Positions 1 to 64,000 of a stretch of 64,000 nucleotides of DNA are shown in pieces. Numbering within the stretch: the stretch's first letter is position 1; each line of letters opens with the position of its first letter. The notes beneath the pieces were generated by a model. That model searched no databases. It was not told the DNA's origin and saw only the letters and a list, made by a program, of their open reading frames with translations. This stretch comes from Pedobacter cryotolerans (GTDB lineage: Bacteria; Bacteroidota; Bacteroidia; Sphingobacteriales; Sphingobacteriaceae). The stretch covers positions 177 to 64,176 of the forward strand of contig NZ_SWBO01000009.1 of the NCBI RefSeq assembly GCF_005116475.1. The letters run 5' to 3'. Both the position numbers and the translations under genes were made by a program.

Positions 1-2
1 CA

Positions 3-460
3 GGTGTAACGATTGTTACCAACGATAGCGGAACATGGGTTTTCAATCCAACGACCAATACATGGACAAACATTAACGGTCCAAAAGGAGACAAAGGAGA
101 TGCTGGTGTAGTAGGAGTAGAAGGACAACCAGGATCAACTGGAACCCCAGGTATCCCAGGATCAAGTGCAACAGGTGCTCCTGGAGCAGGCGTAACAATT
201 GTTACCAACGATAGCGGAACATGGGTTTTCAATCCAACGACCAATACATGGACAAACATTAACGGTCCAAAAGGAGACAAAGGTGACCCAGGTGTAGTAG
301 GAGTAGAAGGACAACCAGGATCAACTGGAACCCCAGGTATCCCAGGATCAAGTGCGACAGGTGCTCCTGGAACAGGTGTAACGATTGTTACCAACGATAG
401 CGGAACATGGGTTTTCAATCCAACGACCAATACATGGACAAACATTAATGGTCCAGCGGG
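3..460 (+). repeat. 186-bp (62-codon) tandem repeat in collagen-like gene
   Basis: Copies start at 3, 189 and 375 with an exact 186-bp period that keeps the reading frame. The third copy diverges after the NINGP motif at about 456 into a GPAGPQGPAG collagen stretch. The copies are almost identical in DNA (differences such as gca/aca and gat/gac), which points to recent expansion and probably variable copy number. Confidence 0.93.
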
Positions 461-1661
461 TCCACAAGGGCCAGCAGGAGCTGATGGAGCAGACAATATT
501 TTAGCAGATAATGGTTTAACAAAAGTTGCAAATACAATCAATTTAGGTGGAACGCTAATTGAACCAAAAACAACCATTATAACTAATACTACTCCAGGTA
601 GCAATACTTTAGCTATCACCGGTTTAACATTAGGTGTATTAACAGATAGTTTGATTGTATCTAGTCCAGGTGGTATTTTAAAAACATTGCCTTCATCAAC
701 ATTAAATTCAAATGATTGGCATATTACAGGAAATACAGGTACCGATTCAAATATTAACTTTTTAGGAACAACAGATCTTGCAAGTTTGAGATTTAGAACA
801 AATAATATCGAAAGAATGGCTATAGACGTTATAGGTAACGTTAGTATCGGTGCTACACCGTCCATTGGAGCTAAGTTTCAAGTAGCTACAGAGGATAGTA
901 AAGATGTAGTATTTAGTAGATACTTAAATAGCCCTGCTGATGATGATATTGATCTAGATTTTATAAGAGGCTACGGTACAATTGCAGCTCCAACAGTTGT
1001 AACTGCAAATGGTACGAGGCTTGGAGGAATAAGAGGAAGAACATTCATCAACGCTAACCCTGTTACTATGTTAGTTTCACCTTTATTGGCCTTTGCGCCA
1101 AGTGCTGAAGTAGCCTTTGAAACTGATGGCGTTCCTAGTACAACATCTGCACCGGGTAAAATTTTATTCAGAACAACTCCTGTTGGAGATATAGGGACAA
1201 TAACAAGAATGTTAATCGATAATGCTGGTAATGTTGGTATTGGAGTTACAGCACCAAACAACAAATTACATGTTTCTGCAACAGCAAATCCGGTACGTTT
1301 TGAAGGTTTACTAGCCAGTGCTAATGTTGCCGATAAGCAAGTGGTAGTTGATGGAGATGGTGTATTAAAAACCGTTGCAGGCTCTACTAGTGCGGCTATA
1401 CGTACGGTAACCGTAACGGTTGGCTCAAAAACTGCTGCAATAACTGATGAAACCATTTTAGTAGATGCTAGTGCTGGTTTAGTTCAAATTACACTTCCAG
1501 ATGCAACAACTGTTAAAGGTAAAAGGTACAACGTTAAAAAAGTTGACAGTTCTGCAAATGAGGCTCAAGTAATCTCTGCTGGTGGTACAATTGATGGTAA
1601 TGCTGCAAGGTACTGGTGTAACAGGTACATTGCCTTGGCAAGGTTGGGTATTCCAATCTGA
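3..1661 (+). CDS. Collagen-like repeat surface protein, 5'-truncated, frameshifted near its 3' end
   Basis: The reading frame is open from base 3, so the N-terminus lies outside the window. Residues 1-160 are collagen-like Gly-X-Y stretches (GPKGDKGD, GPAGPQGPAGADG) alternating with a conserved W-containing block (GTWVFNPTTNTWTNIN). The rest is a beta-rich head with fibre-type motifs such as GNVSIGA and GNVGIGVTAPNNKLHV. The frame stops at 1661 after a basic, out-of-character tail. Dropping one A near 1607 joins it to a frame ending at 1695 that reads GTLPWQGWVFQSDGTNWYII, the tail expected for this kind of protein. So the gene carries a one-base frameshift or the assembly has an error. It is probably a secreted or surface fibre; no sorting domain is visible. 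Confidence 0.75.
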   Translation, partial: GVTIVTNDSGTWVFNPTTNTWTNINGPKGDKGDAGVVGVEGQPGSTGTPGIPGSSATGAPGAGVTIVTNDSGTWVFNPTTNTWTNINGPKGDKGDPGVVGVEGQPGSTGTPGIPGSSATGAPGTGVTIVTNDSGTWVFNPTTNTWTNINGPAGPQGPAGADGADNILADNGLTKVANTINLGGTLIEPKTTIITNTTPGSNTLAITGLTLGVLTDSLIVSSPGGILKTLPSSTLNSNDWHITGNTGTDSNINFLGTTDLASLRFRTNNIERMAIDVIGNVSIGATPSIGAKFQVATEDSKDVVFSRYLNSPADDDIDLDFIRGYGTIAAPTVVTANGTRLGGIRGRTFINANPVTMLVSPLLAFAPSAEVAFETDGVPSTTSAPGKILFRTTPVGDIGTITRMLIDNAGNVGIGVTAPNNKLHVSATANPVRFEGLLASANVADKQVVVDGDGVLKTVAGSTSAAIRTVTVTVGSKTAAITDETILVDASAGLVQITLPDATTVKGKRYNVKKVDSSANEAQVISAGGTIDGNAARYWCNRYIALARLGIPI

Positions 1662-1705
1662 TGGTACAAATTGGTATATCATTAGTAGAATTTAAAAAAA
1701 AATAC

Positions 1706-1733
1706 AACTGCCTACCCAACAGGGTGGGCAGTT
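1706..1733. terminator. Hairpin after collagen-like gene
   Basis: A 12-bp stem (1706-1717 with 1722-1733, one G-U pair) closes a 4-nt loop just after the restored stop codon at 1695. The T tract sits on the minus-strand side (A run at 1694-1702), so it is a better terminator for minus-strand transcription. For the plus-strand gene it may act as a 3' stabilising hairpin. Confidence 0.55.
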
Positions 1734-1740
1734 AAAAATA

Positions 1741-1821
1741 AAAAAAGAGGGATGCGAAACTTTTTAGGGATGATTGGATTACGCATAAATAAGATTTTCT
1801 AATGATCTTGCCCTCTTTTTT
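1741..1821 (+). other. Candidate three-way-junction RNA or complex terminator
   Basis: An 11-bp outer stem (1741-1751 with 1811-1821) encloses two inner hairpins: 1752-1756 with 1782-1786 (atgcg/cgcat) and 1791-1795 with 1805-1809 (aagat/atctt). The 3' side of the outer stem is a T run. It lies between the collagen-like gene and the OmpH-like gene. It could be an unusual intrinsic terminator or a small structured RNA; no known family is recognised. Confidence 0.4.
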
Positions 1822-1859
1822 ATCAATTAAAATTAAGTTGCTGTAATCGATTTAATCAA

Positions 1860-2360
1860 ATGAAAAAATTAATCCTATTTACGCTAGCCTTGTTTTTTTC
1901 GGTTGATCAATGTAATGCGCAATTGGCCGTTATCAATAGTAAAAAGGTAATGTTAAGCGTACCAGCTTTTGCAAAAACAGATACGCTGATTGCTAAAGAA
2001 ACTGCTGTTTATGCTGCAGAATACAATAAAAAACAACTCTTCCTAAATCAATTGATTAAAGTTGCTGATAGTTTGTATAAATTAAATGCTAAATCTGAAT
2101 TAGCCAATAAGGCCATCGCAGATGCACAAGCTTCTGAGAAAGATTTAAAAAGCTACGCAGATGTTTCTAATAAAAAATTATTAGAATATAAACAATTACT
2201 ACAACAGCCATATATCGATAAAGTTATGGATGCCATTAAAGCCGTAGCCTCAAGATTAAAATACATGCAGGTTATAGATAATGCTTCGGTAGGAATGTTA
2301 TATGTTAATCCTCTATCCGACATCACCAATCAAGTAATAAACGAATTAAAATCCAAATAA
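1860..2360 (+). CDS. OmpH/Skp-family periplasmic chaperone-like protein
   Basis: 166 residues with a Sec signal peptide (MKKLILFTLALFF..., cleavage near NAQ at residue 21). A helical, Lys/Gln/Ala-rich middle (about 50-120) resembles the coiled-coil tentacles of Skp. The C-terminal part (YIDKVMDAIKAVA ... VLYVNP-like, DITNQVINELK) matches the end of the OmpH family. Skp/OmpH proteins hold unfolded outer-membrane proteins in the periplasm. Placed just ahead of a block of secreted fibre-like proteins, it may be a dedicated chaperone for them; that role is inferred. Confidence 0.75.
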   Translation: MKKLILFTLALFFSVDQCNAQLAVINSKKVMLSVPAFAKTDTLIAKETAVYAAEYNKKQLFLNQLIKVADSLYKLNAKSELANKAIADAQASEKDLKSYADVSNKKLLEYKQLLQQPYIDKVMDAIKAVASRLKYMQVIDNASVGMLYVNPLSDITNQVINELKSK

Positions 2361-2585
2361 ATGGATCATAATTTTAAGTCGATATTAAAATATTAGGTTA
2401 CAATAATGTTAAAAGGTTTACAAATAGTTTGAGGAAGTATAAGGATCTATTCTTTATAAAAAATAAAAGTTACTCCATAAATAAGTGCTAGTAGAACTTC
2501 TCGACTTAAGTAAATATTAAACATAGCAAAAGGTTTCACTTGTGTTAACTCGTTTTGAGATAACAAGCAGTATATCAAAATAAAA

Positions 2586-3866
2586 ATGAAAAAATTGATT
2601 AAAATATTTCCTCTCGTAATAGTTGCAATAGGAATGGTTAATGTTGTAAAAGCTCAACAGGGTTTTGGTACAAGCACTCCAGCTCCATCGGCTGTTGTAG
2701 ATATGGTTGCAGGTAACAAAGGGGCCTTATTACCTCGCATAGCTTTATCAAGTACTATAGTTGCTTCGCCAGTAACTTCCCCGGCAGACGCACTAACTGT
2801 TTTTAATACAGCAACGGCTGGATTAGCGCCCAATAATGTTACACCTGGGTATTATTACTGGAGCGTAGCAGGTAGTAGATGGGTTAGATTGCTTGACATA
2901 GCTACATCAGACATCAACCTTTATAAGGATAATGGTAGCATTACTGCTTTGGCTAATAGAACGGTCACTGTTCCTCATTCAACAAATTTAAATTTTTCTG
3001 GTTTAGGAGGCGGAAGTGTCTATACTTATATAGAAAGTGGTACTATAGGTTTATATGCTTATGATGCCAATGGCGTTATTGAGATAAGTACAGAAGGAAG
3101 TAATAGTGACATCACTTTATCAACAGCTGTGGCTGGTTCAGATGTATTACTACAACCTCAAACGAATGATAAATTTGTAGGTATTGGTACAGTATCGCCA
3201 ACACAAAAACTAGATATTGGTATTGGAAGTGTAAGAGTTAGAGATATTACTGCAACACACACTTTAGCAGCTACAGATAAAGTTGTTATTGCTGACAATG
3301 CAGGAATTTTAAAATCTGTTGATAAATCAGTTTTGGCCGTAGAGCCATGGTTTGTTCAAGGCGGTGAGCTTCAATCAAACTTAAATGCAGATCCAATTTA
3401 TCATACAGGAAGTGTAGCGATAGGTATTGCAAGTAGCGCAAGTATTCCTGCCGCAGAAGTTACAGCCCATAATCCAAAATTATATATCGAAGGCAATGTA
3501 AGCACTACAGGTTCTTATTATACGGCAAGTAGTGTTTATGCAGATTATGTATTTGAGAAATATTTCGCTGGTAAATCTGAGATCAATCCGAACTATGAGT
3601 TTAAGTCTTTAAACTACGTAAGAGATTTCATTAAGACTAAACATCATTTACCAGGAGTAACTTCAATTGCTGATTTGAGAAAGGCAAACAATGGCTATAC
3701 TTTCGATATGACAAAATTAACGGTTCAAAGTTTAGAGAAAATTGAAGAATTGTATTTGCATACCATTGAGCAAAAAGATAAGATAGACGCACAACAGAAA
3801 GAAATTTCAGACATGAAAATTCGTTTATCGCACATAGAAAAATTATTAACTCGTAAAGTTAATTAA
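2586..3866 (+). CDS. Secreted fibre-like protein with C-terminal coiled coil (cassette A, gene 1)
   Basis: 426 residues. Signal peptide about 1-23 (cleavage after VKA|QQ). Residues 24-102 are the module GFGTSTPAPSAVVDM..NKGALLPRI..ALTVFNT..GYYYW..RWVRL seen in many Bacteroidetes surface proteins. The middle has fibre-type motifs (DKFVGIGTVSPTQKLDIG). The end (about 310-426) is the widespread Bacteroidetes tail YVFEKYF..FKSLNYVRDFIKTKHHLPGV..LTVQSLEKIEEL followed by a coiled coil, probably an oligomerisation stalk. From 2905 to 3799 it is nearly identical to 10302-11196 of the second cassette. No T9SS sorting domain is visible. Its exact role is unknown. Confidence 0.7.
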   Translation: MKKLIKIFPLVIVAIGMVNVVKAQQGFGTSTPAPSAVVDMVAGNKGALLPRIALSSTIVASPVTSPADALTVFNTATAGLAPNNVTPGYYYWSVAGSRWVRLLDIATSDINLYKDNGSITALANRTVTVPHSTNLNFSGLGGGSVYTYIESGTIGLYAYDANGVIEISTEGSNSDITLSTAVAGSDVLLQPQTNDKFVGIGTVSPTQKLDIGIGSVRVRDITATHTLAATDKVVIADNAGILKSVDKSVLAVEPWFVQGGELQSNLNADPIYHTGSVAIGIASSASIPAAEVTAHNPKLYIEGNVSTTGSYYTASSVYADYVFEKYFAGKSEINPNYEFKSLNYVRDFIKTKHHLPGVTSIADLRKANNGYTFDMTKLTVQSLEKIEELYLHTIEQKDKIDAQQKEISDMKIRLSHIEKLLTRKVN

Positions 3867-3920
3867 CTCTTTAATTTTTCAAAATTCTGTTCTTTTTATT
3901 AAGAACACAAGAAACTAGCC

Positions 3921-6900
3921 ATGAAATTTAATATGTATAAAACTTTGAAGATAAGCTTCCTTTTTGTCTTCATGCTATTGTTCAGCAATAATCTTAGCGC
4001 CCAAGGGGGTGTTGATGTTATTATCTGGATGGACAATAGCGGATCTATCTCTGCATCAGAATATACTGCAATGGAAGCCACTACCAGACAAATTATTAGT
4101 GCTACTATTAATTGTGACCCATCTAAAAATAGGGTAGCAGTAGTGCATTATGGGCAAGCTTTCCTTTCTGATGGATCAAGACCCAATAGATTATTCATTG
4201 AATCCGATTTTACCAATAATGCAGTTACGGCTAATAATTTTCAAAGAAGAGGAACTAGTACAAGTCCTACTCCAGTAAACGATGTAGGTTATCACGACGA
4301 AGCTCATTCAGCATTAGGTTTAATTGGTAATGCCATTGATGGAGTTGCCAGTACCAGAATCATAAGTACACAGAAGACTCTTACAAGAACACCAGGAAAC
4401 AGACTTGTTGTATTTTTCTTTACAGATGCTGAAAGAGATTTCTTCCCTTATTCTTCTTTAATAAATCCAATTTTGGGTGATGATTTTCAGAACTACAATA
4501 ATTTTAAGGCAAACAGAAATGCCCATTTTGTTGTATTAAAAGGAGGACCAAATGAGCAAAACACAATAACAGCAAATAGTGCTGCTGCAGCAATTGCTTC
4601 TTTAGGCGGTAATTTTACTGATGTGGCAAACATGGATGCCAATCCAAATGATCCACAAGGAAGTAAAACCACACCACGAGCATATTACTACACCTCAAAT
4701 TTTTCTATTTCTGCTGCAGATTTAACGGCTTTAGTCAGCGAAATTTGTTCTGCAAACTCTTGTGTTGCTGGAAATAATGCTCCTGCTTTGCCAAGTACCA
4801 ATATCACTTTAAACCCATCAACAATTGGCGATTTAATCGCATCACTAACACCAAGTAATCAGCCTCCAGGTACAACTGTTACAATCCATTCTGCTACACC
4901 CGCCAACAGCGCAAATAAATATACAAATGCTACCGCTATTACACCCGGAGCTACCTATTATGTTTCTTTTTATGATGGGGTAGAATTTTGTTATAGCCCA
5001 ACAACTGCTATTTTAATAGATTCTAATTGTGGCGTAATTGATTCTGATGGAGATGGTGTTTTTGATGGATGCGATTTGGATGATGATAATGATGGTATTT
5101 TAGATGCCGTAGAATGTATGGGTACCAACAGAATATCAAATGGTGTTTTTCCAACAACTGGTGGTAACACCAATGCTTTAACTGGGTGGACAGTAGGAGG
5201 AACATATGCATCATCAGGTACTTGGGCATCTCCAACTGGTAGAATAAATTTAAATACAAATGGATTAGAATTTAGAAGAGACGCCGCTACAGTTTCAACT
5301 GTAACACAAAACTTAACAGGAGTAATGGGTAGTTCTTCTATAAATATTAATGAATTCTATTGGATAAGAACCTTACAAGACGCAGCCAATGGAGGTTTTA
5401 CATTTACTGTTTCTTTTGCAGGTACAGTTTATGCAACAATAAATTCTACCACAATGAATGATACAACATCACCTATTCTTTCTGCAAATAATGGGGCTAG
5501 TGTTAATACCAATTCATTTCCTTTTGTCACATCAGCTGGAACTATGTCTGGCAAAACAAATATTGTTATCACTCTGCCTACAAGTATTCCCTCAACAGGA
5601 GCATTGGTAATTACTTATACTGCTAATTCTGACCCAACTGAAGTTAGGGGTGTTGGTATGAGATCAATTTCTTTACTTTCTTGTGGAGATTTAGATGTCG
5701 ATGGAATCCCAAATAATTTAGACTTAGACAGTGATGGCGATGGCTGTACAGATGCAGTAGAAGGCGCAGGTAATTTTACCTCTGCCAATTTGGTCAATTC
5801 TTCAATGCCAGGTGGCAACGCTGGCGGAAGTTTTAATGGTTCTACCACTACACCTGTTACTCAAAACTTGGGCAATACGGTAAGTAATGCGCCAGCAACT
5901 TTAGGTGTACCTACAATAGCCACTACAGGGCAAGCTGTTGGGGAATCGCAGAACAAACTCCTATCTGCACAATGTGTAACCTGTACAACCGGAGGGAATA
6001 TTCCAGTAAGTGGGTCATTTACGGTAAACGGGGTTACTGTAACTTCCACAACTTCTGGAAGTATTGGAACCTATGCAAATGCTTATACAACTGATTGCGG
6101 AACACCAACAACACCTGCAGGTGCTTTAGGAGTTGGAGGAATAGGAGCTTGGACTGTAAAACTAGATTTTAACAAGCCTGTAAACAATATTGTTGTATTT
6201 CTTACAGCAACGGGTAGTGGTAACGGTTCATCTAATACTGAAAATTTCATTTTTAATACCAATGGTGGCGCTGTCAGTATTGCGGCACAATCATCTTGTT
6301 ATTCTACTATTACAGGGAACCAAATTATTTCTGGTGCTTTTGCACCTGGTACTGGTGGTGGTGGTGGTGTTTTTGTTATAACTTCGCCAAGTCCCTTTAC
6401 ACAGCTTGTTATAAATGGAGCAGGTGGATCACAAGGTTCAATAATGGCATTATGTGCAGCTTCTATTACGCCAGATTGTACCATAACTACATCTAATCCA
6501 GATTCTGATGGCGATGGTGTTGCAGATAACTGTGATTTTGATGATGATAACGATGGTATTTTAGATACCGCAGAAGGTACAGGAGATACAGATTTAGATG
6601 GTATCCCTAATCGTTTAGATTTAGATAGTGATGGTGATGGTTGTAGCGATGCTGTAGAAGGAGCAGGTAGTTTTACAGCTACAGATTTAGTTACTTCTTC
6701 TATGTCTGGAGGTAATACTGGCGGAACGTATAATGGTTTTTCTACTACACCAGTTACCCAAAACCTTGGTAATACAATTAGTTATTCACCTGCAACTTTA
6801 GGAGTACCTATCATTGCAACTACAGGACAAGCGATTGGAGATTCGCAAGACAAAACAAAATCTCTGCAATGTGTTACCTGCACAGGTGGTGTGAATTTAG

Positions 6901-7928
6901 TAAGAAGCGGAACATTTACTTCTAATGGTGTTAATATTACTACATCTTACACAGGCGTGGTTAGCGCAGGTAATTCTACAAGTCCTTTCATTGGTTGTGG
7001 AGTTACTGTCCCTACTGGAGCAATAGCTGTTGGTGGTGGTGGAGGTTTGGGAAGCACTAATCCATGGTCACTAAAATTTGTTTTTGATAAACCAGTAAAC
7101 AATTTAATTTATTATGTTGGAGCAACTGGTTATGGGCAAAATGAAAATTTTATCTTCAATGGTAACGGTGGTGCAGTTTCTATTAGTTTACAATCAGCAT
7201 GTGATGCTACTGTAATTGGTGGTAACCAAATTGTTTCAGGACTTAACACCGTTCTTGGTAGCCAAGGAGGGGGTGCCGTTTTTGTGGTGTCTTCCGCGTC
7301 TGATTTTACTGAATTAACTATCAATGGCAATGGTGGAAACGGAGGAGCGCTAATAAATGTATGTGCTAACTCTATTACACCAATCTGTCAGTCAGGAACT
7401 GTGGCACCAGCTTTAGCAAGTACCAATATTACTTCTAACCCTGCTACAGTGGGGGATTTAATTGCTTTATTATCTGCAAGTAATCAACCAGCGGGTACTG
7501 TAATTACCATTCATTCTACAACTCCAGCTACTACTGCTAATAAATTTGCAAATAGTTCCGCAATTGTTGTGGGCACCACCTATTATGCTGCTTTCTATGA
7601 TAGTTCAGGACTTTGTTATAGTCCTACAACGGCGGTTAATGTAATTTCATGTACTAAACCACCAACTTTAGGTATTCCAGATAGTTATACCAAAACTGGC
7701 GTATCAAGCCTGGTAGGTTTTGCCAATGGCTGGCCAGGCAATGTGCCAAATGGTTTTATCGCTATCGAATCTAAAAACAAAGGTTTTGTTATAACTAGAG
7801 TAAAAAATGTTACAGATATTCCAACAGCAGATTTAGTAGAAGGAATGTTAGTTTACGATATTTCAGCTGCTTGTATTAAGTTATACAATGGCGCAACGTG
7901 GAACTGTTTAGCTAAAAATTGTAATTAA
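3921..7928 (+). CDS. Large secreted vWA / thrombospondin type 3 repeat protein (cassette A, gene 2)
   Basis: 1335 residues; Met5 (3933) is an alternative start. A signal peptide ends near LSAQ28. A von Willebrand A domain follows (about 32-290) with an intact MIDAS DxSxS (D38, S40, S42). Ig-like modules with SPTT ends occur near 300-370 and 1155-1240. Calcium-binding TSP3 repeats ([19 protein letters not shown] and similar) lie near 373-395, 592-615 and 860-905. Two paralogous ~170-residue beta domains (NPVNN-type, FIFN.NGGAVSI) sit near 695-855 and 990-1150. The C-terminus repeats the cassette module (NKGFVITRV ... GMLVYD ... LYNGATWNC). A metal-dependent adhesion role is plausible. No canonical T9SS tail is seen. 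Confidence 0.8.
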
Positions 7929-7946
7929 TTATTTAAAATTAATGAA

Positions 7947-8489
7947 ATGAAAAAATATTTAATCGTCATCATTATGGCTGCATTTTTTACAGTAAATGCT
8001 ATTGCACAAACAGCCATTGAAAAACAAACGGTAAGTAGCACTTCTTCTGTGTTAGATTTTGCTGCTGGCACTACAAAGGGAATCATCCTGCCCGCTGTAG
8101 AAACTTTGCCTACAACACCTGCAAACGGTACATTTTTATTAGACAAGAATGATAAAAAAATTAAAATGTATCAAAATGGGGCTTGGGTAGAGCTATCAAA
8201 TACTGGAGATATCACAACTATTGTATCTTATAGTGGTACGGTTGATAATGGCAAGCAAACCATAATTGGTTCTCGTACCACAAAAGTGGTAGATGTATCT
8301 GGAAATTATGTTGATGGGCCAGTTGACGGTGTTTTAGTATTAGAATCACCTAACAAAGCACTGGTTTTACCAAAAGTAGCCAATCCACACCTAACTGTTA
8401 AAAGCCCATATCCAGGAATGATGTGTTACGATACCGTAAGTAAGTCATTAGCGGTTTATGATGGTAAACTATGGAATTATTGGAAATAG
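7947..8489 (+). CDS. Small secreted protein with two copies of the cassette module (cassette A, gene 3)
   Basis: 180 residues starting 18 bp after the vWA gene, so probably co-transcribed. Signal peptide about 1-20 (NAIAQ). Two related modules follow: TTKGIILPAVETLP ... YQNGAWVEL (about 50-90) and NKALVLPKVANPHL ... VYDGKLWNYW at the C-terminus. The protein resembles the 168-residue product at 14462 along its whole length. Function unknown. It may be a cap or linker subunit that meets the same module in its larger neighbours; this is inference from the shared module. Confidence 0.65.
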   Translation: MKKYLIVIIMAAFFTVNAIAQTAIEKQTVSSTSSVLDFAAGTTKGIILPAVETLPTTPANGTFLLDKNDKKIKMYQNGAWVELSNTGDITTIVSYSGTVDNGKQTIIGSRTTKVVDVSGNYVDGPVDGVLVLESPNKALVLPKVANPHLTVKSPYPGMMCYDTVSKSLAVYDGKLWNYWK

Positions 8490-9127
8490 TAATGGATTTG
8501 ATTTAAATAAATTAACAATCGGCTACATTGAAGTTATTTCGAAGTTGTTTGCAGTAGTATTGCCATCAAATAAATGATCACCTTAATAAAGTTGCGTTAA
8601 CATAAGCTTGTTCCAAAGCTAGCGGCATTTTACGAAAATAACACAATTTAAAGTAGACAAAAGTTTGTATAAAGCAGACTTTTGGCTAATAATCTGAGTA
8701 CGCTAATTAAACATTGGTTTTAAAGGTTTAAACTAGGATTTGGGTTAGCTTGTTCGTTGCCCTGAATTTATTTTAGGGTCTTTCATGCGGAATAGATGCT
8801 GAAATAAATCCTATACCTAGAGGATCAGCATCACGACCCTACGAAAAATAGACTTATTACAATGATAATTTCGTTGAGTAATTATCGAATTCAGGCTAAT
8901 AATAAACTAAAGAAATGAGATTGGTATTACGATAATACAATGATGTTTCTTGGGGAAATTTTTTCCCGATTTTTAGATTTATAAATTCTTTCTCCCCATA
9001 AATTGGGTGATGTATTTTGTTATATGAGCTGTAAAAGCGGTTTTATCAACTGGCACTTTAATTGAAAACAACAAAGCAATTATCTCCAAAGAAATAAAAT
9101 TAATAACCAAAAGGTTAAAATATAATT
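8490..9127. other. 638-bp spacer with degenerate palindromic repeat and regulatory region
   Basis: No coding potential is apparent. About 8758-8845 holds a degenerate copy of the CCTGAA..TTCAGG / GATGCTGAAATAAA palindromic repeat also seen at 61145-61205, here interrupted by an extra hairpin (atcct..aggat). The 3' part (8952-9066) holds the paired upstream motifs and sigma-54-like promoter described separately. An AT-rich stretch at 8640-8700 with a small hairpin (aaaagt..actttt) shows nothing more definite. Confidence 0.6.
8952..9066 (+). promoter_or_regulatory. Sigma-54-like promoter with upstream motif pair
   Basis: CTGGCAC at 9050-9056 and TTGA at 9062-9065 give GG, 10 nt, GA, the -24/-12 spacing of RpoN promoters (consensus TGGCAC, 5 nt, TTGC). 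Upstream lie GGGGA..TCCC (8952-8967) and TCTCCCCA (8991-8998). The same two motifs, 39 bp apart, occur before the promoter at 17625. They are candidate enhancer-binding sites for the gene at 9128. Confidence 0.55.
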
Positions 9128-11281
9128 ATGAAAAGAGTTTTACTATTGATATCATTCATTACCCTCTTCCAATTAACAAAAGCTCAACAGGGTTTTGGTA
9201 CCAATAATCCTGCTCCATCATCAGTAATAGATATGGTATCTACCAATAAAGGCTTTTTGGTGCCACGTGTATCATTAACTAGTTTAATTGTTTCAGCTCC
9301 AATAAACTCACCTGCAGATGCGCTTACTGTTTTCAACACTGCTACCACAGGTGTTGCTCCCAATAATGTAACACCAGGTTATTATTATTGGAGTTCTGCA
9401 GAAACAAAATGGATTAGATTACTTACTTCATTTTCTGCCGATGTTCGTAGAATTGGAACTAGTCATATTTCAGAAGATGCTGGTGTTGGTTCAAATGGTT
9501 CTACCATGCTGGGAACGCATAATATTGCAATTGGAGCAGGAGCAATGAATAGTGTATCAGTTGGCCCAAGTCCTTTTGGCTTATTAGGAAATGTGGCTAT
9601 AGGAGGTGGAAACCAATTAGCTAAAGTTACAGGCCCAGGCAACATTGCTATAGGTTATGGTAATAATCCTAACGGAACTGGTGGAGGTAATATTGGTATT
9701 GGTGGACTTAATTTAAGTGCAGTAACCACAGGTGAGGGTAATTATGCTATCGGAATTGAATCACAGCAGGCGGTAACTACTGGAAGTCAGAACATATCAT
9801 TAGGTGCTGCTGTATTGAAAGTAGCTACAGGTAATAAAAATATTGGGATGGGAAATGATGTTTTAACTGTGTTGGCTTCAGGAAATGATAATGTTGGCTT
9901 TGGTGTGGCTGCTGGTGGTGCTCTAACAACTGGTAATTATAATACTTTTTTTGGTACCGAGGCAGGTAATAGACTTACGGGCCCAATTAGTGATCATTAT
10001 ACTTCTGGAGATTTTGGCTTATTTTTAGGCTCGCAAACCAAGGCTAAAAATGCATTAGATAATCAATTAAACATTGGTAACTGGATATATGGTGAAAATG
10101 GTGCACTTGCTTTAGGTAACTTTACAGGTGGCACAGCTTTACCAACTATAACAGCTTCAAATCGCTTAGATGTGGTAACAGGTAATGTTGGTGTGCGTGA
10201 TATTAATGCTGCATATACCTTATCAGGAACAGATAAAGTTGTTATTGCCGATAATACTGGCGTTTTAAGAGCTGTAGCTACTTCTGCCTTAGTATCAGCA
10301 TCATCAGACATCAACCTTTATAAAGATAATGGTACGGTTACCGCTGGTGCCAATAGAACGGTAAATATTCCTCATTCAACAAATTTAAATTTTTCTGGTT
10401 TAGGAGGTGGAAGTGTATATACGTATATAGAAAGTGGCACTATAGGTTTACATGCTTATGAAGCCAATGGCGTCATTGAGATAAGTACAGAAGGAAGTAA
10501 TAGTGACATCACTTTATCAACAGCTGTGGCTGGTTCAGATGTATTACTACAACCTCAAACCACTGATAAATTTGTAGGTATTGGTACAGTATCGCCAACA
10601 CAAAAACTAGATGTTGGTATTGGAAATGTAAGAGTTAGAGATATTACTGCAACACACACTTTAGCAGCTACAGATAAAGTTGTTATTGCTGACAATGCAG
10701 GGGTTTTAAGATCTGTTGATAAATCAGTTTTAGCCGTAGAGCCATGGTTTGTTCAAGGCGGTGCGCTTCAATCAAACTTAAATGCAGATCCAATTTATCA
10801 TACAGGAAGTGTAGCGATAGGTATTGCAAGTAGCGCAAGTATTCCATCAGCAGAAGTTACAGCCCATAATCCAAAATTATATATCGAAGGCAATGTAAGC
10901 ACCACAGGTTCTTATTATACGGCAAGTAGTGTTTATGCAGATTATGTATTTGAGAAATATTTCGCTGGTAAATCTGAGATCAATCCGAACTATGAGTTTA
11001 AGTCTTTAAACTACGTAAGAGATTTCATTAAGACTAAACATCATTTACCAGGAGTAACTTCAATTGCTGATTTGAGAAAGGCAAACAATGGCTATACTTT
11101 CGATATGACAAAATTAACGGTTCAAAGTTTAGAGAAAATTGAAGAATTGTATTTGCATACCATTGAGCAAAAAGATAAGATAGATGCACAACAGAACGAG
11201 ATTGAAAAGCTTAAAAAAGATGCTGAAGATACTAAGGCTAGATTACAGCGGTTAGAAAAACTATTCAATAAAGCTAATTAA
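9128..11281 (+). CDS. Secreted fibre-like protein with YadA-like head repeats (cassette B, gene 1)
   Basis: 717 residues. Signal peptide about 1-19 (LTKA|QQ), then the same N-terminal module as the 2586 gene. Residues about 115-310 are head repeats of the trimeric-adhesin type (GNIAIGYG, GNIGIGG, GNYAIG, GNKNIGMG, GNDNVGFG, GNYNTFFG), absent from the shorter paralogue. From codon 392 (10302) to 11196 the DNA is nearly identical to 2905-3799. It ends in the same LEKIEELYLHTIEQ tail plus a longer coiled coil. Probably a trimeric surface fibre. A sigma-54-like promoter lies 62 bp upstream. How it crosses the outer membrane is not evident. Confidence 0.72.
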   Translation: MKRVLLLISFITLFQLTKAQQGFGTNNPAPSSVIDMVSTNKGFLVPRVSLTSLIVSAPINSPADALTVFNTATTGVAPNNVTPGYYYWSSAETKWIRLLTSFSADVRRIGTSHISEDAGVGSNGSTMLGTHNIAIGAGAMNSVSVGPSPFGLLGNVAIGGGNQLAKVTGPGNIAIGYGNNPNGTGGGNIGIGGLNLSAVTTGEGNYAIGIESQQAVTTGSQNISLGAAVLKVATGNKNIGMGNDVLTVLASGNDNVGFGVAAGGALTTGNYNTFFGTEAGNRLTGPISDHYTSGDFGLFLGSQTKAKNALDNQLNIGNWIYGENGALALGNFTGGTALPTITASNRLDVVTGNVGVRDINAAYTLSGTDKVVIADNTGVLRAVATSALVSASSDINLYKDNGTVTAGANRTVNIPHSTNLNFSGLGGGSVYTYIESGTIGLHAYEANGVIEISTEGSNSDITLSTAVAGSDVLLQPQTTDKFVGIGTVSPTQKLDVGIGNVRVRDITATHTLAATDKVVIADNAGVLRSVDKSVLAVEPWFVQGGALQSNLNADPIYHTGSVAIGIASSASIPSAEVTAHNPKLYIEGNVSTTGSYYTASSVYADYVFEKYFAGKSEINPNYEFKSLNYVRDFIKTKHHLPGVTSIADLRKANNGYTFDMTKLTVQSLEKIEELYLHTIEQKDKIDAQQNEIEKLKKDAEDTKARLQRLEKLFNKAN

Positions 11282-11365
11282 TTTCTTGTTTTATATATTA
11301 AGGTGAAGCGCATTCATTATGTGATTATCGAAGCATAGATAACTAAACAGTTTGTTCAAAAAAAA

Positions 11366-14300
11366 ATGTTAAAAAAAATAATATCCTTTTGTTTCGCAAT
11401 GTTATGCTCAATTTGGGTATTTGCACAAGTGCCAACTTTAATTGGCTCTGCTAAGTTCTTTGCTGTTGGTTCTGGCTTAACTGGGGCGCCAACCTTTAAT
11501 TACAACATCCCAGCAGGAAATAATAGAGTCATGGTAGTAAGTGTAGTGATAGAAAGATTCCACGACCCACTAAATAGTAATTTCCCAGCAGGCGCAGATG
11601 GTATAGATAATAATACATCTGTACAAGTGTCAATTGGTGGAACTGTAATTAATGGCTTAGCTGGTTTTACATCTAAAATATCTGCTTTTCCGAATACAAG
11701 ACTTACAACATCAAGATATTATAGATATTTTAGTGAACAAGATGGACTGCCAACAGGAAATACTTCCATTACATTGCCAAATTTAAACCTTCCTGAGTCT
11801 GCATCAGACGAAATGTCTGTAATTGTTTCAGTTTACCAGAATGTAAAGAGTATTGTTCAAATACAAAATTCTTCAACTTTTGATCCAGGGCCAACGGGTA
11901 CAACATTAGTAACAGCAACTGGTGTAGTACCCGCTAACCCAGTTGGGCGCAGCGCAACCGAAATTATTTATCAAGCTGTTGGAAACAGTTCAGAAAGTGA
12001 AATAATTAGCTTATCCTCTGGTTGGGCAAGCACTGCTAACATGAGCAATGTGGTTACAAACTCTTCTACGGTTAACAATGTCTCATTAAATCCTAATGAA
12101 CCAGATGGTCTTTCGCACATAATAGGATATCGTACATATCCAGTAGGTACAAATCCAACAGTTACTTTTACGAGAGCAGGCACAGGACAAATACATATTG
12201 CTTCTGCATTTATTATGGCTTTAATGCCTCTTGCAAAGCCCGCAGTTACAGGTACAGTTTATATAGATAATAATGGTTTAACAGGAGGTGTAAATGGAGC
12301 AGGTACTTGGAATACCTCAGGAACACTTTGGGTAAATGCTATTAGCGACGGCATAGTAATAGCTAGAGCACCTGTAAACAATTTAGGGGTTTTTAACTTT
12401 CCAGAAGGCGGTAATTTGATTGAAGGAACCTACATCACTTTTCAGTTGAGTAAAAACGAAGGCATTGTAGGTTCTAATGCACCAGAAAAAGAACTTCCTT
12501 TAGGTTGGGGTACAGTTGGCGAAAGTACAACCTCTGGAACAAGCGATGGTACACCAAATGGAGAATTTCAATTTATGATTGGTAATGCCAATTCAGCAAA
12601 TAATACAACCAATAGGTTTGGGGTTACGGCTTGTGCAGCAGGTACTGCCGCACCAATTATTAATGCTGCTACTAATTATTCTGTAGCCAATAGTGCTTAT
12701 GGCATTCCATGTGGTTCAACTAAAGCGCTTTTAAGTACGCTTAGTGCTTCAAACAAACCTGCTGCGGCAACGGTAACTTTAACATGGCATACTGCTACAC
12801 CAGCAACTAACGACAATCTAGTTACAAACATTGACGATTTAGGTGGAACAGAAAAGGTATACGCAGCTTTCTACAGTTCGGTTAATGATTGTTATTCGGC
12901 AACAAAAGAAATTACCGTTTTAGCGCCGCTTTGTGCTGGCGATAATGATTTTACAGCTACGCCAATAATTTCTAATGTAGGGGGTACACTTCCTACTATA
13001 TTTGCCAATGATAGTTATAAAGGCATTACCATAACAAGTATATCAGCCATTACAGTTGATCGTTTGTATGAACTTTGGACACCTGCAAATGCAACAATTA
13101 ACGACAATGGAACTTTAACTATACCAGCCGGATTAGCGCCAGGTACATATACGTATTATTATAAATTGAGAGATACAGATCCTGATGTTGGCGCATTAAT
13201 TAATGACAGCCGAGTAGCAGAAGTTAAATTTAGAGTGGTAATAGATTCTGATGAAGATGGTATTGCTGATGAAACAGATTTAGACGATGATAATGATGGA
13301 ATTCTAGATAGCGATGAATGCGGATCAAATGAAAGAATATCAAATGGCGTTTTTCCAACAACGGGAGGTAATATCAATACGCTTACTGGTTGGACAGTTG
13401 GTGGAACTTATGCCGCATCAGGTGCTTGGGCATCTCCAACTGGTAGAATAAATTTAAATACAAATGGATTAGAATTTAGAAGAGACGCCGCTACAGTTTC
13501 AACTGTAACACAAAATTTAACAGGAGTTGTTGGTGGTTCTTCTATAAATATAAACGATTTCTATTGGATAAGAACCTTGCAGGATGCAGCTAGTGGAGGT
13601 TTTACATTTACCGTTTCTTATGCAGGTACAGTGTATGCCACAATAAATTCTACCACAATGAATGATACAACATCACCTATTCTTTCTGCAAATAATGGGG
13701 CTGGTGTTAATACCAATTCATTTCCTTTTGTTACCTCTGCTGGAACTATGTCTGGCAAAACTAATATTGTTATCACTTTGCCTACTAGTATTCCCTCAAC
13801 AGGAGCATTGGTAATTACTTATACTGCTAATGCTGACCCAACCGAAGTTAGAGGGGTTGGTATGAGATCAATATCTTTATTTTCTTGTGGAGATTTAGAT
13901 GAAGATGGAATACCTAATAGTTTAGATTTAGACAGTGATAATGATGGTTGTGTAGATGCATTAGAAGGAAATGAAAATGTCACAAATGCACATTTGGTAA
14001 CTGCTTCTGGAACGGTTGCTGTAGGCTTCGGTTCCACAGCTGCTAATCAAAACTTAGGAAATACGGTAGATGCCAACGGAGTGCCAATAATTGTAAACAC
14101 TGGTGGTGCAGCAGATATTGGTAGCGATGTAGGGCAAGGCGTAGGAAGTGCCTACGATAACCTAACTAACCCATGTTGCACAAATACAGCTGCTCCAGGT
14201 ACGCCAGATGGTTACACTAAAACAGGTGTTTCTAGTTTGGTGGGTTTTGCTAATGGCTGGCCAACTAATGTACCAAACGGGTTTATTGCTATCGAATCGA

Positions 14301-14452
14301 AAAATAAAGGTTTTGTAATAACTAGAGTGGCAAATACAAGCGCCATTACATCACCACTAGAAGGTATGTTGATTTACGATATATCAGCTAATTGTGTAAA
14401 GCTATATAACGGTACAGTTTGGAAATGTTTAGAGAAATTTTGTGGGTTTTAA
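11366..14452 (+). CDS. Large secreted TSP3-repeat protein (cassette B, gene 2)
   Basis: 1028 residues. Signal peptide about 1-21 (WVFAQ). Unlike its cassette A counterpart it lacks a vWA domain and begins with a beta-rich domain (about 22-290). It then has an Ig-like/SdrD-like stretch (TGTVYIDNNGLTGG), an Ig module ending in CYSATKEITV, and TSP3 repeats near 625-650 ([20 protein letters not shown]) and 845-870. The block 13335-13939 is collinear and nearly identical to 5131-5735. The C-terminal ~80 residues ([18 protein letters not shown] ... LYNGTVWKC) match the end of the vWA protein. Probably Ca-stabilised and surface exposed; partner unknown. Confidence 0.75.
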   Translation: MLKKIISFCFAMLCSIWVFAQVPTLIGSAKFFAVGSGLTGAPTFNYNIPAGNNRVMVVSVVIERFHDPLNSNFPAGADGIDNNTSVQVSIGGTVINGLAGFTSKISAFPNTRLTTSRYYRYFSEQDGLPTGNTSITLPNLNLPESASDEMSVIVSVYQNVKSIVQIQNSSTFDPGPTGTTLVTATGVVPANPVGRSATEIIYQAVGNSSESEIISLSSGWASTANMSNVVTNSSTVNNVSLNPNEPDGLSHIIGYRTYPVGTNPTVTFTRAGTGQIHIASAFIMALMPLAKPAVTGTVYIDNNGLTGGVNGAGTWNTSGTLWVNAISDGIVIARAPVNNLGVFNFPEGGNLIEGTYITFQLSKNEGIVGSNAPEKELPLGWGTVGESTTSGTSDGTPNGEFQFMIGNANSANNTTNRFGVTACAAGTAAPIINAATNYSVANSAYGIPCGSTKALLSTLSASNKPAAATVTLTWHTATPATNDNLVTNIDDLGGTEKVYAAFYSSVNDCYSATKEITVLAPLCAGDNDFTATPIISNVGGTLPTIFANDSYKGITITSISAITVDRLYELWTPANATINDNGTLTIPAGLAPGTYTYYYKLRDTDPDVGALINDSRVAEVKFRVVIDSDEDGIADETDLDDDNDGILDSDECGSNERISNGVFPTTGGNINTLTGWTVGGTYAASGAWASPTGRINLNTNGLEFRRDAATVSTVTQNLTGVVGGSSININDFYWIRTLQDAASGGFTFTVSYAGTVYATINSTTMNDTTSPILSANNGAGVNTNSFPFVTSAGTMSGKTNIVITLPTSIPSTGALVITYTANADPTEVRGVGMRSISLFSCGDLDEDGIPNSLDLDSDNDGCVDALEGNENVTNAHLVTASGTVAVGFGSTAANQNLGNTVDANGVPIIVNTGGAADIGSDVGQGVGSAYDNLTNPCCTNTAAPGTPDGYTKTGVSSLVGFANGWPTNVPNGFIAIESKNKGFVITRVANTSAITSPLEGMLIYDISANCVKLYNGTVWKCLEKFCGF

Positions 14453-14461
14453 ATAGATTTT

Positions 14462-14968
14462 ATGAAAAGGGTTTTATTAATAATGATATTGAGTATATCA
14501 GGAAGTTTAGTGTCAAAAGCACAAACAGCAATAGAAAAGCAAACCTCATCAAGTGCAAGTTCGGTTTTGGAGTTTGCTAATGGTACCACCAAAGGAATTA
14601 TCCTTCCATCGGTAGAAACATTACCTACAACACCGGCAAATGGAACTTTTTTATTAGATAAAACAGATAAAAAAATTAAAATTTACCAGAATGGGTATTG
14701 GCTTGAACTTTCTGGAGTTGGTAATACTACAACCATTGTACCTTATAGTGGTACAGTAGATAATGGCAAAAAGACAATTATTGGAGACAAAACTACTACA
14801 GCCGATGGCATACTTGTTTTAGAAGCTACAAATAAAGCATTGGTTTTGCCACACGTAGCTAATCCACATTTAAATGTTAAAACTCCATACCCAGGTATGT
14901 TGTGTTATGACACTGTTTCAAAATCGCTTGCTGTGTTTGATGGTAGCGTTTGGAACTATTGGAAATAG
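14462..14968 (+). CDS. Small secreted protein, paralogue of 7947 gene (cassette B, gene 3)
   Basis: 168 residues, starting 9 bp after the TSP3 gene. Signal peptide about 1-20 (SKAQ). The modules TTKGIILPSVETLP and NKALVLPHVANPHL, each ending in a Y.NG.W or FDG.VWN motif, match the 180-residue paralogue except for a 12-residue gap near 110. Its place as last gene of the second cassette mirrors cassette A. Function unknown. Confidence 0.65.
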   Translation: MKRVLLIMILSISGSLVSKAQTAIEKQTSSSASSVLEFANGTTKGIILPSVETLPTTPANGTFLLDKTDKKIKIYQNGYWLELSGVGNTTTIVPYSGTVDNGKKTIIGDKTTTADGILVLEATNKALVLPHVANPHLNVKTPYPGMLCYDTVSKSLAVFDGSVWNYWK

Positions 14969-15049
14969 AGTTAATTTCTTAAGTAATAAATCAAATTTAC
15001 AAATATTTAATAAAGAAGTTCATTCTTTGAATTTCATTAAGGCATAAAA

Positions 15050-17398
15050 ATGAAAAAAATACTACTATTATTATTGCTAAGTGTATCTAGCTTATTAGGT
15101 TTTGCGCAGGCACCAACTTATATCAATACCACTTTCAATATCAATGCAGGCGTACCAGTAACTTGGTATGGCGATGTAACATTTGGTCCAAATGCAATAG
15201 TTTATATAGAAGATGGTGCTATGGGGATATTCTATGGGAAAAATATGATTGTAGATCCAGGTGCAACATTTATAGCATTACCAGGAAATAATCAAATAGG
15301 TACTGGTACCATTATTTTTAAAGAGAATAATCCGAATCATCCAGGATACCCTTTACAACAAACTTTAAATGGAGGGTTTACAAGTGGAAATAATCCATCT
15401 TTACTAAATATAGAGTTAGATAACGCCAATGGACTTTCTTTATCAGGTAATGCCCGAGTTACCAACCAAGTTAAGTTTACCAAAGGTCATATCTATTTAA
15501 ATAACTTCAATCTTGTTCTTGGTGCATCGGCGTCATTATCAAATTACGATGTAAGTAAACATGTAGTAACCAATGGTACAGGAGTTTTAACAAAAGAAGG
15601 TATTGCCAATAATGGAAGTTTCATTTATCCAGTAAGTATTGCAGGTTCAGATTATACTCCCGCAACTGTAACTAACAATGCTGCATTAAGAAATATCAGT
15701 GCACAAGTAAAAGATTATGCAACAAGTGCAGCAATAGAAACAACCTTTGTTACTAAAGGTATGGAACGTACTTGGCAAATTACAAGTAATGTTGCAGGTG
15801 CAGCAACGGTAACATTACAGCATAACTCAGCAACAAACACTAACGGTAGCGGTACAAATGAAAGCGCTTTCAATAACGAGTTAGCTTTTGTTAGTCAACA
15901 AATAACATCAGGTGTATGGTCGCAGTCTTGCTCGGGTACAAATGGTGGCAATCCGATTAGCATTAATACTGGCAACAATTTTAATTTGCCAACTACAGTA
16001 GATGCAACAGCATTTTTTAGTAAGAAAACAGTTAATTGTACTGATTTAATGGTGACAAAAACAGTCAATAATACAACACCAACAATAGGTAACAATTTAA
16101 TATTTACCATAGTTGCAAAAAATAATGGTGTTGTAGATGCAAGTGGTGTTACGGTAACAGATTTGCTGCCTAGCGGATATACTTATGTAAGCGCTACAGC
16201 TAGCTCAGGTACTTATAATCTAGTAACTGGAATGTGGGCGATTGGAAATTTGGCTAACGGAATTAGTGCAACATTAACGATTACTGTTACCGTAAATGCT
16301 ACTGGTTTATATGCAAATACAGCAACAATTGAAGGTACAGAAACTGATCCTGATTTAAGCAACAATAGCTCAACTGTTACGCCAACTCCGGGTGCCATTC
16401 AAGCAAATTTGGGCGTGTTAAAAACAGTAGATATAGCAGCACCAACAATTGGTAATAATGTTGTATTTACAGTTGCGGTTAATAATGCTGGACCAAATAA
16501 TGCAACAAATGTTAAAGTAACAGATATGCTGCCAGCTGGATATACATTTATCAGCTCTACGGTTACTGCGGGCTCTTTTAATCAACTTTTAGGCACTTGG
16601 ACGATTGGTGATTTTGCAAATGGAGCAACTGCTACTATGACGATTACTGCAAGAGTTAATGCTGTTGGGCCTTATGCCAATACAGCAGTTATTGCTGGTG
16701 CAGAGTTAGACCCAGTGCCAGCTAACAATACATCAACGGTAACGCCAATTCCAAATGCAGCAAAGGTTGATTTAAGCATCATTAAAACTACTCCAATTGC
16801 TTCAACATCAATAGGAGAGGAGTTTACGTATGAATTAAATGTGAAAAACATCGGAGTAAATTTAGCAACAGAAGTATTAACTACGGATATTCTGCCAGCT
16901 GGATTAACTTATGTATCTGCGAGTACGAATAATGGAACTTTTACTTTTAACTCAGGTACGAGAACTCTTAGCTGGAATATTGGTCAATTAGCCGTAGGCG
17001 CAAATGTGGTATTAACCATCAAAGTAAAAACTGATGATGCTGGATTAATTACTAATACTGCAACGGTGGGCAGTAAAGAAGAGGATATTAATTTAGCAAA
17101 CAACTCCTCAACAGTTGATAAAGAAATATTTGGTTTACGTATGCCAAACGTGATCACACCAGATGGAGATGGTAAAAACGACGTGCTAAAAATACCAGGC
17201 TTAAAAGCTTATCCAGAAAATACTTTATCGGTATTTAACAGATGGGGTAATGAGGTGTGGTATAGCAATGGAGCTTATCAAGAAAATTGGAGTGGAGAAG
17301 GATTAAATGAAGGTACCTACTATTATAAACTTAGCTTAAAAGACAAAACAGGGAAATGGATAACCTTTATTAAATGGGTTACTTTGTTAAAAGACTAA
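15050..17398 (+). CDS. DUF11-repeat surface protein with type B (gliding-associated) T9SS sorting domain
   Basis: 782 residues. Signal peptide about 1-19 (LLGFAQ). Residues 20-330 are a beta-solenoid-like region. Three DUF11 Ig-like repeats follow at about 331-447, 455-570 and 575-690 (VTDLLPSGYTYVSA, VTDMLPAGYTFISS, TTDILPAGLTYVSA, each ending near ANNS/SNNSSTV). The last ~85 residues are the CHU_C/type B domain: MPNVITPDGDGKND ... LSVFNRWGNEVWYSN ... GTYYYKL. This domain directs export by the type IX secretion system, and such proteins often need a neighbouring PorP/SprF partner, which is the next gene. Likely an adhesin. Confidence 0.88.
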   Translation: MKKILLLLLLSVSSLLGFAQAPTYINTTFNINAGVPVTWYGDVTFGPNAIVYIEDGAMGIFYGKNMIVDPGATFIALPGNNQIGTGTIIFKENNPNHPGYPLQQTLNGGFTSGNNPSLLNIELDNANGLSLSGNARVTNQVKFTKGHIYLNNFNLVLGASASLSNYDVSKHVVTNGTGVLTKEGIANNGSFIYPVSIAGSDYTPATVTNNAALRNISAQVKDYATSAAIETTFVTKGMERTWQITSNVAGAATVTLQHNSATNTNGSGTNESAFNNELAFVSQQITSGVWSQSCSGTNGGNPISINTGNNFNLPTTVDATAFFSKKTVNCTDLMVTKTVNNTTPTIGNNLIFTIVAKNNGVVDASGVTVTDLLPSGYTYVSATASSGTYNLVTGMWAIGNLANGISATLTITVTVNATGLYANTATIEGTETDPDLSNNSSTVTPTPGAIQANLGVLKTVDIAAPTIGNNVVFTVAVNNAGPNNATNVKVTDMLPAGYTFISSTVTAGSFNQLLGTWTIGDFANGATATMTITARVNAVGPYANTAVIAGAELDPVPANNTSTVTPIPNAAKVDLSIIKTTPIASTSIGEEFTYELNVKNIGVNLATEVLTTDILPAGLTYVSASTNNGTFTFNSGTRTLSWNIGQLAVGANVVLTIKVKTDDAGLITNTATVGSKEEDINLANNSSTVDKEIFGLRMPNVITPDGDGKNDVLKIPGLKAYPENTLSVFNRWGNEVWYSNGAYQENWSGEGLNEGTYYYKLSLKDKTGKWITFIKWVTLLKD

Positions 17399-17410
17399 AA
17401 ATAAATAGCA

Positions 17411-17449
17411 AAAAAGAAAAGCAATCTGTAATGGGTTGCTTTTCTTTTT
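17411..17449 (+). terminator. Intrinsic terminator after DUF11/CTD-B gene
   Basis: A perfect 14-bp stem (17411-17424 with 17436-17449) with an 11-nt loop and a T-rich 3' arm, 12 bp after the stop codon. The A/T symmetry would let it work in both directions. It separates the adhesin gene from porP, which has its own promoter. Confidence 0.85.
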
Positions 17450-17515
17450 TAGGGGTATACGATATAATTTACTTGTGTAATTCAGTGCTTATATATTTAG
17501 TAATATGGTTGTGGT

Positions 17516-17641
17516 GGGGATTTTTTTTCCCAAATTATTCAAAAATAAATTATATCTCCCCAAATAATTATCTACAAAAGTTCAAAAAACCACCTAAACA
17601 AGGTCTCAAAGCAATCTTTAGTATGTGGCACTTTAATTGAA
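17516..17641 (+). promoter_or_regulatory. Sigma-54-like promoter with upstream motif pair before porP
   Basis: TGTGGCAC at 17624-17631 and TTGA at 17637-17640 give GG, 10 nt, GA. The core TGGCACTTTAATTGAAAA is identical to the one at 9051-9068. GGGGA..TCCC (17516-17531) and TCTCCCCA (17555-17562) lie upstream with the same 39-bp spacing as at 8952/8991. The distance to the -24 element is 11 bp longer, which keeps helical phase. The rest of this 305-bp spacer holds only the terminator. Confidence 0.6.
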
Positions 17642-17703
17642 AATGGGTATGCATCATACTCATTTTTACATTAAAACTCCTGGTAAAGCAGGCTTAACAT
17701 ACA

Positions 17704-18678
17704 ATGAAAAAAATATACATTTTATTTACACTAATCATTTTATGCCATATTGTTAAAGGGCAACAAGATGCTCAGTATAGTCAGTATATGTTTAACGGTA
17801 TTTATATCAATCCAGCTTATGCAGGATATAAAGAACAGTTGAATATACATAGTTTTTATCGTAACCAATGGACAGGTATTGATGGAGCGCCAGTAAGCAT
17901 GTCGCTTGCGGTTGATGCAATTGCAAACGAAGGAAATGTTGGTTTTGCATTACAAATAGCATCTGATAAATTGGGAGCTCAAAGTAGCATATCGGCCTAT
18001 GGAAATTATGCATACCGCTTAAGAGTTGGCAATTCAGAGGCCTCTCGTTTAGCATTAGGTGTAGGTTTTGGGGTGGTGCAAAACGGAATAAATGGAGATA
18101 TGCTAAACCCAATTGATTTTGGAGACAATAGAATTCCCATTGGGATGCAAAAGAATATTTTACCAGATGCTAGAGCAGGTGTATTTTATTCGAATGACAG
18201 GTGGTATGCTGGTTTTTCCGCTGATAATTTGATTGCGCAATATACCGTTAAACAAGATTTTTCTGCGGCTTATTATCCCACTCAAAAAGCACATTATTAC
18301 TTAACTGGAGGGGTTTTATTGCCTTTGAACGAAAATATACAAATTAAGCCTTCATTTTTGCTTAAAGACGATAGAGGTGGCCCTACAAGTTTAGATGTAA
18401 ACGCCTTTGTTTTATTAGCAGATAAGATTTGGTTGGGTGGTAGTTATCGTACAGCAGTGAAACTGTATGACAAATCGTATTTGCAGAAAGATTTGCAAAT
18501 GAAAAATTCAGTTGTGGCAATGACAGAAATTTTCGCAACTCCACAATTGCGATTAGGTTATGCATTTGACTATAGTTTGAGCAAGCTTTCTGGTTATAGT
18601 GGTGGTTCTCATGAAATTTCTGTTGGTTTTTATATCAGACCAAAGAATTTGAGAATGTTAACTCCTAGGTATTTCTAA
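17704..18678 (+). CDS. PorP/SprF family type IX secretion outer-membrane protein
   Basis: 324 residues. Signal peptide about 1-20 (IVKGQQ). The hallmark start DAQYSQYMFNGIYINPAYAG and later SFYRNQW define the PorP/SprF family of outer-membrane beta barrels, ending SVGFYIRPKN. Family members partner with proteins carrying type B C-terminal domains; the gene just upstream encodes one, so a cognate pair is likely. The gene has its own sigma-54-like promoter and is followed 68 bp later by the PorE-like gene. Confidence 0.92.
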   Translation: MKKIYILFTLIILCHIVKGQQDAQYSQYMFNGIYINPAYAGYKEQLNIHSFYRNQWTGIDGAPVSMSLAVDAIANEGNVGFALQIASDKLGAQSSISAYGNYAYRLRVGNSEASRLALGVGFGVVQNGINGDMLNPIDFGDNRIPIGMQKNILPDARAGVFYSNDRWYAGFSADNLIAQYTVKQDFSAAYYPTQKAHYYLTGGVLLPLNENIQIKPSFLLKDDRGGPTSLDVNAFVLLADKIWLGGSYRTAVKLYDKSYLQKDLQMKNSVVAMTEIFATPQLRLGYAFDYSLSKLSGYSGGSHEISVGFYIRPKNLRMLTPRYF

Positions 18679-18746
18679 CACAATTTTAATTAAATATAAT
18701 ATTACACAAATCATCTCTAAACCTTAGTAAGGAAAAATTTAAATAA

Positions 18747-20714
18747 ATGAGAAGAATATTCAATATAAGCATTATTGTAATTAGCATATTAATGCTCAAC
18801 ATATCTACTAGTAAGGCGCAATATGTACTTAAAGAGGCTGATATTCAGTTTGATCTTTATAATTATGAAAAAGCAGTAATACTATACACGGAAGCTTATC
18901 AAAAGAAAAAAACACTAAAGGCTACAGAAAGATTAGCAGAAAGCTACAGACTGATGCAAGATTACAAACAAGCAGAAAGTTGGTACGCACTTTTAATAAG
19001 CACAGAGGGTGCTAAGCCTGAAGCACACAGGTGGCATGCAGAAATGCTAAAAAATAATTCAAAATATAGCGAAGCCAAAGTGCAATATGCAAAATACGCA
19101 ACACAAGCAAAAAATTTAACTCCAGCTCAATTTAATCAAGTAGATGTTTGGCAAAAATCTTGTGATTCGGCTGTAAAATGGATGAGAAACCCAAATACAA
19201 TTGCCATCAAAAATGAAAAATCTCTAAATAGTGCTCAATCTGATTGGGCAGCTGTAAATTATAATGGTAATGTTGTATTTACTTCAGATAGATCAAATAT
19301 TGGAGAACTTAATGTAAGAACAGATAAACCATTTTTAAAATTTGATACGGGTAAAAAACCAGATAAAAAAATATACGGTTGGACAGGTAACGAATACTTA
19401 AAAATTTATCAAAAAGATAAATCAATTGATAGTATCTCTCTATTTCCAATAAATGCTCATACTGATTATCACGTTGGCGCTACGAGTTTTAGTAAAAATG
19501 GAAATGAAGTATTTTTTACATTAACAAAAATACCTAGTAAAGTAGAAAAGTTAAAAAATGCGCCTAGCACCATTAATATAGAAATTTACAGTAGTAAAAT
19601 GGAAAACGGAAAATGGAGTGAGCCTATTCCATTTCGTTACAATAAGGCGCAAGAATGGTCTGTTGGAGATCCTTATTTAAGCATAGATGGAACAACTTTG
19701 TTTTTTGTTTCTAATAAGCCAGGTGGATTAGGTGGTACAGATATTTATTATTGTAAACGTTCATCTGGAGGAAATTGGGGTGAAGCTATAGCCTTGTCGG
19801 CAGCTAATACTGCGGGTAATGAAAGAAGTCCTATGAAGGATGATGAGAATTTTTATTTTTCAACGGATGGTAGTATCAGTATGGGCGGCTTAGATATATT
19901 TAAAGCTAAAATTACAGATAGAGGGGTTTTAACGAATATCGAAAATATGGGCTATCCATTAAATTCTGCCCAAGATGATTTTGCTTTTAATATTTTAGAT
20001 AAAACAAAAGGTTATTTTGCCTCTAATAGAGAGGGTGGGATAGGTAGTGACGATATTTATACTTTTATAGAGCAACTGAAACTTAAATTTAGATTGGAGG
20101 GACAGGTATTTAATAAAGAGACAAATTTTCCTTTAGCAAATGCAGTAGTAACTTTAAAACATGTTAACGGTACGCCAATCAAAACTACTACTGATGAGAA
20201 TGGCAGATATAAATTTAATTTAGAAGAGAACACGGATTATAATGTTTTAGCAGAAAAAACAGAATTTAGAACAGCCAATGAAGATATAACAACCAAAGGT
20301 TTAAATGAATCAAAAGTGATTAAGCAGGATCTTTATTTGGCACAAATAGTTATTGGAAAGGAAATTAGAATTGAGAACATTTATTACGATTTCGATAAAT
20401 CTAACATCAGGCCAGATGCCTCTAAGGAATTAGATAAAATAGTTACTGTGATGAAAGAAAATCCAACAATTTGGATTGTACTTGGATCACATACTGATAG
20501 TAGAGGTAAAGATCAATATAACCAATGGTTATCTCAAAGTAGAGCTAACTCTGCCGTACAATATATAATTGATAGGGGTGTAGATAAAAGCCGTATAACT
20601 GCAAAAGGCTATGGAGAAAATAAACATGTAAACGAATGTGAAAATGGAGTGAAATGCTCAGAAGAAGCTCATCAATTAAATAGAAGAACCGAATTTACAA
20701 TTGTTAAACAATAA
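18747..20714 (+). CDS. PorE-like OmpA family protein (TPR, PD40 propeller, CarboxypepD_reg, OmpA)
   Basis: 655 residues. Signal peptide about 1-24 (STSKAQ). TPR-like helices (about 28-145) precede a PD40/WD40-like propeller (about 160-435; motifs VNYNGNVVFTSDRS, GTTLFFVSNKPGGLGGTDIY, GGIGSDDIY). A CarboxypepD_reg fold (445-535) and an OmpA peptidoglycan-binding domain (540-655) follow, the latter with YYDFDKSNIRP, GSHTDSRG and SRANSAV. This order is the architecture described for PorE, a T9SS component bound to peptidoglycan. Next to porP and a type B substrate it probably anchors this secretion/attachment module to the wall. It could be a paralogue dedicated to this locus rather than the general PorE. 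Confidence 0.88.
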   Translation: MRRIFNISIIVISILMLNISTSKAQYVLKEADIQFDLYNYEKAVILYTEAYQKKKTLKATERLAESYRLMQDYKQAESWYALLISTEGAKPEAHRWHAEMLKNNSKYSEAKVQYAKYATQAKNLTPAQFNQVDVWQKSCDSAVKWMRNPNTIAIKNEKSLNSAQSDWAAVNYNGNVVFTSDRSNIGELNVRTDKPFLKFDTGKKPDKKIYGWTGNEYLKIYQKDKSIDSISLFPINAHTDYHVGATSFSKNGNEVFFTLTKIPSKVEKLKNAPSTINIEIYSSKMENGKWSEPIPFRYNKAQEWSVGDPYLSIDGTTLFFVSNKPGGLGGTDIYYCKRSSGGNWGEAIALSAANTAGNERSPMKDDENFYFSTDGSISMGGLDIFKAKITDRGVLTNIENMGYPLNSAQDDFAFNILDKTKGYFASNREGGIGSDDIYTFIEQLKLKFRLEGQVFNKETNFPLANAVVTLKHVNGTPIKTTTDENGRYKFNLEENTDYNVLAEKTEFRTANEDITTKGLNESKVIKQDLYLAQIVIGKEIRIENIYYDFDKSNIRPDASKELDKIVTVMKENPTIWIVLGSHTDSRGKDQYNQWLSQSRANSAVQYIIDRGVDKSRITAKGYGENKHVNECENGVKCSEEAHQLNRRTEFTIVKQ

Positions 20715-20737
20715 ATTAAAGGCGCTCTTAACTACAG

Positions 20738-21100
20738 ATGAATATTCTTATTGCTGATGATGTTAAAATTTACAGGCTTGCAATTAAATCCTATATCCAT
20801 AAATTATGGCCAGATGCTGTAGTTTATGAAGAAAGTAATTTAGATTCAGTAATAAAAGATGTTTTTGATGTAGAATATGATTTGCTGATATTAGCTGATA
20901 GTATGCCAGGTAATGAGCAAATTGAAGATTTTGTTACACAAGCAATAAAATACACCAAGGTAATTATATTTTGTGATTGTACTGAAGATAGCGCCAAAGC
21001 CAAGAGATTAATAGAATTGGGTGCGGATGGTTTTTTATCGAAAACGGCGACAGAGCAGGAGGTAATTAGCACTTTGCTATTTGTTTTTAGTGAAAATTAA
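20738..21100 (+). CDS. Stand-alone response-regulator receiver-like domain with displaced Asp
   Basis: 120 residues forming one receiver fold: acidic pair near the start (ILIADD), predicted switch strand VIIFCDCT and the conserved Lys in GADGFLSKTA. At the phosphorylation site the sequence is ILADSMPG. Aligned to canonical D-x-x-M-P, the acceptor position is Ala and an Asp sits one residue later. There is no output domain, although the C-terminal GADGFLSK is typical of LuxR-type regulators. It begins 23 bp after the PorE-like gene, so is probably co-transcribed. It may be a phosphorylation-independent adaptor. Confidence 0.7.
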   Translation: MNILIADDVKIYRLAIKSYIHKLWPDAVVYEESNLDSVIKDVFDVEYDLLILADSMPGNEQIEDFVTQAIKYTKVIIFCDCTEDSAKAKRLIELGADGFLSKTATEQEVISTLLFVFSEN

Positions 21101-21160
21101 TCAGGCTTAGATAAATAAAACGCAGCTGTAAAAGATTTATGATGTTTGCATTAAACATTT

Positions 21161-21168
21161 TACCTTTG
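21161..21168 (+). promoter_or_regulatory. Bacteroidetes -7 element (TACCTTTG) for a probable leaderless mRNA
   Basis: Exact TAnnTTTG match ending 3 bp before the ATG at 21172. Transcription would start at or within a few bases of that ATG. This supports 21172 over the upstream ATG at 21139, which would precede the transcript. The -33 region is weak. Confidence 0.5.
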
Positions 21169-21171
21169 TGT

Positions 21172-21393
21172 ATGGAAATAAAAGAGCAGAAAAATAATCC
21201 ATTACATGGTTTAACTCTTGAGTTTATTGTAAAACAACTTTTTTTTCATTACGGATGGGAAGAGCTGGGCAACCTAGTTAAAATCGCTTGTTTTAAAAAT
21301 GATCCAACAATGAAATCGAGCTTAAAGTTTTTACGAAAAACAGATTGGGCTCGTAAAAAGGTAGAAAAATTATATTTAAACACATTTCACTAA
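21172..21393 (+). CDS. VF530 family DNA-binding protein
   Basis: 73 residues from the chosen start ([13 protein letters not shown]). The family signature is clear: [52 protein letters not shown]530 proteins are small dimeric helical proteins proposed to bind DNA; their cellular role is not established. The ATG at 21139 is in frame but would add a hydrophobic, non-conserved stretch upstream of the predicted promoter element. Confidence 0.85.
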
Positions 21394-21447
21394 AACATTG
21401 ACGCCTTAATAAAGTTAGTTAAATAGATCTTATTTAACCAGCTAATT

Positions 21448-22146
21448 ATGAAACAGGTATTCTCAATATTTTTTCTAGTAATTTTTATTCATTTAACTGC
21501 AAAAGCGCAAACTGAAATTAAGGGACAAGTCATAGATCAGGTTTCTAAAAAAGGTCTTGAAAAGGTTGAAGTGCTAAACACCACCAATCAATTATCAACG
21601 CTTACTGATATCAATGGTAATTTCAAGATCAATGCTAAAGTTGGTGATGTGATGGTTTATCGACTATTGGGTTTTGATACAGATACGGCTTTATTAATAA
21701 ATTTAAAAGAAGTAAAAAGACTTCTTCGTACACAATCAAATACCTTAAATACAGTTAGTATTTCTGGGCAGGTTGACCCTAAAACTCAGTATGCCGATGT
21801 GTATAATAAAGCCAATCCGGTATTACTAACTCCAGGTAGGGGTCTGCGTTTTTATCCGTCTAGTTTTTTTGGTAAAGAAGGTAAGCACGCCAGAAGGCTA
21901 AAAAAATTGATCGAAACTGATCAAGTAGAGAAAGAAATTGATAAGAGATTTAATGTCGTTACTGTTACAGCATTGTTGCCTATTAAACAACCAGAACTTT
22001 ATGCGTTTTTGGTGCTTTATCGTCCTGATATTAAATTTGCTATAAATGCTGATTCTGATGATTTTAGATTTTATCTATTAGAAGCTTATGAAAAATTTAA
22101 AGCGTTGCCTGCAGATCAAAAAACATTGCCTAAACTTCAGAATTAG
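21448..22146 (+). CDS. CarboxypepD_reg-like secreted protein
   Basis: 232 residues. Signal peptide about 1-20 (LTAKAQ). Residues 21-95 are a carboxypeptidase-regulatory-like beta sandwich (TEIKGQVIDQVSKKGLEKVEV, then TDINGNFKINAKVGD and YRLLGFDT). In Bacteroidetes this fold often heads TonB-dependent receptors; here no barrel follows. The remaining ~135 residues (LLTPGRGLRFYPSSFFGKEGK, a basic helical part) are not assigned. Probably a periplasmic or surface-associated accessory protein. Confidence 0.7.
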   Translation: MKQVFSIFFLVIFIHLTAKAQTEIKGQVIDQVSKKGLEKVEVLNTTNQLSTLTDINGNFKINAKVGDVMVYRLLGFDTDTALLINLKEVKRLLRTQSNTLNTVSISGQVDPKTQYADVYNKANPVLLTPGRGLRFYPSSFFGKEGKHARRLKKLIETDQVEKEIDKRFNVVTVTALLPIKQPELYAFLVLYRPDIKFAINADSDDFRFYLLEAYEKFKALPADQKTLPKLQN

Positions 22147-22334
22147 TACGTTGTACTATTAAGGTAGTTTTTTGAATTTCTAATAAATGTTATAAATTAA
22201 ATGTTTTCTTCAACTAAATTTTCTTGCGCAAAACGTGTTAAATCGCTGTATTTAAGATATTTTTAAATATTGATAAGGTTTTTGTGTGCAAACCTAAAAT
22301 ACATTTCATAAATTAGTCATTCAAATATGAATGT

Positions 22335-23069
22335 ATGAAAAGAGGTTTGATGTTAGTTGTGATGCTTTTTGTGGTTAATAATGCTTTAGCTAAAATGGTA
22401 AATGCTTTGCCTAAAGATAAACCAAGTGTGCTGGTGTTTTCATTAACTAAGGGTTTTCACCATTCATCAATAGCCGATGGAATAGTGGCGTTATTTAAAT
22501 TGGGACAAGAAAATAACTTCAAGGTAGATACCACCACAAATGTTTTATCATTTAATACGCAAAATCTTAAACAATACAAAGTCATTATTTTTTTAAATCC
22601 TACCGGAACTAGTGTGTTTAATGATGATCAAAAAGCTGCATTTAAATTTTTTATAAATGAAGGTGGTGGTTTTGTTGGCATACATGCAGCAACAGATTTT
22701 AGTTACGAATGGGATTGGTATGGTAAATTAATTGGAGGGTATTTCGAAAGTCACCCTAAAATACAAGAAGCAAAATTAAATATTGTAATGCCTAAACATA
22801 CGCTGGTAAAAGGTTTGCCTAGCCCATGGTTACATAATGACGAGTGGTATAATTTTAAAAATTTAAACACTGATGTTAAGGTACTCATCCAGGCTGATGA
22901 AACTTCATATAAAGGTGGTAAAATGAAAAATAATCATCCTGTTAGTTGGTATCACATTTACGATGGTGGAAAAGTTTTTTACACGGCATTGGGGCATACC
23001 AATGAGTGTTATTCAGATCCTGTTTTTCTTAAACATTTATTAGCTGGTATAAAGTGGGCAATAAAATAA
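22335..23069 (+). CDS. ThuA domain-containing protein
   Basis: 244 residues. An N-terminal signal-like segment (about 1-19, NNALA) precedes a class I glutamine-amidotransferase-like ThuA domain: VLVFSLTKGFHHSSI, VIIFLNPTGTSVFNDDQ, GGGFVGIHAATDF, GGYFESHP, HNDEWYNF, PVSWYH..GGKVFYTALGH. ThuA-like proteins take part in sugar (trehalose-related) use in some bacteria and often occur with sugar oxidoreductases. No such partner is adjacent, so the substrate cannot be inferred. The signal peptide suggests periplasmic action. Confidence 0.85.
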   Translation: MKRGLMLVVMLFVVNNALAKMVNALPKDKPSVLVFSLTKGFHHSSIADGIVALFKLGQENNFKVDTTTNVLSFNTQNLKQYKVIIFLNPTGTSVFNDDQKAAFKFFINEGGGFVGIHAATDFSYEWDWYGKLIGGYFESHPKIQEAKLNIVMPKHTLVKGLPSPWLHNDEWYNFKNLNTDVKVLIQADETSYKGGKMKNNHPVSWYHIYDGGKVFYTALGHTNECYSDPVFLKHLLAGIKWAIK

Positions 23070-23079
23070 ATTGATTTTT

Positions 23080-23189
23080 GGGCGTTTCCCAATACCGATG
23101 AAGAATCGGTAAAGGGCCGGGCTTTACAGGGCTTCGCTTCGCTACGGTACCGATAAAAAATCGGTACAAACCCTTTCAATCCCTAACGC
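23080..23189. repeat. Palindromic intergenic repeat (GGGCGTTTCCC ... CCCTAACGC type)
   Basis: Begins GGGCGTTTCCC and ends CAATCCCTAACGC, the frame of a repeat common between genes in Flavobacteria and Sphingobacteria. Inside are two similar hairpins, accgat/atcggt at 23094-23110 and again at 23149-23165, and a GGGCCGGGCTTTACAGGGC core. Confidence 0.7.
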
Positions 23190-23248
23190 AAACCAAACCG
23201 TTTAGTTTTTGTTGTTTAACTTAGCAAGGTTAAAAAAATATTTTGATC

Positions 23249-23431
23249 ATGATAAGAATAAATGAGCAAACTGAAAATGAAGTTTTGCAAGATTTAAAAG
23301 TTGGAGATTTAGTAACCGATGGTTTTAGCAAAACAGGTTTAATAGAAAGTGTGGAAACCACTGATGATGGGTTATATAAAATCTATGAAATTTATTTAAC
23401 TACCGGTAGGGTAATTACTACTAAAAGATAA
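23249..23431 (+). CDS. Small conserved-looking protein of unknown function
   Basis: 60 residues from the ATG at 23249; an in-frame TTG at 23243 would add two residues. The product (MIRINEQTENEVLQDLKVGD, then VTDGFSKTGLIESVETTDDG, ending TTGRVITTKR) looks like a small beta-barrel (SH3/KOW-like) fold with alternating hydrophobics. No family is recognised. It converges on the Pr6Pr gene with 4 bp between the stop codons. Confidence 0.55.
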   Translation: MIRINEQTENEVLQDLKVGDLVTDGFSKTGLIESVETTDDGLYKIYEIYLTTGRVITTKR

Positions 23432-23435
23432 GATT

Positions 23436-24029
23436 TTATCGATTTCTTGTCATCAACTTATTGTAATAAATCATAGCTAAGCCAATACTTATGAATGCTA
23501 ATACAATAAAAAAGGTATTGATTAACACTTGTTGATAACCAAATTTAGTAACATCTAAAAACGGGTAAGGATACCAATTCACAAAATAACCTCTAATTAA
23601 CGAATAGGCTAAATAAACTAATGGGAAATAAGTCCACGAGATCATATCTTTCCATACAAGTGAAACTTTGTTAACAAATACTACCCAATAGCTAAAGTAG
23701 GCTAATGGTACAACAACATGTAGTAAGTTATCGGCAACCAATTGCCAACCTTTTGGTTCCCACATACCTCTAAGTACTAAATTGTAAACTAAACCAACTA
23801 TTAAAATGTATAATGCAATTGCAGATTTGGTTTTTGGTAATGAAAATATTTTGCCAAAACTTGTAGGTGATGCTAATAATTCTGAGGTTAAACTAATAGC
23901 AACCAATAAATTACTTAAAATAGTAAAGTAACTAAAGTAGTTAGCAAGGCTATCTTTTAAAATGATGAGTTGTAGAATTAGCGCAAACCATGCAATCAAC
24001 ACCATTGCTATTTCAACATATTTTTTCAT
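23436..24029 (-). CDS. Pr6Pr family integral membrane protein
   Basis: 197 residues with six predicted membrane helices (about 8-26, 33-53, 70-88, 103-122, 134-150, 168-190). The motif YFSYFTILSNLLVA in helix 2 and LLHVVVPLAYFSYW are typical of the family called Pr6Pr. Its biochemical role is not established. The start is 70 bp from the HigB promoter region, giving a divergent arrangement; TATCTTTA on the minus strand near 24050 is a near match to a -7 element. Confidence 0.75.
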   Translation of the reverse strand: MKKYVEIAMVLIAWFALILQLIILKDSLANYFSYFTILSNLLVAISLTSELLASPTSFGKIFSLPKTKSAIALYILIVGLVYNLVLRGMWEPKGWQLVADNLLHVVVPLAYFSYWVVFVNKVSLVWKDMISWTYFPLVYLAYSLIRGYFVNWYPYPFLDVTKFGYQQVLINTFFIVLAFISIGLAMIYYNKLMTRNR

Positions 24030-24091
24030 TGTTTCTTTAGTTAATTAAAGATACAGATAGCTAGCGGATTTTAATAAGTGAAAATAAAAAT

Positions 24092-24122
24092 TTTGATTGT
24101 TACCAATTTGGTAATAAATTTG
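24092..24122 (+). promoter_or_regulatory. higBA promoter with palindromic operator
   Basis: TTTG (24092-24095), 19 bp, TAAATTTG (24115-24122) is a perfect Bacteroidetes promoter. The 19-bp spacer contains the palindrome TTACCAATTTGGTAA (24100-24114), well placed to be the HigA operator that blocks sigma-factor binding. Transcription would begin about 5 bp before the higB ATG. Confidence 0.75.
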
Positions 24123-24133
24123 TATATTTAAAC

Positions 24134-24445
24134 ATGCGCATTATTGCCAAGAAAACACTTATTGATTTTTATAAAAAACATAACACTGCTAAGGCGAGCT
24201 TAGAGGCGTGGTATTTGGAGGTGGTTGATCAAGATTGGGCCATGCCGGCAGATGTAGTTAAGCTTTATACATCTGCAGATGTGATAACTGGGAAATGTTT
24301 TGTGTTTAATATAAAAGGCAATGATTATCGATTAATAGCCGATATAGAGTTTAAGTTAAAAATTGTTTTTATAGTTTGGATTGGTACACATGCCAATTAT
24401 GATAAAATTAAAGTAGAGGAGGTAAAATATGTTAAGGGTAATTAA
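24134..24445 (+). CDS. higB: HigB-family mRNA interferase toxin
   Basis: 103 residues, the usual size for RelE-superfamily HigB. Family motifs: MRIIAKKTLIDFY, an Ala/Trp helix (ASLEAWYLEV), a central FNIKGNDYRLIADI strand pair and the C-terminal FIVWIGTHANYDKI. HigB toxins cut mRNA on the ribosome. The toxin-first order and the 17-bp overlap with the antitoxin gene fit higBA operons. Confidence 0.88.
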   Translation: MRIIAKKTLIDFYKKHNTAKASLEAWYLEVVDQDWAMPADVVKLYTSADVITGKCFVFNIKGNDYRLIADIEFKLKIVFIVWIGTHANYDKIKVEEVKYVKGN

Positions 24446-24788
24446 GACAGAAGAAGAATATGAGTTAGCTTTAGGAAAAGCTTATTTGTTATTGCAGGAA
24501 GAGATAGAATTAGATACCAAAAAAGCCGATGAGTTAGATTTACTCACTTTACTTATTGAGCATTATGAAGAGGCTCATTATCCAATTATGCCGCCAACTC
24601 CAATTGAAGCAATAAAATTTAGATTAGAGCAATTGGGTAAATCCCCAAGTGAATTATCAAAAATTTTAGGAGCTAGAAGTCGCCAATCTGAAATCTTAAG
24701 CGGTAAACGTAAGCTAAGTTTGAGCATGATTAGAAAACTACATGAGGTTTTGAATATTCCTGCTGAGAGTTTGATTGGGGCTTATTAA
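24429..24788 (+). CDS. higA: HigA-type antitoxin, XRE-family helix-turn-helix
   Basis: 119 residues. An N-terminal acidic helical half (about 1-55) binds toxin in relatives; a C-terminal HTH (about 58-115: AIKFRLEQLG, PSELSKILGA, RSRQSEILSGKRKLS, IRKLHEVLNIP) binds DNA. The start lies inside higB and has a clear Shine-Dalgarno-like GAGGAGG at 24416-24422, unusual in this genome and possibly a way to keep antitoxin translation high. It probably represses its own promoter through the palindrome at 24100-24114. Confidence 0.88.
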   Translation: MLRVIKTEEEYELALGKAYLLLQEEIELDTKKADELDLLTLLIEHYEEAHYPIMPPTPIEAIKFRLEQLGKSPSELSKILGARSRQSEILSGKRKLSLSMIRKLHEVLNIPAESLIGAY

Positions 24789-24802
24789 AGTTTTGTAAAT
24801 TC

Positions 24803-25279
24803 ATGCTCAGCTCAATAGATTTAGACTTTCAAAAAATAAAGAAAAAAATATATTATGTTGATGGTTCTCTGCGTGATATTTATATTCATAATACTTCAAA
24901 AGAAGATTGGCAAGTTTGGGCAGACTTTGTAAATGAAAATTACAAAATTTCATTCCATATTTATGAAACAAAGGTAAATGAGGATAATGTTAATCTATCC
25001 AAGATATTTGATTATTGGTGTGGCGTTCATGATAATTGCTCAACAGCAACAATTTACATAGGTGATATACAAGTGAACGCTCACTTCTTCGACGATCAGG
25101 AAATAGAGAACGATATTTCTCCAAAAGAAATAAAATCTATCGAAGATCATAATCAGCTATTAGGTTATATGGTTGGGCTTTCAAATGTTCTTAATAAAAA
25201 AGTAATTATGACACCAGAGAACGAACCTAACATGATTTTAATTTCGGTTGACAAAGGCAAAATTTTTATTAAAAACTAA
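24803..25279 (+). CDS. Hypothetical protein next to higBA
   Basis: 158 residues, acidic and without signal peptide or membrane segment. Residues 20-100 alternate short strands and aromatic helices (DGSLRDIYIHNTSKEDWQVW, then FDYWCGVHDNCSTATIYIGD). The second half has an IKSIEDHNQLLGYMVGLSN helix and a final strand pair. I do not recognise a family; the layout recalls small immunity-type proteins but there is no direct support. It starts 14 bp after higA on the same strand and may share its transcript. Confidence 0.6.
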   Translation: MLSSIDLDFQKIKKKIYYVDGSLRDIYIHNTSKEDWQVWADFVNENYKISFHIYETKVNEDNVNLSKIFDYWCGVHDNCSTATIYIGDIQVNAHFFDDQEIENDISPKEIKSIEDHNQLLGYMVGLSNVLNKKVIMTPENEPNMILISVDKGKIFIKN

Positions 25280-25346
25280 ATTAGCTCTTATTCCATGGTC
25301 TGTGATAAACAGAACACCATTTAGGGGTTATTGTTAAACTTTGTAA

Positions 25347-25530
25347 AACTATTGCATTTTACCTAAAACTTTGTCAGGGTAAAGCGTATTGCAACTGATG
25401 TTTCTTGCACAGGTTTTGGTGCTCTAAACCCGATATACGTGGAAATTTTTGTCATGCTGAGCCTGTCGAAGCACAAAAATTGGAACATTAGCGGGGCTAT
25501 TGTAGCCATTGATTACTGACAATCGTTTTC
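25347..25530. repeat. Direct repeat copy 1 (~185 bp)
   Basis: Matches 25611-25795 at an offset of about 265 bp with only scattered differences. Its core includes TTTGTCATGCTGAGCCTGTCG, a unit of the GTCAT..TGA palindromic repeat family found elsewhere in the window. It ends GATTACTGACAATCGTTTTC. Confidence 0.9.
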
Positions 25531-25610
25531 TCGAAAGAGCCTTTAAACTTTGTCAAATCTTTAAACTCCTTGCTATTAATTTGACAAAGTTACAATGAGC
25601 TAACTTTGAA

Positions 25611-25795
25611 AAGCTATTGCAGTTTGCCTAAAACTTTGTCAGGGTAAGGCGTATTGCAACTGATGTTTCTTGCACAGGTTTTGGTGCTCTAAACCCGATA
25701 TACGTGGAAATTTTTGTCATGCTGAGCCTGTCGAAGCACAAAAATTGAAACATTAGCGGGATTGGTTTAGCCATTGATTACTGACAATCGTTTTC
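25611..25795. repeat. Direct repeat copy 2 (~185 bp)
   Basis: Second copy of the unit at 25347-25530. A related end (ATTACTGACATTCGTTTTCT) recurs at about 51687-51706, so the unit belongs to a family dispersed in the genome. Confidence 0.9.
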
Positions 25796-25942
25796 CAGAA
25801 ATGTTATTCGGTAAACTTATTATCCTCAACTATTTACTGAATTTAAATTAAAGAGATTGCTTTCCCGAGGAAATCGGGACGGGCTGTTGTTCCTCCTCGC
25901 AAAGAAGGCAAGGAGGAAAGAAAAAAAATCTTACTCAAACAC

Positions 25943-26014
25943 TTGATTATCACAAATTAAGTTCATACTTTTGCAGTCCCTTAATGTGGCCTCATTGTAG
26001 GCTGGCCATTAAGG
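25943..26014 (+). promoter_or_regulatory. rpsL promoter and leader hairpin
   Basis: TTG at 25943-25945, 20 bp, TACTTTTG at 25966-25973 matches the Bacteroidetes promoter. The predicted transcript begins GTCCCTTAATG. A hairpin (CCTTAAT..GGCC paired with GGCC..ATTAAGG, 25979-26014, 2-nt bulge) starts almost at the 5' end. It is a candidate ribosomal-protein leader or mRNA-stability element. Confidence 0.72.
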
Positions 26015-26052
26015 AAGTTTTTAAATAAAATAGCAAAAACAAAAAGCAAGAA

Positions 26053-26466
26053 ATGCCAACCATTCAACAATTAGTTAGAAAAGGTAGAGTAGCACTGGAG
26101 TTCAAGAGTAAGTCTCCGGCGTTGGACAGTTGTCCACAGCGAAGAGGTGTATGTACACGTGTATATACTACTACCCCTAAAAAACCAAACTCAGCAATGC
26201 GTAAAGTTGCCCGTGTACGTTTAACCAATGGAAAAGAGGTGAATGCCTATATTCCTGGAGAAGGTCACAACTTACAAGAGCACTCAATCGTTTTGATTCG
26301 TGGTGGTCGTGTTAAAGATTTACCAGGTGTACGTTACCACATTATTCGTGGGGCATTAGATACATCAGGTGTAGCTGGTCGTAACCAACGTCGTAGTAAA
26401 TATGGTACTAAGCGTCCTAAACCAGGGCAAGTAGCTGCAGCACCAACTAAAGGAAAGAAAAAATAA
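26053..26466 (+). CDS. rpsL: 30S ribosomal protein S12
   Basis: 137 residues. [12 protein letters not shown] start, [17 protein letters not shown] loop and [12 protein letters not shown] segment are diagnostic of S12 at the decoding centre. The lysines whose substitution usually gives streptomycin resistance (in TPKKPNS and GRVKDLP) are both wild type. First gene of the str block, with its own promoter and a long repeat-rich upstream region. The basic tail ([19 protein letters not shown]) is slightly longer than in E. coli. Confidence 0.98.
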
Positions 26467-26482
26467 TTAGGAGGAAACAGAA

Positions 26483-26950
26483 ATGAGAAAATCAAAACCA
26501 AAAAAGAGAATTATTCTTCCTGATCCTAAATTTAACGATGTTCAGGTTACAAGATTTGTAAACAATATGATGTACGATGGAAAAAAATCTATCGCTTACT
26601 CTATTTTTTATGATGCAGTAGAAATTGCAGAGCAAAAAGCTGGTGAGAATGGCTTAGAAATTTTTAAACGTGCTTTAGTAAATATAAGCCCAGCGGTAGA
26701 GGTTAAGTCTCGTAGAGTTGGTGGTGCAAACTTCCAAGTACCTACAGAGGTAAGACCAGATCGTAAAATTGCTTTAGGCATGAAATGGTTAATTAACTAT
26801 GCTCGTAAACGTGGTGAAAAAACCATGAAAGAAAAATTAGCAGGCGAAATTGTTTCAGCAGCTAAAGGTGAAGGTGCAGCAGTTAAGAAAAAAGAAGATA
26901 CGCATAAAATGGCTGAGGCTAACAAAGCGTTCTCTCACTTCAGATTCTAA
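26483..26950 (+). CDS. rpsG: 30S ribosomal protein S7
   Basis: 155 residues, normal length. Motifs include [14 protein letters not shown]-like ([17 protein letters not shown]), [20 protein letters not shown] and [14 protein letters not shown]7 nucleates assembly of the 30S head. The gene follows rpsL by 16 bp and has a good Shine-Dalgarno sequence (AGGAGG, 26469-26474), rare for this group of bacteria. Confidence 0.98.
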
Positions 26951-26976
26951 GATAAATGATTGAATGAAGGAATTTT

Positions 26977-27013
26977 GAATGAGTGAATAGATTTAAATGC
27001 TATTCACTCATTC
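26977..27013. other. Inverted repeat between rpsG and fusA
   Basis: 14-bp perfect stem (26977-26990 with 27000-27013, GAATGAGTGAATAG) and 9-nt loop in the 93-bp rpsG-fusA gap. The GAATGAGTGAA unit recurs in the rpmD-rplO gap. There is no T run, so it is more likely an mRNA processing or stability hairpin, or a small mobile palindrome, than a terminator. Confidence 0.7.
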
Positions 27014-27043
27014 TATTATTAGCTCATTCATTAATTCAAAAAT

Positions 27044-29158
27044 ATGTCAAGAGATTTAAAATTTACAAGAAATATAGGTATTGCAGCTCACATTGATGCG
27101 GGTAAAACTACAACAACAGAGCGTATTCTATATTATGCAGGTGTTAGTCATAAAATTGGTGAGGTGCATGAAGGTGCTGCAACAATGGACTGGATGGCAC
27201 AAGAGCAAGAGCGTGGTATTACCATTACTTCTGCTGCAACAACCGTTGGATGGAAATATAGAGATCAAAACTATCACATTAACATTATCGATACTCCTGG
27301 ACACGTAGATTTTACCGTAGAGGTAAATCGTTCGTTACGTGTATTAGATGGTTTAGTGTTTTTGTTCTCTGCAGTTGATGGTGTTGAGCCTCAATCTGAA
27401 ACTAACTGGCGTTTAGCTAATAACTATAATGTTGCTCGTATTGGTTTCGTTAACAAAATGGACCGTTCTGGAGCAGACTTTTTAAAAGTTGTTGGCCAGG
27501 TTAAAAGTATGTTAGGTAGTAATGCAGTTCCATTGCAATTACCTATCGGTTCTGAAGATTCATTTAAAGGTGTGGTTGATTTAATTAACAACCGTGGTAT
27601 TGTTTGGAATGAGCATGATAAAGGTATGACCTTTACAGAAGTGCCTATCCCAGAAGATATGTTAGATGAGGTTGCAGAGTGGAGAGAAAAATTACTTGAA
27701 TCAGTAGCTGATTATGATGAAACTTTGATGGAGAAATTCTTCGAAGATCCTAACTCAATTACTGAGCGTGAAATTTTAGATGCTTTACGTGCAGCTGTAT
27801 TAGATGCTAAAATTGTACCTATGGTTTGTGGTTCATCTTTCAAAAACAAAGGTGTACAAACTATGCTTGATTATGTGATGGAATTATTGCCTTCACCTAT
27901 GGATAGCGAAGGTGTTATTGGCACTAACCCAGATACTGGCGAAGAAATTTTACGTAAACCATCAGAAAAAGAGCCTTTTGCAGCTTTAGCTTTTAAAATT
28001 GCAACAGATCCTTTCGTAGGTCGTTTATGTTTTATCCGTGTTTACTCGGGTAACTTAGAAGCGGGTTCTTACGTTTATAACGCTCGTTCTGAAAACAAAG
28101 AGCGTATTTCTCGTATCTTCCAAATGCATGCTAACAAGCAAAACCCAATTCCTAATGTAGGTGCTGGAGATATTGCTGCGGTAGTAGGCTTTAAAGATAT
28201 TAAAACTGGAGATACCCTTTGCGAAGAGAAAAACCCAATCATTCTAGAATCAATGAACTTCCCTGAGCCAGTAATTGGTTTAGCAATTGAGCCTAAAACT
28301 CAAGCAGACGTTGATAAATTAGGTATGGCTTTAGGTAAATTAGCAGAAGAAGATCCTACATTTAGAGTTCAAACTGATGAAGAAACTGGTCAAACAGTAA
28401 TTTCTGGTATGGGTGAGCTTCACTTAGATATTTTAATTGATCGTTTAAAACGTGAATTTAAAGTAGAAGTAAATCAAGGTGCACCACAAGTAGCTTACAA
28501 AGAAGCAATTTTTGGAACAGCTAATCACCGTGAAACTTATAAAAAACAATCTGGTGGTCGTGGTAAATTTGCTGATATTTCAGTGGTAATTTCGCCAATT
28601 GATGCTGATTTCGAAAAAGGTGGTTTACAATTTGTAAACGAAATTACAGGTGGTTCAATTCCACGTGAATTTATTCCTTCGGTAGAAAAAGGTTTTGCTT
28701 CGGCAATGAGTAATGGTGTGTTAGCTGGTTACCCACTTCCTGATATGAAAGTACGTTTGATTGATGGTTCATTCCATGCGGTCGATTCAGATGCTTTATC
28801 ATTTGAGCTTGCTGCTCGTATGGCATATCGCGAAGCTTTACCAAAATGTAAGCCTACTTTGATGGAGCCAATCATGAAAATCGAAATCTTAACTCCTGAA
28901 GAAAACATGGGTGATGTAATCGGTGATATGAACCGTCGTCGTGGTCAGTTATTAGGTATGGATACACGTAACGGATCTCAAGTAATTAAAGCAACTGTGC
29001 CTTTGTCAGAAATGTTTGGTTATGTAACTCAGTTACGTACAATCACTTCTGGACGTGCAACTTCTACAATGGAATTTGATCATTATGAAGCAGCGCCTAA
29101 AAACGTACAAGATGAAGTAATTGCTAAATCAAAAGGTAAAGTTAAGTCAGAAGACTAA
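27044..29158 (+). CDS. fusA: Elongation factor G
   Basis: 704 residues, full length. GTPase motifs: [20 protein letters not shown] (P loop, residues 11-30), DTPGHVDF (G3) and [10 protein letters not shown] (G4). Domain II, domain IV ([20 protein letters not shown]) and domain V ([18 protein letters not shown]) are intact. It drives ribosomal translocation. It is the housekeeping copy by position in the str cluster. Gaps of 93 bp upstream and 131 bp downstream contain hairpins. Confidence 0.98.
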
Positions 29159-29289
29159 TAATGTTTAGCGTTCGGCGCATGGCGTAAAGCGGTTAAATCG
29201 CTCAACGCCATACGCTCAACGCCTAACGCAAGATAAACCGACCGCTTGTTATTAATAGCTCTAACAGGTGATCATAATTAAAATAGAAC

Positions 29290-29595
29290 ATGAGCCAAAG
29301 AATTAGAATTAAATTAAAATCTTACGATTACAACTTGGTAGATAAATCTGCAGAGAAAATCGTTAAAACTGTTAAACCTACGGGTGCAGTAGTTAGCGGA
29401 CCAATTCCGTTGCCAACAGAAAAGAAAATCTTCACTGTTTTGCGTTCACCACACGTAAACAAAAAAGCACGTGAGCAGTTTCAATTGTGTGCTTATAAAC
29501 GTCTTTTAGATATTTATAGTTCTAACTCTAAAACTGTTGATGCATTGATGAAACTTGAATTACCTAGTGGTGTTGAAGTAGAAATCAAAGTTTAA
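29290..29595 (+). CDS. rpsJ: 30S ribosomal protein S10
   Basis: 101 residues: [20 protein letters not shown] start, [20 protein letters not shown] loop, then [14 protein letters not shown]. The protein binds the 30S head and, with NusB, acts in antitermination in other bacteria. Normally followed directly by rplC; here a strong terminator and three unrelated genes intervene. The fusA-rpsJ gap has an imperfect hairpin (atggcg..cgccat, about 29177-29211). Confidence 0.98.
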
Positions 29596-29610
29596 TGATT
29601 TTATAATCCA

Positions 29611-29645
29611 AAAAAAAGTCCTTGAAATTTTCAAGGACTTTTTTT
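29611..29645. terminator. Strong bidirectional terminator after rpsJ
   Basis: AAAAAAAGTCCTTGAAA pairs with its complement (29611-29627 with 29629-29645; realistic loop AAATTTT). The T run on both strands lets it end both rpsJ transcription and the convergent gene at 29665. Confidence 0.92.
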
Positions 29646-29664
29646 GTGTCATTAGTTTTATAAA

Positions 29665-30354
29665 CTACTTCCCTCTCGTTCTTAATTCTTCTAAAGCATT
29701 CCGCTCATCTTGTAATTCTCTAGCTAACTTACGTTGCTGATCGTTCGATTTGGTTTTATAAGCTTGGTATTCAGCAGAAATTTCGTCATAAAGTTGGGTT
29801 CTGTGTTTAGCCTCTAAAATGCTTTTAGCAGATCTGGCAATTACAACAAATAATGAAATTGCCAATATGATAATTATCGACCAAACGATGGTGCTATAAG
29901 TTCCCTTAGTAAATGAAATACCTAAAAAGCTAATTTCATCAGCCTTTGCTGTGGTTTCGCTCAAAGAATTTTCCTTTCCACTAACTTCAGCTTTTAAGCT
30001 TGAAATCGTTTTTTCTTGCTCTATTACTTTGGTATTAATGTTTTTAAATGCCGTTCTCTCTTTTCTTAGGGTATCATTTACACTTTTCCATAAAGCATCT
30101 AACCTAACAGGATTAATTAATTTAGAGCCGTATGATGATCTGGAGCGAGATAACAAAAAACGATATTGTCCATTTAAACTAAAATCAGTATTCCTAACCG
30201 TGTCAATTGTTCTTTTCTGGTATTTATTTCTTAGGGCTGGTTTAGCCAGATTTTTAACAGGTGTTTGAGCCTTAATTGCTGTTTGAGCTAAAATATTAAA
30301 AGACAAAAAACATAACATTATTCCTGTTACAGTAAAAAGTAATCGTTGTTTCAT
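29665..30354 (-). CDS. Hypothetical membrane-anchored coiled-coil protein
   Basis: 229 residues. Signal peptide about 1-23 (FNILAQ). A basic region (RNKYQKRT) leads to a helical part (about 85-135, EQEKTISSLKAEVSGKE). One membrane helix follows at about 152-172 (STIVWSIIIILAISLFVVIA), then a charged coiled coil (180-229, QRKLARELQDERNALEELRT). Bacteroidetes proteins of this type are sometimes mislabelled as tRNA methyltransferases; no such domain is visible. It sits, on the opposite strand, in the break of the ribosomal cluster. Role unknown. Confidence 0.7.
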   Translation of the reverse strand: MKQRLLFTVTGIMLCFLSFNILAQTAIKAQTPVKNLAKPALRNKYQKRTIDTVRNTDFSLNGQYRFLLSRSRSSYGSKLINPVRLDALWKSVNDTLRKERTAFKNINTKVIEQEKTISSLKAEVSGKENSLSETTAKADEISFLGISFTKGTYSTIVWSIIIILAISLFVVIARSAKSILEAKHRTQLYDEISAEYQAYKTKSNDQQRKLARELQDERNALEELRTRGK

Positions 30355-30820
30355 AATTGTGATGATCTCATTAATTAAACAATTATAGTTAAAAATTATT
30401 GTGTATTTTAATATGTGATGGTCTTTTTATCATAGATTGCCACATCATTTTTAATAAATTCACTCTTCTCAAAAATCATTTATTAAATGATGACATAGCT
30501 GAATATCTCTTTAAAATGAAATGATTTTGTTAAAATCTTATCGAACAGTTTTGTTTGAAAAAACAATAAAACGTGACGATCTCGAATTCATACCAATGTA
30601 CACGAATGGGCCTCAATTATTTGTTATGGAGATTTAAATGTTTACAAAGAACAATTGAAGCTGCAAAAACTTTTTTCGCTAATAGGATGGAAGGAGCAGT
30701 TTAGTTAAGTTCTGAAATGATTTGTAAACTTTCTAATTAATAAAATATTACTTTGTATATAGACTTTATTATTTAGATTTTAATTGATAAAGCACAAAGA
30801 AGTCACTTATATTTGCAGCA
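30355..30820. other. 466-bp spacer, no gene recognised
   Basis: AT-rich divergent intergenic region. Only short open stretches are present, one of about 40 codons without a start (about 30580-30708, ending IGWKEQFS) that could be a gene remnant. The last 40 bp hold the promoter of the downstream exporter gene. Confidence 0.5.
30784..30815 (+). promoter_or_regulatory. Promoter of tauE/safE gene, probably leaderless
   Basis: TATATTTG at 30808-30815 is an exact TAnnTTTG element; a TTG at 30784-30786 is 21 bp upstream. The -7 element ends 5 bp before the ATG, so the transcript should begin at or next to the start codon. Confidence 0.6.
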
Positions 30821-31654
30821 ATGACGGTTTTATTATTTACCATTATTGTATTAATTGGTGCTTTCCTAGCGGGATTACTGGGCTCTCTTACTGGCTTAGG
30901 TGGCGGAGTAATTATCATTCCATTGCTAACCCTTGGCCTAGGAGTAGATATTCATTATGCAATTGGTGCATCCATCATTTCTGTAATTGCTACATCATCA
31001 GGTTCGGCAGCAGCTTATGTTAAGGAAGGTATTACTAACGTTAGAATTGGTATGTTTTTAGAGGTTGCTACAACCTTAAGTGCCATAGTTGGAGTAGTTA
31101 TTGCATCCTATATTAAAGCCGATTATATCATTGTAATTTTTGGATTGATTTTATTATTCTCTGCATTTATGATGTTGAAGAAAAAAATTGATCACTCTAA
31201 TAATGAAAAGACAAGTGTTTTAGCTAATTATTTCAAGTTAAACGGGAGTTATCCTACAGAAAATGGAATAAAGCAATATGCGGTTCATCACGTAGTTGGT
31301 GGCTTTGCCATGATGTTTGTTGCAGGAACGCTTTCAGGTTTATTGGGTATAGGTTCTGGTGCATTAAAAGTTATTGGAATGGATAACATCATGAAAATTC
31401 CGTTTAAGGTTTCTACAACAACGAGTAATTTTATGATTGGGGTAACTGCAGCTGCTAGTGCGTTGGTATATTTGCATAAAGGTCAAATAGATCCGGCAAT
31501 AGCGATGCCAGTAACTATAGGAGTTATTGCAGGAGCAACCATCGGGGCTAAAATTTTAATCAAAACCAAAACAGATAAGTTAAAAGTTGTATTTGCAGTG
31601 GTTGTTACAATTTTAGCTTTGCAAATGATCTATAAAGGCTTAACCGGCAGTTAG
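30821..31654 (+). CDS. TauE/SafE (TSUP) family membrane transporter
   Basis: 277 residues with about eight membrane helices in two repeats. The family motif GALTGLGGG-like appears as GSLTGLGGGVIIIPLLTLGLG (residues 21-41) and again as GTLSGLLGIGSGALKVIGM (about 175-193), each with the VS/IG.S..SVIATS or STTTSNFMIGVTA follow-up helix. TSUP proteins export or import small sulfur or organic anions; substrate unknown. The neighbouring DUF1634 gene is its frequent partner. Confidence 0.9.
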   Translation: MTVLLFTIIVLIGAFLAGLLGSLTGLGGGVIIIPLLTLGLGVDIHYAIGASIISVIATSSGSAAAYVKEGITNVRIGMFLEVATTLSAIVGVVIASYIKADYIIVIFGLILLFSAFMMLKKKIDHSNNEKTSVLANYFKLNGSYPTENGIKQYAVHHVVGGFAMMFVAGTLSGLLGIGSGALKVIGMDNIMKIPFKVSTTTSNFMIGVTAAASALVYLHKGQIDPAIAMPVTIGVIAGATIGAKILIKTKTDKLKVVFAVVVTILALQMIYKGLTGS

Positions 31655-31737
31655 AGGTGTTTTAAATGAAAAAGAAAGATCACTCAATAGTTTAGATATT
31701 CAAAATTCAATCCTTCAAAATTCAGTCATTAATTATA

Positions 31738-32133
31738 ATGAGTAAGCAAATCAAACATTATTTAGGAGACAAGGATGTTCAAGTTATTTTGGGAACTTTA
31801 TTACGTGTGGGTGTAATCTTATCAACCGCTGTTGTGTTATTAGGAGGGATAATTTTTTTAACTACACAAAGCAACCACAGCGTATCTTTTTCAGAATTTA
31901 AGCCAGAGCAAACTAAATTTTCGTCTGTAGCAGAAATAATTGTTGGTCTAAAAAATATGGATGGATTAGCAATAATTCAATTTGGCGTATTGCTGTTAAT
32001 TTTTACTCCAATAGCACGAGTAGTTTTTTCAATCTTTAGCTTTCTAATGGAGAAAGACTATATGTATGTGATAATTGGTACAATAGTATTGTGTGTGATT
32101 ATCACCAGTTTATACCTCGATATAGCTCATTAG
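31738..32133 (+). CDS. DUF1634 membrane protein
   Basis: 131 residues with three membrane helices (about 17-42, 76-98, 106-127). Motifs LRVGVILSTAVVLLGGIIF and QFGVLLLIFTPIARVVFSIFS fit DUF1634, a family commonly encoded next to TauE/SafE transporters and probably an accessory subunit. It lies 83 bp after the transporter gene on the same strand. Confidence 0.87.
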   Translation: MSKQIKHYLGDKDVQVILGTLLRVGVILSTAVVLLGGIIFLTTQSNHSVSFSEFKPEQTKFSSVAEIIVGLKNMDGLAIIQFGVLLLIFTPIARVVFSIFSFLMEKDYMYVIIGTIVLCVIITSLYLDIAH

Positions 32134-32206
32134 AGAACATTTTCTCTTCAATGTACGAGTGCTTAAAAAATAATTGCTCTTTTTTACAAAAATAATGAGC
32201 TAACTA

Positions 32207-32300
32207 TTTGAAAATTAATAATTCTTGTCTATCTTTGCCGTCCCTTAGCGGGGATGTATATCCACCTTGAACGAAGCCCTACTGCTTCGATGGGTGTTAA
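32207..32300 (+). promoter_or_regulatory. Strong promoter and structured leader of rplC
   Basis: TTTG (32207-32210), exactly 19 bp, TATCTTTG (32230-32237): a perfect promoter. The transcript would start GTCCCTTAGCGGGG. It can form three successive hairpins: CCC..GGG, GGATgtatATCC (about 32252-32263) and CGAAG..CTTCG (about 32272-32289). It is a candidate autoregulatory leader for the S10-type operon, placed before rplC rather than rpsJ. Confidence 0.75.
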
Positions 32301-32314
32301 ATTAAAAATAGAAA

Positions 32315-32932
32315 ATGTCAGGTATTATTGGAAAAAAAGTAGGAATGACCAGCATTTTTGACGCCGAAGGAAGAAACATTCCTTGTACGGTGATCGAAGC
32401 TGGACCTTGTGTTGTAACACAAGTTAAGACCGAAGAAAAAGATGGTTACGTTTCAGTTCAACTGGGATATGATGAAGCCAAAGAAAAAAACACTACCCAA
32501 CCTCTAAAGGGTCACTTTGCGAAAGCAAACACAACTCCAAAACGCAAATTAGTAGAATTTGAGCAGTTTGAAGATTCAGTTAACTTAGGTGATACTGTAA
32601 CTGTTACAATTTTTAACGAAGGCGATTTTGTTGATGTTGTTGGTACTTCAAAAGGTAAAGGTTTTCAAGGTGTGGTAAAACGTCATGGTTTTGGTGGTGT
32701 GGGTGGTCAAACTCACGGTCAGCACAACAGATTGCGTGCGCCAGGTTCATTGGGTGCTGCATCTTATCCAGCTCGTGTATTCAAAGGAATGCGCATGGCA
32801 GGTAGAACTGGTGGAGACAGAGTAAAAGTTCAAAACTTACAAGTATTGAAAGTTTATGCTGAGCAAAACTTAGTAGTAGTTAGTGGTTCCGTACCAGGAG
32901 CTAAAGGTTCTTACGTAATCTTAGATAAGTAA
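32315..32932 (+). CDS. rplC: 50S ribosomal protein L3
   Basis: 205 residues. [19 protein letters not shown] start and the conserved core [45 protein letters not shown]3 is an early assembly protein near the peptidyl-transferase centre. First gene of the restarted operon; followed 4 bp later by rplD. Confidence 0.98.
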
Positions 32933-32936
32933 GCAG

Positions 32937-33566
32937 ATGGAAGTTAAAGTAGTAAACATTTCAGGAAAAGAGACAGGTGCCAAGGTGCAGCTTCCTGAGT
33001 CGGTATTTGGTGTAACACCAAGCGACCACGCGATTTATTTAGATGTAAAGCAGTATTTGGCTAACCAACGTCAAGGAACTCACAAATCTAAACAACGTAA
33101 CGAAATTGCAGGTTCTACCCGTAAATTATACAAACAAAAAGGTACAGGCGGTGCACGTGCCGGAAGCATTAAATCTCCATTATTTAATGGTGGTGGTCGT
33201 GTTTTTGGTCCACAGCCAAGAGACTATAGTTTTAAACTAAATAAAAAATTAAAATCATTAGCACGTAAATCTGCTTTAGCTTATAAAGCTCAAGATAACA
33301 ACGTGGTAGTATTAGAAGATTTTACTTTTGATAGCATTAAAACTAAAAACTATATCAATTTGGTTAATGCATTAAATTTAGCTGGAGAGAAAACGTTATT
33401 GGTTTTACCTACGCAAAATAATAATATCTATTTATCAAGCAGAAACATTCAGAAAGCTAAAGTTATTACAGCAGCAGATTTAAATACATACGATGTATTA
33501 AATGCAGGCAAACTTTTGTTAACTGCAGATTCGCTTAAAACATTGGAGGAGGCATTTGCCAAGTAA
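32937..33566 (+). CDS. rplD: 50S ribosomal protein L4
   Basis: 209 residues. The exit-tunnel loop is recognisable: [18 protein letters not shown], then [18 protein letters not shown]. In E. coli L4 also represses the S10 operon, so the structured leader before rplC is a natural place to look for such control here. Confidence 0.97.
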
Positions 33567-33567
33567 T

Positions 33568-33858
33568 ATGGAAATTTTACAAAAACCAATATTAACTGAA
33601 AAAGCTTCTGCATTAACTGAAAAAGCTAATCGTTTTACTTTCAGAGTAGATCATAGAGCTAATAAGTTGCAGATTAAATCAGCCATCGAAAAAATGTATG
33701 GAGTGAACATCGTTGCCTTAAACACTATGGTGGTTGTAGGTAAGTTGAAATCAAGAAATACAAAAGGTGGATTAGTAACGGGTCGTACCCCGAAATACAA
33801 AAAAGCTATTGTTACATTGAAAGATGGCGAAACAATAGATTATTACGCGAATATTTAA
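33568..33858 (+). CDS. rplW: 50S ribosomal protein L23
   Basis: 96 residues from the ATG at 33568 (MEILQKPILTEKA, the normal L23 start). An in-frame TTG at 33556 would add four residues and overlap rplD. A GGAGGAGG at 33545-33552 is 3 bp from the TTG and 15 bp from the ATG, so it does not settle the start. The motifs KLQIKSAIEKMYGVNI and GRTPKYKKAIVTL are typical. L23 docks trigger factor and SRP at the tunnel exit. Confidence 0.95.
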   Translation: MEILQKPILTEKASALTEKANRFTFRVDHRANKLQIKSAIEKMYGVNIVALNTMVVVGKLKSRNTKGGLVTGRTPKYKKAIVTLKDGETIDYYANI

Positions 33859-33881
33859 TAAGAATTGAATAATTTATAACT

Positions 33882-34706
33882 ATGGGCTTAAGAAAATTTA
33901 AACCAGTCACTCCGGGTACCCGTTTTAGGGTAGGCGCAAGCTTTTCGGAGATTACAGCAACCAAGCCCGAAAAATCATTGGTTGTATCTTCTAAAAAATC
34001 GGGAGGTCGTAACAATACAGGAAAGATGACAATGCGCTACATGGGCGGTGGTCATAAAAAATCTTACCGTTTAATTGATTTTAAACGTGATAAGTTTAAC
34101 ATTCCTGCAACAGTAGCTACTGTTGAGTACGATCCAAACCGTACCGCCCGTATTGCTTTATTGCACTACGCAGACGGAGAGAAGCGCTACATTATTGCAC
34201 CAGAAGGGTTGCAAGTAGGACAAACTGTGCTTTCGGGTGATAACGCTACTCCAGAAGTAGGTAACACATTAACGTTGGCAAATATCCCTTTGGGATCTAT
34301 TATCCACAATTTAGAAATTCAACCAGGTAGAGGTGCTCAATTGGCACGTAGCGCAGGTGCTTATGCACAACTTGCCGCTAGAGATGGTAGATATGCAACT
34401 ATTAAAATGCCATCAGGTGAAGTAAGATCTATCTTAGTTACTTGTTTAGCAACAATTGGTGCAGTTTCTAACGCAGATCATGCAAATGAAGTTTTAGGTA
34501 AAGCAGGCCGTGCTCGTTGGTTAGGTCGTCGTCCAAGAACTCGTCCAGTAGCGATGAATCCTGTGGATCACCCAATGGGTGGTGGTGAAGGTCGCTCTTC
34601 AGGTGGTCAGCCTCGTTCAAGAAACGGAGTTTACTCTAAAGGCTTCAAAACCCGCTCACTTAAAAAATACTCAAATCGTTTCATCATAGAGAAAAGGAAG
34701 AAATAA
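33882..34706 (+). CDS. rplB: 50S ribosomal protein L2
   Basis: 274 residues, full length. Core segments [59 protein letters not shown] and [18 protein letters not shown] (with the conserved His of the peptidyl-transferase region). It overlaps rpsS by one base (TAATG), indicating translational coupling. Confidence 0.98.
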
Positions 34707-34972
34707 TGGCTCGTTCGATAAAAAAAGGACCTTATATTGACCATAACGTAGAGAAAAAAGTAATCTCTATGAATGATTCAGGCAAAAAGTCTGTGATCAA
34801 AACTTGGTCTCGCAGATCAATGATTTCACCAGATTTCGTGAATCATACATTTGCTGTACACAACGGTAATAAATTTATACCAGTATACGTAACAGAAAAC
34901 ATGGTTGGTCACAAGCTGGGAGAGTTTGCTCCAACCAGAACATTTAGGGGTCACTCTGAAAAAAGAAAATAA
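34706..34972 (+). CDS. rpsS: 30S ribosomal protein S19
   Basis: 88 residues: [18 protein letters not shown] start, [20 protein letters not shown] and [19 protein letters not shown]. It forms a head complex with S13 near the A-site tRNA. The start overlaps the rplB stop. Confidence 0.98.
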
Positions 34973-34979
34973 TTAAGAG

Positions 34980-35342
34980 ATGGAAGCATTAGCGAAATTA
35001 AACAATTGTCCAACCTCACCACGTAAAATGCGTTTGGTTGTAGATCTTATCAGAGGTGAGCGTGTTGAGAAAGCATTAAGCATTTTAAAATTCACAAATA
35101 AAGAAGCTGCAATTAGAGTTGAAAAACTTTTATTATCAGCAATCAAAAATTGGGAATCTAAAAATGAAGGTTCTCGCCCTGAAGAAAACCAATTATACGT
35201 GAAAACGATAATGGTAGGCGGTGGTCGTCAGTTAAAAAGATTAAGACCAGCACCTCAAGGTCGTGGTTACAGAATACGTAAGCGTTCTAACCATGTAACT
35301 TTGGTAGTAGATAGTAAAAACATTGAAACTAAAACTAATTAA
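34980..35342 (+). CDS. rplV: 50S ribosomal protein L22
   Basis: 120 residues. [21 protein letters not shown] at the N-terminus; the tunnel beta-hairpin reads [23 protein letters not shown]. No deletion of the kind linked to macrolide resistance is seen in this loop. Gaps of 7 and 5 bp to its neighbours. Confidence 0.97.
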
Positions 35343-35347
35343 TAAAC

Positions 35348-36172
35348 ATGGGACAAAAAGCAAATCCAATAGGTGCTAGATTAGGAATCATCAGAGGATG
35401 GGATTCTAACTGGTTTGGAGGCAACAACTATGCTGATAAATTAGTTGAAGACGAAAAAATAAGAAAATACCTTTCAGCTCGTATTGCAAAAGGTGGAGTA
35501 GCTAAAGTAGTAATTGAGCGTACGTTAAAACGTATCACTGTTACTATCCATACAGCTCGTCCAGGTATTGTAATCGGTAAAGCAGGTGCTGAGGTTGATA
35601 AGATCAAAGAAGAGTTAAAGAAATTGACTAAAAAGGAAATTCAAATTAACATCTTTGAAATTAAACGCCCAGAACTTGATGCACAGTTAGTTGCAGAAGG
35701 TGTTGCAAAACAACTTGAGGCTAGAATCTCATTCCGTAGAGCAATGAAAACTACTATCGCATCAACAATGCGTATGGGTGCAGAAGGTATCAAAATAATG
35801 ACTTCAGGTCGTTTAGGTGGTGCTGAGATGGCTCGTAGCGAACAGTACAAAGAAGGAAGAATTCCTTTGCATACTTTCCGTGCAGATATTGATTACGCAT
35901 TAGCAGAAGCATTAACTACTTATGGTAAAATAGGTGTTAAAGTTTGGATCTGTAAAGGTGAAGTTTACGGTAAACGTGATCTTTCTCCAAACATCGGTGC
36001 TGCGAGCAATGCTCCAGGCAAAGGTGGCGACAGACCTCAAGGTGCATTCGGCGGTCGTGATGGCGGTAGAGATAACCGTGGAGGTGGCGATAGAAGAAAT
36101 GACAAACGCGGTGCTGGCCAAGGCGGAAGAGACAATAAAGGTGGTGGTGCTAACAGAGGCCCACGCAAATAG
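35348..36172 (+). CDS. rpsC: 30S ribosomal protein S3 with Gly/Arg-rich C-terminal extension
   Basis: 274 residues. [20 protein letters not shown] start, KH domain with [19 protein letters not shown] and GKAG, then [19 protein letters not shown]. The last ~55 residues (after about 217) are an RGG-like low-complexity tail rich in Gly, Arg, Asp and Asn, not present in E. coli S3. It may bind RNA and lies near the mRNA entry channel. The coding DNA of the tail is normal for this operon. Confidence 0.97.
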
Positions 36173-36207
36173 TTAACAAGATCGTTTAACGATAATATTA
36201 AAATAAA

Positions 36208-36630
36208 ATGTTACAGCCAAAAAGAACGAAGTTCAGAAAGATGCAAAAAGGCAGAATGAAAGGTTTAGCAACTCGTGGTGCTGAATTGTCATTCGGATCT
36301 TTCGGGATAAAATCTTTAGAGGCAACTTGGATTACAAGTCGCCAGATAGAAGCAGCCCGTATTGCGGTAACTCGTTTCATGAAACGTGAAGGTCAAGTTT
36401 GGATTAGAATATTCCCGGATAAACCGGTAACTAAAAAACCAGCTGAGGTACGTATGGGTAAAGGTAAAGGTGCTCCAGAATATTGGGTAGCTGTTGTTAG
36501 ACCCGGACGTATAATTTTTGAAGCAGAAGGTGTTCCGATGGAAGTTGCCAAAGAAGCATTAAGACTTGCAGCTCAAAAATTACCAATTCAAACCAAATTT
36601 GTAGTACGTAGAGATTACGTAGAAGCATAA
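36208..36630 (+). CDS. rplP: 50S ribosomal protein L16
   Basis: 140 residues. [19 protein letters not shown] start, [20 protein letters not shown] and [21 protein letters not shown] are diagnostic. The KGKGAPE loop includes the Arg position (R of EVRMGKG) that is hydroxylated in some bacteria. Confidence 0.97.
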
Positions 36631-36703
36631 AAAAAGTTTTGGGATCAATGTTATAAATAACTTGTTGTTATAACCGCTAGACCCTAACATAAAAATTAAT
36701 AAA

Positions 36704-36916
36704 ATGAAGAACTCAGAAATCATAGGGCTTTCAAAAGAAGAACTAGTAGCTAAGATTGCAGAAGAAAAAGAAAACTTGGTAAAGTTAAAATTTGCACACA
36801 CAATTTCGGCTATAGAAAATCCTACCCGTATTACTAAGGTAAGAAAAGACATCGCCCGATTAACTACTGAATTGACTAAGCTTAATAAAGCACAGTCTGC
36901 AACTGAAACTAAATAA
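36704..36916 (+). CDS. rpmC: 50S ribosomal protein L29
   Basis: 70 residues, two-helix protein: [39 protein letters not shown] and [13 protein letters not shown] 73-bp gap separates it from rplP; elsewhere the cluster is tight. Confidence 0.95.
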
Positions 36917-36929
36917 CTTTAGAGTCGAA

Positions 36930-37184
36930 ATGGAAAGACAATTAAGAAAAACAAGAACCGGGTTGGTGGTAAGCAACAAAATGGATAAATCTGTTGTTGT
37001 AGCGGTTGAGCGTAAAGTAAAACACCCGATCTATGGTAAGTTTGTTAAGAAAACTACCAAATTTATGGCTCATGACGAAAAGAACGAATGTGGTATCGGA
37101 GATACTGTATTAATTCAAGAAACTCGTCCGCTGAGTAAAAACAAGAACTGGAGATTGGTACAAATTTTAGAAAGAGCTAAATAA
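36930..37184 (+). CDS. rpsQ: 30S ribosomal protein S17
   Basis: 84 residues, OB fold: [40 protein letters not shown] and [20 protein letters not shown]. Ends 1 bp before rplN. Confidence 0.97.
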
Positions 37185-37185
37185 G

Positions 37186-37554
37186 ATGGTACAACAGGAA
37201 TCACGATTAAACGTAGCCGACAATAGCGGCGCAAAACAAGTATTGGTTATCCGTGTACTTGGTGGAACAGGTAAAAGATATGCTTCTATAGGTGACAAAA
37301 TTGTTGTTACTGTAAAAAGCGCTTTGCCTTCTGGTAACATTAAAAAAGGAACAGTTTCTAAAGCAGTTGTAGTAAGAACTAAAAAAGAAATCAGACGTAA
37401 GGATGGTTCTTATATTCGTTTTGACGATAATGCAGCAGTATTATTAAATGCACAAGACGAGCCACGTGGTACACGTATTTTTGGCCCGGTAGCAAGAGAA
37501 CTGCGTGAAAAACAATTCATGAAAATTGTATCATTAGCACCGGAGGTATTATAA
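37186..37554 (+). CDS. rplN: 50S ribosomal protein L14
   Basis: 122 residues, standard length: [20 protein letters not shown] start, then [20 protein letters not shown] and [21 protein letters not shown]14 contacts the 30S subunit and is the docking site of silencing factor RsfS. Confidence 0.98.
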
Positions 37555-37555
37555 T

Positions 37556-37894
37556 ATGAAAAATAAAGTAACACAAACCAAAGTAAAAATCCGTAAAGGA
37601 GATTTAGTTAAGGTTATAGCTGGCGATTCAAAAGGCCAACAAGGTAAAGTTCAAGAAGTATTGGTTGCTAAAAATAGAGTTGTGATAGAAGGTGTTAATC
37701 TTGTATCAAAACATACTAAACCAAATGCTGCAACACCTAACGGTGGTATAATTAAAAAAGAAGCTGCTCTTCATATTTCTAACGTACAATTAGTTGATCC
37801 AAAATCTGGTAAAACTACTCGTGTTGGTCGTAAATTAAACGCTGACGGAAAATTAGTTAGAGTTGCTAAAATTTCAGGGGAGGAAATCAAATAA
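37556..37894 (+). CDS. rplX: 50S ribosomal protein L24
   Basis: 112 residues with KOW motif ([20 protein letters not shown]). The tail [20 protein letters not shown] is typical. A Shine-Dalgarno-like GGAGGT (37542-37547) sits 8 bp before the ATG. The stop overlaps the rplE start (TAATG). Confidence 0.97.
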
Positions 37895-38460
37895 TGGCAT
37901 ACGTACCAAGATTAAAAAGCAAATATAAAGAGGAAATTGTAACTGCTCTTAAAGATAAGTTCAATTACAAAAGCATCATGCAAGTTCCTAAATTGGAGAA
38001 AATTGCCATCAACCAAGGTGTTGGCCGTTACTCTGTAACTGATAAAAAAGTTATGGATAGCTCTATCTTAGAAATGAGCACTATTGCTGGTCAACAAGCA
38101 GTTGGAGCTAAATCTAAAAAAGATATCTCAAACTTTAAATTACGTAAAGGTATGCCAGTTGGTGTAAGAGTAACTTTACGTGACAATAACATGTATGAGT
38201 TTTTAGATAGATTAATTTCTGTAGCTTTACCTCGTATTAGAGATTTCAAAGGTATCAATGATAAAGGATTTGATGGAAAAGGTAACTATACTTTAGGTAT
38301 CACTGAGCAAATCATTTTTCCAGAGATCAACATCGATAAAATTAGCAAAATTTTAGGTATGGATATTACATTTGTAACATCTGCTACTACTGATGTTGAA
38401 GCATTGGAACTTTTAAAACAATTTGGATTACCGTTTAAAAATCAAAAAACTGAGCAATAA
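37894..38460 (+). CDS. rplE: 50S ribosomal protein L5
   Basis: 188 residues: [20 protein letters not shown] start, [40 protein letters not shown] and [21 protein letters not shown]5 binds 5S rRNA in the central protuberance. A GGGGAGG motif lies 10 bp upstream. One-base overlaps on both sides suggest coupling. Confidence 0.98.
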
Positions 38461-38729
38461 TGGCAAAAGAAGGAGTAAAAGCTCGCGAAGTTAAGCGCCA
38501 AAAATTGGTTGCTAAATATGCAGACAAACGTGCGGCTTTAAAAGCAGCAGGTGATTACGAAGGATTAGATAAATTACCTAAAAACTCTTCGGCAGTGCGT
38601 TTGCACAACCGTTGTAAGTTAACTGGTCGTCCTCGTGGATATATGCGTACTTTTGGTATATCAAGGGTTACTTTCCGCGAAATGGCTTTAGATGGTAAAA
38701 TACCAGGCGTTAGAAAAGCTAGCTGGTAA
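38460..38729 (+). CDS. rpsN: 30S ribosomal protein S14 (zinc-independent type)
   Basis: 89 residues, the long form without the CxxC zinc knuckle; [20 protein letters not shown] and the C-terminal PGVRKASW are conserved. Last gene before a 160-bp break that contains a new promoter. Confidence 0.97.
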
Positions 38730-38733
38730 TTAC

Positions 38734-38889
38734 TGAGTTATAAATTTTGAGTTATAAGTTGTAAGTTGTATTTTTGCAGCCCTTACAACTTATAGCTCAT
38801 TGTATATATAGCTAAAAATAGAATTTTAACCGATAGCAGGTCTTATAGCCGAGGGGCAAACAAGATACCACTATCACAAATAAATAATA
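38734..38889 (+). promoter_or_regulatory. Internal promoter and leader before rpsH
   Basis: TTTG (38746-38749), exactly 19 bp, TATTTTTG (38769-38776), then start GCCCTTACAAC. The -7 element lies in the loop of a long inverted repeat, GAGTTATAAGTTGTAAG (about 38749-38765) with its complement in CTTACAACTTATAGCTC. Downstream, GATAG..CTATC (about 38834-38876) encloses GGTCTT..AAGATACC and a GCCgaggGGC hairpin, a possible S8-type autoregulatory leader. Confidence 0.72.
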
Positions 38890-39288
38890 ATGAATACAGA
38901 TCCAATCGCAGATTATCTGACACGAGTGAGAAATGCTATCAAAGCTAATCACAGAATTGTAGAAATTCCTGCATCAAACCTTAAAAAGGAAATTACTAAA
39001 GTACTTTTTGATAAAGGTTACATCGCAAACTACAAGTTTGAAGACACTAATGCTCAAGGCATTATCAAAATTGCATTAAAATATAATGCAATCACTAAAA
39101 TCTCGGCTATCCGTACGTTAACACGTATCAGCAAACCAGGTTTAAGACAATACGCTGGTGTAGATAATATGCCAAGAGTATTAAATGGTTTAGGTATCGC
39201 AATCTTATCTACTTCTAAAGGTGTAATGACTGATAAAGAAGCAGCCAAATTAAACATTGGCGGTGAGGTATTGTGTCACGTTTATTAA
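38890..39288 (+). CDS. rpsH: 30S ribosomal protein S8
   Basis: 132 residues: MNTDPIADYLTRVRNAIKAN start and the C-terminal GLGIAILSTSKGVMTDKEAA, GGEVLCHVY. In E. coli S8 binds its operon mRNA to repress translation. Here it leads a transcript with its own promoter and structured leader. Confidence 0.98.
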   Translation: MNTDPIADYLTRVRNAIKANHRIVEIPASNLKKEITKVLFDKGYIANYKFEDTNAQGIIKIALKYNAITKISAIRTLTRISKPGLRQYAGVDNMPRVLNGLGIAILSTSKGVMTDKEAAKLNIGGEVLCHVY

Positions 39289-39306
39289 TTAAAGGAGGAT
39301 AGCACA

Positions 39307-39864
39307 ATGTCAAGAATAGGAAAAAATCCAATTAATGTACCTGCAGGTGTTACAATAACTGTTTCGAAAGATAACGTTGTTACTGTAAAAGGCCCAAAAG
39401 GTGAATTAACTCAAGCAGTAGATGCTGATATCATTTTATCTCAAGAGGATGGCGTTTTTACAGTAAGTCGCCCAACTGAGCAAAAAAGACATAAAGCCTT
39501 ACATGGTTTATATCGTTCTTTAATTAACAATATGGTTGTTGGTGTAACAGATGGTTTTAAAATTGAACAAGAATTAGTAGGTGTGGGTTACCGTGCTACT
39601 AACCAAGGTAATACTTTGGATCTTGTTTTAGGTTATTCTCACCATTATGTATTCCAGTTACCAGAAGAAATTAAAGTAACTACTACATCAGAAAAAGGTC
39701 AAACTCCTAAAATTATTTTAGAGAGTATCGATAAACAATTAATTGGTCAGGTAGCAGCGAAAATTCGTTCGTTACGTACTCCAGAGCCTTATAAAGGTAA
39801 AGGTATCAAGTTTGTTGGTGAAGTGTTAAGAAGAAAAGCAGGTAAATCAGCTTCTAAAAAATAA
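39307..39864 (+). CDS. rplF: 50S ribosomal protein L6
   Basis: 185 residues: [20 protein letters not shown] start, [32 protein letters not shown] and [23 protein letters not shown] good Shine-Dalgarno sequence (GGAGG, 39294-39298) is 8 bp upstream. Confidence 0.98.
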
Positions 39865-39869
39865 TTAAA

Positions 39870-40223
39870 ATGGCAGGAAAAAAATTATCTCGTAGAGATC
39901 GTATCAAAAAAGGTATCAGAAAAAGACTTACTGGATCTGAGAGCCGTCCACGTTTATCAGTTTATAGAAGCAATAAAGGTATTTATGCTCAAATTATTAA
40001 CGATGTAACTGGTAATACAATAGTTTCAGCATCATCTTTATCTAAAGATTTTACTGGCAAAGGAAACAAATCTGATCAGTCAATCGCAGTAGGCAAGTTA
40101 ATTGCTGAGAAAGCAATTGCAGCTGGTGTTAAAGAAGTTGTTTTCGACAGAAATGGTTACTTATACCATGGTCGTGTTAAATCGTTGGCAGATGGTGCTC
40201 GCGAGGCTGGTTTAGTATTTTAA
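39870..40223 (+). CDS. rplR: 50S ribosomal protein L18
   Basis: 117 residues: basic N-terminus ([20 protein letters not shown]), [20 protein letters not shown] and the C-terminal [20 protein letters not shown]. Binds 5S rRNA with L5. Confidence 0.97.
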
Positions 40224-40240
40224 TCTAAGAAAAGAATAAG

Positions 40241-40759
40241 ATGTCAACTATCAATATAAAAAGAGTTAAGACTAGCGAAATCGAATTGAAAGATCGTTTA
40301 GTTAGCATACAACGTGTTGCCAAAGTAACCAAAGGTGGTCGTACTTTCAGCTTCTCGGCCATTGTGGTTGTTGGAGATGAGCAAGGTGTTGTTGGTTATG
40401 GTTTAGGTAAAGCCAAAGAGGTTACTGAAGCTATTGCTAAAGGAATTGACGATGCTAAAAAGAACTTGGTTAGAGTTCCAATTTTACATGGTACTGTTCC
40501 TCATGAGCAAATCGGTAAATTCTCTGGAGGTTTTGTTTTAATTAAACCAGCTGCAGTTGGTACTGGCGTAATTGCTGGTGGTGCGATGCGTGCTGTATTA
40601 GAGAGTGCGGGTATTCACAACGTATTAGCAAAATCAAAAGGTTCATCAAACCCACACAACGTGGTAAAAGCAACAGTAGATGCTTTAACTAAAATGCGTG
40701 ATGCTTACACAGTAGCTCAGCACCGTGGTGTAGATTTAAATAAAGTTTTTAACGGATAA
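40241..40759 (+). CDS. rpsE: 30S ribosomal protein S5
   Basis: 172 residues: [40 protein letters not shown] and [20 protein letters not shown] are diagnostic. S5 affects decoding accuracy and spectinomycin binding; the loop (VTKGGRTF) appears normal. Confidence 0.98.
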
Positions 40760-40763
40760 TATC

Positions 40764-40943
40764 ATGGCTAAAATTAAAATTACCCAAGTAAAAAGCATTA
40801 TCGATAGAAGCGAGCGCCAAAAAAGAACAATGAAAGCATTAGGTTTAACTAAAATGAACCAAACTGTAGAAGTTGAGGCTAACGCTGCCATTATTGGGAT
40901 GGTAAGAAAAGTTAATCACTTAGTAGCTATAGAAGCAATTTAA
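40764..40943 (+). CDS. rpmD: 50S ribosomal protein L30
   Basis: 59 residues: MAKIKITQVKSIIDRSERQK, then TMKALGLTKMNQTVEVEANA and the tail MVRKVNHLVAIEAI. This is the typical small L30 with the GL.K..QTV signature and is expected between rpsE and rplO. It starts 4 bp after rpsE. Confidence 0.95.
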   Translation: MAKIKITQVKSIIDRSERQKRTMKALGLTKMNQTVEVEANAAIIGMVRKVNHLVAIEAI

Positions 40944-41076
40944 AATGAATGAGTGAAGGATTGAATGAAAGAATGTTATTGGCATTCACTCATTCAATCA
41001 TTCTACATTCTATCACTATTTTATTTATCGTTGTCCCTGATTAGTGAAAGCGAAGGGCAACACAACAAGTTTAAAA
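40944..41076. other. rpmD-rplO spacer with inverted repeat and leader hairpin
   Basis: An imperfect inverted repeat built of GAATGAGTGAA-like units (about 40948-41012) is related to the one before fusA. Just before rplO, GTTGTCCCT pairs with AGGGCAAC (about 41030-41061). The sequence GTCCCTGATTAG resembles the start of the other ribosomal transcripts, though no good -7 element precedes it. Confidence 0.45.
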
Positions 41077-41523
41077 ATGAACTTAAGTAATTTAAAACCT
41101 GCATCAGGTTCTGTAAAAAAAGTTAAAAGAATTGGTCGTGGTCAAGGTTCTGGTCGTGGTGGTACATCTACTCGTGGTCATAAAGGAGCTGGTTCACGTT
41201 CTGGTCATAAAACCAAAATTGGTTTTGAAGGTGGTCAAATGCCTTTACAACGTCGTGTGCCTAAAGTTGGTTTCAAACCAATTAACCGTACAGAATATGT
41301 TGGCGTTAACTTAGATGTGCTTCAAGGTTTAGCTGAAAGATTCAATTTAACAACAATTGATTTTGCTGCTATACAAGAGCATGGTTTAGCTTCTAAAAAT
41401 GATCTAATTAAAATATTAGGTCGTGGTGAAGTTAAAGCAAAATTGGAAGTTACAGCTCATGCATTTTCTGCAACTGCACAAAAAGCTATCGAAGCTGCTG
41501 GAGGCTCAATCGTAAAATTGTAA
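41077..41523 (+). CDS. rplO: 50S ribosomal protein L15
   Basis: 148 residues from the ATG at 41077 ([20 protein letters not shown], the canonical L15 start). An in-frame GTG at 41044 would translate the leader hairpin and is rejected. Gly/Arg-rich segment [20 protein letters not shown] and [18 protein letters not shown] are diagnostic. Ends 3 bp before secY. Confidence 0.97.
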
Positions 41524-41526
41524 TTA

Positions 41527-42867
41527 ATGAAGAAGCTATTTACTACTTTAAGTAATATCTGGAAAATACAAGAATTAAAAGAACGTATTTTATTTACGTT
41601 GATGATTCTTGTGATTTACAGGGTCGTTTGTCAAGTGGTTCTACCAGGTGTAGATCCAGCTCAGTTAGTAGATACTCAAAAAACTGGAATTTTAGGTTTA
41701 TTAGATATGTTTGCAGGTGGTGCTTTTTCTAAAGTATCAATTGTAGCATTAGGTGTTATGCCTTATATCTCTGCATCTATTGTTGTTCAGTTGTTAGGTA
41801 TTGCTGTCCCTTCTTTCCAAAAAATGCAAAAAGAGGGTGAGAGCGGAAGAAAAAAACTAACACAATATACACGTTACCTAACTGTTTTCATTACAGCAAT
41901 TCAAGCTATCGGATATGTAAAAACTCAAATTAAACCAGAAGCAATTCTGATTGATTTAACTACATTTTACGTTATGTCTGGCTTTGTTTTAACAGCAGGT
42001 ACATTGTTTGTAATGTGGTTAGGAGAAAAAATTACTGATAAAGGTATTGGTAATGGTACATCATTAATTATTATGGTGGGTATTATTGCCCGTTTACCAA
42101 TTGCATTACAACAAGAGATTTCATCTAAATTCTCTGGTAACGATGGTGGTTTGATCATGATTGTTTTAGAGATTGTGGCATTGCTTGCCGTTGTAATGTT
42201 TACTATTTTAATTGTTCAAGGTGTACGTAAAGTACCTGTGCAATATGCAAAACGTATAGTAGGTAACAGACAAGTAGGTGGAGTTAGACAGTACATTCCT
42301 TTAAAGGTGAATGCGGCTGGGGTTATGCCAATCATTTTTGCTCAGGCATTAATGTTTATTCCTAATGCTTTAATAGGTTTTTTCCCTGAAAGATTAACCG
42401 ATAGTTGGTTACATCAATATACTGATATTACCTCGCTAACATATAGTTTGACATTTGCATTTTTAATTATTGCATTCACGTTTTTCTATACTGCAATTAC
42501 GGTAAATCCAACACAAATGGCTGATGATATGAAGAAGAATGGTGGCTTTATTCCGGGTATTAAACCAGGTTTAGCAACGTCTTCTTTTATTGATGATGTG
42601 ATCTCAAAAATTACTTTCCCAGGATCGTTATTTTTGGCAATCATCGCTATCCTTCCATCTTTCGCAGTAAAACTTGGTATTCAGCAAGAATTTGCTCAAT
42701 TTTTTGGAGGAACATCTTTATTAATTTTGGTTGGAGTTGTATTAGATACTTTACAACAAATCGAAAGTTATTTATTAATGCGTCATTACGATGGTTTAAT
42801 GAAGACTGGTAGAGTAACCGGAAGAACTGGTATTCCTGCTGCAGGAACAACAAGTTCTCCTATTTAA
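41527..42867 (+). CDS. secY: Protein translocase subunit SecY
   Basis: 446 residues with ten membrane helices. Motifs: plug region GLLDMFAGGAFSKVSIVALG, MPYISASIVVQLL, VVFTILIVQ-like, QGVRKVPVQYAKR and PLKVNAAGVMPIIFAQAL, and C-terminal LMRHYDGLMKTGR. It forms the Sec channel that exports the many signal-peptide proteins at the start of the window. Followed by a hairpin (42890-42929). Confidence 0.98.
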   Translation: MKKLFTTLSNIWKIQELKERILFTLMILVIYRVVCQVVLPGVDPAQLVDTQKTGILGLLDMFAGGAFSKVSIVALGVMPYISASIVVQLLGIAVPSFQKMQKEGESGRKKLTQYTRYLTVFITAIQAIGYVKTQIKPEAILIDLTTFYVMSGFVLTAGTLFVMWLGEKITDKGIGNGTSLIIMVGIIARLPIALQQEISSKFSGNDGGLIMIVLEIVALLAVVMFTILIVQGVRKVPVQYAKRIVGNRQVGGVRQYIPLKVNAAGVMPIIFAQALMFIPNALIGFFPERLTDSWLHQYTDITSLTYSLTFAFLIIAFTFFYTAITVNPTQMADDMKKNGGFIPGIKPGLATSSFIDDVISKITFPGSLFLAIIAILPSFAVKLGIQQEFAQFFGGTSLLILVGVVLDTLQQIESYLLMRHYDGLMKTGRVTGRTGIPAAGTTSSPI

Positions 42868-42889
42868 AAATGATAAGGTGATCATATTT

Positions 42890-42929
42890 AAAATGATTGA
42901 TTTGCCTTAATTGGTTAATCAATCATTTT
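42890..42929 (+). terminator. Hairpin after secY, possible terminator
   Basis: 13-bp stem (42890-42902 with 42917-42929, AAAATGATTGATT) and 14-nt loop followed by TCATTTT. It is AT-rich, so termination may be partial; map lies 30 bp downstream. Confidence 0.55.
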
Positions 42930-42957
42930 TCATTTTAATCATTTAAAAATAAACAAG

Positions 42958-43743
42958 ATGTCAAAAATTTATTATAAATCTCCGGAGGAGATCGAATTAA
43001 TAAGGGAAAGTTCTTTACTTGTTTCAAAAACCTTAGCAGAAGTTGCGAAGATAATTGCTCCAGGCGTTACTACGCTAACTCTTGATAAATTAGCTTTTGA
43101 GTTTATTAAAGATCATGGCGCTGTTCCTGCTTTTTTAAATTACGGAGGATTTCCTAATTCATTATGTATTTCTCCGAACGATCAAGTTGTACATGGTATA
43201 CCTAGTGATTATGTGATTAAAGATGGAGATCTTATATCAGTTGATTGTGGAGTAATAAAAGATAGTTTTTTTGGCGATTCGGCATACACTTTTTCTATTG
43301 GAGAGATTGATGCTGAAAAACAAAAGTTGGTAAACGTAACTCAAGAATGTTTACGGTTAGCAATTGAAAAAGCTGTTGTTGGAATGAGAATTGGAGACAT
43401 CGCATTTGCAGTTCAAAATCATGCCGAAACAAATGGTTTTGGTGTAGTTAGAGAACTTGTAGGGCATGGAGTAGGAGTAAAGCTTCATGAAAAACCAGAA
43501 GTTCCCAATTATGGTAAAAGAGGTATTGGGGTTAAATTAGAAGAAGGAATGGTGATTGCCATTGAACCAATGATTAATGCAGGAACTGCAGGTATCAAGT
43601 TTTGGGCTGATGGTTGGACTGTAACTACAAAAGATAATAAACCATCTGCGCATTTTGAACACACTGTTGCTGTAAAAAAAGGTAAAGCTGATGTTTTATC
43701 CACCTTTTCTTTAATTGAAAAAGTTTTACAAGAAAAAGTATAA
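42958..43743 (+). CDS. map: Methionine aminopeptidase, type I
   Basis: 261 residues, pita-bread fold. Substrate-site His in VVHGIPS. Metal ligands: D in SVDCGV, D in GDSAYTF, H in ELVGHGVG, E in AIEPMI and the Glu in FEHTVAV. It removes N-terminal Met from new proteins. The secY-map-infA order is common. Confidence 0.97.
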   Translation: MSKIYYKSPEEIELIRESSLLVSKTLAEVAKIIAPGVTTLTLDKLAFEFIKDHGAVPAFLNYGGFPNSLCISPNDQVVHGIPSDYVIKDGDLISVDCGVIKDSFFGDSAYTFSIGEIDAEKQKLVNVTQECLRLAIEKAVVGMRIGDIAFAVQNHAETNGFGVVRELVGHGVGVKLHEKPEVPNYGKRGIGVKLEEGMVIAIEPMINAGTAGIKFWADGWTVTTKDNKPSAHFEHTVAVKKGKADVLSTFSLIEKVLQEKV

Positions 43744-43762
43744 AAAGTTAAAAATTTTTATT

Positions 43763-43770
43763 TAATTTTG
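43763..43770 (+). promoter_or_regulatory. -7 element before infA
   Basis: TAATTTTG followed by CAACCCTG, which resembles the start region of the rpsL, rplC and rpsH promoters. No matching -33 TTTG is seen, so it may be a weak or regulated internal promoter. Confidence 0.45.
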
Positions 43771-43814
43771 CAACCCTGTTTCATAGCAGCTAATTAAGTA
43801 AAAATCAGTATAAT

Positions 43815-44033
43815 ATGGCTAAACAAGCCTCAATTGAACAAGACGGAGTAATAAGAGAAGCGTTATCGAATGCTATGTTTCGAGTTGAACTTGAAAATGG
43901 ACATGAGATTATTGCTCATATCTCAGGGAAGATGCGTATGCATTACATTAAAATCCTTCCTGGAGATAAAGTTAAATTAGAGATGTCGCCTTACGATTTA
44001 TCAAAAGGCAGGATTACTTATAGATATAAATAA
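43815..44033 (+). CDS. infA: Translation initiation factor IF-1
   Basis: 72 residues, S1/OB fold: [37 protein letters not shown] and [15 protein letters not shown]. It blocks the A site during initiation. rpmJ starts 1 bp after its stop codon. Confidence 0.98.
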
Positions 44034-44034
44034 A

Positions 44035-44151
44035 ATGAAAGTTAGGTCATCAATTAAAAAGCGAAGCGCTGATTGTAAGATTATTCGTCGTAAAGGTAAA
44101 CTTTACGTTATTAACAAGAAAAATCCAAAGTACAAACAACGTCAGGGGTAA
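44035..44151 (+). CDS. rpmJ: 50S ribosomal protein L36
   Basis: 38 residues: [20 protein letters not shown] then [18 protein letters not shown]. Of the usual zinc ligands (C, C, C, H) only one Cys remains (ADCKIIRR; the others are replaced, e.g. [14 protein letters not shown]), so this is the zinc-free form. Confidence 0.93.
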
Positions 44152-44222
44152 TTAGAAAAAATTGTAATGTACTGTACAACGGTGGCCCGCCGTTCAGGCT
44201 TACTTAAAAAGACAAAATAAAT

Positions 44223-44600
44223 ATGGCAAGGATTTCAGGTATTGATTTACCAAGAAACAAAAGAGGTGAGATCGGACTAACGTATATCTACGGAGTAGGT
44301 AAGGCAACTGCACAACGTATTTTAAATACTGCAGGTATCGATGTTAACAAAAAAGTACAAGATTGGTCTGATGATGAGTTGTCAGCAATTCGTACCATGA
44401 TTAATGATGAGATTAAAGTAGAAGGTGCTTTACGTTCTGAAGTTCAATTAAACATTAAGCGTTTAATGGATATCGGTTGTTACCGTGGTTTGCGTCACAG
44501 AAAAGGTTTACCTGTTCGTGGTCAGCGTACCAAAAATAACTCTCGTACTCGTAAAGGAAAGAGAAAAACTGTTGCAAACAAGAAAAAAGCAACTAAATAA
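44223..44600 (+). CDS. rpsM: 30S ribosomal protein S13
   Basis: 125 residues: [36 protein letters not shown] and the C-terminal [20 protein letters not shown]. It forms intersubunit bridges with the 50S and contacts P-site tRNA. Confidence 0.98.
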
Positions 44601-44733
44601 TAATTGATAGCCGTGTAGTGATCACTTTGTGAGTACTACATGGTTGGAATAGAAAGATAAAAATTAGGTACTGAGTGCCGAGGTAGAGCAAGTCTCCTAT
44701 CTCATGTCTCATATCTCAAATCTAAAAGAAAAA

Positions 44734-45123
44734 ATGGCTAAAAGTAAAAAAGTTACCAAAAAACGTATTGTTGTTATCGAGCCTGTAGGTCAAGCTCATA
44801 TCAATGCTACGTTCAATAATATTATCGTTACTTTAACAAACAATAACGGTCAGACTATTTCATGGTCTTCAGCTGGTAAAATGGGTTTCAAAGGTTCTAA
44901 AAAGAATACTCCATACGCTGCTGGTCAAGCTGCTTCTGATTGTGGTAAAGTAGCTTTTGATTTAGGCTTACGTAAAGTTGAAGTATTTGTAAAAGGTCCA
45001 GGTTCAGGTCGTGAGTCTGCAATCAGAACTTTACAAGTAGCAGGTATCGAAGTAACATCTATCAAAGATATTACTCCACTTCCTCACAACGGATGTCGTC
45101 CACCTAAGAAAAGAAGAGTTTAA
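44734..45123 (+). CDS. rpsK: 30S ribosomal protein S11
   Basis: 129 residues from the ATG at 44734 ([14 protein letters not shown]); the in-frame ATG at 44704 would add ten non-conserved residues. [34 protein letters not shown] and [15 protein letters not shown] are diagnostic. Confidence 0.96.
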
Positions 45124-45193
45124 TTAATTATTTTTTAAAGCTAAGAGTCTCCCGATTAAAGTTGGGAAGATACTTTAAAATCAAAAACAACAA

Positions 45194-45802
45194 ATGGCAA
45201 GATATACCGGACCAAAATCCAAAATCGCCCGTAAGTTCAGAGAGCCAATTTTCGGCCCTGACAAAGTATTAGACAGAAAAAACTATCCTCCTGGCCAACA
45301 TGGTGCTTCTAAAAGAAGAGGAAAGCAATCTGAATACGCAGTACAGTTAATGGAAAAACAAAAAGTAAAATACACTTATGGTGTGTTAGAAAAACAATTC
45401 CGTAACTTATTTACTAAAGCTTCATCTCGTGAAGGTATCACTGGTGATAACTTATTACAATTGTTAGAAGCTCGTTTAGATAACACAGTTTATAGATTAG
45501 GTATTGCTCCAACTCGTTCAGGTGCACGTCAATTGGTTAGCCATAAGCACGTTACTGTAAACGGTGAGGTAGTAAATATTCCATCATATCAATTAAGAGC
45601 TGGTGATGTTGTTGCCGTTCGTGACAAATCTAAATCTCTTGAGGCAATTACAAATTCAGTAGCAGGAAGAATGATCAATAAATTCAATTGGTTAGATTGG
45701 AATGCAAGCGAATTAACAGGTAAGTTTTTAGCTTATCCTCAACGTGATGAGATCCCAGAAAACATTAAAGAGAACCTTATAGTAGAGTTATACTCTAAGT
45801 AA
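45194..45802 (+). CDS. rpsD: 30S ribosomal protein S4
   Basis: 202 residues: [20 protein letters not shown] start, then [20 protein letters not shown] and the S4 RNA-binding domain [18 protein letters not shown]-like ([20 protein letters not shown]). No N-terminal zinc-finger cysteines. In E. coli S4 represses this operon; the 70-bp upstream gap can form a hairpin (CCC..GGG near 45151-45166). Confidence 0.98.
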
Positions 45803-45812
45803 TCATAATATT

Positions 45813-45842
45813 AGTTAAAGCCTTTATGGCTTTAACTTTTTT
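45813..45842 (+). terminator. Terminator-like hairpin between rpsD and rpoA
   Basis: 10-bp perfect stem (45813-45822 with 45828-45837, AGTTAAAGCC), 5-nt loop and a TTTTTT run. By sequence a good intrinsic terminator, yet it lies 40 bp ahead of rpoA in the same cluster. It may attenuate rpoA-rplQ expression. Confidence 0.75.
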
Positions 45843-45881
45843 ACGTTACACATTATTAATAACGAACTAAAAACATTATAA

Positions 45882-46874
45882 ATGGCAATTTTAGCATTTC
45901 AGAAACCAGATAAGGTAATCATGCAGAAATCAACAGATTTCGATGGTCAATTTGAATTTCGTCCTTTAGAACCCGGTTTCGGTGTAACAATTGGCAATGC
46001 CCTAAGAAGAATTTTATTATCTTCATTAGAAGGTTTCGCAATTACAAGTATTCGTTTTTCTGGCGTTTCTCATGAGTTTTCTACCATGAAAGGTGTTGTA
46101 GAAGATTTGACTGAAATCATCTTAAATTTAAAACAAGTTCGTTTTAAAAAAGTTGGTGATTCTGGAGATTCAGAAAAAGTTTTCATCATTGTAAATGGTC
46201 AAGACCAATTTTTAGCTGGTGATATTACTAAATTCTCAAACAATTTCGAGGTTTTAAACCCTGATTTTGTAATCTGTAACATGGAAAAATCTGTTACTTT
46301 AGAGGTAGAATTAACTATCAACAAAGGACGTGGCTATGTTCCAGCAGAAGAGAATAAAATTACTGATACTGTTGTTGGTGTAATCTCAATCGATTCGATT
46401 TTTACGCCAATGAAAAATGTAAAATACACGATCGAAAACTATCGTGTTGAGCAAAAAACAGATTATGAGAAATTGATTTTAGATATTTCTACTGATGGAT
46501 CTATCCACCCAGAAGAAGCTTTAAAAGAAGCAGCTAAAATTTTGATCCAACACTTTATGTTGTTCTCTGATGAGAATTTAGTGTTAGAATCTCAAGCTAA
46601 AGAAGAAACTAAAGAAGTTGATGAGGAAATTTTACACATGCGTAAAATCCTTAAAACTGAATTGGTTGATTTAGATTTATCTGTACGTGCATTAAACTGC
46701 TTAAAAGCAGCTGACATTCGTACTTTAGCTGATTTAGTTTCTTACGATGTTGCTGATATGTTAAAATTCAGAAACTTCGGAAAAAAATCTTTAACTGAAA
46801 TTCAAGAATTGGTAAAATCTAAACAATTATCGTTTGGAATGAACCTTTCTAAATTTAAGTTAGACGAAGAATAG
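45882..46874 (+). CDS. rpoA: RNA polymerase alpha subunit
   Basis: 330 residues. N-terminal assembly domain: [25 protein letters not shown] region and [11 protein letters not shown]-terminal domain (about 245-318): [40 protein letters not shown], the HhH fold that contacts activators and UP elements. Confidence 0.98.
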
Positions 46875-47010
46875 TACAGTTTGCAGTTTTTAGTTTTCAG
46901 TTCAAAACTGTTAATTGAAAATTGATAACTGAAAATTAATTTAATTTTCACTGTGTATAATTCCCTCAGATTAAGTTCAAAGAGACGGTATACACTTTAC
47001 AAAACAAACA

Positions 47011-47574
47011 ATGAGACACGGTAAAAAAAACAACCATTTAGGTAGAACAACTTCGCACAGAAAAGCGATGTTAGCTAACATGGCTTCTTCATTAATTAAG
47101 CACAAGAGAATTTCAACTACATTAGCTAAAGCGAAAGTTTTACGTGGATATGTTGAGCCTTTAATTACAAAATCTAAGACTGATACTACACACTCTCGTC
47201 GTATCGTTTTCTCTTACTTACAAGATAAAGAAGTTGTAACTGAGTTGTTCCGCGATGTTGCAGCAAAAGTTGCTAACCGTCCAGGTGGTTATACTCGTAT
47301 CATCAAATTAAACAATCGTTTAGGTGATAATGCAGAGATGGCTTTAATTGAATTAGTTGATTACAACGAAGTTTACGGTAAAGATACAGCTGCAGAAGAA
47401 AAGAAAACTACTCGTAGAGGTAGAAGCAAAACTAAAAAAGCTGATGCTCCTGCTGATAAAGCACCAAAAGCTGAAGCTGCTGTAGTTGAAGAAACAGAAG
47501 TTGTAGAAGAAACTCCTGCAACTGAAGAAGCTAAACCAGAAGCTAGCGCTGAAGAAGAAGCTCCAAAAGCATAA
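47011..47574 (+). CDS. rplQ: 50S ribosomal protein L17 with acidic C-terminal extension
   Basis: 187 residues. Residues 1-120 are standard L17 ([57 protein letters not shown]). The last ~60 residues, rich in Ala, Glu, Lys and Pro, are a disordered tail common in Bacteroidetes. Last gene of the ribosomal cluster. Confidence 0.97.
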
Positions 47575-47583
47575 ATCCCTAAA

Positions 47584-47647
47584 TCTCCGCCGAGGCGGAG
47601 ACTTAAATAAAAAACCGCTAAGATTTATTTCTTAGCGGTTTTTTTTT
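47584..47647. terminator. Terminator at the end of the ribosomal cluster
   Basis: A small GC-rich hairpin (TCTCCGC..GCGGAGA, 47584-47601) precedes a strong one: AAAACCGCTAAG with CTTAGCGGTTTT (47611-47622, 47631-47642), then a T run. It is symmetrical enough to serve the convergent gene at 47675 as well. Confidence 0.93.
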
Positions 47648-47674
47648 GAAAGCATTTTAAATTTGCAGGTGTAA

Positions 47675-48301
47675 TTAAACCTTCACATTTTCCAATCCAT
47701 ACTGTTTCAATACATCAGCTGGTACACCATCCCATTGGTTGGGTGTGTTGCCAACATAGCCGATATCTTTAACACCTATTTCTGTAGTATAAAACCCAGA
47801 TGCGGTTAAATCTCTCATCCTATTGAAAAATGCAACGCCTGCAGACATTTCTGGCTTTGCTTTGATAGGATAAGCAATTTCATCAATAATGCTGATTTGC
47901 TGTTGAGCAGATGCTTCGACAAAAGGCTTTTCAAATTGGTTGAAACATTGAATATCCAACCATTTTAAACCACCACGTAATGGAGTTTGATGATAGGGCA
48001 TATCTTTTACAATAAATTCGATAAACTCTGGTACTTTAGCGTCGGTAGCACTACCAGAAACGTTATCCCTTGGGATGATGATATCTACCAAAACGGTTAT
48101 TGTTGCCATTTCGTGTTTGGTAAAAAAAGTCTCACTTTTCAGTTTTTCATCTCTTTCTACTTCCCATTTTTCTCTACCAGCCTGTGGCTCTAAAACAGTT
48201 GATGACGTTTCTTTTTTAACATCAGAATTGCAAGCTCCAACCAGTACCGTTGTACTTAATGCGGTTAAGCCTAAAGCTTTTAATGAATCTCTTCTATTCA
48301 T
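47675..48301 (-). CDS. Gluconate 2-dehydrogenase subunit 3 family protein
   Basis: 208 residues. The N-terminus MNRRDSLKALGLTALS resembles a Tat signal (RRDSLK), followed by a lipobox-like VGAC. The rest has the family pattern FFTKHEMATITVLVDIIIPR, EFIEFIVKDMPYHQTPLRGG and TASGFYTTEIGVKDIGYVGN. In three-subunit GMC dehydrogenases this small subunit helps export the flavoprotein and attach it to the electron-transfer chain. It follows the GMC gene by 2 bp. Confidence 0.9.
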   Translation of the reverse strand: MNRRDSLKALGLTALSTTVLVGACNSDVKKETSSTVLEPQAGREKWEVERDEKLKSETFFTKHEMATITVLVDIIIPRDNVSGSATDAKVPEFIEFIVKDMPYHQTPLRGGLKWLDIQCFNQFEKPFVEASAQQQISIIDEIAYPIKAKPEMSAGVAFFNRMRDLTASGFYTTEIGVKDIGYVGNTPNQWDGVPADVLKQYGLENVKV

Positions 48302-48303
48302 GA

Positions 48304-50040
48304 TTATAAGTTTTGTCTTTTCTTTTCAGCTAAAATATATTCTGCAGTACGCATAGATAAAGCTAAAATTGTCCATGTTGCATTTTTATCACCTTGTTGT
48401 ACAAATGGGCCAGCATCAACTACAAATAAGTTTTTACAGTCGTGTGCTTGACAATATTTGTTTAACGCTGATTTTTTCGGATCATCGCCCATACGAATGG
48501 TGCCAACCTCGTGTATGATTTTTCCTGGAGCTTCAAGACCATAATTTGTTTCGGGACCATGAATTTTAGAAGTAACTACACCATCCATTTCTTTCATGAT
48601 AGAAAGAAAGGTTTCTTGCATGTGTTTAGCTTGTAGAATTTCTTCTTTAGCCCATTTGTAGTGAAACGTTAAAACCGGAATACCAAATTTATCTACTACG
48701 CTAGGATCAATTTCACAATAGTTATCTTCTCTTGCAATTGCTGTTCCACGGCCAGCCATACCAACACTAGTTCCATAAAAGCGTCGATAATCTTCTTTTA
48801 AGGCAGCACCATAACCACCTGCTTCTTTCATTTTTCCACTTTTATCTGGAACCATGCCATTCATTGATGCAACGCCACCACCAAAACCATAAGAAGGCAT
48901 ACCCATTCCTCCGCCATATTCAATGTGATAGCCACGTGGGAAATCTAATTTTTTATTATCGAGCCACCATGGAGAATAGATATGAATACTACCAAGTCCA
49001 TCTTCGTTATATCTTTTTCTATCCATTAATTGAGGAAGAAAACCATATACACCTGCACCAGTAGAATCGTGTAAATATTTACCAACAACACCGCTATTAT
49101 TTGCCAGTCCATTGGGATGTTGAGATGATTTTGAGTTCAATAAAATTCTGGCTGATTCGCAAGCGCTTGCTCCTAAAATTACCAATTTTCCAGTAACCTG
49201 ATATTCCTGTAAATCTATTCTATTTACATATGAAACGCCTTTTGCAGTCCCGTCTTTGTCGGTTATTACTTCCCTAACCATCGCGTCAGTTATTACGGTT
49301 AAATTACCAGTGGTTTGTGCAGGCATCACTAAACAAGATGAAGCAGAAAAATCTCCATAAACTTTACAACCTCTACCACATTGGCCGCAGTAAAAACAAG
49401 GTGCACGGTCGTTATTGCCTTTAATTGATTCTGTCATTACCGCACCGCGACCAGTTATCACTTTAACACCAGCTTTTTCTGCACCTTTTTTAATAAAAAG
49501 TTCATTTAAGCGAGGTTTGGGTGGTTTCATAAATATGCCATCTGGCTCATTCTTTAGTCCTTCTACTGTGCCATATATCCCAATCATACGATCTACTTTA
49601 TCATAAAAAGGTTTAACATCATCATAAGTAATTGGCCAATCTTCTGTTAAACCATCTGTTGGCTTAAAATCTTCAGGGCCCATTCTTAATGAAATTCTGC
49701 CCCAATGATTTGTTCTTCCACCCAACATACGCGACCTAAACCAATCGAATTCAGTTTTATCTTTTTTGGTATATGGCTCGCCATCTAATTGCCAGCCGCC
49801 GTAAGAAGCATCAAAATCTCCGAATGGTCTGGTTGTACCAGCGCCACGACGTGGTGACTCCCATGGCCACTTCATTTGATGTGAATCTATTCTGGGGTCA
49901 AAATTTTGTCCTGCCTCAAGCATTAAAACTTTTTGTCCGGCATGTGCCAAAACGTAGGCTGCCATTCCGCCGCCAGCACCAGAGCCAACAATGATGGCAT
50001 CATAAACTATAGAAGATTTTTTTATCTGAAAATCGCTCAT
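48304..50040 (-). CDS. GMC family oxidoreductase (FAD dehydrogenase)
   Basis: 578 residues. FAD-binding start YDAIIVGSGAGGGMAAYVLA (about 14-33) and EAG; RMLGGRTNHWGRISLRM; C-terminal GMC half with HEVGTIRMGDDPKKS, NLFVVDAGPFV and NATWTILALSMRTAEYI. A Cys cluster CxxCxxCxxxC (CFYCGQCGRGC, about residue 213-223) could hold an Fe-S centre. It probably oxidises a sugar, polyol or sugar acid; substrate unknown. It has no signal of its own and may be carried out of the cytoplasm by the adjacent Tat-like small subunit. Confidence 0.92.
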   Translation of the reverse strand: MSDFQIKKSSIVYDAIIVGSGAGGGMAAYVLAHAGQKVLMLEAGQNFDPRIDSHQMKWPWESPRRGAGTTRPFGDFDASYGGWQLDGEPYTKKDKTEFDWFRSRMLGGRTNHWGRISLRMGPEDFKPTDGLTEDWPITYDDVKPFYDKVDRMIGIYGTVEGLKNEPDGIFMKPPKPRLNELFIKKGAEKAGVKVITGRGAVMTESIKGNNDRAPCFYCGQCGRGCKVYGDFSASSCLVMPAQTTGNLTVITDAMVREVITDKDGTAKGVSYVNRIDLQEYQVTGKLVILGASACESARILLNSKSSQHPNGLANNSGVVGKYLHDSTGAGVYGFLPQLMDRKRYNEDGLGSIHIYSPWWLDNKKLDFPRGYHIEYGGGMGMPSYGFGGGVASMNGMVPDKSGKMKEAGGYGAALKEDYRRFYGTSVGMAGRGTAIAREDNYCEIDPSVVDKFGIPVLTFHYKWAKEEILQAKHMQETFLSIMKEMDGVVTSKIHGPETNYGLEAPGKIIHEVGTIRMGDDPKKSALNKYCQAHDCKNLFVVDAGPFVQQGDKNATWTILALSMRTAEYILAEKKRQNL

Positions 50041-50157
50041 TATAAATGGTTAGATATTTAACGATATCCTAAATTAAAGTTTAATTTTGTGAAAGTGAAA
50101 CTTAAAGGAGCTATTTTTTTATTGTATCCTAATTGTTAACTAAATCGATTTAGATAT

Positions 50158-51360
50158 ATGATAAACGCAGAATTTATTAGTGAATTTAATAGTGTTTTAA
50201 GTACGAGTATTAAGGCTTCTACAATGGTTAAATTATCATTAGGAAACTATAATGGCAACGAAAAAGAACTTAAAAATATTTATATCAAAAAGGTAAAAAT
50301 TAAAAGAGCTGATATGCTTTCTTTTAATTACCGTTATAAAACGAGAGACATTTTTAAAAATTTTGGAATTGATGATGGTTTAAAATTGGTAAAAAATTTA
50401 TTAAGTAATGATTTTAGGATTGGAACTTTATTTACAGTAGATGAAGAGGTAATCATTGAGCACGACAAAAAAGGTGCTATTAAATTAAGAAAAAGAGCAC
50501 TTGGTAAAAAACTAGAGGTAAGTATTGCTCATGATAAAGAGAAGAAACGAATTATAAAACCAAGTAATAACCCTTATTTGCATGCGCTAAAAATTACTGA
50601 TGCAGAGGGAAATGTGTTTAAGAACGCACAAGATAAATACAAGCAGATTAACCAATATATTGAAATTTTAAGCTCTTTAATTAAGGAATTGCCAGAGGGA
50701 ACCATAAAGAATGTGGTAGATATGGGCTCTGGTAAGGGTTATTTAACTTTTGCTTTGTACGATTATTTACATCAACAATTAAACTTGAAAGCTAAGGTAA
50801 CGGGAGTAGAGTTTAGAGAAGATTTAGTGAATTTGTGTAATGATATTGCTAAACAAGCTGACTTTAAACAATTGCATTTTGTTGAAGGAACAATTGAAGA
50901 TTATAACGTAAAGGAAATTAATTTGTTAATTGCTTTACATGCTTGCGATACCGCTACAGATGATGCAATTTTTAAAGGGATAAAAGCTGGTGCCGAATTA
51001 ATTGTTGTTGCACCATGCTGCCATAAACAAATTAGAAGAGAAATAGAAAAGCATAAAGTTAAAAACGATGTTTCCTTTTTAACTAAATATGGCATTTTCT
51101 TAGAGCGCCAAGCAGAAATGGTTACTGATGGAATTAGAGCTTTGATTTTAGAATACTACGGATACAAAACTAAGGTGTTTGAATTTATTTCTGATGCACA
51201 TACACCGAAGAATGTTTTGGTGGTGGGTGTAAAACCCCTAAATCCCCTAAAGGGGACTTCTGAGACGAGGCGTAAGGAAGAGATTTTGCAAAAAATTAAA
51301 GAAACTAAAGCTTATTTTGGAATTGATTACCATCATTTAGAGCGATTGTTGGATTTATGA
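50158..51360 (+). CDS. Class I SAM-dependent methyltransferase (METTL25-like)
   Basis: 400 residues. The first ~150 residues are a Lys-rich helical domain (KIKRADMLSFNYRYKT). The SAM site is VVDMGSGKGYLTFALYDYL (about 181-199) with VTGVEFREDLVNLC, then LLIALHACDTATDDAI and VVAPCCHKQ, a His/Cys pattern typical of this subgroup. Possible RNA or protein substrate; unknown. Near codon 360 the DNA contains CCCCTAAATCCCCTAAAGGGG, a repeat normally found between genes, read in frame as PLNPLKGTSETRRK. It is divergent from the GMC operon. Confidence 0.85.
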   Translation: MINAEFISEFNSVLSTSIKASTMVKLSLGNYNGNEKELKNIYIKKVKIKRADMLSFNYRYKTRDIFKNFGIDDGLKLVKNLLSNDFRIGTLFTVDEEVIIEHDKKGAIKLRKRALGKKLEVSIAHDKEKKRIIKPSNNPYLHALKITDAEGNVFKNAQDKYKQINQYIEILSSLIKELPEGTIKNVVDMGSGKGYLTFALYDYLHQQLNLKAKVTGVEFREDLVNLCNDIAKQADFKQLHFVEGTIEDYNVKEINLLIALHACDTATDDAIFKGIKAGAELIVVAPCCHKQIRREIEKHKVKNDVSFLTKYGIFLERQAEMVTDGIRALILEYYGYKTKVFEFISDAHTPKNVLVVGVKPLNPLKGTSETRRKEEILQKIKETKAYFGIDYHHLERLLDL

Positions 51361-51828
51361 TTTGGCTAAAGCCAATATACTTTTCCATAATTCCATTGGC
51401 TGAATCCAACGGCAATGAGTTAAAAGATTTTGCATATTACTTACCGACGGTTTCATGAAATTTGCCATAGGCTTTTAGCCACATTTTTACCTATTAGCAA
51501 AGGCTTTTGTTATTTAAACCTGATGGTAACGAAAATACTTTTTGGTGTCGTCATTTCGAAGAAGGAACGACTGAGAAATCTGTAAGTAGGGAAGCATAGG
51601 ATAAAGATTTCTCACATGCGTTCGAAAGGACGGTTGAAAGGTCGACAAAAAGATTGTAGTGCACAGCAGGGCTGAAATTGCTAAGAATTACTGACATTCG
51701 TTTTCTAAAACGCCTTTAAACTTTTTTCCTTCTGCCTTTTATCCATTTTCTGCCAACGTGTCAGCCAAATATTGCCTTAATTATTACATTTTAACAGACA
51801 TTTCTGTGTTATTTCTGCCAAAACTCAA
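51361..51828. other. Repeat-bearing spacer before dnaK
   Basis: No gene seen. TTGGCTAAAGCCAA (51362-51375) is a perfect hairpin. At 51549-51632 a palindromic repeat CGTCATTTCGAA..GAGAAATCT / AGATTTCTC..TTCGAAAGGACG is of the type common in Sphingobacteria. ATTACTGACATTCGTTTTCT at 51687-51706 matches the end of the 185-bp repeats near 25500 and 25780. Confidence 0.65.
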
Positions 51829-51845
51829 TTGGCACATTGCTTGTT
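51829..51845 (+). promoter_or_regulatory. Sigma-54-like promoter of dnaK
   Basis: TTGGCAC (51829-51835), 5 bp, TTGT (51841-51844): GG, 10 nt, GT, close to the RpoN consensus. No TAnnTTTG element is seen nearby. It lies 46 bp before the ATG. The GGGGA/TCTCCCCA pair found at the other two such promoters is absent. Confidence 0.5.
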
Positions 51846-51890
51846 ATTATGCTTGTAAACATTAAAAATTTACAAGAAATAAAAAATAAA

Positions 51891-53792
51891 ATGGGAAAAA
51901 TAATTGGTATAGACTTAGGAACAACAAACTCTTGCGTTTCTGTAATGGAAGGTAACGAACCTGTAGTTATAGCCAACAGTGAGGGTAAGCGTACAACGCC
52001 ATCTATTGTTGCTTTTGCAGAAAACGGCGAGCGTAAAGTAGGAGAACCTGCTAAACGTCAGGCGATAACGAACCCTACAAAAACAATTTATTCTATTAAA
52101 CGCTTTATGGGTTCTAGCTTTGCTGAGGTTTCGAAAGAAGTTGGTAGAGTACCTTATAAAGTAGTTAAAGGTGATAATAACACGCCACGTGTTGAGATTG
52201 ATGATCGTAAATATACTCCACAAGAGATATCGGCGATGATTTTGCAGAAAATGAAAAAAACTGCTGAAGATTTCTTAGGTCAAGAAGTTACGGAAGCGGT
52301 TATCACTGTACCTGCATATTTTAACGATGCACAACGCCAAGCAACTAAAGAAGCTGGTGAAATTGCTGGTTTAACTGTAAAACGTATCATTAACGAACCA
52401 ACTGCAGCTGCTTTAGCTTACGGTTTAGACAAAACAAACAAAGACATGAAAATTGTTGTGTTTGATTGTGGTGGTGGTACACATGATGTTTCTGTTTTAG
52501 AGTTAGGTGATGGAGTTTTCGAAGTAAAATCTACTGATGGTGATACACACTTAGGTGGTGATGATTTTGATCACATTATTATTGATTGGTTAACAGAAGA
52601 ATTCAAGGCTGAAAACAGCATGGATTTAGCTAAAGATCCAATGGCTTTGCAACGTTTAAAAGAAGCTGCTGAGAAAGCTAAAATTGAATTATCAAGCACT
52701 ACTTCTACAGAAATTAACTTACCATATATTACTGCTGATGCTAGCGGTCCAAAACACTTAGTGCGTACTTTAAGTCGTGCTAAATTTGAGCAATTAGCTG
52801 GCGATTTAATTAAACGTACGATTGATCCATGTAAATCTGCTTTGAAAAATGCTGGTTTAAAAGTTGGTGATATCGACGAAATTATCTTAGTAGGTGGTTC
52901 AACTCGTATTCCTGCAATTCAGGATGCTGTTAAAGCTTTCTTCGGTAAAGAGCCTTCTAAAGGTGTAAATCCTGATGAGGTTGTTGCAATTGGTGCAGCT
53001 ATTCAAGGTGGTGTTTTAACTGGTGAAGTTAAAGACGTATTGTTATTAGATGTTACTCCACTTTCTTTAGGTATCGAAACTATGGGTGGTGTAATGACAA
53101 AACTAATTGAATCTAACACTACAATTCCATCTAAAAAAGCAGAAACTTTCTCTACAGCTGCAGACAATCAGCCTTCAGTAGAAATCCATATTTTACAAGG
53201 CGAGCGTCCAATGGCTGCTCAAAACCGTACAATTGGTCGTTTCATGTTAGATGGTATTCCGCCAGCGCCACGTGGTGTACCTCAAATTGAAGTATCTTTT
53301 GATATTGATGCAAACGGTATTTTACACGTAAGTGCTAAAGATAAAGCTACTGGTAAAGAGCAAAAAATCCGTATCGAGGCATCTTCTGGTTTAACTGATG
53401 AAGAAATCAAGAAAATGAAAGAGGAAGCTGAAGCTAACGCAGAAGCTGATGCTAAACAAAAAGAAGAAGCAGATAAAATTAACGGTGCTGATGCCTTAAT
53501 ATTCTCTACTGAGAAACAATTGAAAGAGTTTGGTGATAAATTATCTGCTGATAAAAAAGCACCAATTGAAGCTGGTTTAGAGAAATTAAAAGCAGCTCAT
53601 TTAACACGTAACTTTGCAGATATTGATGCAGCTCAAGAAGAATTGCAAAATGCATGGAATGTAGCTTCTGAAGAAATGTACAAAGCTGGTGAGCAACCTC
53701 AAGGTGAAGCACCACAAGCTGATGCACAACAAGGTGGCGATACTGTTACTGATGTTGAATTTGAAGAAGTGAAAGACGAAGAGAAAAAATAA
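51891..53792 (+). CDS. dnaK: Chaperone protein DnaK (Hsp70)
   Basis: 633 residues from [20 protein letters not shown]; an upstream in-frame ATG (51837) overlaps the promoter and is rejected. ATPase domain motifs [27 protein letters not shown] (Cys and His where many DnaKs have DLGGGTFD) and [15 protein letters not shown]. Substrate domain [20 protein letters not shown], and a C-terminal acidic [15 protein letters not shown]. No dnaJ or grpE is adjacent. Confidence 0.98.
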
Positions 53793-53840
53793 GTCAATTC
53801 TCAGTTTTCAATTGACAATTTTCAGTTGAATTATAATATA

Positions 53841-53876
53841 AAAAGCGTTGCTGATTAATTTCAGTGACGCTTTTTT
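53841..53876 (+). terminator. dnaK terminator
   Basis: AAAAGCGT (53841-53848) pairs with ACGCTTTT (53867-53874), with an inner CTGA/TCAG stem and a TTTTTT run. Confidence 0.85.
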
Positions 53877-54277
53877 AGTTTAGTAAAAACAGAGTGATTT
53901 CATTATTAACCATATAAGAAATGTAAGTTAATATATGTTACTCATAAGCCTTATATGGTTGATGTTTTTGAAAATGAATAGAAGTATTTCATGCCAAGAT
54001 CAGTTCCGCCATTCGCTACAATATTTTTTGTTTTTCGTCATTTCGAGCGCAGGGAGAACCACGAAGTGCTCAGCGAAGCTAAATCTGTAAGTTAGAAGTT
54101 CTAAAATAACAGATGCCTCAATCGTTCCTCATTTCGGCATGACTGCAACGCAAGAAACAAAAAACATTTCCGCTTTTGTCGGGTTTAAATAACCAAGCAA
54201 AATGCTTTTGGGATAGTTTTTAATGCAAACTTACCTAAATAGGAGTATTAAAATTTTTCAACTATGTTAAAAACAAA

Positions 54278-54305
54278 AAAGGTTCGAGTTATAACCCGAA
54301 CCTTT
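54278..54305 (-). terminator. Terminator of the nucleotidyltransferase gene
   Basis: AAAGGTTCG (54278-54286) with CGAACCTTT (54297-54305). On the minus strand it is followed by a T-rich stretch (complement of 54270-54280). It begins 20 bp after the stop codon. Confidence 0.85.
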
Positions 54306-54325
54306 AAATATTATTAATTTAAAAT

Positions 54326-55225
54326 TTAGTTCCAAAGTTTCTCTGGATATGCTCCATCTTTTACAAGCTGATCGATACTGGCTTGAACGAAAGGTTTATC
54401 TTCTTTATAAGTAACACCAAACCATTGGTTAGCAGTTGGAACAACCTTAAAAGTTGCACTGTTTGTTTTTACTAAATTCTCACCAATTAATGGAATAAAA
54501 AATTCAGCTTTTGGTTTATCTTTATTAGCCATTGCAAATTCTTTAAATAACTCTTCCGTAATTTTAAAAACTGCTGGTGTAAAGCCCCAAAAATTCATTG
54601 AAACTGGTGTTTCGAAATCTAAAGGGTATTTTTTATCATCTTCTTCAAAAACGATAGCCTCACCATCTTTGTAAACTTTAGTACGCTCTATAATTTCACT
54701 CAAATTACCAGCTTCATCAACTTTACAAACGCCACGAGAAACAGCGCCAAAATCAGATAAAGTTTTACCTATTTGATAGCCAATTATAGAGAAATTACTA
54801 TCATTTGCTTCATCATTTAAAAAGTCGACCATTTTTTTAAAAGCATCGTAACCGTAAAAATCATCAGCATTGATTACGCAAAACGGTTCTTTTACTACTG
54901 TTCTTCCAGATAAAATTGCATGAGCTGTTCCCCATGGTTTTTCTCTATAGATTTCTTCTTCAATACCAAATTGTCTCAAATCAAAGTTCTGAAAAACATA
55001 ATCAACTTCAATTTTACCTTTTAATTTAGGGTCGAAAATGCTTCTAAAATTTTCTACAAATTCTTCTTTAATGATAAATACAACTTTGCCAAAGCCGGCT
55101 TTTATTGCATCATATATTGAATAATCAATTATGGTTTCGCCGTTAGGGCCAAAACCATCAATTTGTTTCATGCTTCCGTAGCGGCTTGCCATACCGGCAG
55201 CTAATATTAATAAAGTAGGTTTCAT
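54326..55225 (-). CDS. Sugar-phosphate nucleotidyltransferase (NTP_transferase fold)
   Basis: 299 residues. Signature LLILAAGMASRYGSMKQIDGF (nucleotide loop with G..SR.G..KQ), FCVINADDFYGYDAF (metal-binding Asp pair) and GTAHAILSGR. It resembles uridylyl- or thymidylyltransferases that activate sugar-1-phosphates, but the loop differs from GalU or RmlA, so the substrate is open. Single gene with its own terminator. Confidence 0.85.
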   Translation of the reverse strand: MKPTLLILAAGMASRYGSMKQIDGFGPNGETIIDYSIYDAIKAGFGKVVFIIKEEFVENFRSIFDPKLKGKIEVDYVFQNFDLRQFGIEEEIYREKPWGTAHAILSGRTVVKEPFCVINADDFYGYDAFKKMVDFLNDEANDSNFSIIGYQIGKTLSDFGAVSRGVCKVDEAGNLSEIIERTKVYKDGEAIVFEEDDKKYPLDFETPVSMNFWGFTPAVFKITEELFKEFAMANKDKPKAEFFIPLIGENLVKTNSATFKVVPTANQWFGVTYKEDKPFVQASIDQLVKDGAYPEKLWN

Positions 55226-55282
55226 ATTGCGAAATTAGTGATTTGAGGATTAACTTTTAATAGCCATTTAGTACTATATAAA

Positions 55283-56854
55283 TTAGAAGCCAAAGAAACC
55301 TCCGCTTTTTGCTCTTGGTTTTTTGCCAGTTAACATGCCGAATAAGCCACGTACAATTTCTCTTCCAATTTGTCTGGTAATTGTGGCGCCCATTACTTTT
55401 TCAACTATGCTTTTTTCACCAGGCTTAGGTTTGCTCTCTTGTTCTTCTCTTTTTTGTTCTTCAATTGCTGCTTTGGCTTCATTTTCTTCAGCCATTTTCT
55501 GATTAATTCTATCAGTTAACATTTCAAACGCACTAACAGGGTCAATTGTTTTTTGATATTTTGTAAATAACGGACTAGCCTGCATTAATTTTTCGCAATC
55601 AATGTTTGCCATTGGTCCCATAATAGCTCTTGGTGGCGTTAACATAGTAGCGGCAACTTCTGTCGGAATACCTTTTTCATTCAGCACCGTAACCAAAGCT
55701 TGACCAGTTCCTAAGGCGGTTAACATTTTATCTATTTCGTAAAAATCAGATTTTGGATAAGTGTTAACGGTTTTTTTCAATGCATCTACATCGTTTGGTG
55801 TAAAGGCTCTTAAAGCATGTTGTACTCTGTTACCTAATTGAGCCAATACCGTTTCTGGAATATCCATTGGAGATTGTGTGCAGAAAAATACACCAATTCC
55901 TTTAGAACGGATTAACCTGATGATGGTATTTACTTGTTCTAAAAATGCTTTCGGCGCATCGTTAAATAGGAGGTGAGCTTCATCAAAAAAGAACACTAAT
56001 TTTGGTTTGTCTAAATCTCCTGCTTCGGGCATTGCCTGATAAATTTCTGCCAATAAACTCAATAAAAAAGTAGAATATAAAACAGGCTGATTTTGCACAT
56101 CTGCAATATTTAAAAGAGAAATTACTCCCTTTCCGTCAATTCGGCTAAATAAATCTTCTATATCGTAAGAAGTTTCGCCAAACATGCCACCTAAACCTTG
56201 CTGCTCAATAGCTACAATTTTTCTTAACACGGTACTAGAAGTTGCCGATGAAATGGATCCATAACTACTTTTAATTTCTGCAGCTCCAGCTCCTTCTGAT
56301 AAATAACCTAATAACTTTTTTAAATCGTTTAAATCAACGATAGGCATTTTGTTATCATCAGCATATTTAAAAATAACCGCCAAAACACCAGTTTGTGTAT
56401 CGTTTAGCTCTAATATTTTAGCCAATAAAACAGGGCCGAATTCTGTTACTGTTGCCCGCATTTGCGCACCAGTTTTTCCGCTAAGCGAATACAGTTCAAT
56501 CGGAAATCCGGTAGGAGTGAAAGGTTTGTTTAATTGTTTTGCTCTATCTTCAATTTTTGGGTTTGTTGTGCCAGCTTGGTTTAAACCAGATAAATCGCCT
56601 TTAACATCTAACATAAAAACTGGTACACCAGCATCAGAAAGTTGTTCGGCTAGTAATTGTAAAGTTCTGGTTTTACCAGTACCTGTTGCACCTGCAATTA
56701 AACCATGGCGGTTCATCATGCGTAATGGTAAATTCACTTCAGCTTCTGCTAAAACCTCGCCATCTAAAATGCCAGCGCCTAAATATATCGATGCTCCAGT
56801 TGGGGCATAAGATGCTTTAATCTTTTCTGTAAATAAAGTCTTTTTATCACTCAT
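55283..56854 (-). CDS. HerA-like P-loop ATPase (DUF853 family)
   Basis: 523 residues. Walker A GATGTGKT at 55-62, Walker B LVFFFDEAHLLF (about 285-296), an Arg/Gln stretch FFCTQSPMDIPETVLAQLGN typical of the HerA/FtsK superfamily, and a charged C-terminal helix (MAEENEAKAAIEEQKREEQE). Members probably act on DNA or nucleic-acid complexes; the precise role is unknown. No nuclease partner such as NurA is adjacent, so the archaeal-type resection role is not supported. Confidence 0.9.
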   Translation of the reverse strand: MSDKKTLFTEKIKASYAPTGASIYLGAGILDGEVLAEAEVNLPLRMMNRHGLIAGATGTGKTRTLQLLAEQLSDAGVPVFMLDVKGDLSGLNQAGTTNPKIEDRAKQLNKPFTPTGFPIELYSLSGKTGAQMRATVTEFGPVLLAKILELNDTQTGVLAVIFKYADDNKMPIVDLNDLKKLLGYLSEGAGAAEIKSSYGSISSATSSTVLRKIVAIEQQGLGGMFGETSYDIEDLFSRIDGKGVISLLNIADVQNQPVLYSTFLLSLLAEIYQAMPEAGDLDKPKLVFFFDEAHLLFNDAPKAFLEQVNTIIRLIRSKGIGVFFCTQSPMDIPETVLAQLGNRVQHALRAFTPNDVDALKKTVNTYPKSDFYEIDKMLTALGTGQALVTVLNEKGIPTEVAATMLTPPRAIMGPMANIDCEKLMQASPLFTKYQKTIDPVSAFEMLTDRINQKMAEENEAKAAIEEQKREEQESKPKPGEKSIVEKVMGATITRQIGREIVRGLFGMLTGKKPRAKSGGFFGF

Positions 56855-56975
56855 TGTGTATGATGTTTTTCGGCTTTAAATTAAGAAAGATTTATGGGAT
56901 TTGAAATAGGTATTAATGCAATTAATAATCATCTACTAATGGTTTATTAGGTTGATATTTTCTCACAGTCTTGTT

Positions 56976-57029
56976 GTACGTGGAGACACGTACCACGGCT
57001 TGATGCCTTGGTTTGTGTCTTCACGAACC
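56976..57029. repeat. Paired-hairpin intergenic repeat
   Basis: GTACGTG-GAGA-CACGTAC (56976-56993) and GGTTTGTG-TCTT-CACGAACC (57010-57029) are two hairpins whose core sequences are inverted versions of each other (GTGGAGACAC / GTGTCTTCAC), separated by CACGGCTTGATGCCTT. It looks like a small transposable palindrome unit. It follows the DUF1398 stop, between it and the HerA gene. Confidence 0.7.
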
Positions 57030-57063
57030 ATATGTTTTTTCTTCCTAAATTTTTAAACAGTTT

Positions 57064-57507
57064 CTAAGCTTTATTGGCCGGTATTTTCTCCGTTAGCATT
57101 TTGTTGCCTTGCAAATCGTAATAAGTGCAAGTCATTTCTTTCATATCTAAAATCCATTTTTCTACACCAATTTCGGCAGCTTCGGCACAAAAGGTTAGGT
57201 AATCGGTTTTGCCTGATTGGTGAATTTTTAATATAGCTTTTAAATCTTCTTTATCGCTATCTGTATTGATTTTTTTTGCCTCCCATTTTGGCGGAGCAGC
57301 GATGGTGTATTCATTTTCTCCATGATATTTTATATGCCCATCTGAAAGAAAATGTTCATAAGCAATTACACCCATTTCTTTTATTTCTTGGATATAGTTT
57401 GGAAAATCTGCACCACTTCTAGTTTTAGCGTGTGCTGCTTTAATTTGTTCTAAGGTGAATTTTTCACCATCATTTGTGTTGTTTTGAACCATTGCGTATA
57501 CTGCCAT
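57064..57507 (-). CDS. DUF1398 family protein
   Basis: 147 residues; MVQNN (Met6) is an alternative start. Family features: FTLEQIKAAHAKTRSGADFP, YIQEIKEMGVIAYEHFLSDG, then DLKAILKIHQSGKTDYLTFC and GVEKWILDMKEMTCTYYD. Members such as E. coli YbcV have no defined function. The gene is bounded by an inverted pair of the TTTAAACAGTTTCT sequence (57049-57065 and 57526-57540). Confidence 0.85.
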   Translation of the reverse strand: MAVYAMVQNNTNDGEKFTLEQIKAAHAKTRSGADFPNYIQEIKEMGVIAYEHFLSDGHIKYHGENEYTIAAPPKWEAKKINTDSDKEDLKAILKIHQSGKTDYLTFCAEAAEIGVEKWILDMKEMTCTYYDLQGNKMLTEKIPANKA

Positions 57508-57525
57508 AATGAATAATTTTAATTT

Positions 57526-57662
57526 AGAAACTGTTTAAATTTCAACCAAATAATTTTCATAATGAGTAGTCACCCTGAGCGTAGTCGAAGGGTTTAATGT
57601 AAGGGTCTTCGACTACGCTCAGACTGACACTGATTTTTATGAAATATTTTTAAACAGTTTCT
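57526..57662. mobile_element. MITE-like 137-bp palindromic element
   Basis: Terminal inverted repeats AGAAACTGTTTAAA (57526-57539) and TTTAAACAGTTTCT (57649-57662) enclose long imperfect arms. The arms include ACCCTGAGCGTAGTCGAAGGG (split around 57570-57590) and its complement CTTCGACTACGCTCAG (57608-57623). A third, solitary copy of the terminal sequence lies at 57049-57065. The element is non-coding and would need a transposase in trans. Confidence 0.65.
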
Positions 57663-57709
57663 TGATCAAAATTCTGTTTTTGTTCAAAATTAAAATTGTA
57701 AAAAATCGT

Positions 57710-58467
57710 TTATTTTTCGAATTTATCTGGTGTTTCTCCAGTAAAATTTTTAAAATCGTGTATCAAGTGTGCTTGATCGAAGTAATTGTTTTCATCACAG
57801 ATAACCGCAAAAGGTTTTTTCTCTTTAAGATTTTCTAACACCGAATTGAAACGTATAATGGAAGCAAACTTTTTAGGTGTTGTGCCAACAATTTGTCTAA
57901 AACGTTTTTCTAGAGGGCTTTGGCTAATAAATAGCATTTCGCTAAGTTGTTTTATTTTAATATTACCTTTTGTTTGATGGATGTATTAATGGCTTGCGTA
58001 ATTAATAAATCTTCTTTTTTATTTAATAAGTGCTGTAATAGAAAGTTTTCTACAACCATTATTCTGTGTTGGTCTGTAGTTGCTTTATTTAGCAAATCTT
58101 CTACTTTATCTATTTCTGCTTTTGCAAGTAAATAATCAAGACTTATGCTTTGGTTAAATAGTTCGTTAATTGGATTTTTGAAGAAATGAGCTGCACCAAT
58201 TTCATTAAAGAAAACCAATATAGATCCAATATTTACGGATGGTTTAAAGATTTTATATTGGTCTTGTAAACCAGTAATTCCAATGGCTGCTAGATTATTT
58301 TCCTCGTTTTTATTTAGGTAGGCTAATTTTCCTTTATATTGAAAACCAATAACTAAGCCTGTTGTTGCAAAAACTTTATAGCTAGCATCATCAGTTGCTT
58401 CTGAGATAATCAAATGCTTAATGTAGGGTTTTAATCTATCTGAAGGAATTATCTTTTCAAACCTCAT
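57710..58467 (-). pseudogene. AraC-family regulator interrupted by a one-base frameshift
   Basis: The N-terminal frame (58467-57952, 171 residues, MRFEKIIPSDRLKPYIKHLI) is a DUF6597-type ligand domain and ends abnormally in KQKVILK. A second frame (57937-57710) continues as the rest of an AraC DNA-binding domain (FISQSPLEKRFRQIVGTTPK, KFASIIRFNSVL, then FDQAHLIHDFKNFTGETPDK). One extra base in the TTTT run at 57968-57971 fuses them into about 252 residues, a normal length (joint KQKGNIKIKQLSEM). Either a real inactivation or a homopolymer error. It is last in an operon with the CAT and HAD genes. Confidence 0.8.
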
Positions 58468-58476
58468 AACAGTTGA

Positions 58477-59100
58477 TTATAGATTCATCCGTTTTTGAAA
58501 TTCATCAACAAACAAACTCACATGATAGCCATCTGCCAATGCATGATTAACATGAATAGAAAGTGGCATCGTTTTTTTGCCATTTTCATCTGTCATTTTG
58601 CCAAATGAAAATTTTGGACAGCTATCTTTAAAAGAGAAACTGCGAGCATGTGATAAAGAGGTGAATTTTAAAAATGGCATAGCCGATATATGAATTACAT
58701 TGGCATTATTTCCATTGAGGTTTAACCCATTAGAATTTCTAACATTTTCTATTTCTAGTTTTGCTGACGACTGAAATTCATCAAAATCTGAAAAATAATC
58801 GATATACGAAAAACCAAAGCTATTATCTGGGCGATTAATTACAGCAGAAGCATTTACTTGGTCGTAAACATAGATTTGGTTATCTTCTATCCTGAACCTA
58901 AAATTTTCAATAGCATTCGCTGCTGCTAATGATTGATGTAAGTAATACAAGAAAAAGCCTATGCCTTCTTTTTTGCATTTTTCATAAGCTATGGTGCAAT
59001 CTATATCTACAGTAACACCAAAAAATGGTTCATCAAAACTATTAAAGAAATTAAAATGGTCTTTTCTTGCCCAGTTTTCTAAATCAAATAGCTTTTTCAT
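58477..59100 (-). CDS. Chloramphenicol acetyltransferase-like (CatA family) protein
   Basis: 207 residues. Trimeric CAT fold: RKDHFNFFNSFDEPFFGVTV, FFLYYLHQSLAAANAIENFR, FGFSYIDYFSDFDEF and the active-site His in VNHALADGYHVSLF (canonical HHAVCDG; the first His is Asn). Its start overlaps the HAD stop by one base. It may acetylate chloramphenicol or another hydroxyl compound; resistance cannot be concluded from sequence. Confidence 0.85.
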   Translation of the reverse strand: MKKLFDLENWARKDHFNFFNSFDEPFFGVTVDIDCTIAYEKCKKEGIGFFLYYLHQSLAAANAIENFRFRIEDNQIYVYDQVNASAVINRPDNSFGFSYIDYFSDFDEFQSSAKLEIENVRNSNGLNLNGNNANVIHISAMPFLKFTSLSHARSFSFKDSCPKFSFGKMTDENGKKTMPLSIHVNHALADGYHVSLFVDEFQKRMNL

Positions 59101-59789
59101 TATTTAAGGAAGGTTAGTATTTCGGTAATAGTTTCTGCCGATTTAAAATTATCATGTTCTACATTATGTTCTACAACTTCGTGAGCCCAAGTGGTATGAA
59201 ATGGAACATGAATGGCATGTGCGCCAATTGCCAGTACGGGCAAAACATCAGATTTAAGAGAATTGCCAATCATTAAAAAATTTTCTGGTTTGCAGTCTAG
59301 GTGTTTTAATAATTTTAGGTAATCCTTTTCGTGTTTTTCGCTCATAATTTCGATATGATGAAAATAATTTTCTAATCCAGATTTTTGCAGTTTTCTTTCT
59401 TGGTCTAACAAATCACCTTTGGTGGCAACAACTAAACGATAATCTTCTTTTAATGCTGATAAAACTGTTTCAACTCCATCCAACAATTCGATTGGTTTAT
59501 TGAGTTGTTCTTTGCCAAATTCGATGGCTTTTGCAATCATTGTTAAACTGGCAGTTCCTTCAGTAACTTCTAAAATAGTTTCTATCATCGAAAGCATAAA
59601 ACCTTTAATGCCATAACCATATAACGGAAGATTTCTTATTTCTATTTTAAATAATTCTGCGGCAACGCTATGCATTGGCAGATAATCTTCTAATAAAGCA
59701 CAAAATTTGTCTTCGGCTTCGCGAAAATAAGGTTCGTTTACCCATAAAGTATCGTCGGCATCAAATGCGATGACTTTAATATTGTTCAT
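59100..59789 (-). CDS. HAD family hydrolase
   Basis: 229 residues. Motif I VIAFDADDTLWVN (D9, D11), motif II Thr in VVATKGDL, motif III Lys in KHEKDYLKLL and motif IV MIGNSLKSD with the downstream Asp. The helical cap follows motif I. Probably a phosphatase; substrate unknown. First gene of the HAD-CAT-AraC operon. Confidence 0.88.
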   Translation of the reverse strand: MNNIKVIAFDADDTLWVNEPYFREAEDKFCALLEDYLPMHSVAAELFKIEIRNLPLYGYGIKGFMLSMIETILEVTEGTASLTMIAKAIEFGKEQLNKPIELLDGVETVLSALKEDYRLVVATKGDLLDQERKLQKSGLENYFHHIEIMSEKHEKDYLKLLKHLDCKPENFLMIGNSLKSDVLPVLAIGAHAIHVPFHTTWAHEVVEHNVEHDNFKSAETITEILTFLK

Positions 59790-59956
59790 TTTAGATGTTG
59801 TTTTGAAGTAAAAGTAGGGAATGTTAACATTAAGGAATGAAGAAGATTAAGTCTGGTTGAAGAATTAAATAATTTTAAAGGTTTTGCTTTTCAAAAGATT
59901 TTAAAAGGAGATTGCCGCGTCGTGCCTCCTCGCAAAGACGATTTTACGGACAAGAA

Positions 59957-59983
59957 AAGGCCGAGGGGAAAACCCTCAACCTT
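59957..59983 (-). terminator. Terminator of the M42 peptidase gene
   Basis: On the minus strand AAGGTTGAGGG pairs with CCCTCGGCCTT using two G-U pairs, followed by TTCTTG. The stem is stable only as minus-strand RNA, which fits the gene at 60008. A fragment of a CCTCCTCGCAAAGACG repeat lies next to it (59920-59945). Confidence 0.7.
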
Positions 59984-60007
59984 CTATCTTCAAACCCTCA
60001 ACCTTTC

Positions 60008-61126
60008 TTAAGAGAACTCTCTAAAATCTTGGTCGGCTTTAATGTTTAATAAACTTTGATAAATTAGGTTGATTACATTATCAACATCTTCTTTATGCAC
60101 CATTTCTACCGTGGTGTGCATGTAACGTAATGGTAAAGAAATTAATGCCGAAGGTACACCGCCGTTTGAGTACGCAAAAGCATCTGTATCCGTTCCGGTA
60201 GAACGTGATGAAGCTTGACGTTGGAATGGAATATTATTTTTCTCTGCGGTTTTAATCAACAATTTATTCAAATTAGTTTGTACTGCTGGCGCATAAGAAA
60301 CTACCGGACCTTTACCACATGCTAAATCACCTTGTGTAATTTTGTTGATCATAGGCGTTGTAGTGTCATGTGTTACATCTGTTATAATTGCCACATTTGG
60401 CTTAATGCGTTGTGCAATCATTTCAGCACCACGTAAACCAATTTCTTCTTGTACCGAGTTAACAATGTATAAACCAAAGGGTAGTTTTTGCTTATTTTCT
60501 TTCAATAAACGAGCTACTTCGGCAATCATAAAACCACCTACACGGTTGTCTAAAGCTCTGCCCACATAGTAACGATCGTTTAAAACCATAAACTCATCTT
60601 CATAAGTAATTACGCAACCCACATGTATGCCTAATTTTTCTACTTCTTCTTTGCTGGTGCAACCACAATCTAAAAAGATATTTTTCAATTCTGGAGCCTG
60701 TTCTTTATCGCCATGGCGAGTGTGGATAGCTGGCCAGCCAAAAACAGCTTTAACCAATCCTTTTTCGGTATGGATATTAACACGTTTTGAAGGTGCAATC
60801 TGATGGTCTGATCCGCCGTTGCGAATTACATAAATTAAGCCATCGCTAGTAATGTAATTTACATACCATGAAATTTCATCGGCATGTGCCTCAATTACCA
60901 CTTTAAAAGCAGCTTTAGGATTAATAACGCCTACCGCAGTACCATAATTATCGATAAAACTCTCATCAATATATGGTTTTAAATAATCTAACCATAATTT
61001 CTGTCCTTCCCACTCATAACCAGTAGGAGCGGGGTTGTTGATGTATTTTTCTAGAAATTGAACCGATTTTTTAGTTACAACTGGAGTATGTTTTTTCTTG
61101 TTTTCTTCTTCTTTTTTCTTTGCCAT
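60008..61126 (-). CDS. M42 family metallopeptidase
   Basis: 372 residues from MAKKKEEENKKK; an upstream in-frame Met (61150) is less likely because it overlaps the palindromic repeat. Metal and catalytic residues: His in IEAHADEISW, Asp in RALDNRVGG, the Glu pair in SVQEEIGLRGA, Asp in ITDVTHD and His in HTTVEMVHKED. M42 enzymes are dinuclear-zinc aminopeptidases, often large oligomers. The Lys/Glu-rich N-terminus is extra. Confidence 0.93.
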   Translation of the reverse strand: MAKKKEEENKKKHTPVVTKKSVQFLEKYINNPAPTGYEWEGQKLWLDYLKPYIDESFIDNYGTAVGVINPKAAFKVVIEAHADEISWYVNYITSDGLIYVIRNGGSDHQIAPSKRVNIHTEKGLVKAVFGWPAIHTRHGDKEQAPELKNIFLDCGCTSKEEVEKLGIHVGCVITYEDEFMVLNDRYYVGRALDNRVGGFMIAEVARLLKENKQKLPFGLYIVNSVQEEIGLRGAEMIAQRIKPNVAIITDVTHDTTTPMINKITQGDLACGKGPVVSYAPAVQTNLNKLLIKTAEKNNIPFQRQASSRSTGTDTDAFAYSNGGVPSALISLPLRYMHTTVEMVHKEDVDNVINLIYQSLLNIKADQDFREFS

Positions 61127-61144
61127 AATTTTTTTATTTAATAT

Positions 61145-61205
61145 CGTCATCCTGAACTTGTTTCAGGATCATTTAAACAGATGCTGAAATAAATTCAGCA
61201 TGACG
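61145..61205. repeat. Palindromic intergenic repeat (GTCATCCTGAA ... TTCAGCATGAC)
   Basis: CGTCATCCTGAACTTGTTTC, AGGATC, then GATGCTGAAATAAATTCAGC and ATGACG: the whole is a palindrome built of two smaller hairpins. Degenerate relatives lie near 8758-8845, 25453, 25717 and 57570. It is typical of Sphingobacteriaceae genomes. Confidence 0.88.
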
Positions 61206-61211
61206 TAATCT

Positions 61212-61619
61212 TTAAAATTTCATTTCCATTCTTACAAAATCAATACCGCTTGATGAATAGGTTTGATTAGTTTCTGTAAAGCCAAATTTAGCATAAAATT
61301 CTTTGGCATTTACCCTTGCATTGCACCACAGTTTCGTCAATTTTTGTACTTCACAGAAGTCAATTAAATAGTTGAGCAATTGAGCGCCAAATCCTTTGTG
61401 TTGGGATTCGGGTAAAACTCCCATTTTTCTAAACTGCCCCACATCACCTTCTGTGAAAAGAGAAACTACGCCAATTAATTCATAGTTCTCATAAATACCA
61501 AAATGGATGCCATCAAAATCGTTTTCCAATTTTACAAAATCATAAGGTTGTTCGGGGTACATGGCTAAATGTCTGATACGCCAAGTTAATGCTGGAAATA
61601 TTTGTTCTACAACTGCCAT
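61212..61619 (-). CDS. GNAT family N-acetyltransferase
   Basis: 135 residues. Acetyl-CoA site RKMGVLPESQHKGFGAQLLN (Q..G.G pattern), then NARVNAKEFYAKFGFTETN. Small single-domain GNAT; substrate unknown. Confidence 0.9.
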   Translation of the reverse strand: MAVVEQIFPALTWRIRHLAMYPEQPYDFVKLENDFDGIHFGIYENYELIGVVSLFTEGDVGQFRKMGVLPESQHKGFGAQLLNYLIDFCEVQKLTKLWCNARVNAKEFYAKFGFTETNQTYSSSGIDFVRMEMKF

Positions 61620-61734
61620 TTTTAAAAAGTTAAATGTAAGATGGAAAATGTATCGTTAAGACGAAATTAAGAATGTTTCTTTCATATCAATTTTTTTAAT
61701 CCATCTTCCTTTTTACATTTCCCATCTTCCATTT

Positions 61735-63276
61735 TTAAAGTGGGATGTTTCCATGTTTTTTTCTAGGATTATTAACTACCTTATTCTCCAACATCTTAAA
61801 TGCCTTGATTAATTTGATACGAGTTTGTGAAGGTTCAATAACTTCATCAACAAAACCACGTTCGGCAGCACGATAAGGGTTTGCGAAAATATCAGAGTAT
61901 AATTTTTCTTTTTCTAGCCATTTCTCTTGTTGATTTTCTGCCGCAGTAATTTCTTTTTTAAAGATAATTTCTGCAGCTCCTTTTGCACCCATCACTGCAA
62001 TTTCTGCACTCGGCCAAGCATAATTCATATCTGCACCAATGTGTTTGCTATTCATTACGTCGTATGCACCACCATAAGCTTTACGAGTAATTACGGTAAT
62101 TCGTGGTACAGTAGCTTCGCTAAATGCATATAAAAGTTTTGCGCCATTGGTAATAATTCCATTCCACTCTTGATCTGTGCCAGGTAAAAAACCGGGTACA
62201 TCTTCTAAAACTAAAAGTGGGATATTGAAACAATCGCAGAAACGAACAAAACGTGCTGCTTTGGTTGATGAATTGCTATCTAACACGCCAGCTAAATAGG
62301 CAGGTTGATTAGCAACAATGCCAATACTTCTTCCTGCTAAGCGAGCAAAGCCGACAACAATATTTTCTGCATAGGCTGCATGAACTTCAAAAAAGCTATC
62401 ACTATCCGTAATTTGCGCTATCACATCTCGTATATCGTACGGTTGACTAGCGATTTCTGGTAAAAGTGTATCAAGGCTTAAACGTTTTTCATCACCAGTT
62501 TCATAAGGTAAATTTGCGGGTGTTTCTTCACAGTTTTGCGGTACATAACTTAAAAGTTTTTTTAAGTAATTAATGGCTTCAATTTCATTAGCGCAGGCGA
62601 AATGCGTAACACCAGATTTGGTAGCATGAGTTGTTGCCCCGCCCAATTCTTCAGAACTTACCTCTTCATGGGTTACCGTTTTTACCACGTTTGGACCGGT
62701 TACAAACATGTAAGATGTATTTTCAACCATCAAGATAAAATCTGTAATGGCAGGAGAGTATACAGCGCCACCAGCACAAGGACCCATAATGGCAGATAAT
62801 TGTGGAATAACACCAGAAGCCTGCACGTTTTTGTAAAAAATATCAGCATATCCGCCTAATGAAACAACGCCTTCTTGTATACGAGCGCCTCCGCTATCAT
62901 TTAAACCAATTAATGGAGCGCCATTTTTCATGGCCATATCCATTATTTTACAAATTTTTTCGGCATGAGTTTCAGAAAGTGACCCACCAAAAACAGTAAA
63001 ATCTTGAGAGAAAACATAGGTTAATCGTCCGTTTATAGTTCCATATCCAGTTACTACGCCATCGCCAAGGTATTTTTCTCGCTCCATACCAAAATCGGTG
63101 CTGCGGTGTGTAACCAACATGCCAATTTCCTCAAAACTTCCTTCATCCATTAAAAAATGAATACGTTCTCTAGCAGTTAGTTTTCCTTTTTTATGCTGAC
63201 TATCTATACGAGCTTGGCCGCCGCCTAAATGAGCTTGTACTATTTTGTTTTGTAAGATATCAATCCTATTTTTCAT
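61735..63276 (-). CDS. Acyl-CoA carboxylase beta subunit (carboxyltransferase)
   Basis: 513 residues from [20 protein letters not shown]; an in-frame Met at 63336 would add 20 odd residues. Carboxyltransferase motifs: [96 protein letters not shown] and [11 protein letters not shown]. Similar to propionyl-/methylcrotonyl-CoA carboxylase beta chains. The biotin-carrying alpha subunit is not in the window. Confidence 0.95.
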
Positions 63277-63493
63277 CTTTAAACTGAATTTTTTTAAAAG
63301 TAAACAATAGCTTTGATTTTGCAAATTTGTAAGCAACTAGGGAACTTTAAATGTGTAAATTGTTTGATTTATAAAGTGCTTGTATAGAGCTAATTTGTAA
63401 AAATGTCGTTTTATATTGCATTTTTATTACGATAATCTTTTAATATTGCGCACTATAAAACCTATTTTTGATTTTATTGAAGCTAATTAAAAT

Positions 63494-63832
63494 ATGTTGC
63501 TAAGAAAATACCGTTTGCTTATAACCATAGCCTTTATGGGTATCTTTGCAATAAAGATGGTAATTTCTGGTGCGCCAGTAATTTTTACTCATTTAGATAG
63601 AAGTTTGATGAATGCTGTTATTATGCAACTTGAGGTTGAAAATAATGGTGATGAAACGCAGAAAGTTAGCTTGAAACTTGTTGAATGTAAACAAATGTTT
63701 CAACGTTTTGATCTTACTTACATTCCTATTGAAATTGACTACGGTGTAAGTAATAGTTTTATAGAGCATTCGCGGAGATATGTAGATCCTCATCATCCCT
63801 CAGTACCCACACCTCCTCCCAACTTTTCTTAA
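63494..63832 (+). CDS. Hypothetical membrane-anchored protein
   Basis: 112 residues. One N-terminal membrane or signal segment (about 8-30, LLITIAFMGIFAIKMVISGA), a hydrophilic part with one Cys, and a Pro-rich end (HHPSVPTPPPNFS). No family recognised. A TATTTTTG -7 element lies at 63463-63470. Confidence 0.55.
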   Translation: MLLRKYRLLITIAFMGIFAIKMVISGAPVIFTHLDRSLMNAVIMQLEVENNGDETQKVSLKLVECKQMFQRFDLTYIPIEIDYGVSNSFIEHSRRYVDPHHPSVPTPPPNFS

Positions 63833-63925
63833 TTTTTTTGTTGCCTTCGCTTTATAATGCAAATTTGTTTTTTGCTAGGCGATTGAGTGTTTTAGGAAAT
63901 TTAATAGTGTTTAACAAAGTATGTT

Positions 63926-64000
63926 ATGGGAAACGAGAATTCGAACTCGAGTATGTTCGATTTTAAGAAATATTTATCAAAAAAGAATTTAAAGAAAGAT
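63926..64000 (+). CDS. 5' end of a gene cut by the window edge
   Basis: 25 codons in frame to the edge: MGNENSNSSMFDFKKYLSKK NLKKD (continuous). The basic amphipathic start ending KKNLKKD resembles the cytoplasmic N-terminus of SulP-type anion transporters, but this is too short to decide. Confidence 0.45.
   Translation, partial: MGNENSNSSMFDFKKYLSKKNLKKD

Follow-up and report, generated by a model that had tools for sequence, protein, structure and literature searches.

The window analyzed here is a stretch of 64,000 nucleotides from Pedobacter cryotolerans, whose genome comprises 4,246,102 bases in 32 contigs; it covers positions 177-64176 of contig 32. Two clusters of genes for surface proteins follow each other on its plus strand (Table 1). 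The first is a fibre cassette that starts with a gene for a 717-aa protein, for which no Pfam or NCBIfam family was found and which gave weak, tail-spike-like PHROG matches. The second contains a porP gene, followed by a porE-like gene. Downstream of the latter, a short stand-alone receiver-like protein is encoded (20738-21100; judged by eye), and such a gene is also found at 13014-13382 of locus L108, which contains the closest porP orthologue (see below). The contig itself opens within collagen-like Gly-X-Y repeats (positions 1-1000, locus L254; 1-650 of the window; by eye). The head of the first cassette on the contig and its promoter therefore lie outside of it.

Table 1. Features of the two gene clusters and of the regions preceding them (window coordinates)
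Feature	Position	Strand	Remarks
Site 1 palindrome TGGGGA-N6-TTCCCG, proposed enhancer	8951..8968	+	core distance retained in relatives
Site 1 second upstream element TCTCCCCA	8991..8998	+	TCCCCA begins 58 bp 5' of core
Site 1 core TGGCAC-N5-TTGAA, σ54-type	9051..9066	+	18-bp repeat extends to 9068
Fibre cassette, first gene, 717 aa	9128..11281	+	signal-peptide-like N-terminus by eye; weak match to phage tail-spike-like phrog_4636
Cassette protein, 1028 aa	11366..14452	+	secreted-type N-terminus by eye; no Pfam family
Cassette protein, 168 aa	14462..14968	+	secreted-type N-terminus by eye
DUF11-repeat protein, 782 aa	15050..17398	+	type IX secretion C-terminal domain (CHU_C / TIGR04131)
Site 2 palindrome TGGGGA-N6-TTCCCA, proposed enhancer	17515..17532	+	
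Site 2 second upstream element TCTCCCCA	17555..17562	+	TCCCCA begins 69 bp 5' of core
Site 2 core TGGCAC-N5-TTGAA, σ54-type	17626..17641	+	18-bp repeat extends to 17643
PorP/SprF-family outer-membrane protein	17704..18678	+	PF11751 and TIGR03519, above cut-off
PorE-like / CHU_0125-like OmpA-domain protein	18747..20714	+	NCBIfam, below curated cut-offs

Core and upstream elements of the two promoter regions

An 18-bp repeat, TGGCACTTTAATTGAAAA, is present as exact copies at 9051-9068 and 17626-17643 of the window. The first-pass annotation had located the first copy correctly and placed the second one base too far downstream (17627-17644). The cores contained in this repeat are of the σ54 type: the -24 element TGGCAC with its GG is present in both, and the -12 element has TTG at the canonical 5-bp spacing, with the C of TTGC replaced by A (TTGAA). 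The G of the -12 element lies at 9064 in site 1 and at 17639 in site 2. The distance from the start of the core to the ATG is 77 bp and 78 bp, respectively, and the repeat ends 59 bp before the gene for the 717-aa cassette protein and 60 bp before porP. When the window was shuffled 100 times, cores with up to three mismatches occurred at a mean of 0.38 sites, and 5 of the 100 shuffles contained at least two.

Both cores are preceded by a block of the sequence TGGGGA-N7-TCCC-N23-TCTCCCCA (8951-8998 and 17515-17562), which combines a palindrome with a second element. GGGGA begins at 8952 and 17516, TCCC at 8964 and 17528, and TCTCCCCA at 8991 and 17555. The 39 bp between GGGGA and TCTCCCCA that had been reported for both sites were measured in each case, and the gaps between TCTCCCCA and the core are 52 bp (site 1) and 63 bp (site 2), which is the difference of 11 bp noted before. 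A scan of the whole genome for this block, as proposed in the first-pass annotation, found at up to three mismatches only the two window sites, both exact and on the forward strand, and nothing on the reverse strand; the reversed control gave 0 and 0 matches.

To judge palindrome and core together, we used a composite score (palindrome at least 10/12, core at least 18.5/19.5, 98-112 bp apart) and applied it to dinucleotide shuffles of the 300-bp upstream regions of these two promoters and of two porP promoters from relatives (see below). The composite was found in 0/20,000 shuffles for each of the four promoters, and the core alone occurred 10 to 70 times in the same 20,000. Since the window sites were already known when the scoring was fixed, these numbers are indicative for the window promoters and test the two relatives more fairly.

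Another explanation for the likeness of the two regions would be a recent local duplication without functional meaning. The two copies are located 8.6 kb apart within one genome, and the cassette proteins encoded from 2586 and 9128 have long stretches in common (by eye). However, the spacer and the leader of the two promoters align no better than shuffled sequences, which reach the respective alignment score in 119/300 and 90/300 cases. Recent duplication therefore does not explain the likeness of the promoters, and the retention of the elements before porP in two other species also argues against it, so that we consider this explanation highly improbable.

Conservation in relatives

PorP relatives were collected by a scan of named genomes, and the best 80 of 287 were kept. 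Among these 80, the closest porP orthologues are found in the metagenome-assembled genome Pedobacter sp. PMG_085 (L108; 86% identity) and in P. namyangjuensis (L109; 84%). The porP promoter of L108 carries TGGGGA-N36-TCCCCA at exactly the spacing of the window, with the inner TCCC half shifted and degenerate; its core, TGGCATTCAAATTGAA, follows at 100 bp from the start of the block. In L109, TGTGGA-N6-TACCCA and TCCACA are followed by the core CGGCACTTAAATTGAA, which begins 99 bp after the start of the palindrome. The GG of the -24 element is retained in both. Measured from its start, the TCCCCA-like element is 58 bp away from the core in three of the promoters (site 1, L108, and L109) and 69 bp away in the fourth (site 2).

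Enhancer-binding proteins act from dyad sites that lie 80-200 bp upstream and maintain their helical phase, and the distances from palindrome start to core found here are usual for enhancers: 100 bp for site 1, 111 bp for site 2, 100 bp for L108, and 99 bp for L109. The four promoters thereby keep roughly one helical phase, within about 1 bp, in agreement with the earlier proposal that the upstream sites lie on one face of the helix. The σ54 reading of the first-pass annotation likewise gains from the relatives, as porP of the two closest species is preceded by the same -24/-12 geometry, with the enhancer distance retained and the helical phase approximately so.

Among the relatives examined, the design is retained in these two other species only, in both cases before porP. 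In L108, the upstream cluster has no palindrome at its head (2471-2983) and a best core of 14.5/19.5 there, and the cassette head in L109 has a palindrome at 2591 with a best nearby core of 13.0/19.5. A joint design of cassette and porP was therefore seen in the genome of the window only. A strict core within 350 bp before porP was found in L108 only among the 80 loci, the core of L109 starting with a C and thus lying outside the pattern. Of the 18 upstream regions inspected, most show porP directly behind another gene.

Transcription could also start from an ordinary σA or ECF promoter nearby, with the core being incidental. The sprB-sprF operon of Flavobacterium psychrophilum has a second, non-σ54 promoter with the motif SM5, TAnnTTGY, according to the accessible part of the report (PMC9723704), and TATTTTGT at 9013-9020 of the window fits this motif, although one so short is often expected by chance. 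On the other hand, σ70-like matches amounted to 1 per region compared to 3.7 and 2.2 in shuffles, with a tool that does not cover promoters of Bacteroidota, and such a promoter would leave the conserved core unexplained. We regard this possibility as very unlikely.

Distribution of the palindrome

The palindrome was searched for (at least 10/12, gap 5-7) in 139,362 intergenic positions of the window and the 80 loci fetched around porP genes. Nine of the 13 distinct sites lie 148-263 bp before porP or the first gene of a cassette. These nine belong to seven operon heads in three genomes, and for three of these heads no convincing core was found near the palindrome, namely L109:2591 (13.0), L112:909 (15.5), and L116:3550/3570 (14.5 of 19.5); scores of 13.0-15.5 are often reached by random 150-bp windows. 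At L112:909-926, which is also from P. namyangjuensis, TGGGTA-N6-TACCCA precedes the gene for a 2941-aa cassette protein, with the poor core TGTCATTATTGTTGAA at 101 bp.

Two further observations concern the nature of the palindrome. The site at L109:9783, one of the nine, resembles part of a terminator by eye, and 8950-8969 of the window scores as terminator-like, as would be expected if the G-run/C-run palindrome formed a weak terminator hairpin or another RNA structure. But the second window site does not score, and the kept distance to the core is not needed by a terminator; the probability of this explanation is negligible. Alternatively, the σ54 core could be real and the palindrome bound by another regulator, for instance a NarL-type protein or a repressor, in which case the true activator would have its site elsewhere. 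The three operon heads with a palindrome and without a good core are in line with this idea, as is a NarL-type response-regulator-like gene (by eye, from the N-terminus) that precedes the cluster by no more than about 3 kb in L108 (409-1056) and L111 (1487-2134); moreover, none of the σ54 activators could be matched to the palindrome (see below). However, L111 has the regulator gene and no palindrome match, and the near-constant phase that the four promoters keep from palindrome to core is what a σ54 activator would need. Another regulator at the palindrome is therefore an unlikely explanation.

The core count in 1.45 Mb of fetched loci yielded too few sites for a consensus, and genome scans were performed for this reason. 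A strict composite of block and core was rejected: it matched in 33/60 genomes of the genus (with two to three mismatches among the matches listed), but with the exact sites of the own genome excluded, 64 matches compared to 64 in the reversed control, which is chance level. The pattern CCCCA-N38-68-TGGCAC-N5-TTGAA was found in 119 genomes twice in the own genome and once each in 11 other Pedobacter genomes, with two matches in the control. Nine of these 11 matches lie inside ORFs and two before other genes (L068 and L074), and none has the palindrome. In L068 and L074, CCCCA is located 38-68 bp before an intergenic TTGAA core, and the genes encode a small secreted-type protein and an hsp20-like protein (by eye).

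σ54 machinery and candidate mechanism

The first-pass annotation had named the lack of an rpoN gene as a refutation of its reading and had proposed to look for genes of σ54 activators. This refutation does not apply, as the genome encodes an RpoN of 491 aa (TIGR02395, 418.8 bits) and has 12 PF00158 matches above cut-off, six of which are strong (217-237 bits). All six strong activators contain the σ54 interaction domain and a Fis-type HTH, and five of the six have a receiver domain. Close relatives in other Pedobacter species were found for all of these groups, for L014-L018 by BLAST and for L013 by eye from the N-termini. No palindrome was seen near activator genes in the 55 of 70 loci scanned. 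Presence in relatives did not single out a candidate activator either, based on 50 of the 70 loci, with the NtrC-like L013 group and part of L017 missing. To our knowledge, the dyad TGGGGA-N6-TTCCCA fits no activator site.

In the own genome, rpoN (1492-2967, minus strand) adjoins a PorP/SprF-like gene (381-1394, plus strand; by eye, with a TTG start by ORF call) in locus L011 (C27:252918-256394). In another Bacteroidia genome, TTGGCAC-N5-TTGGA precedes an rpoN-like gene (L378; by eye), and rpoN may be self-regulated there.

Taken together, each of the two sites is probably a σ54 (RpoN) promoter with an upstream enhancer and an activator common to both. σ54 RNA polymerase would bind TGGCAC-N5-TTGAA, and transcription is predicted to begin near 9076 and 17651. 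The proposed target of the activator, a Fis-type enhancer-binding protein, comprises the palindrome TGGGGA-N6-TTCCC together with the neighbouring TCCCCA and lies about 80-140 bp 5' of these starts. The bound protein would loop onto the promoter and open it, the palindrome-to-core distance holding roughly one face of the helix. In this way, one activator could jointly induce the fibre cassette (from 9128) and the porP/porE-like genes (from 17704). The sequences show the promoter elements, their retention before porP in two relatives, rpoN, and the six candidate activators; from these we infer the binding, the operon extents, the start sites, the looping, and the single shared activator. The common promoter type and the matched upstream site, retained before one of the clusters in relatives, suggest that both surface-gene clusters are switched on together.

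The -12 element and RpoN

A search for TGGCAC-N5-TTG[AC]A in 18 Pedobacter genomes resulted in 73 matches compared to 41 in the reversed control. By the ORF test, 34 of the 73 are intergenic, with 32 TTGAA versus 2 TTGCA (only A and C were searched), and 39 lie inside ORFs, with 25 TTGAA and 14 TTGCA; Fisher's test gives p = 0.002, but many of the rows are orthologous and thus not independent. From these data, A at this position appears to be a local rule in Pedobacter. Twelve of the 34 intergenic matches precede lon, and others precede hsp20-like (L218), trigger-factor-like (L221), and OmpA-like genes (L058, L190, L232; by eye, from the N-termini). At L054 (own C1:487334), a core identical to that of the own lon promoter, TGGCACAAGAGTTGAA, precedes the gene for a 101-aa protein with a secreted-type N-terminus. 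TTGGCAC-N5-TTGNA matched 111 times in 45 Bacteroidia genomes, the own included. The 36 intergenic matches comprise 21 A, 5 C, 5 G, and 5 T, and the 75 inside ORFs 31 A, 13 C, 19 G, and 12 T. Hence, C is not favoured, but intergenic matches do not have A significantly more often than those inside ORFs at the level of the class (p = 0.11).

RpoN loci were examined for 30 of the 42 genomes with an RpoN match, including the own. All 30 proteins have D at the position of H377 and I (28) or V (2) at that of E378, and retain S379 and R383 (numbering by alignment to chain 9mse_M; H377-E378 as in enterobacterial RpoN). As far as the accessible parts of the two papers go, the GC of the -12 element is recognised by H377, S379, and R383 in bacterial σ54 structures (PMC9770992), and promoter DNA crosslinks to substituted E378 and R383 (PMC5505868). 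Given these contacts, the helix residues may plausibly have changed together with the -12 base. Whether σ54 of Bacteroidia has a changed promoter code, with the helix going from HEST.SR to D-[IV]-ST.SR and the -12 element relaxed or shifted from TTGC towards TTGA, is in our estimation an evenly balanced question. Among the papers we came across, none deals with a changed -12 element in Bacteroidota, but the preference may already be apparent from the motif logo of PMC9723704 or from the class-wise logos of PMC12316311, 33 of which are announced in its accessible part together with matrices refined class by class. If the changed code is true, a single matrix built on TTGC would under-score such promoters, including promoters of genes for adhesins and type IX secretion, and the changed -12 element alongside the changed helix residues would tie one promoter base to two protein residues.

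Comparison with known σ54 systems

Textbook σ54 promoters work with NtrC-type enhancers. The Pedobacter promoters resemble them in the -24 TGGCAC, the 5-bp spacer, and the TTG at -12, as well as in the dyad sites about 80-140 bp 5' of the predicted start and the presence of rpoN and activators with a Fis-type HTH, but differ in the A for C in the GC of -12. The textbook sequence is given as TGGCAC-N5-7-TTGCT in the accessible part of PMC12316311, which also reports an enrichment of chaperone and protease genes in Bacteroidota.

In a setting of PorP/SprF and surface proteins, one tested example of a σ54 promoter already exists. According to the accessible part of PMC9723704, the mapped σ54 regulon of F. 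psychrophilum includes lon, groES, dnaK, grpE, a probable OmpA-like lipoprotein, and the sprB-sprF operon, whose promoter was tested by reporter mutagenesis. As in this regulon, lon and OmpA-like genes (the latter by eye) are among the Pedobacter genes preceded by a σ54-type core. The window is also similar to remFG-sprCDBF, which encodes the adhesin SprB and SprF, in that a -24/-12 promoter precedes genes for a type IX secreted adhesin and a PorP/SprF-family protein. Unlike remFG-sprCDBF, however, Pedobacter would have two separate promoters, for the cassette and for the porP/porE-like genes. These promoters come with a matched upstream palindrome, whereas no enhancer site is described for remFG-sprCDBF in the accessible part of that paper.

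Our analysis thus provides a concrete candidate promoter/enhancer pair for surface and PorP/SprF proteins in Pedobacter. This reading would extend σ54 control of type IX secreted adhesins beyond Flavobacterium to another lineage.
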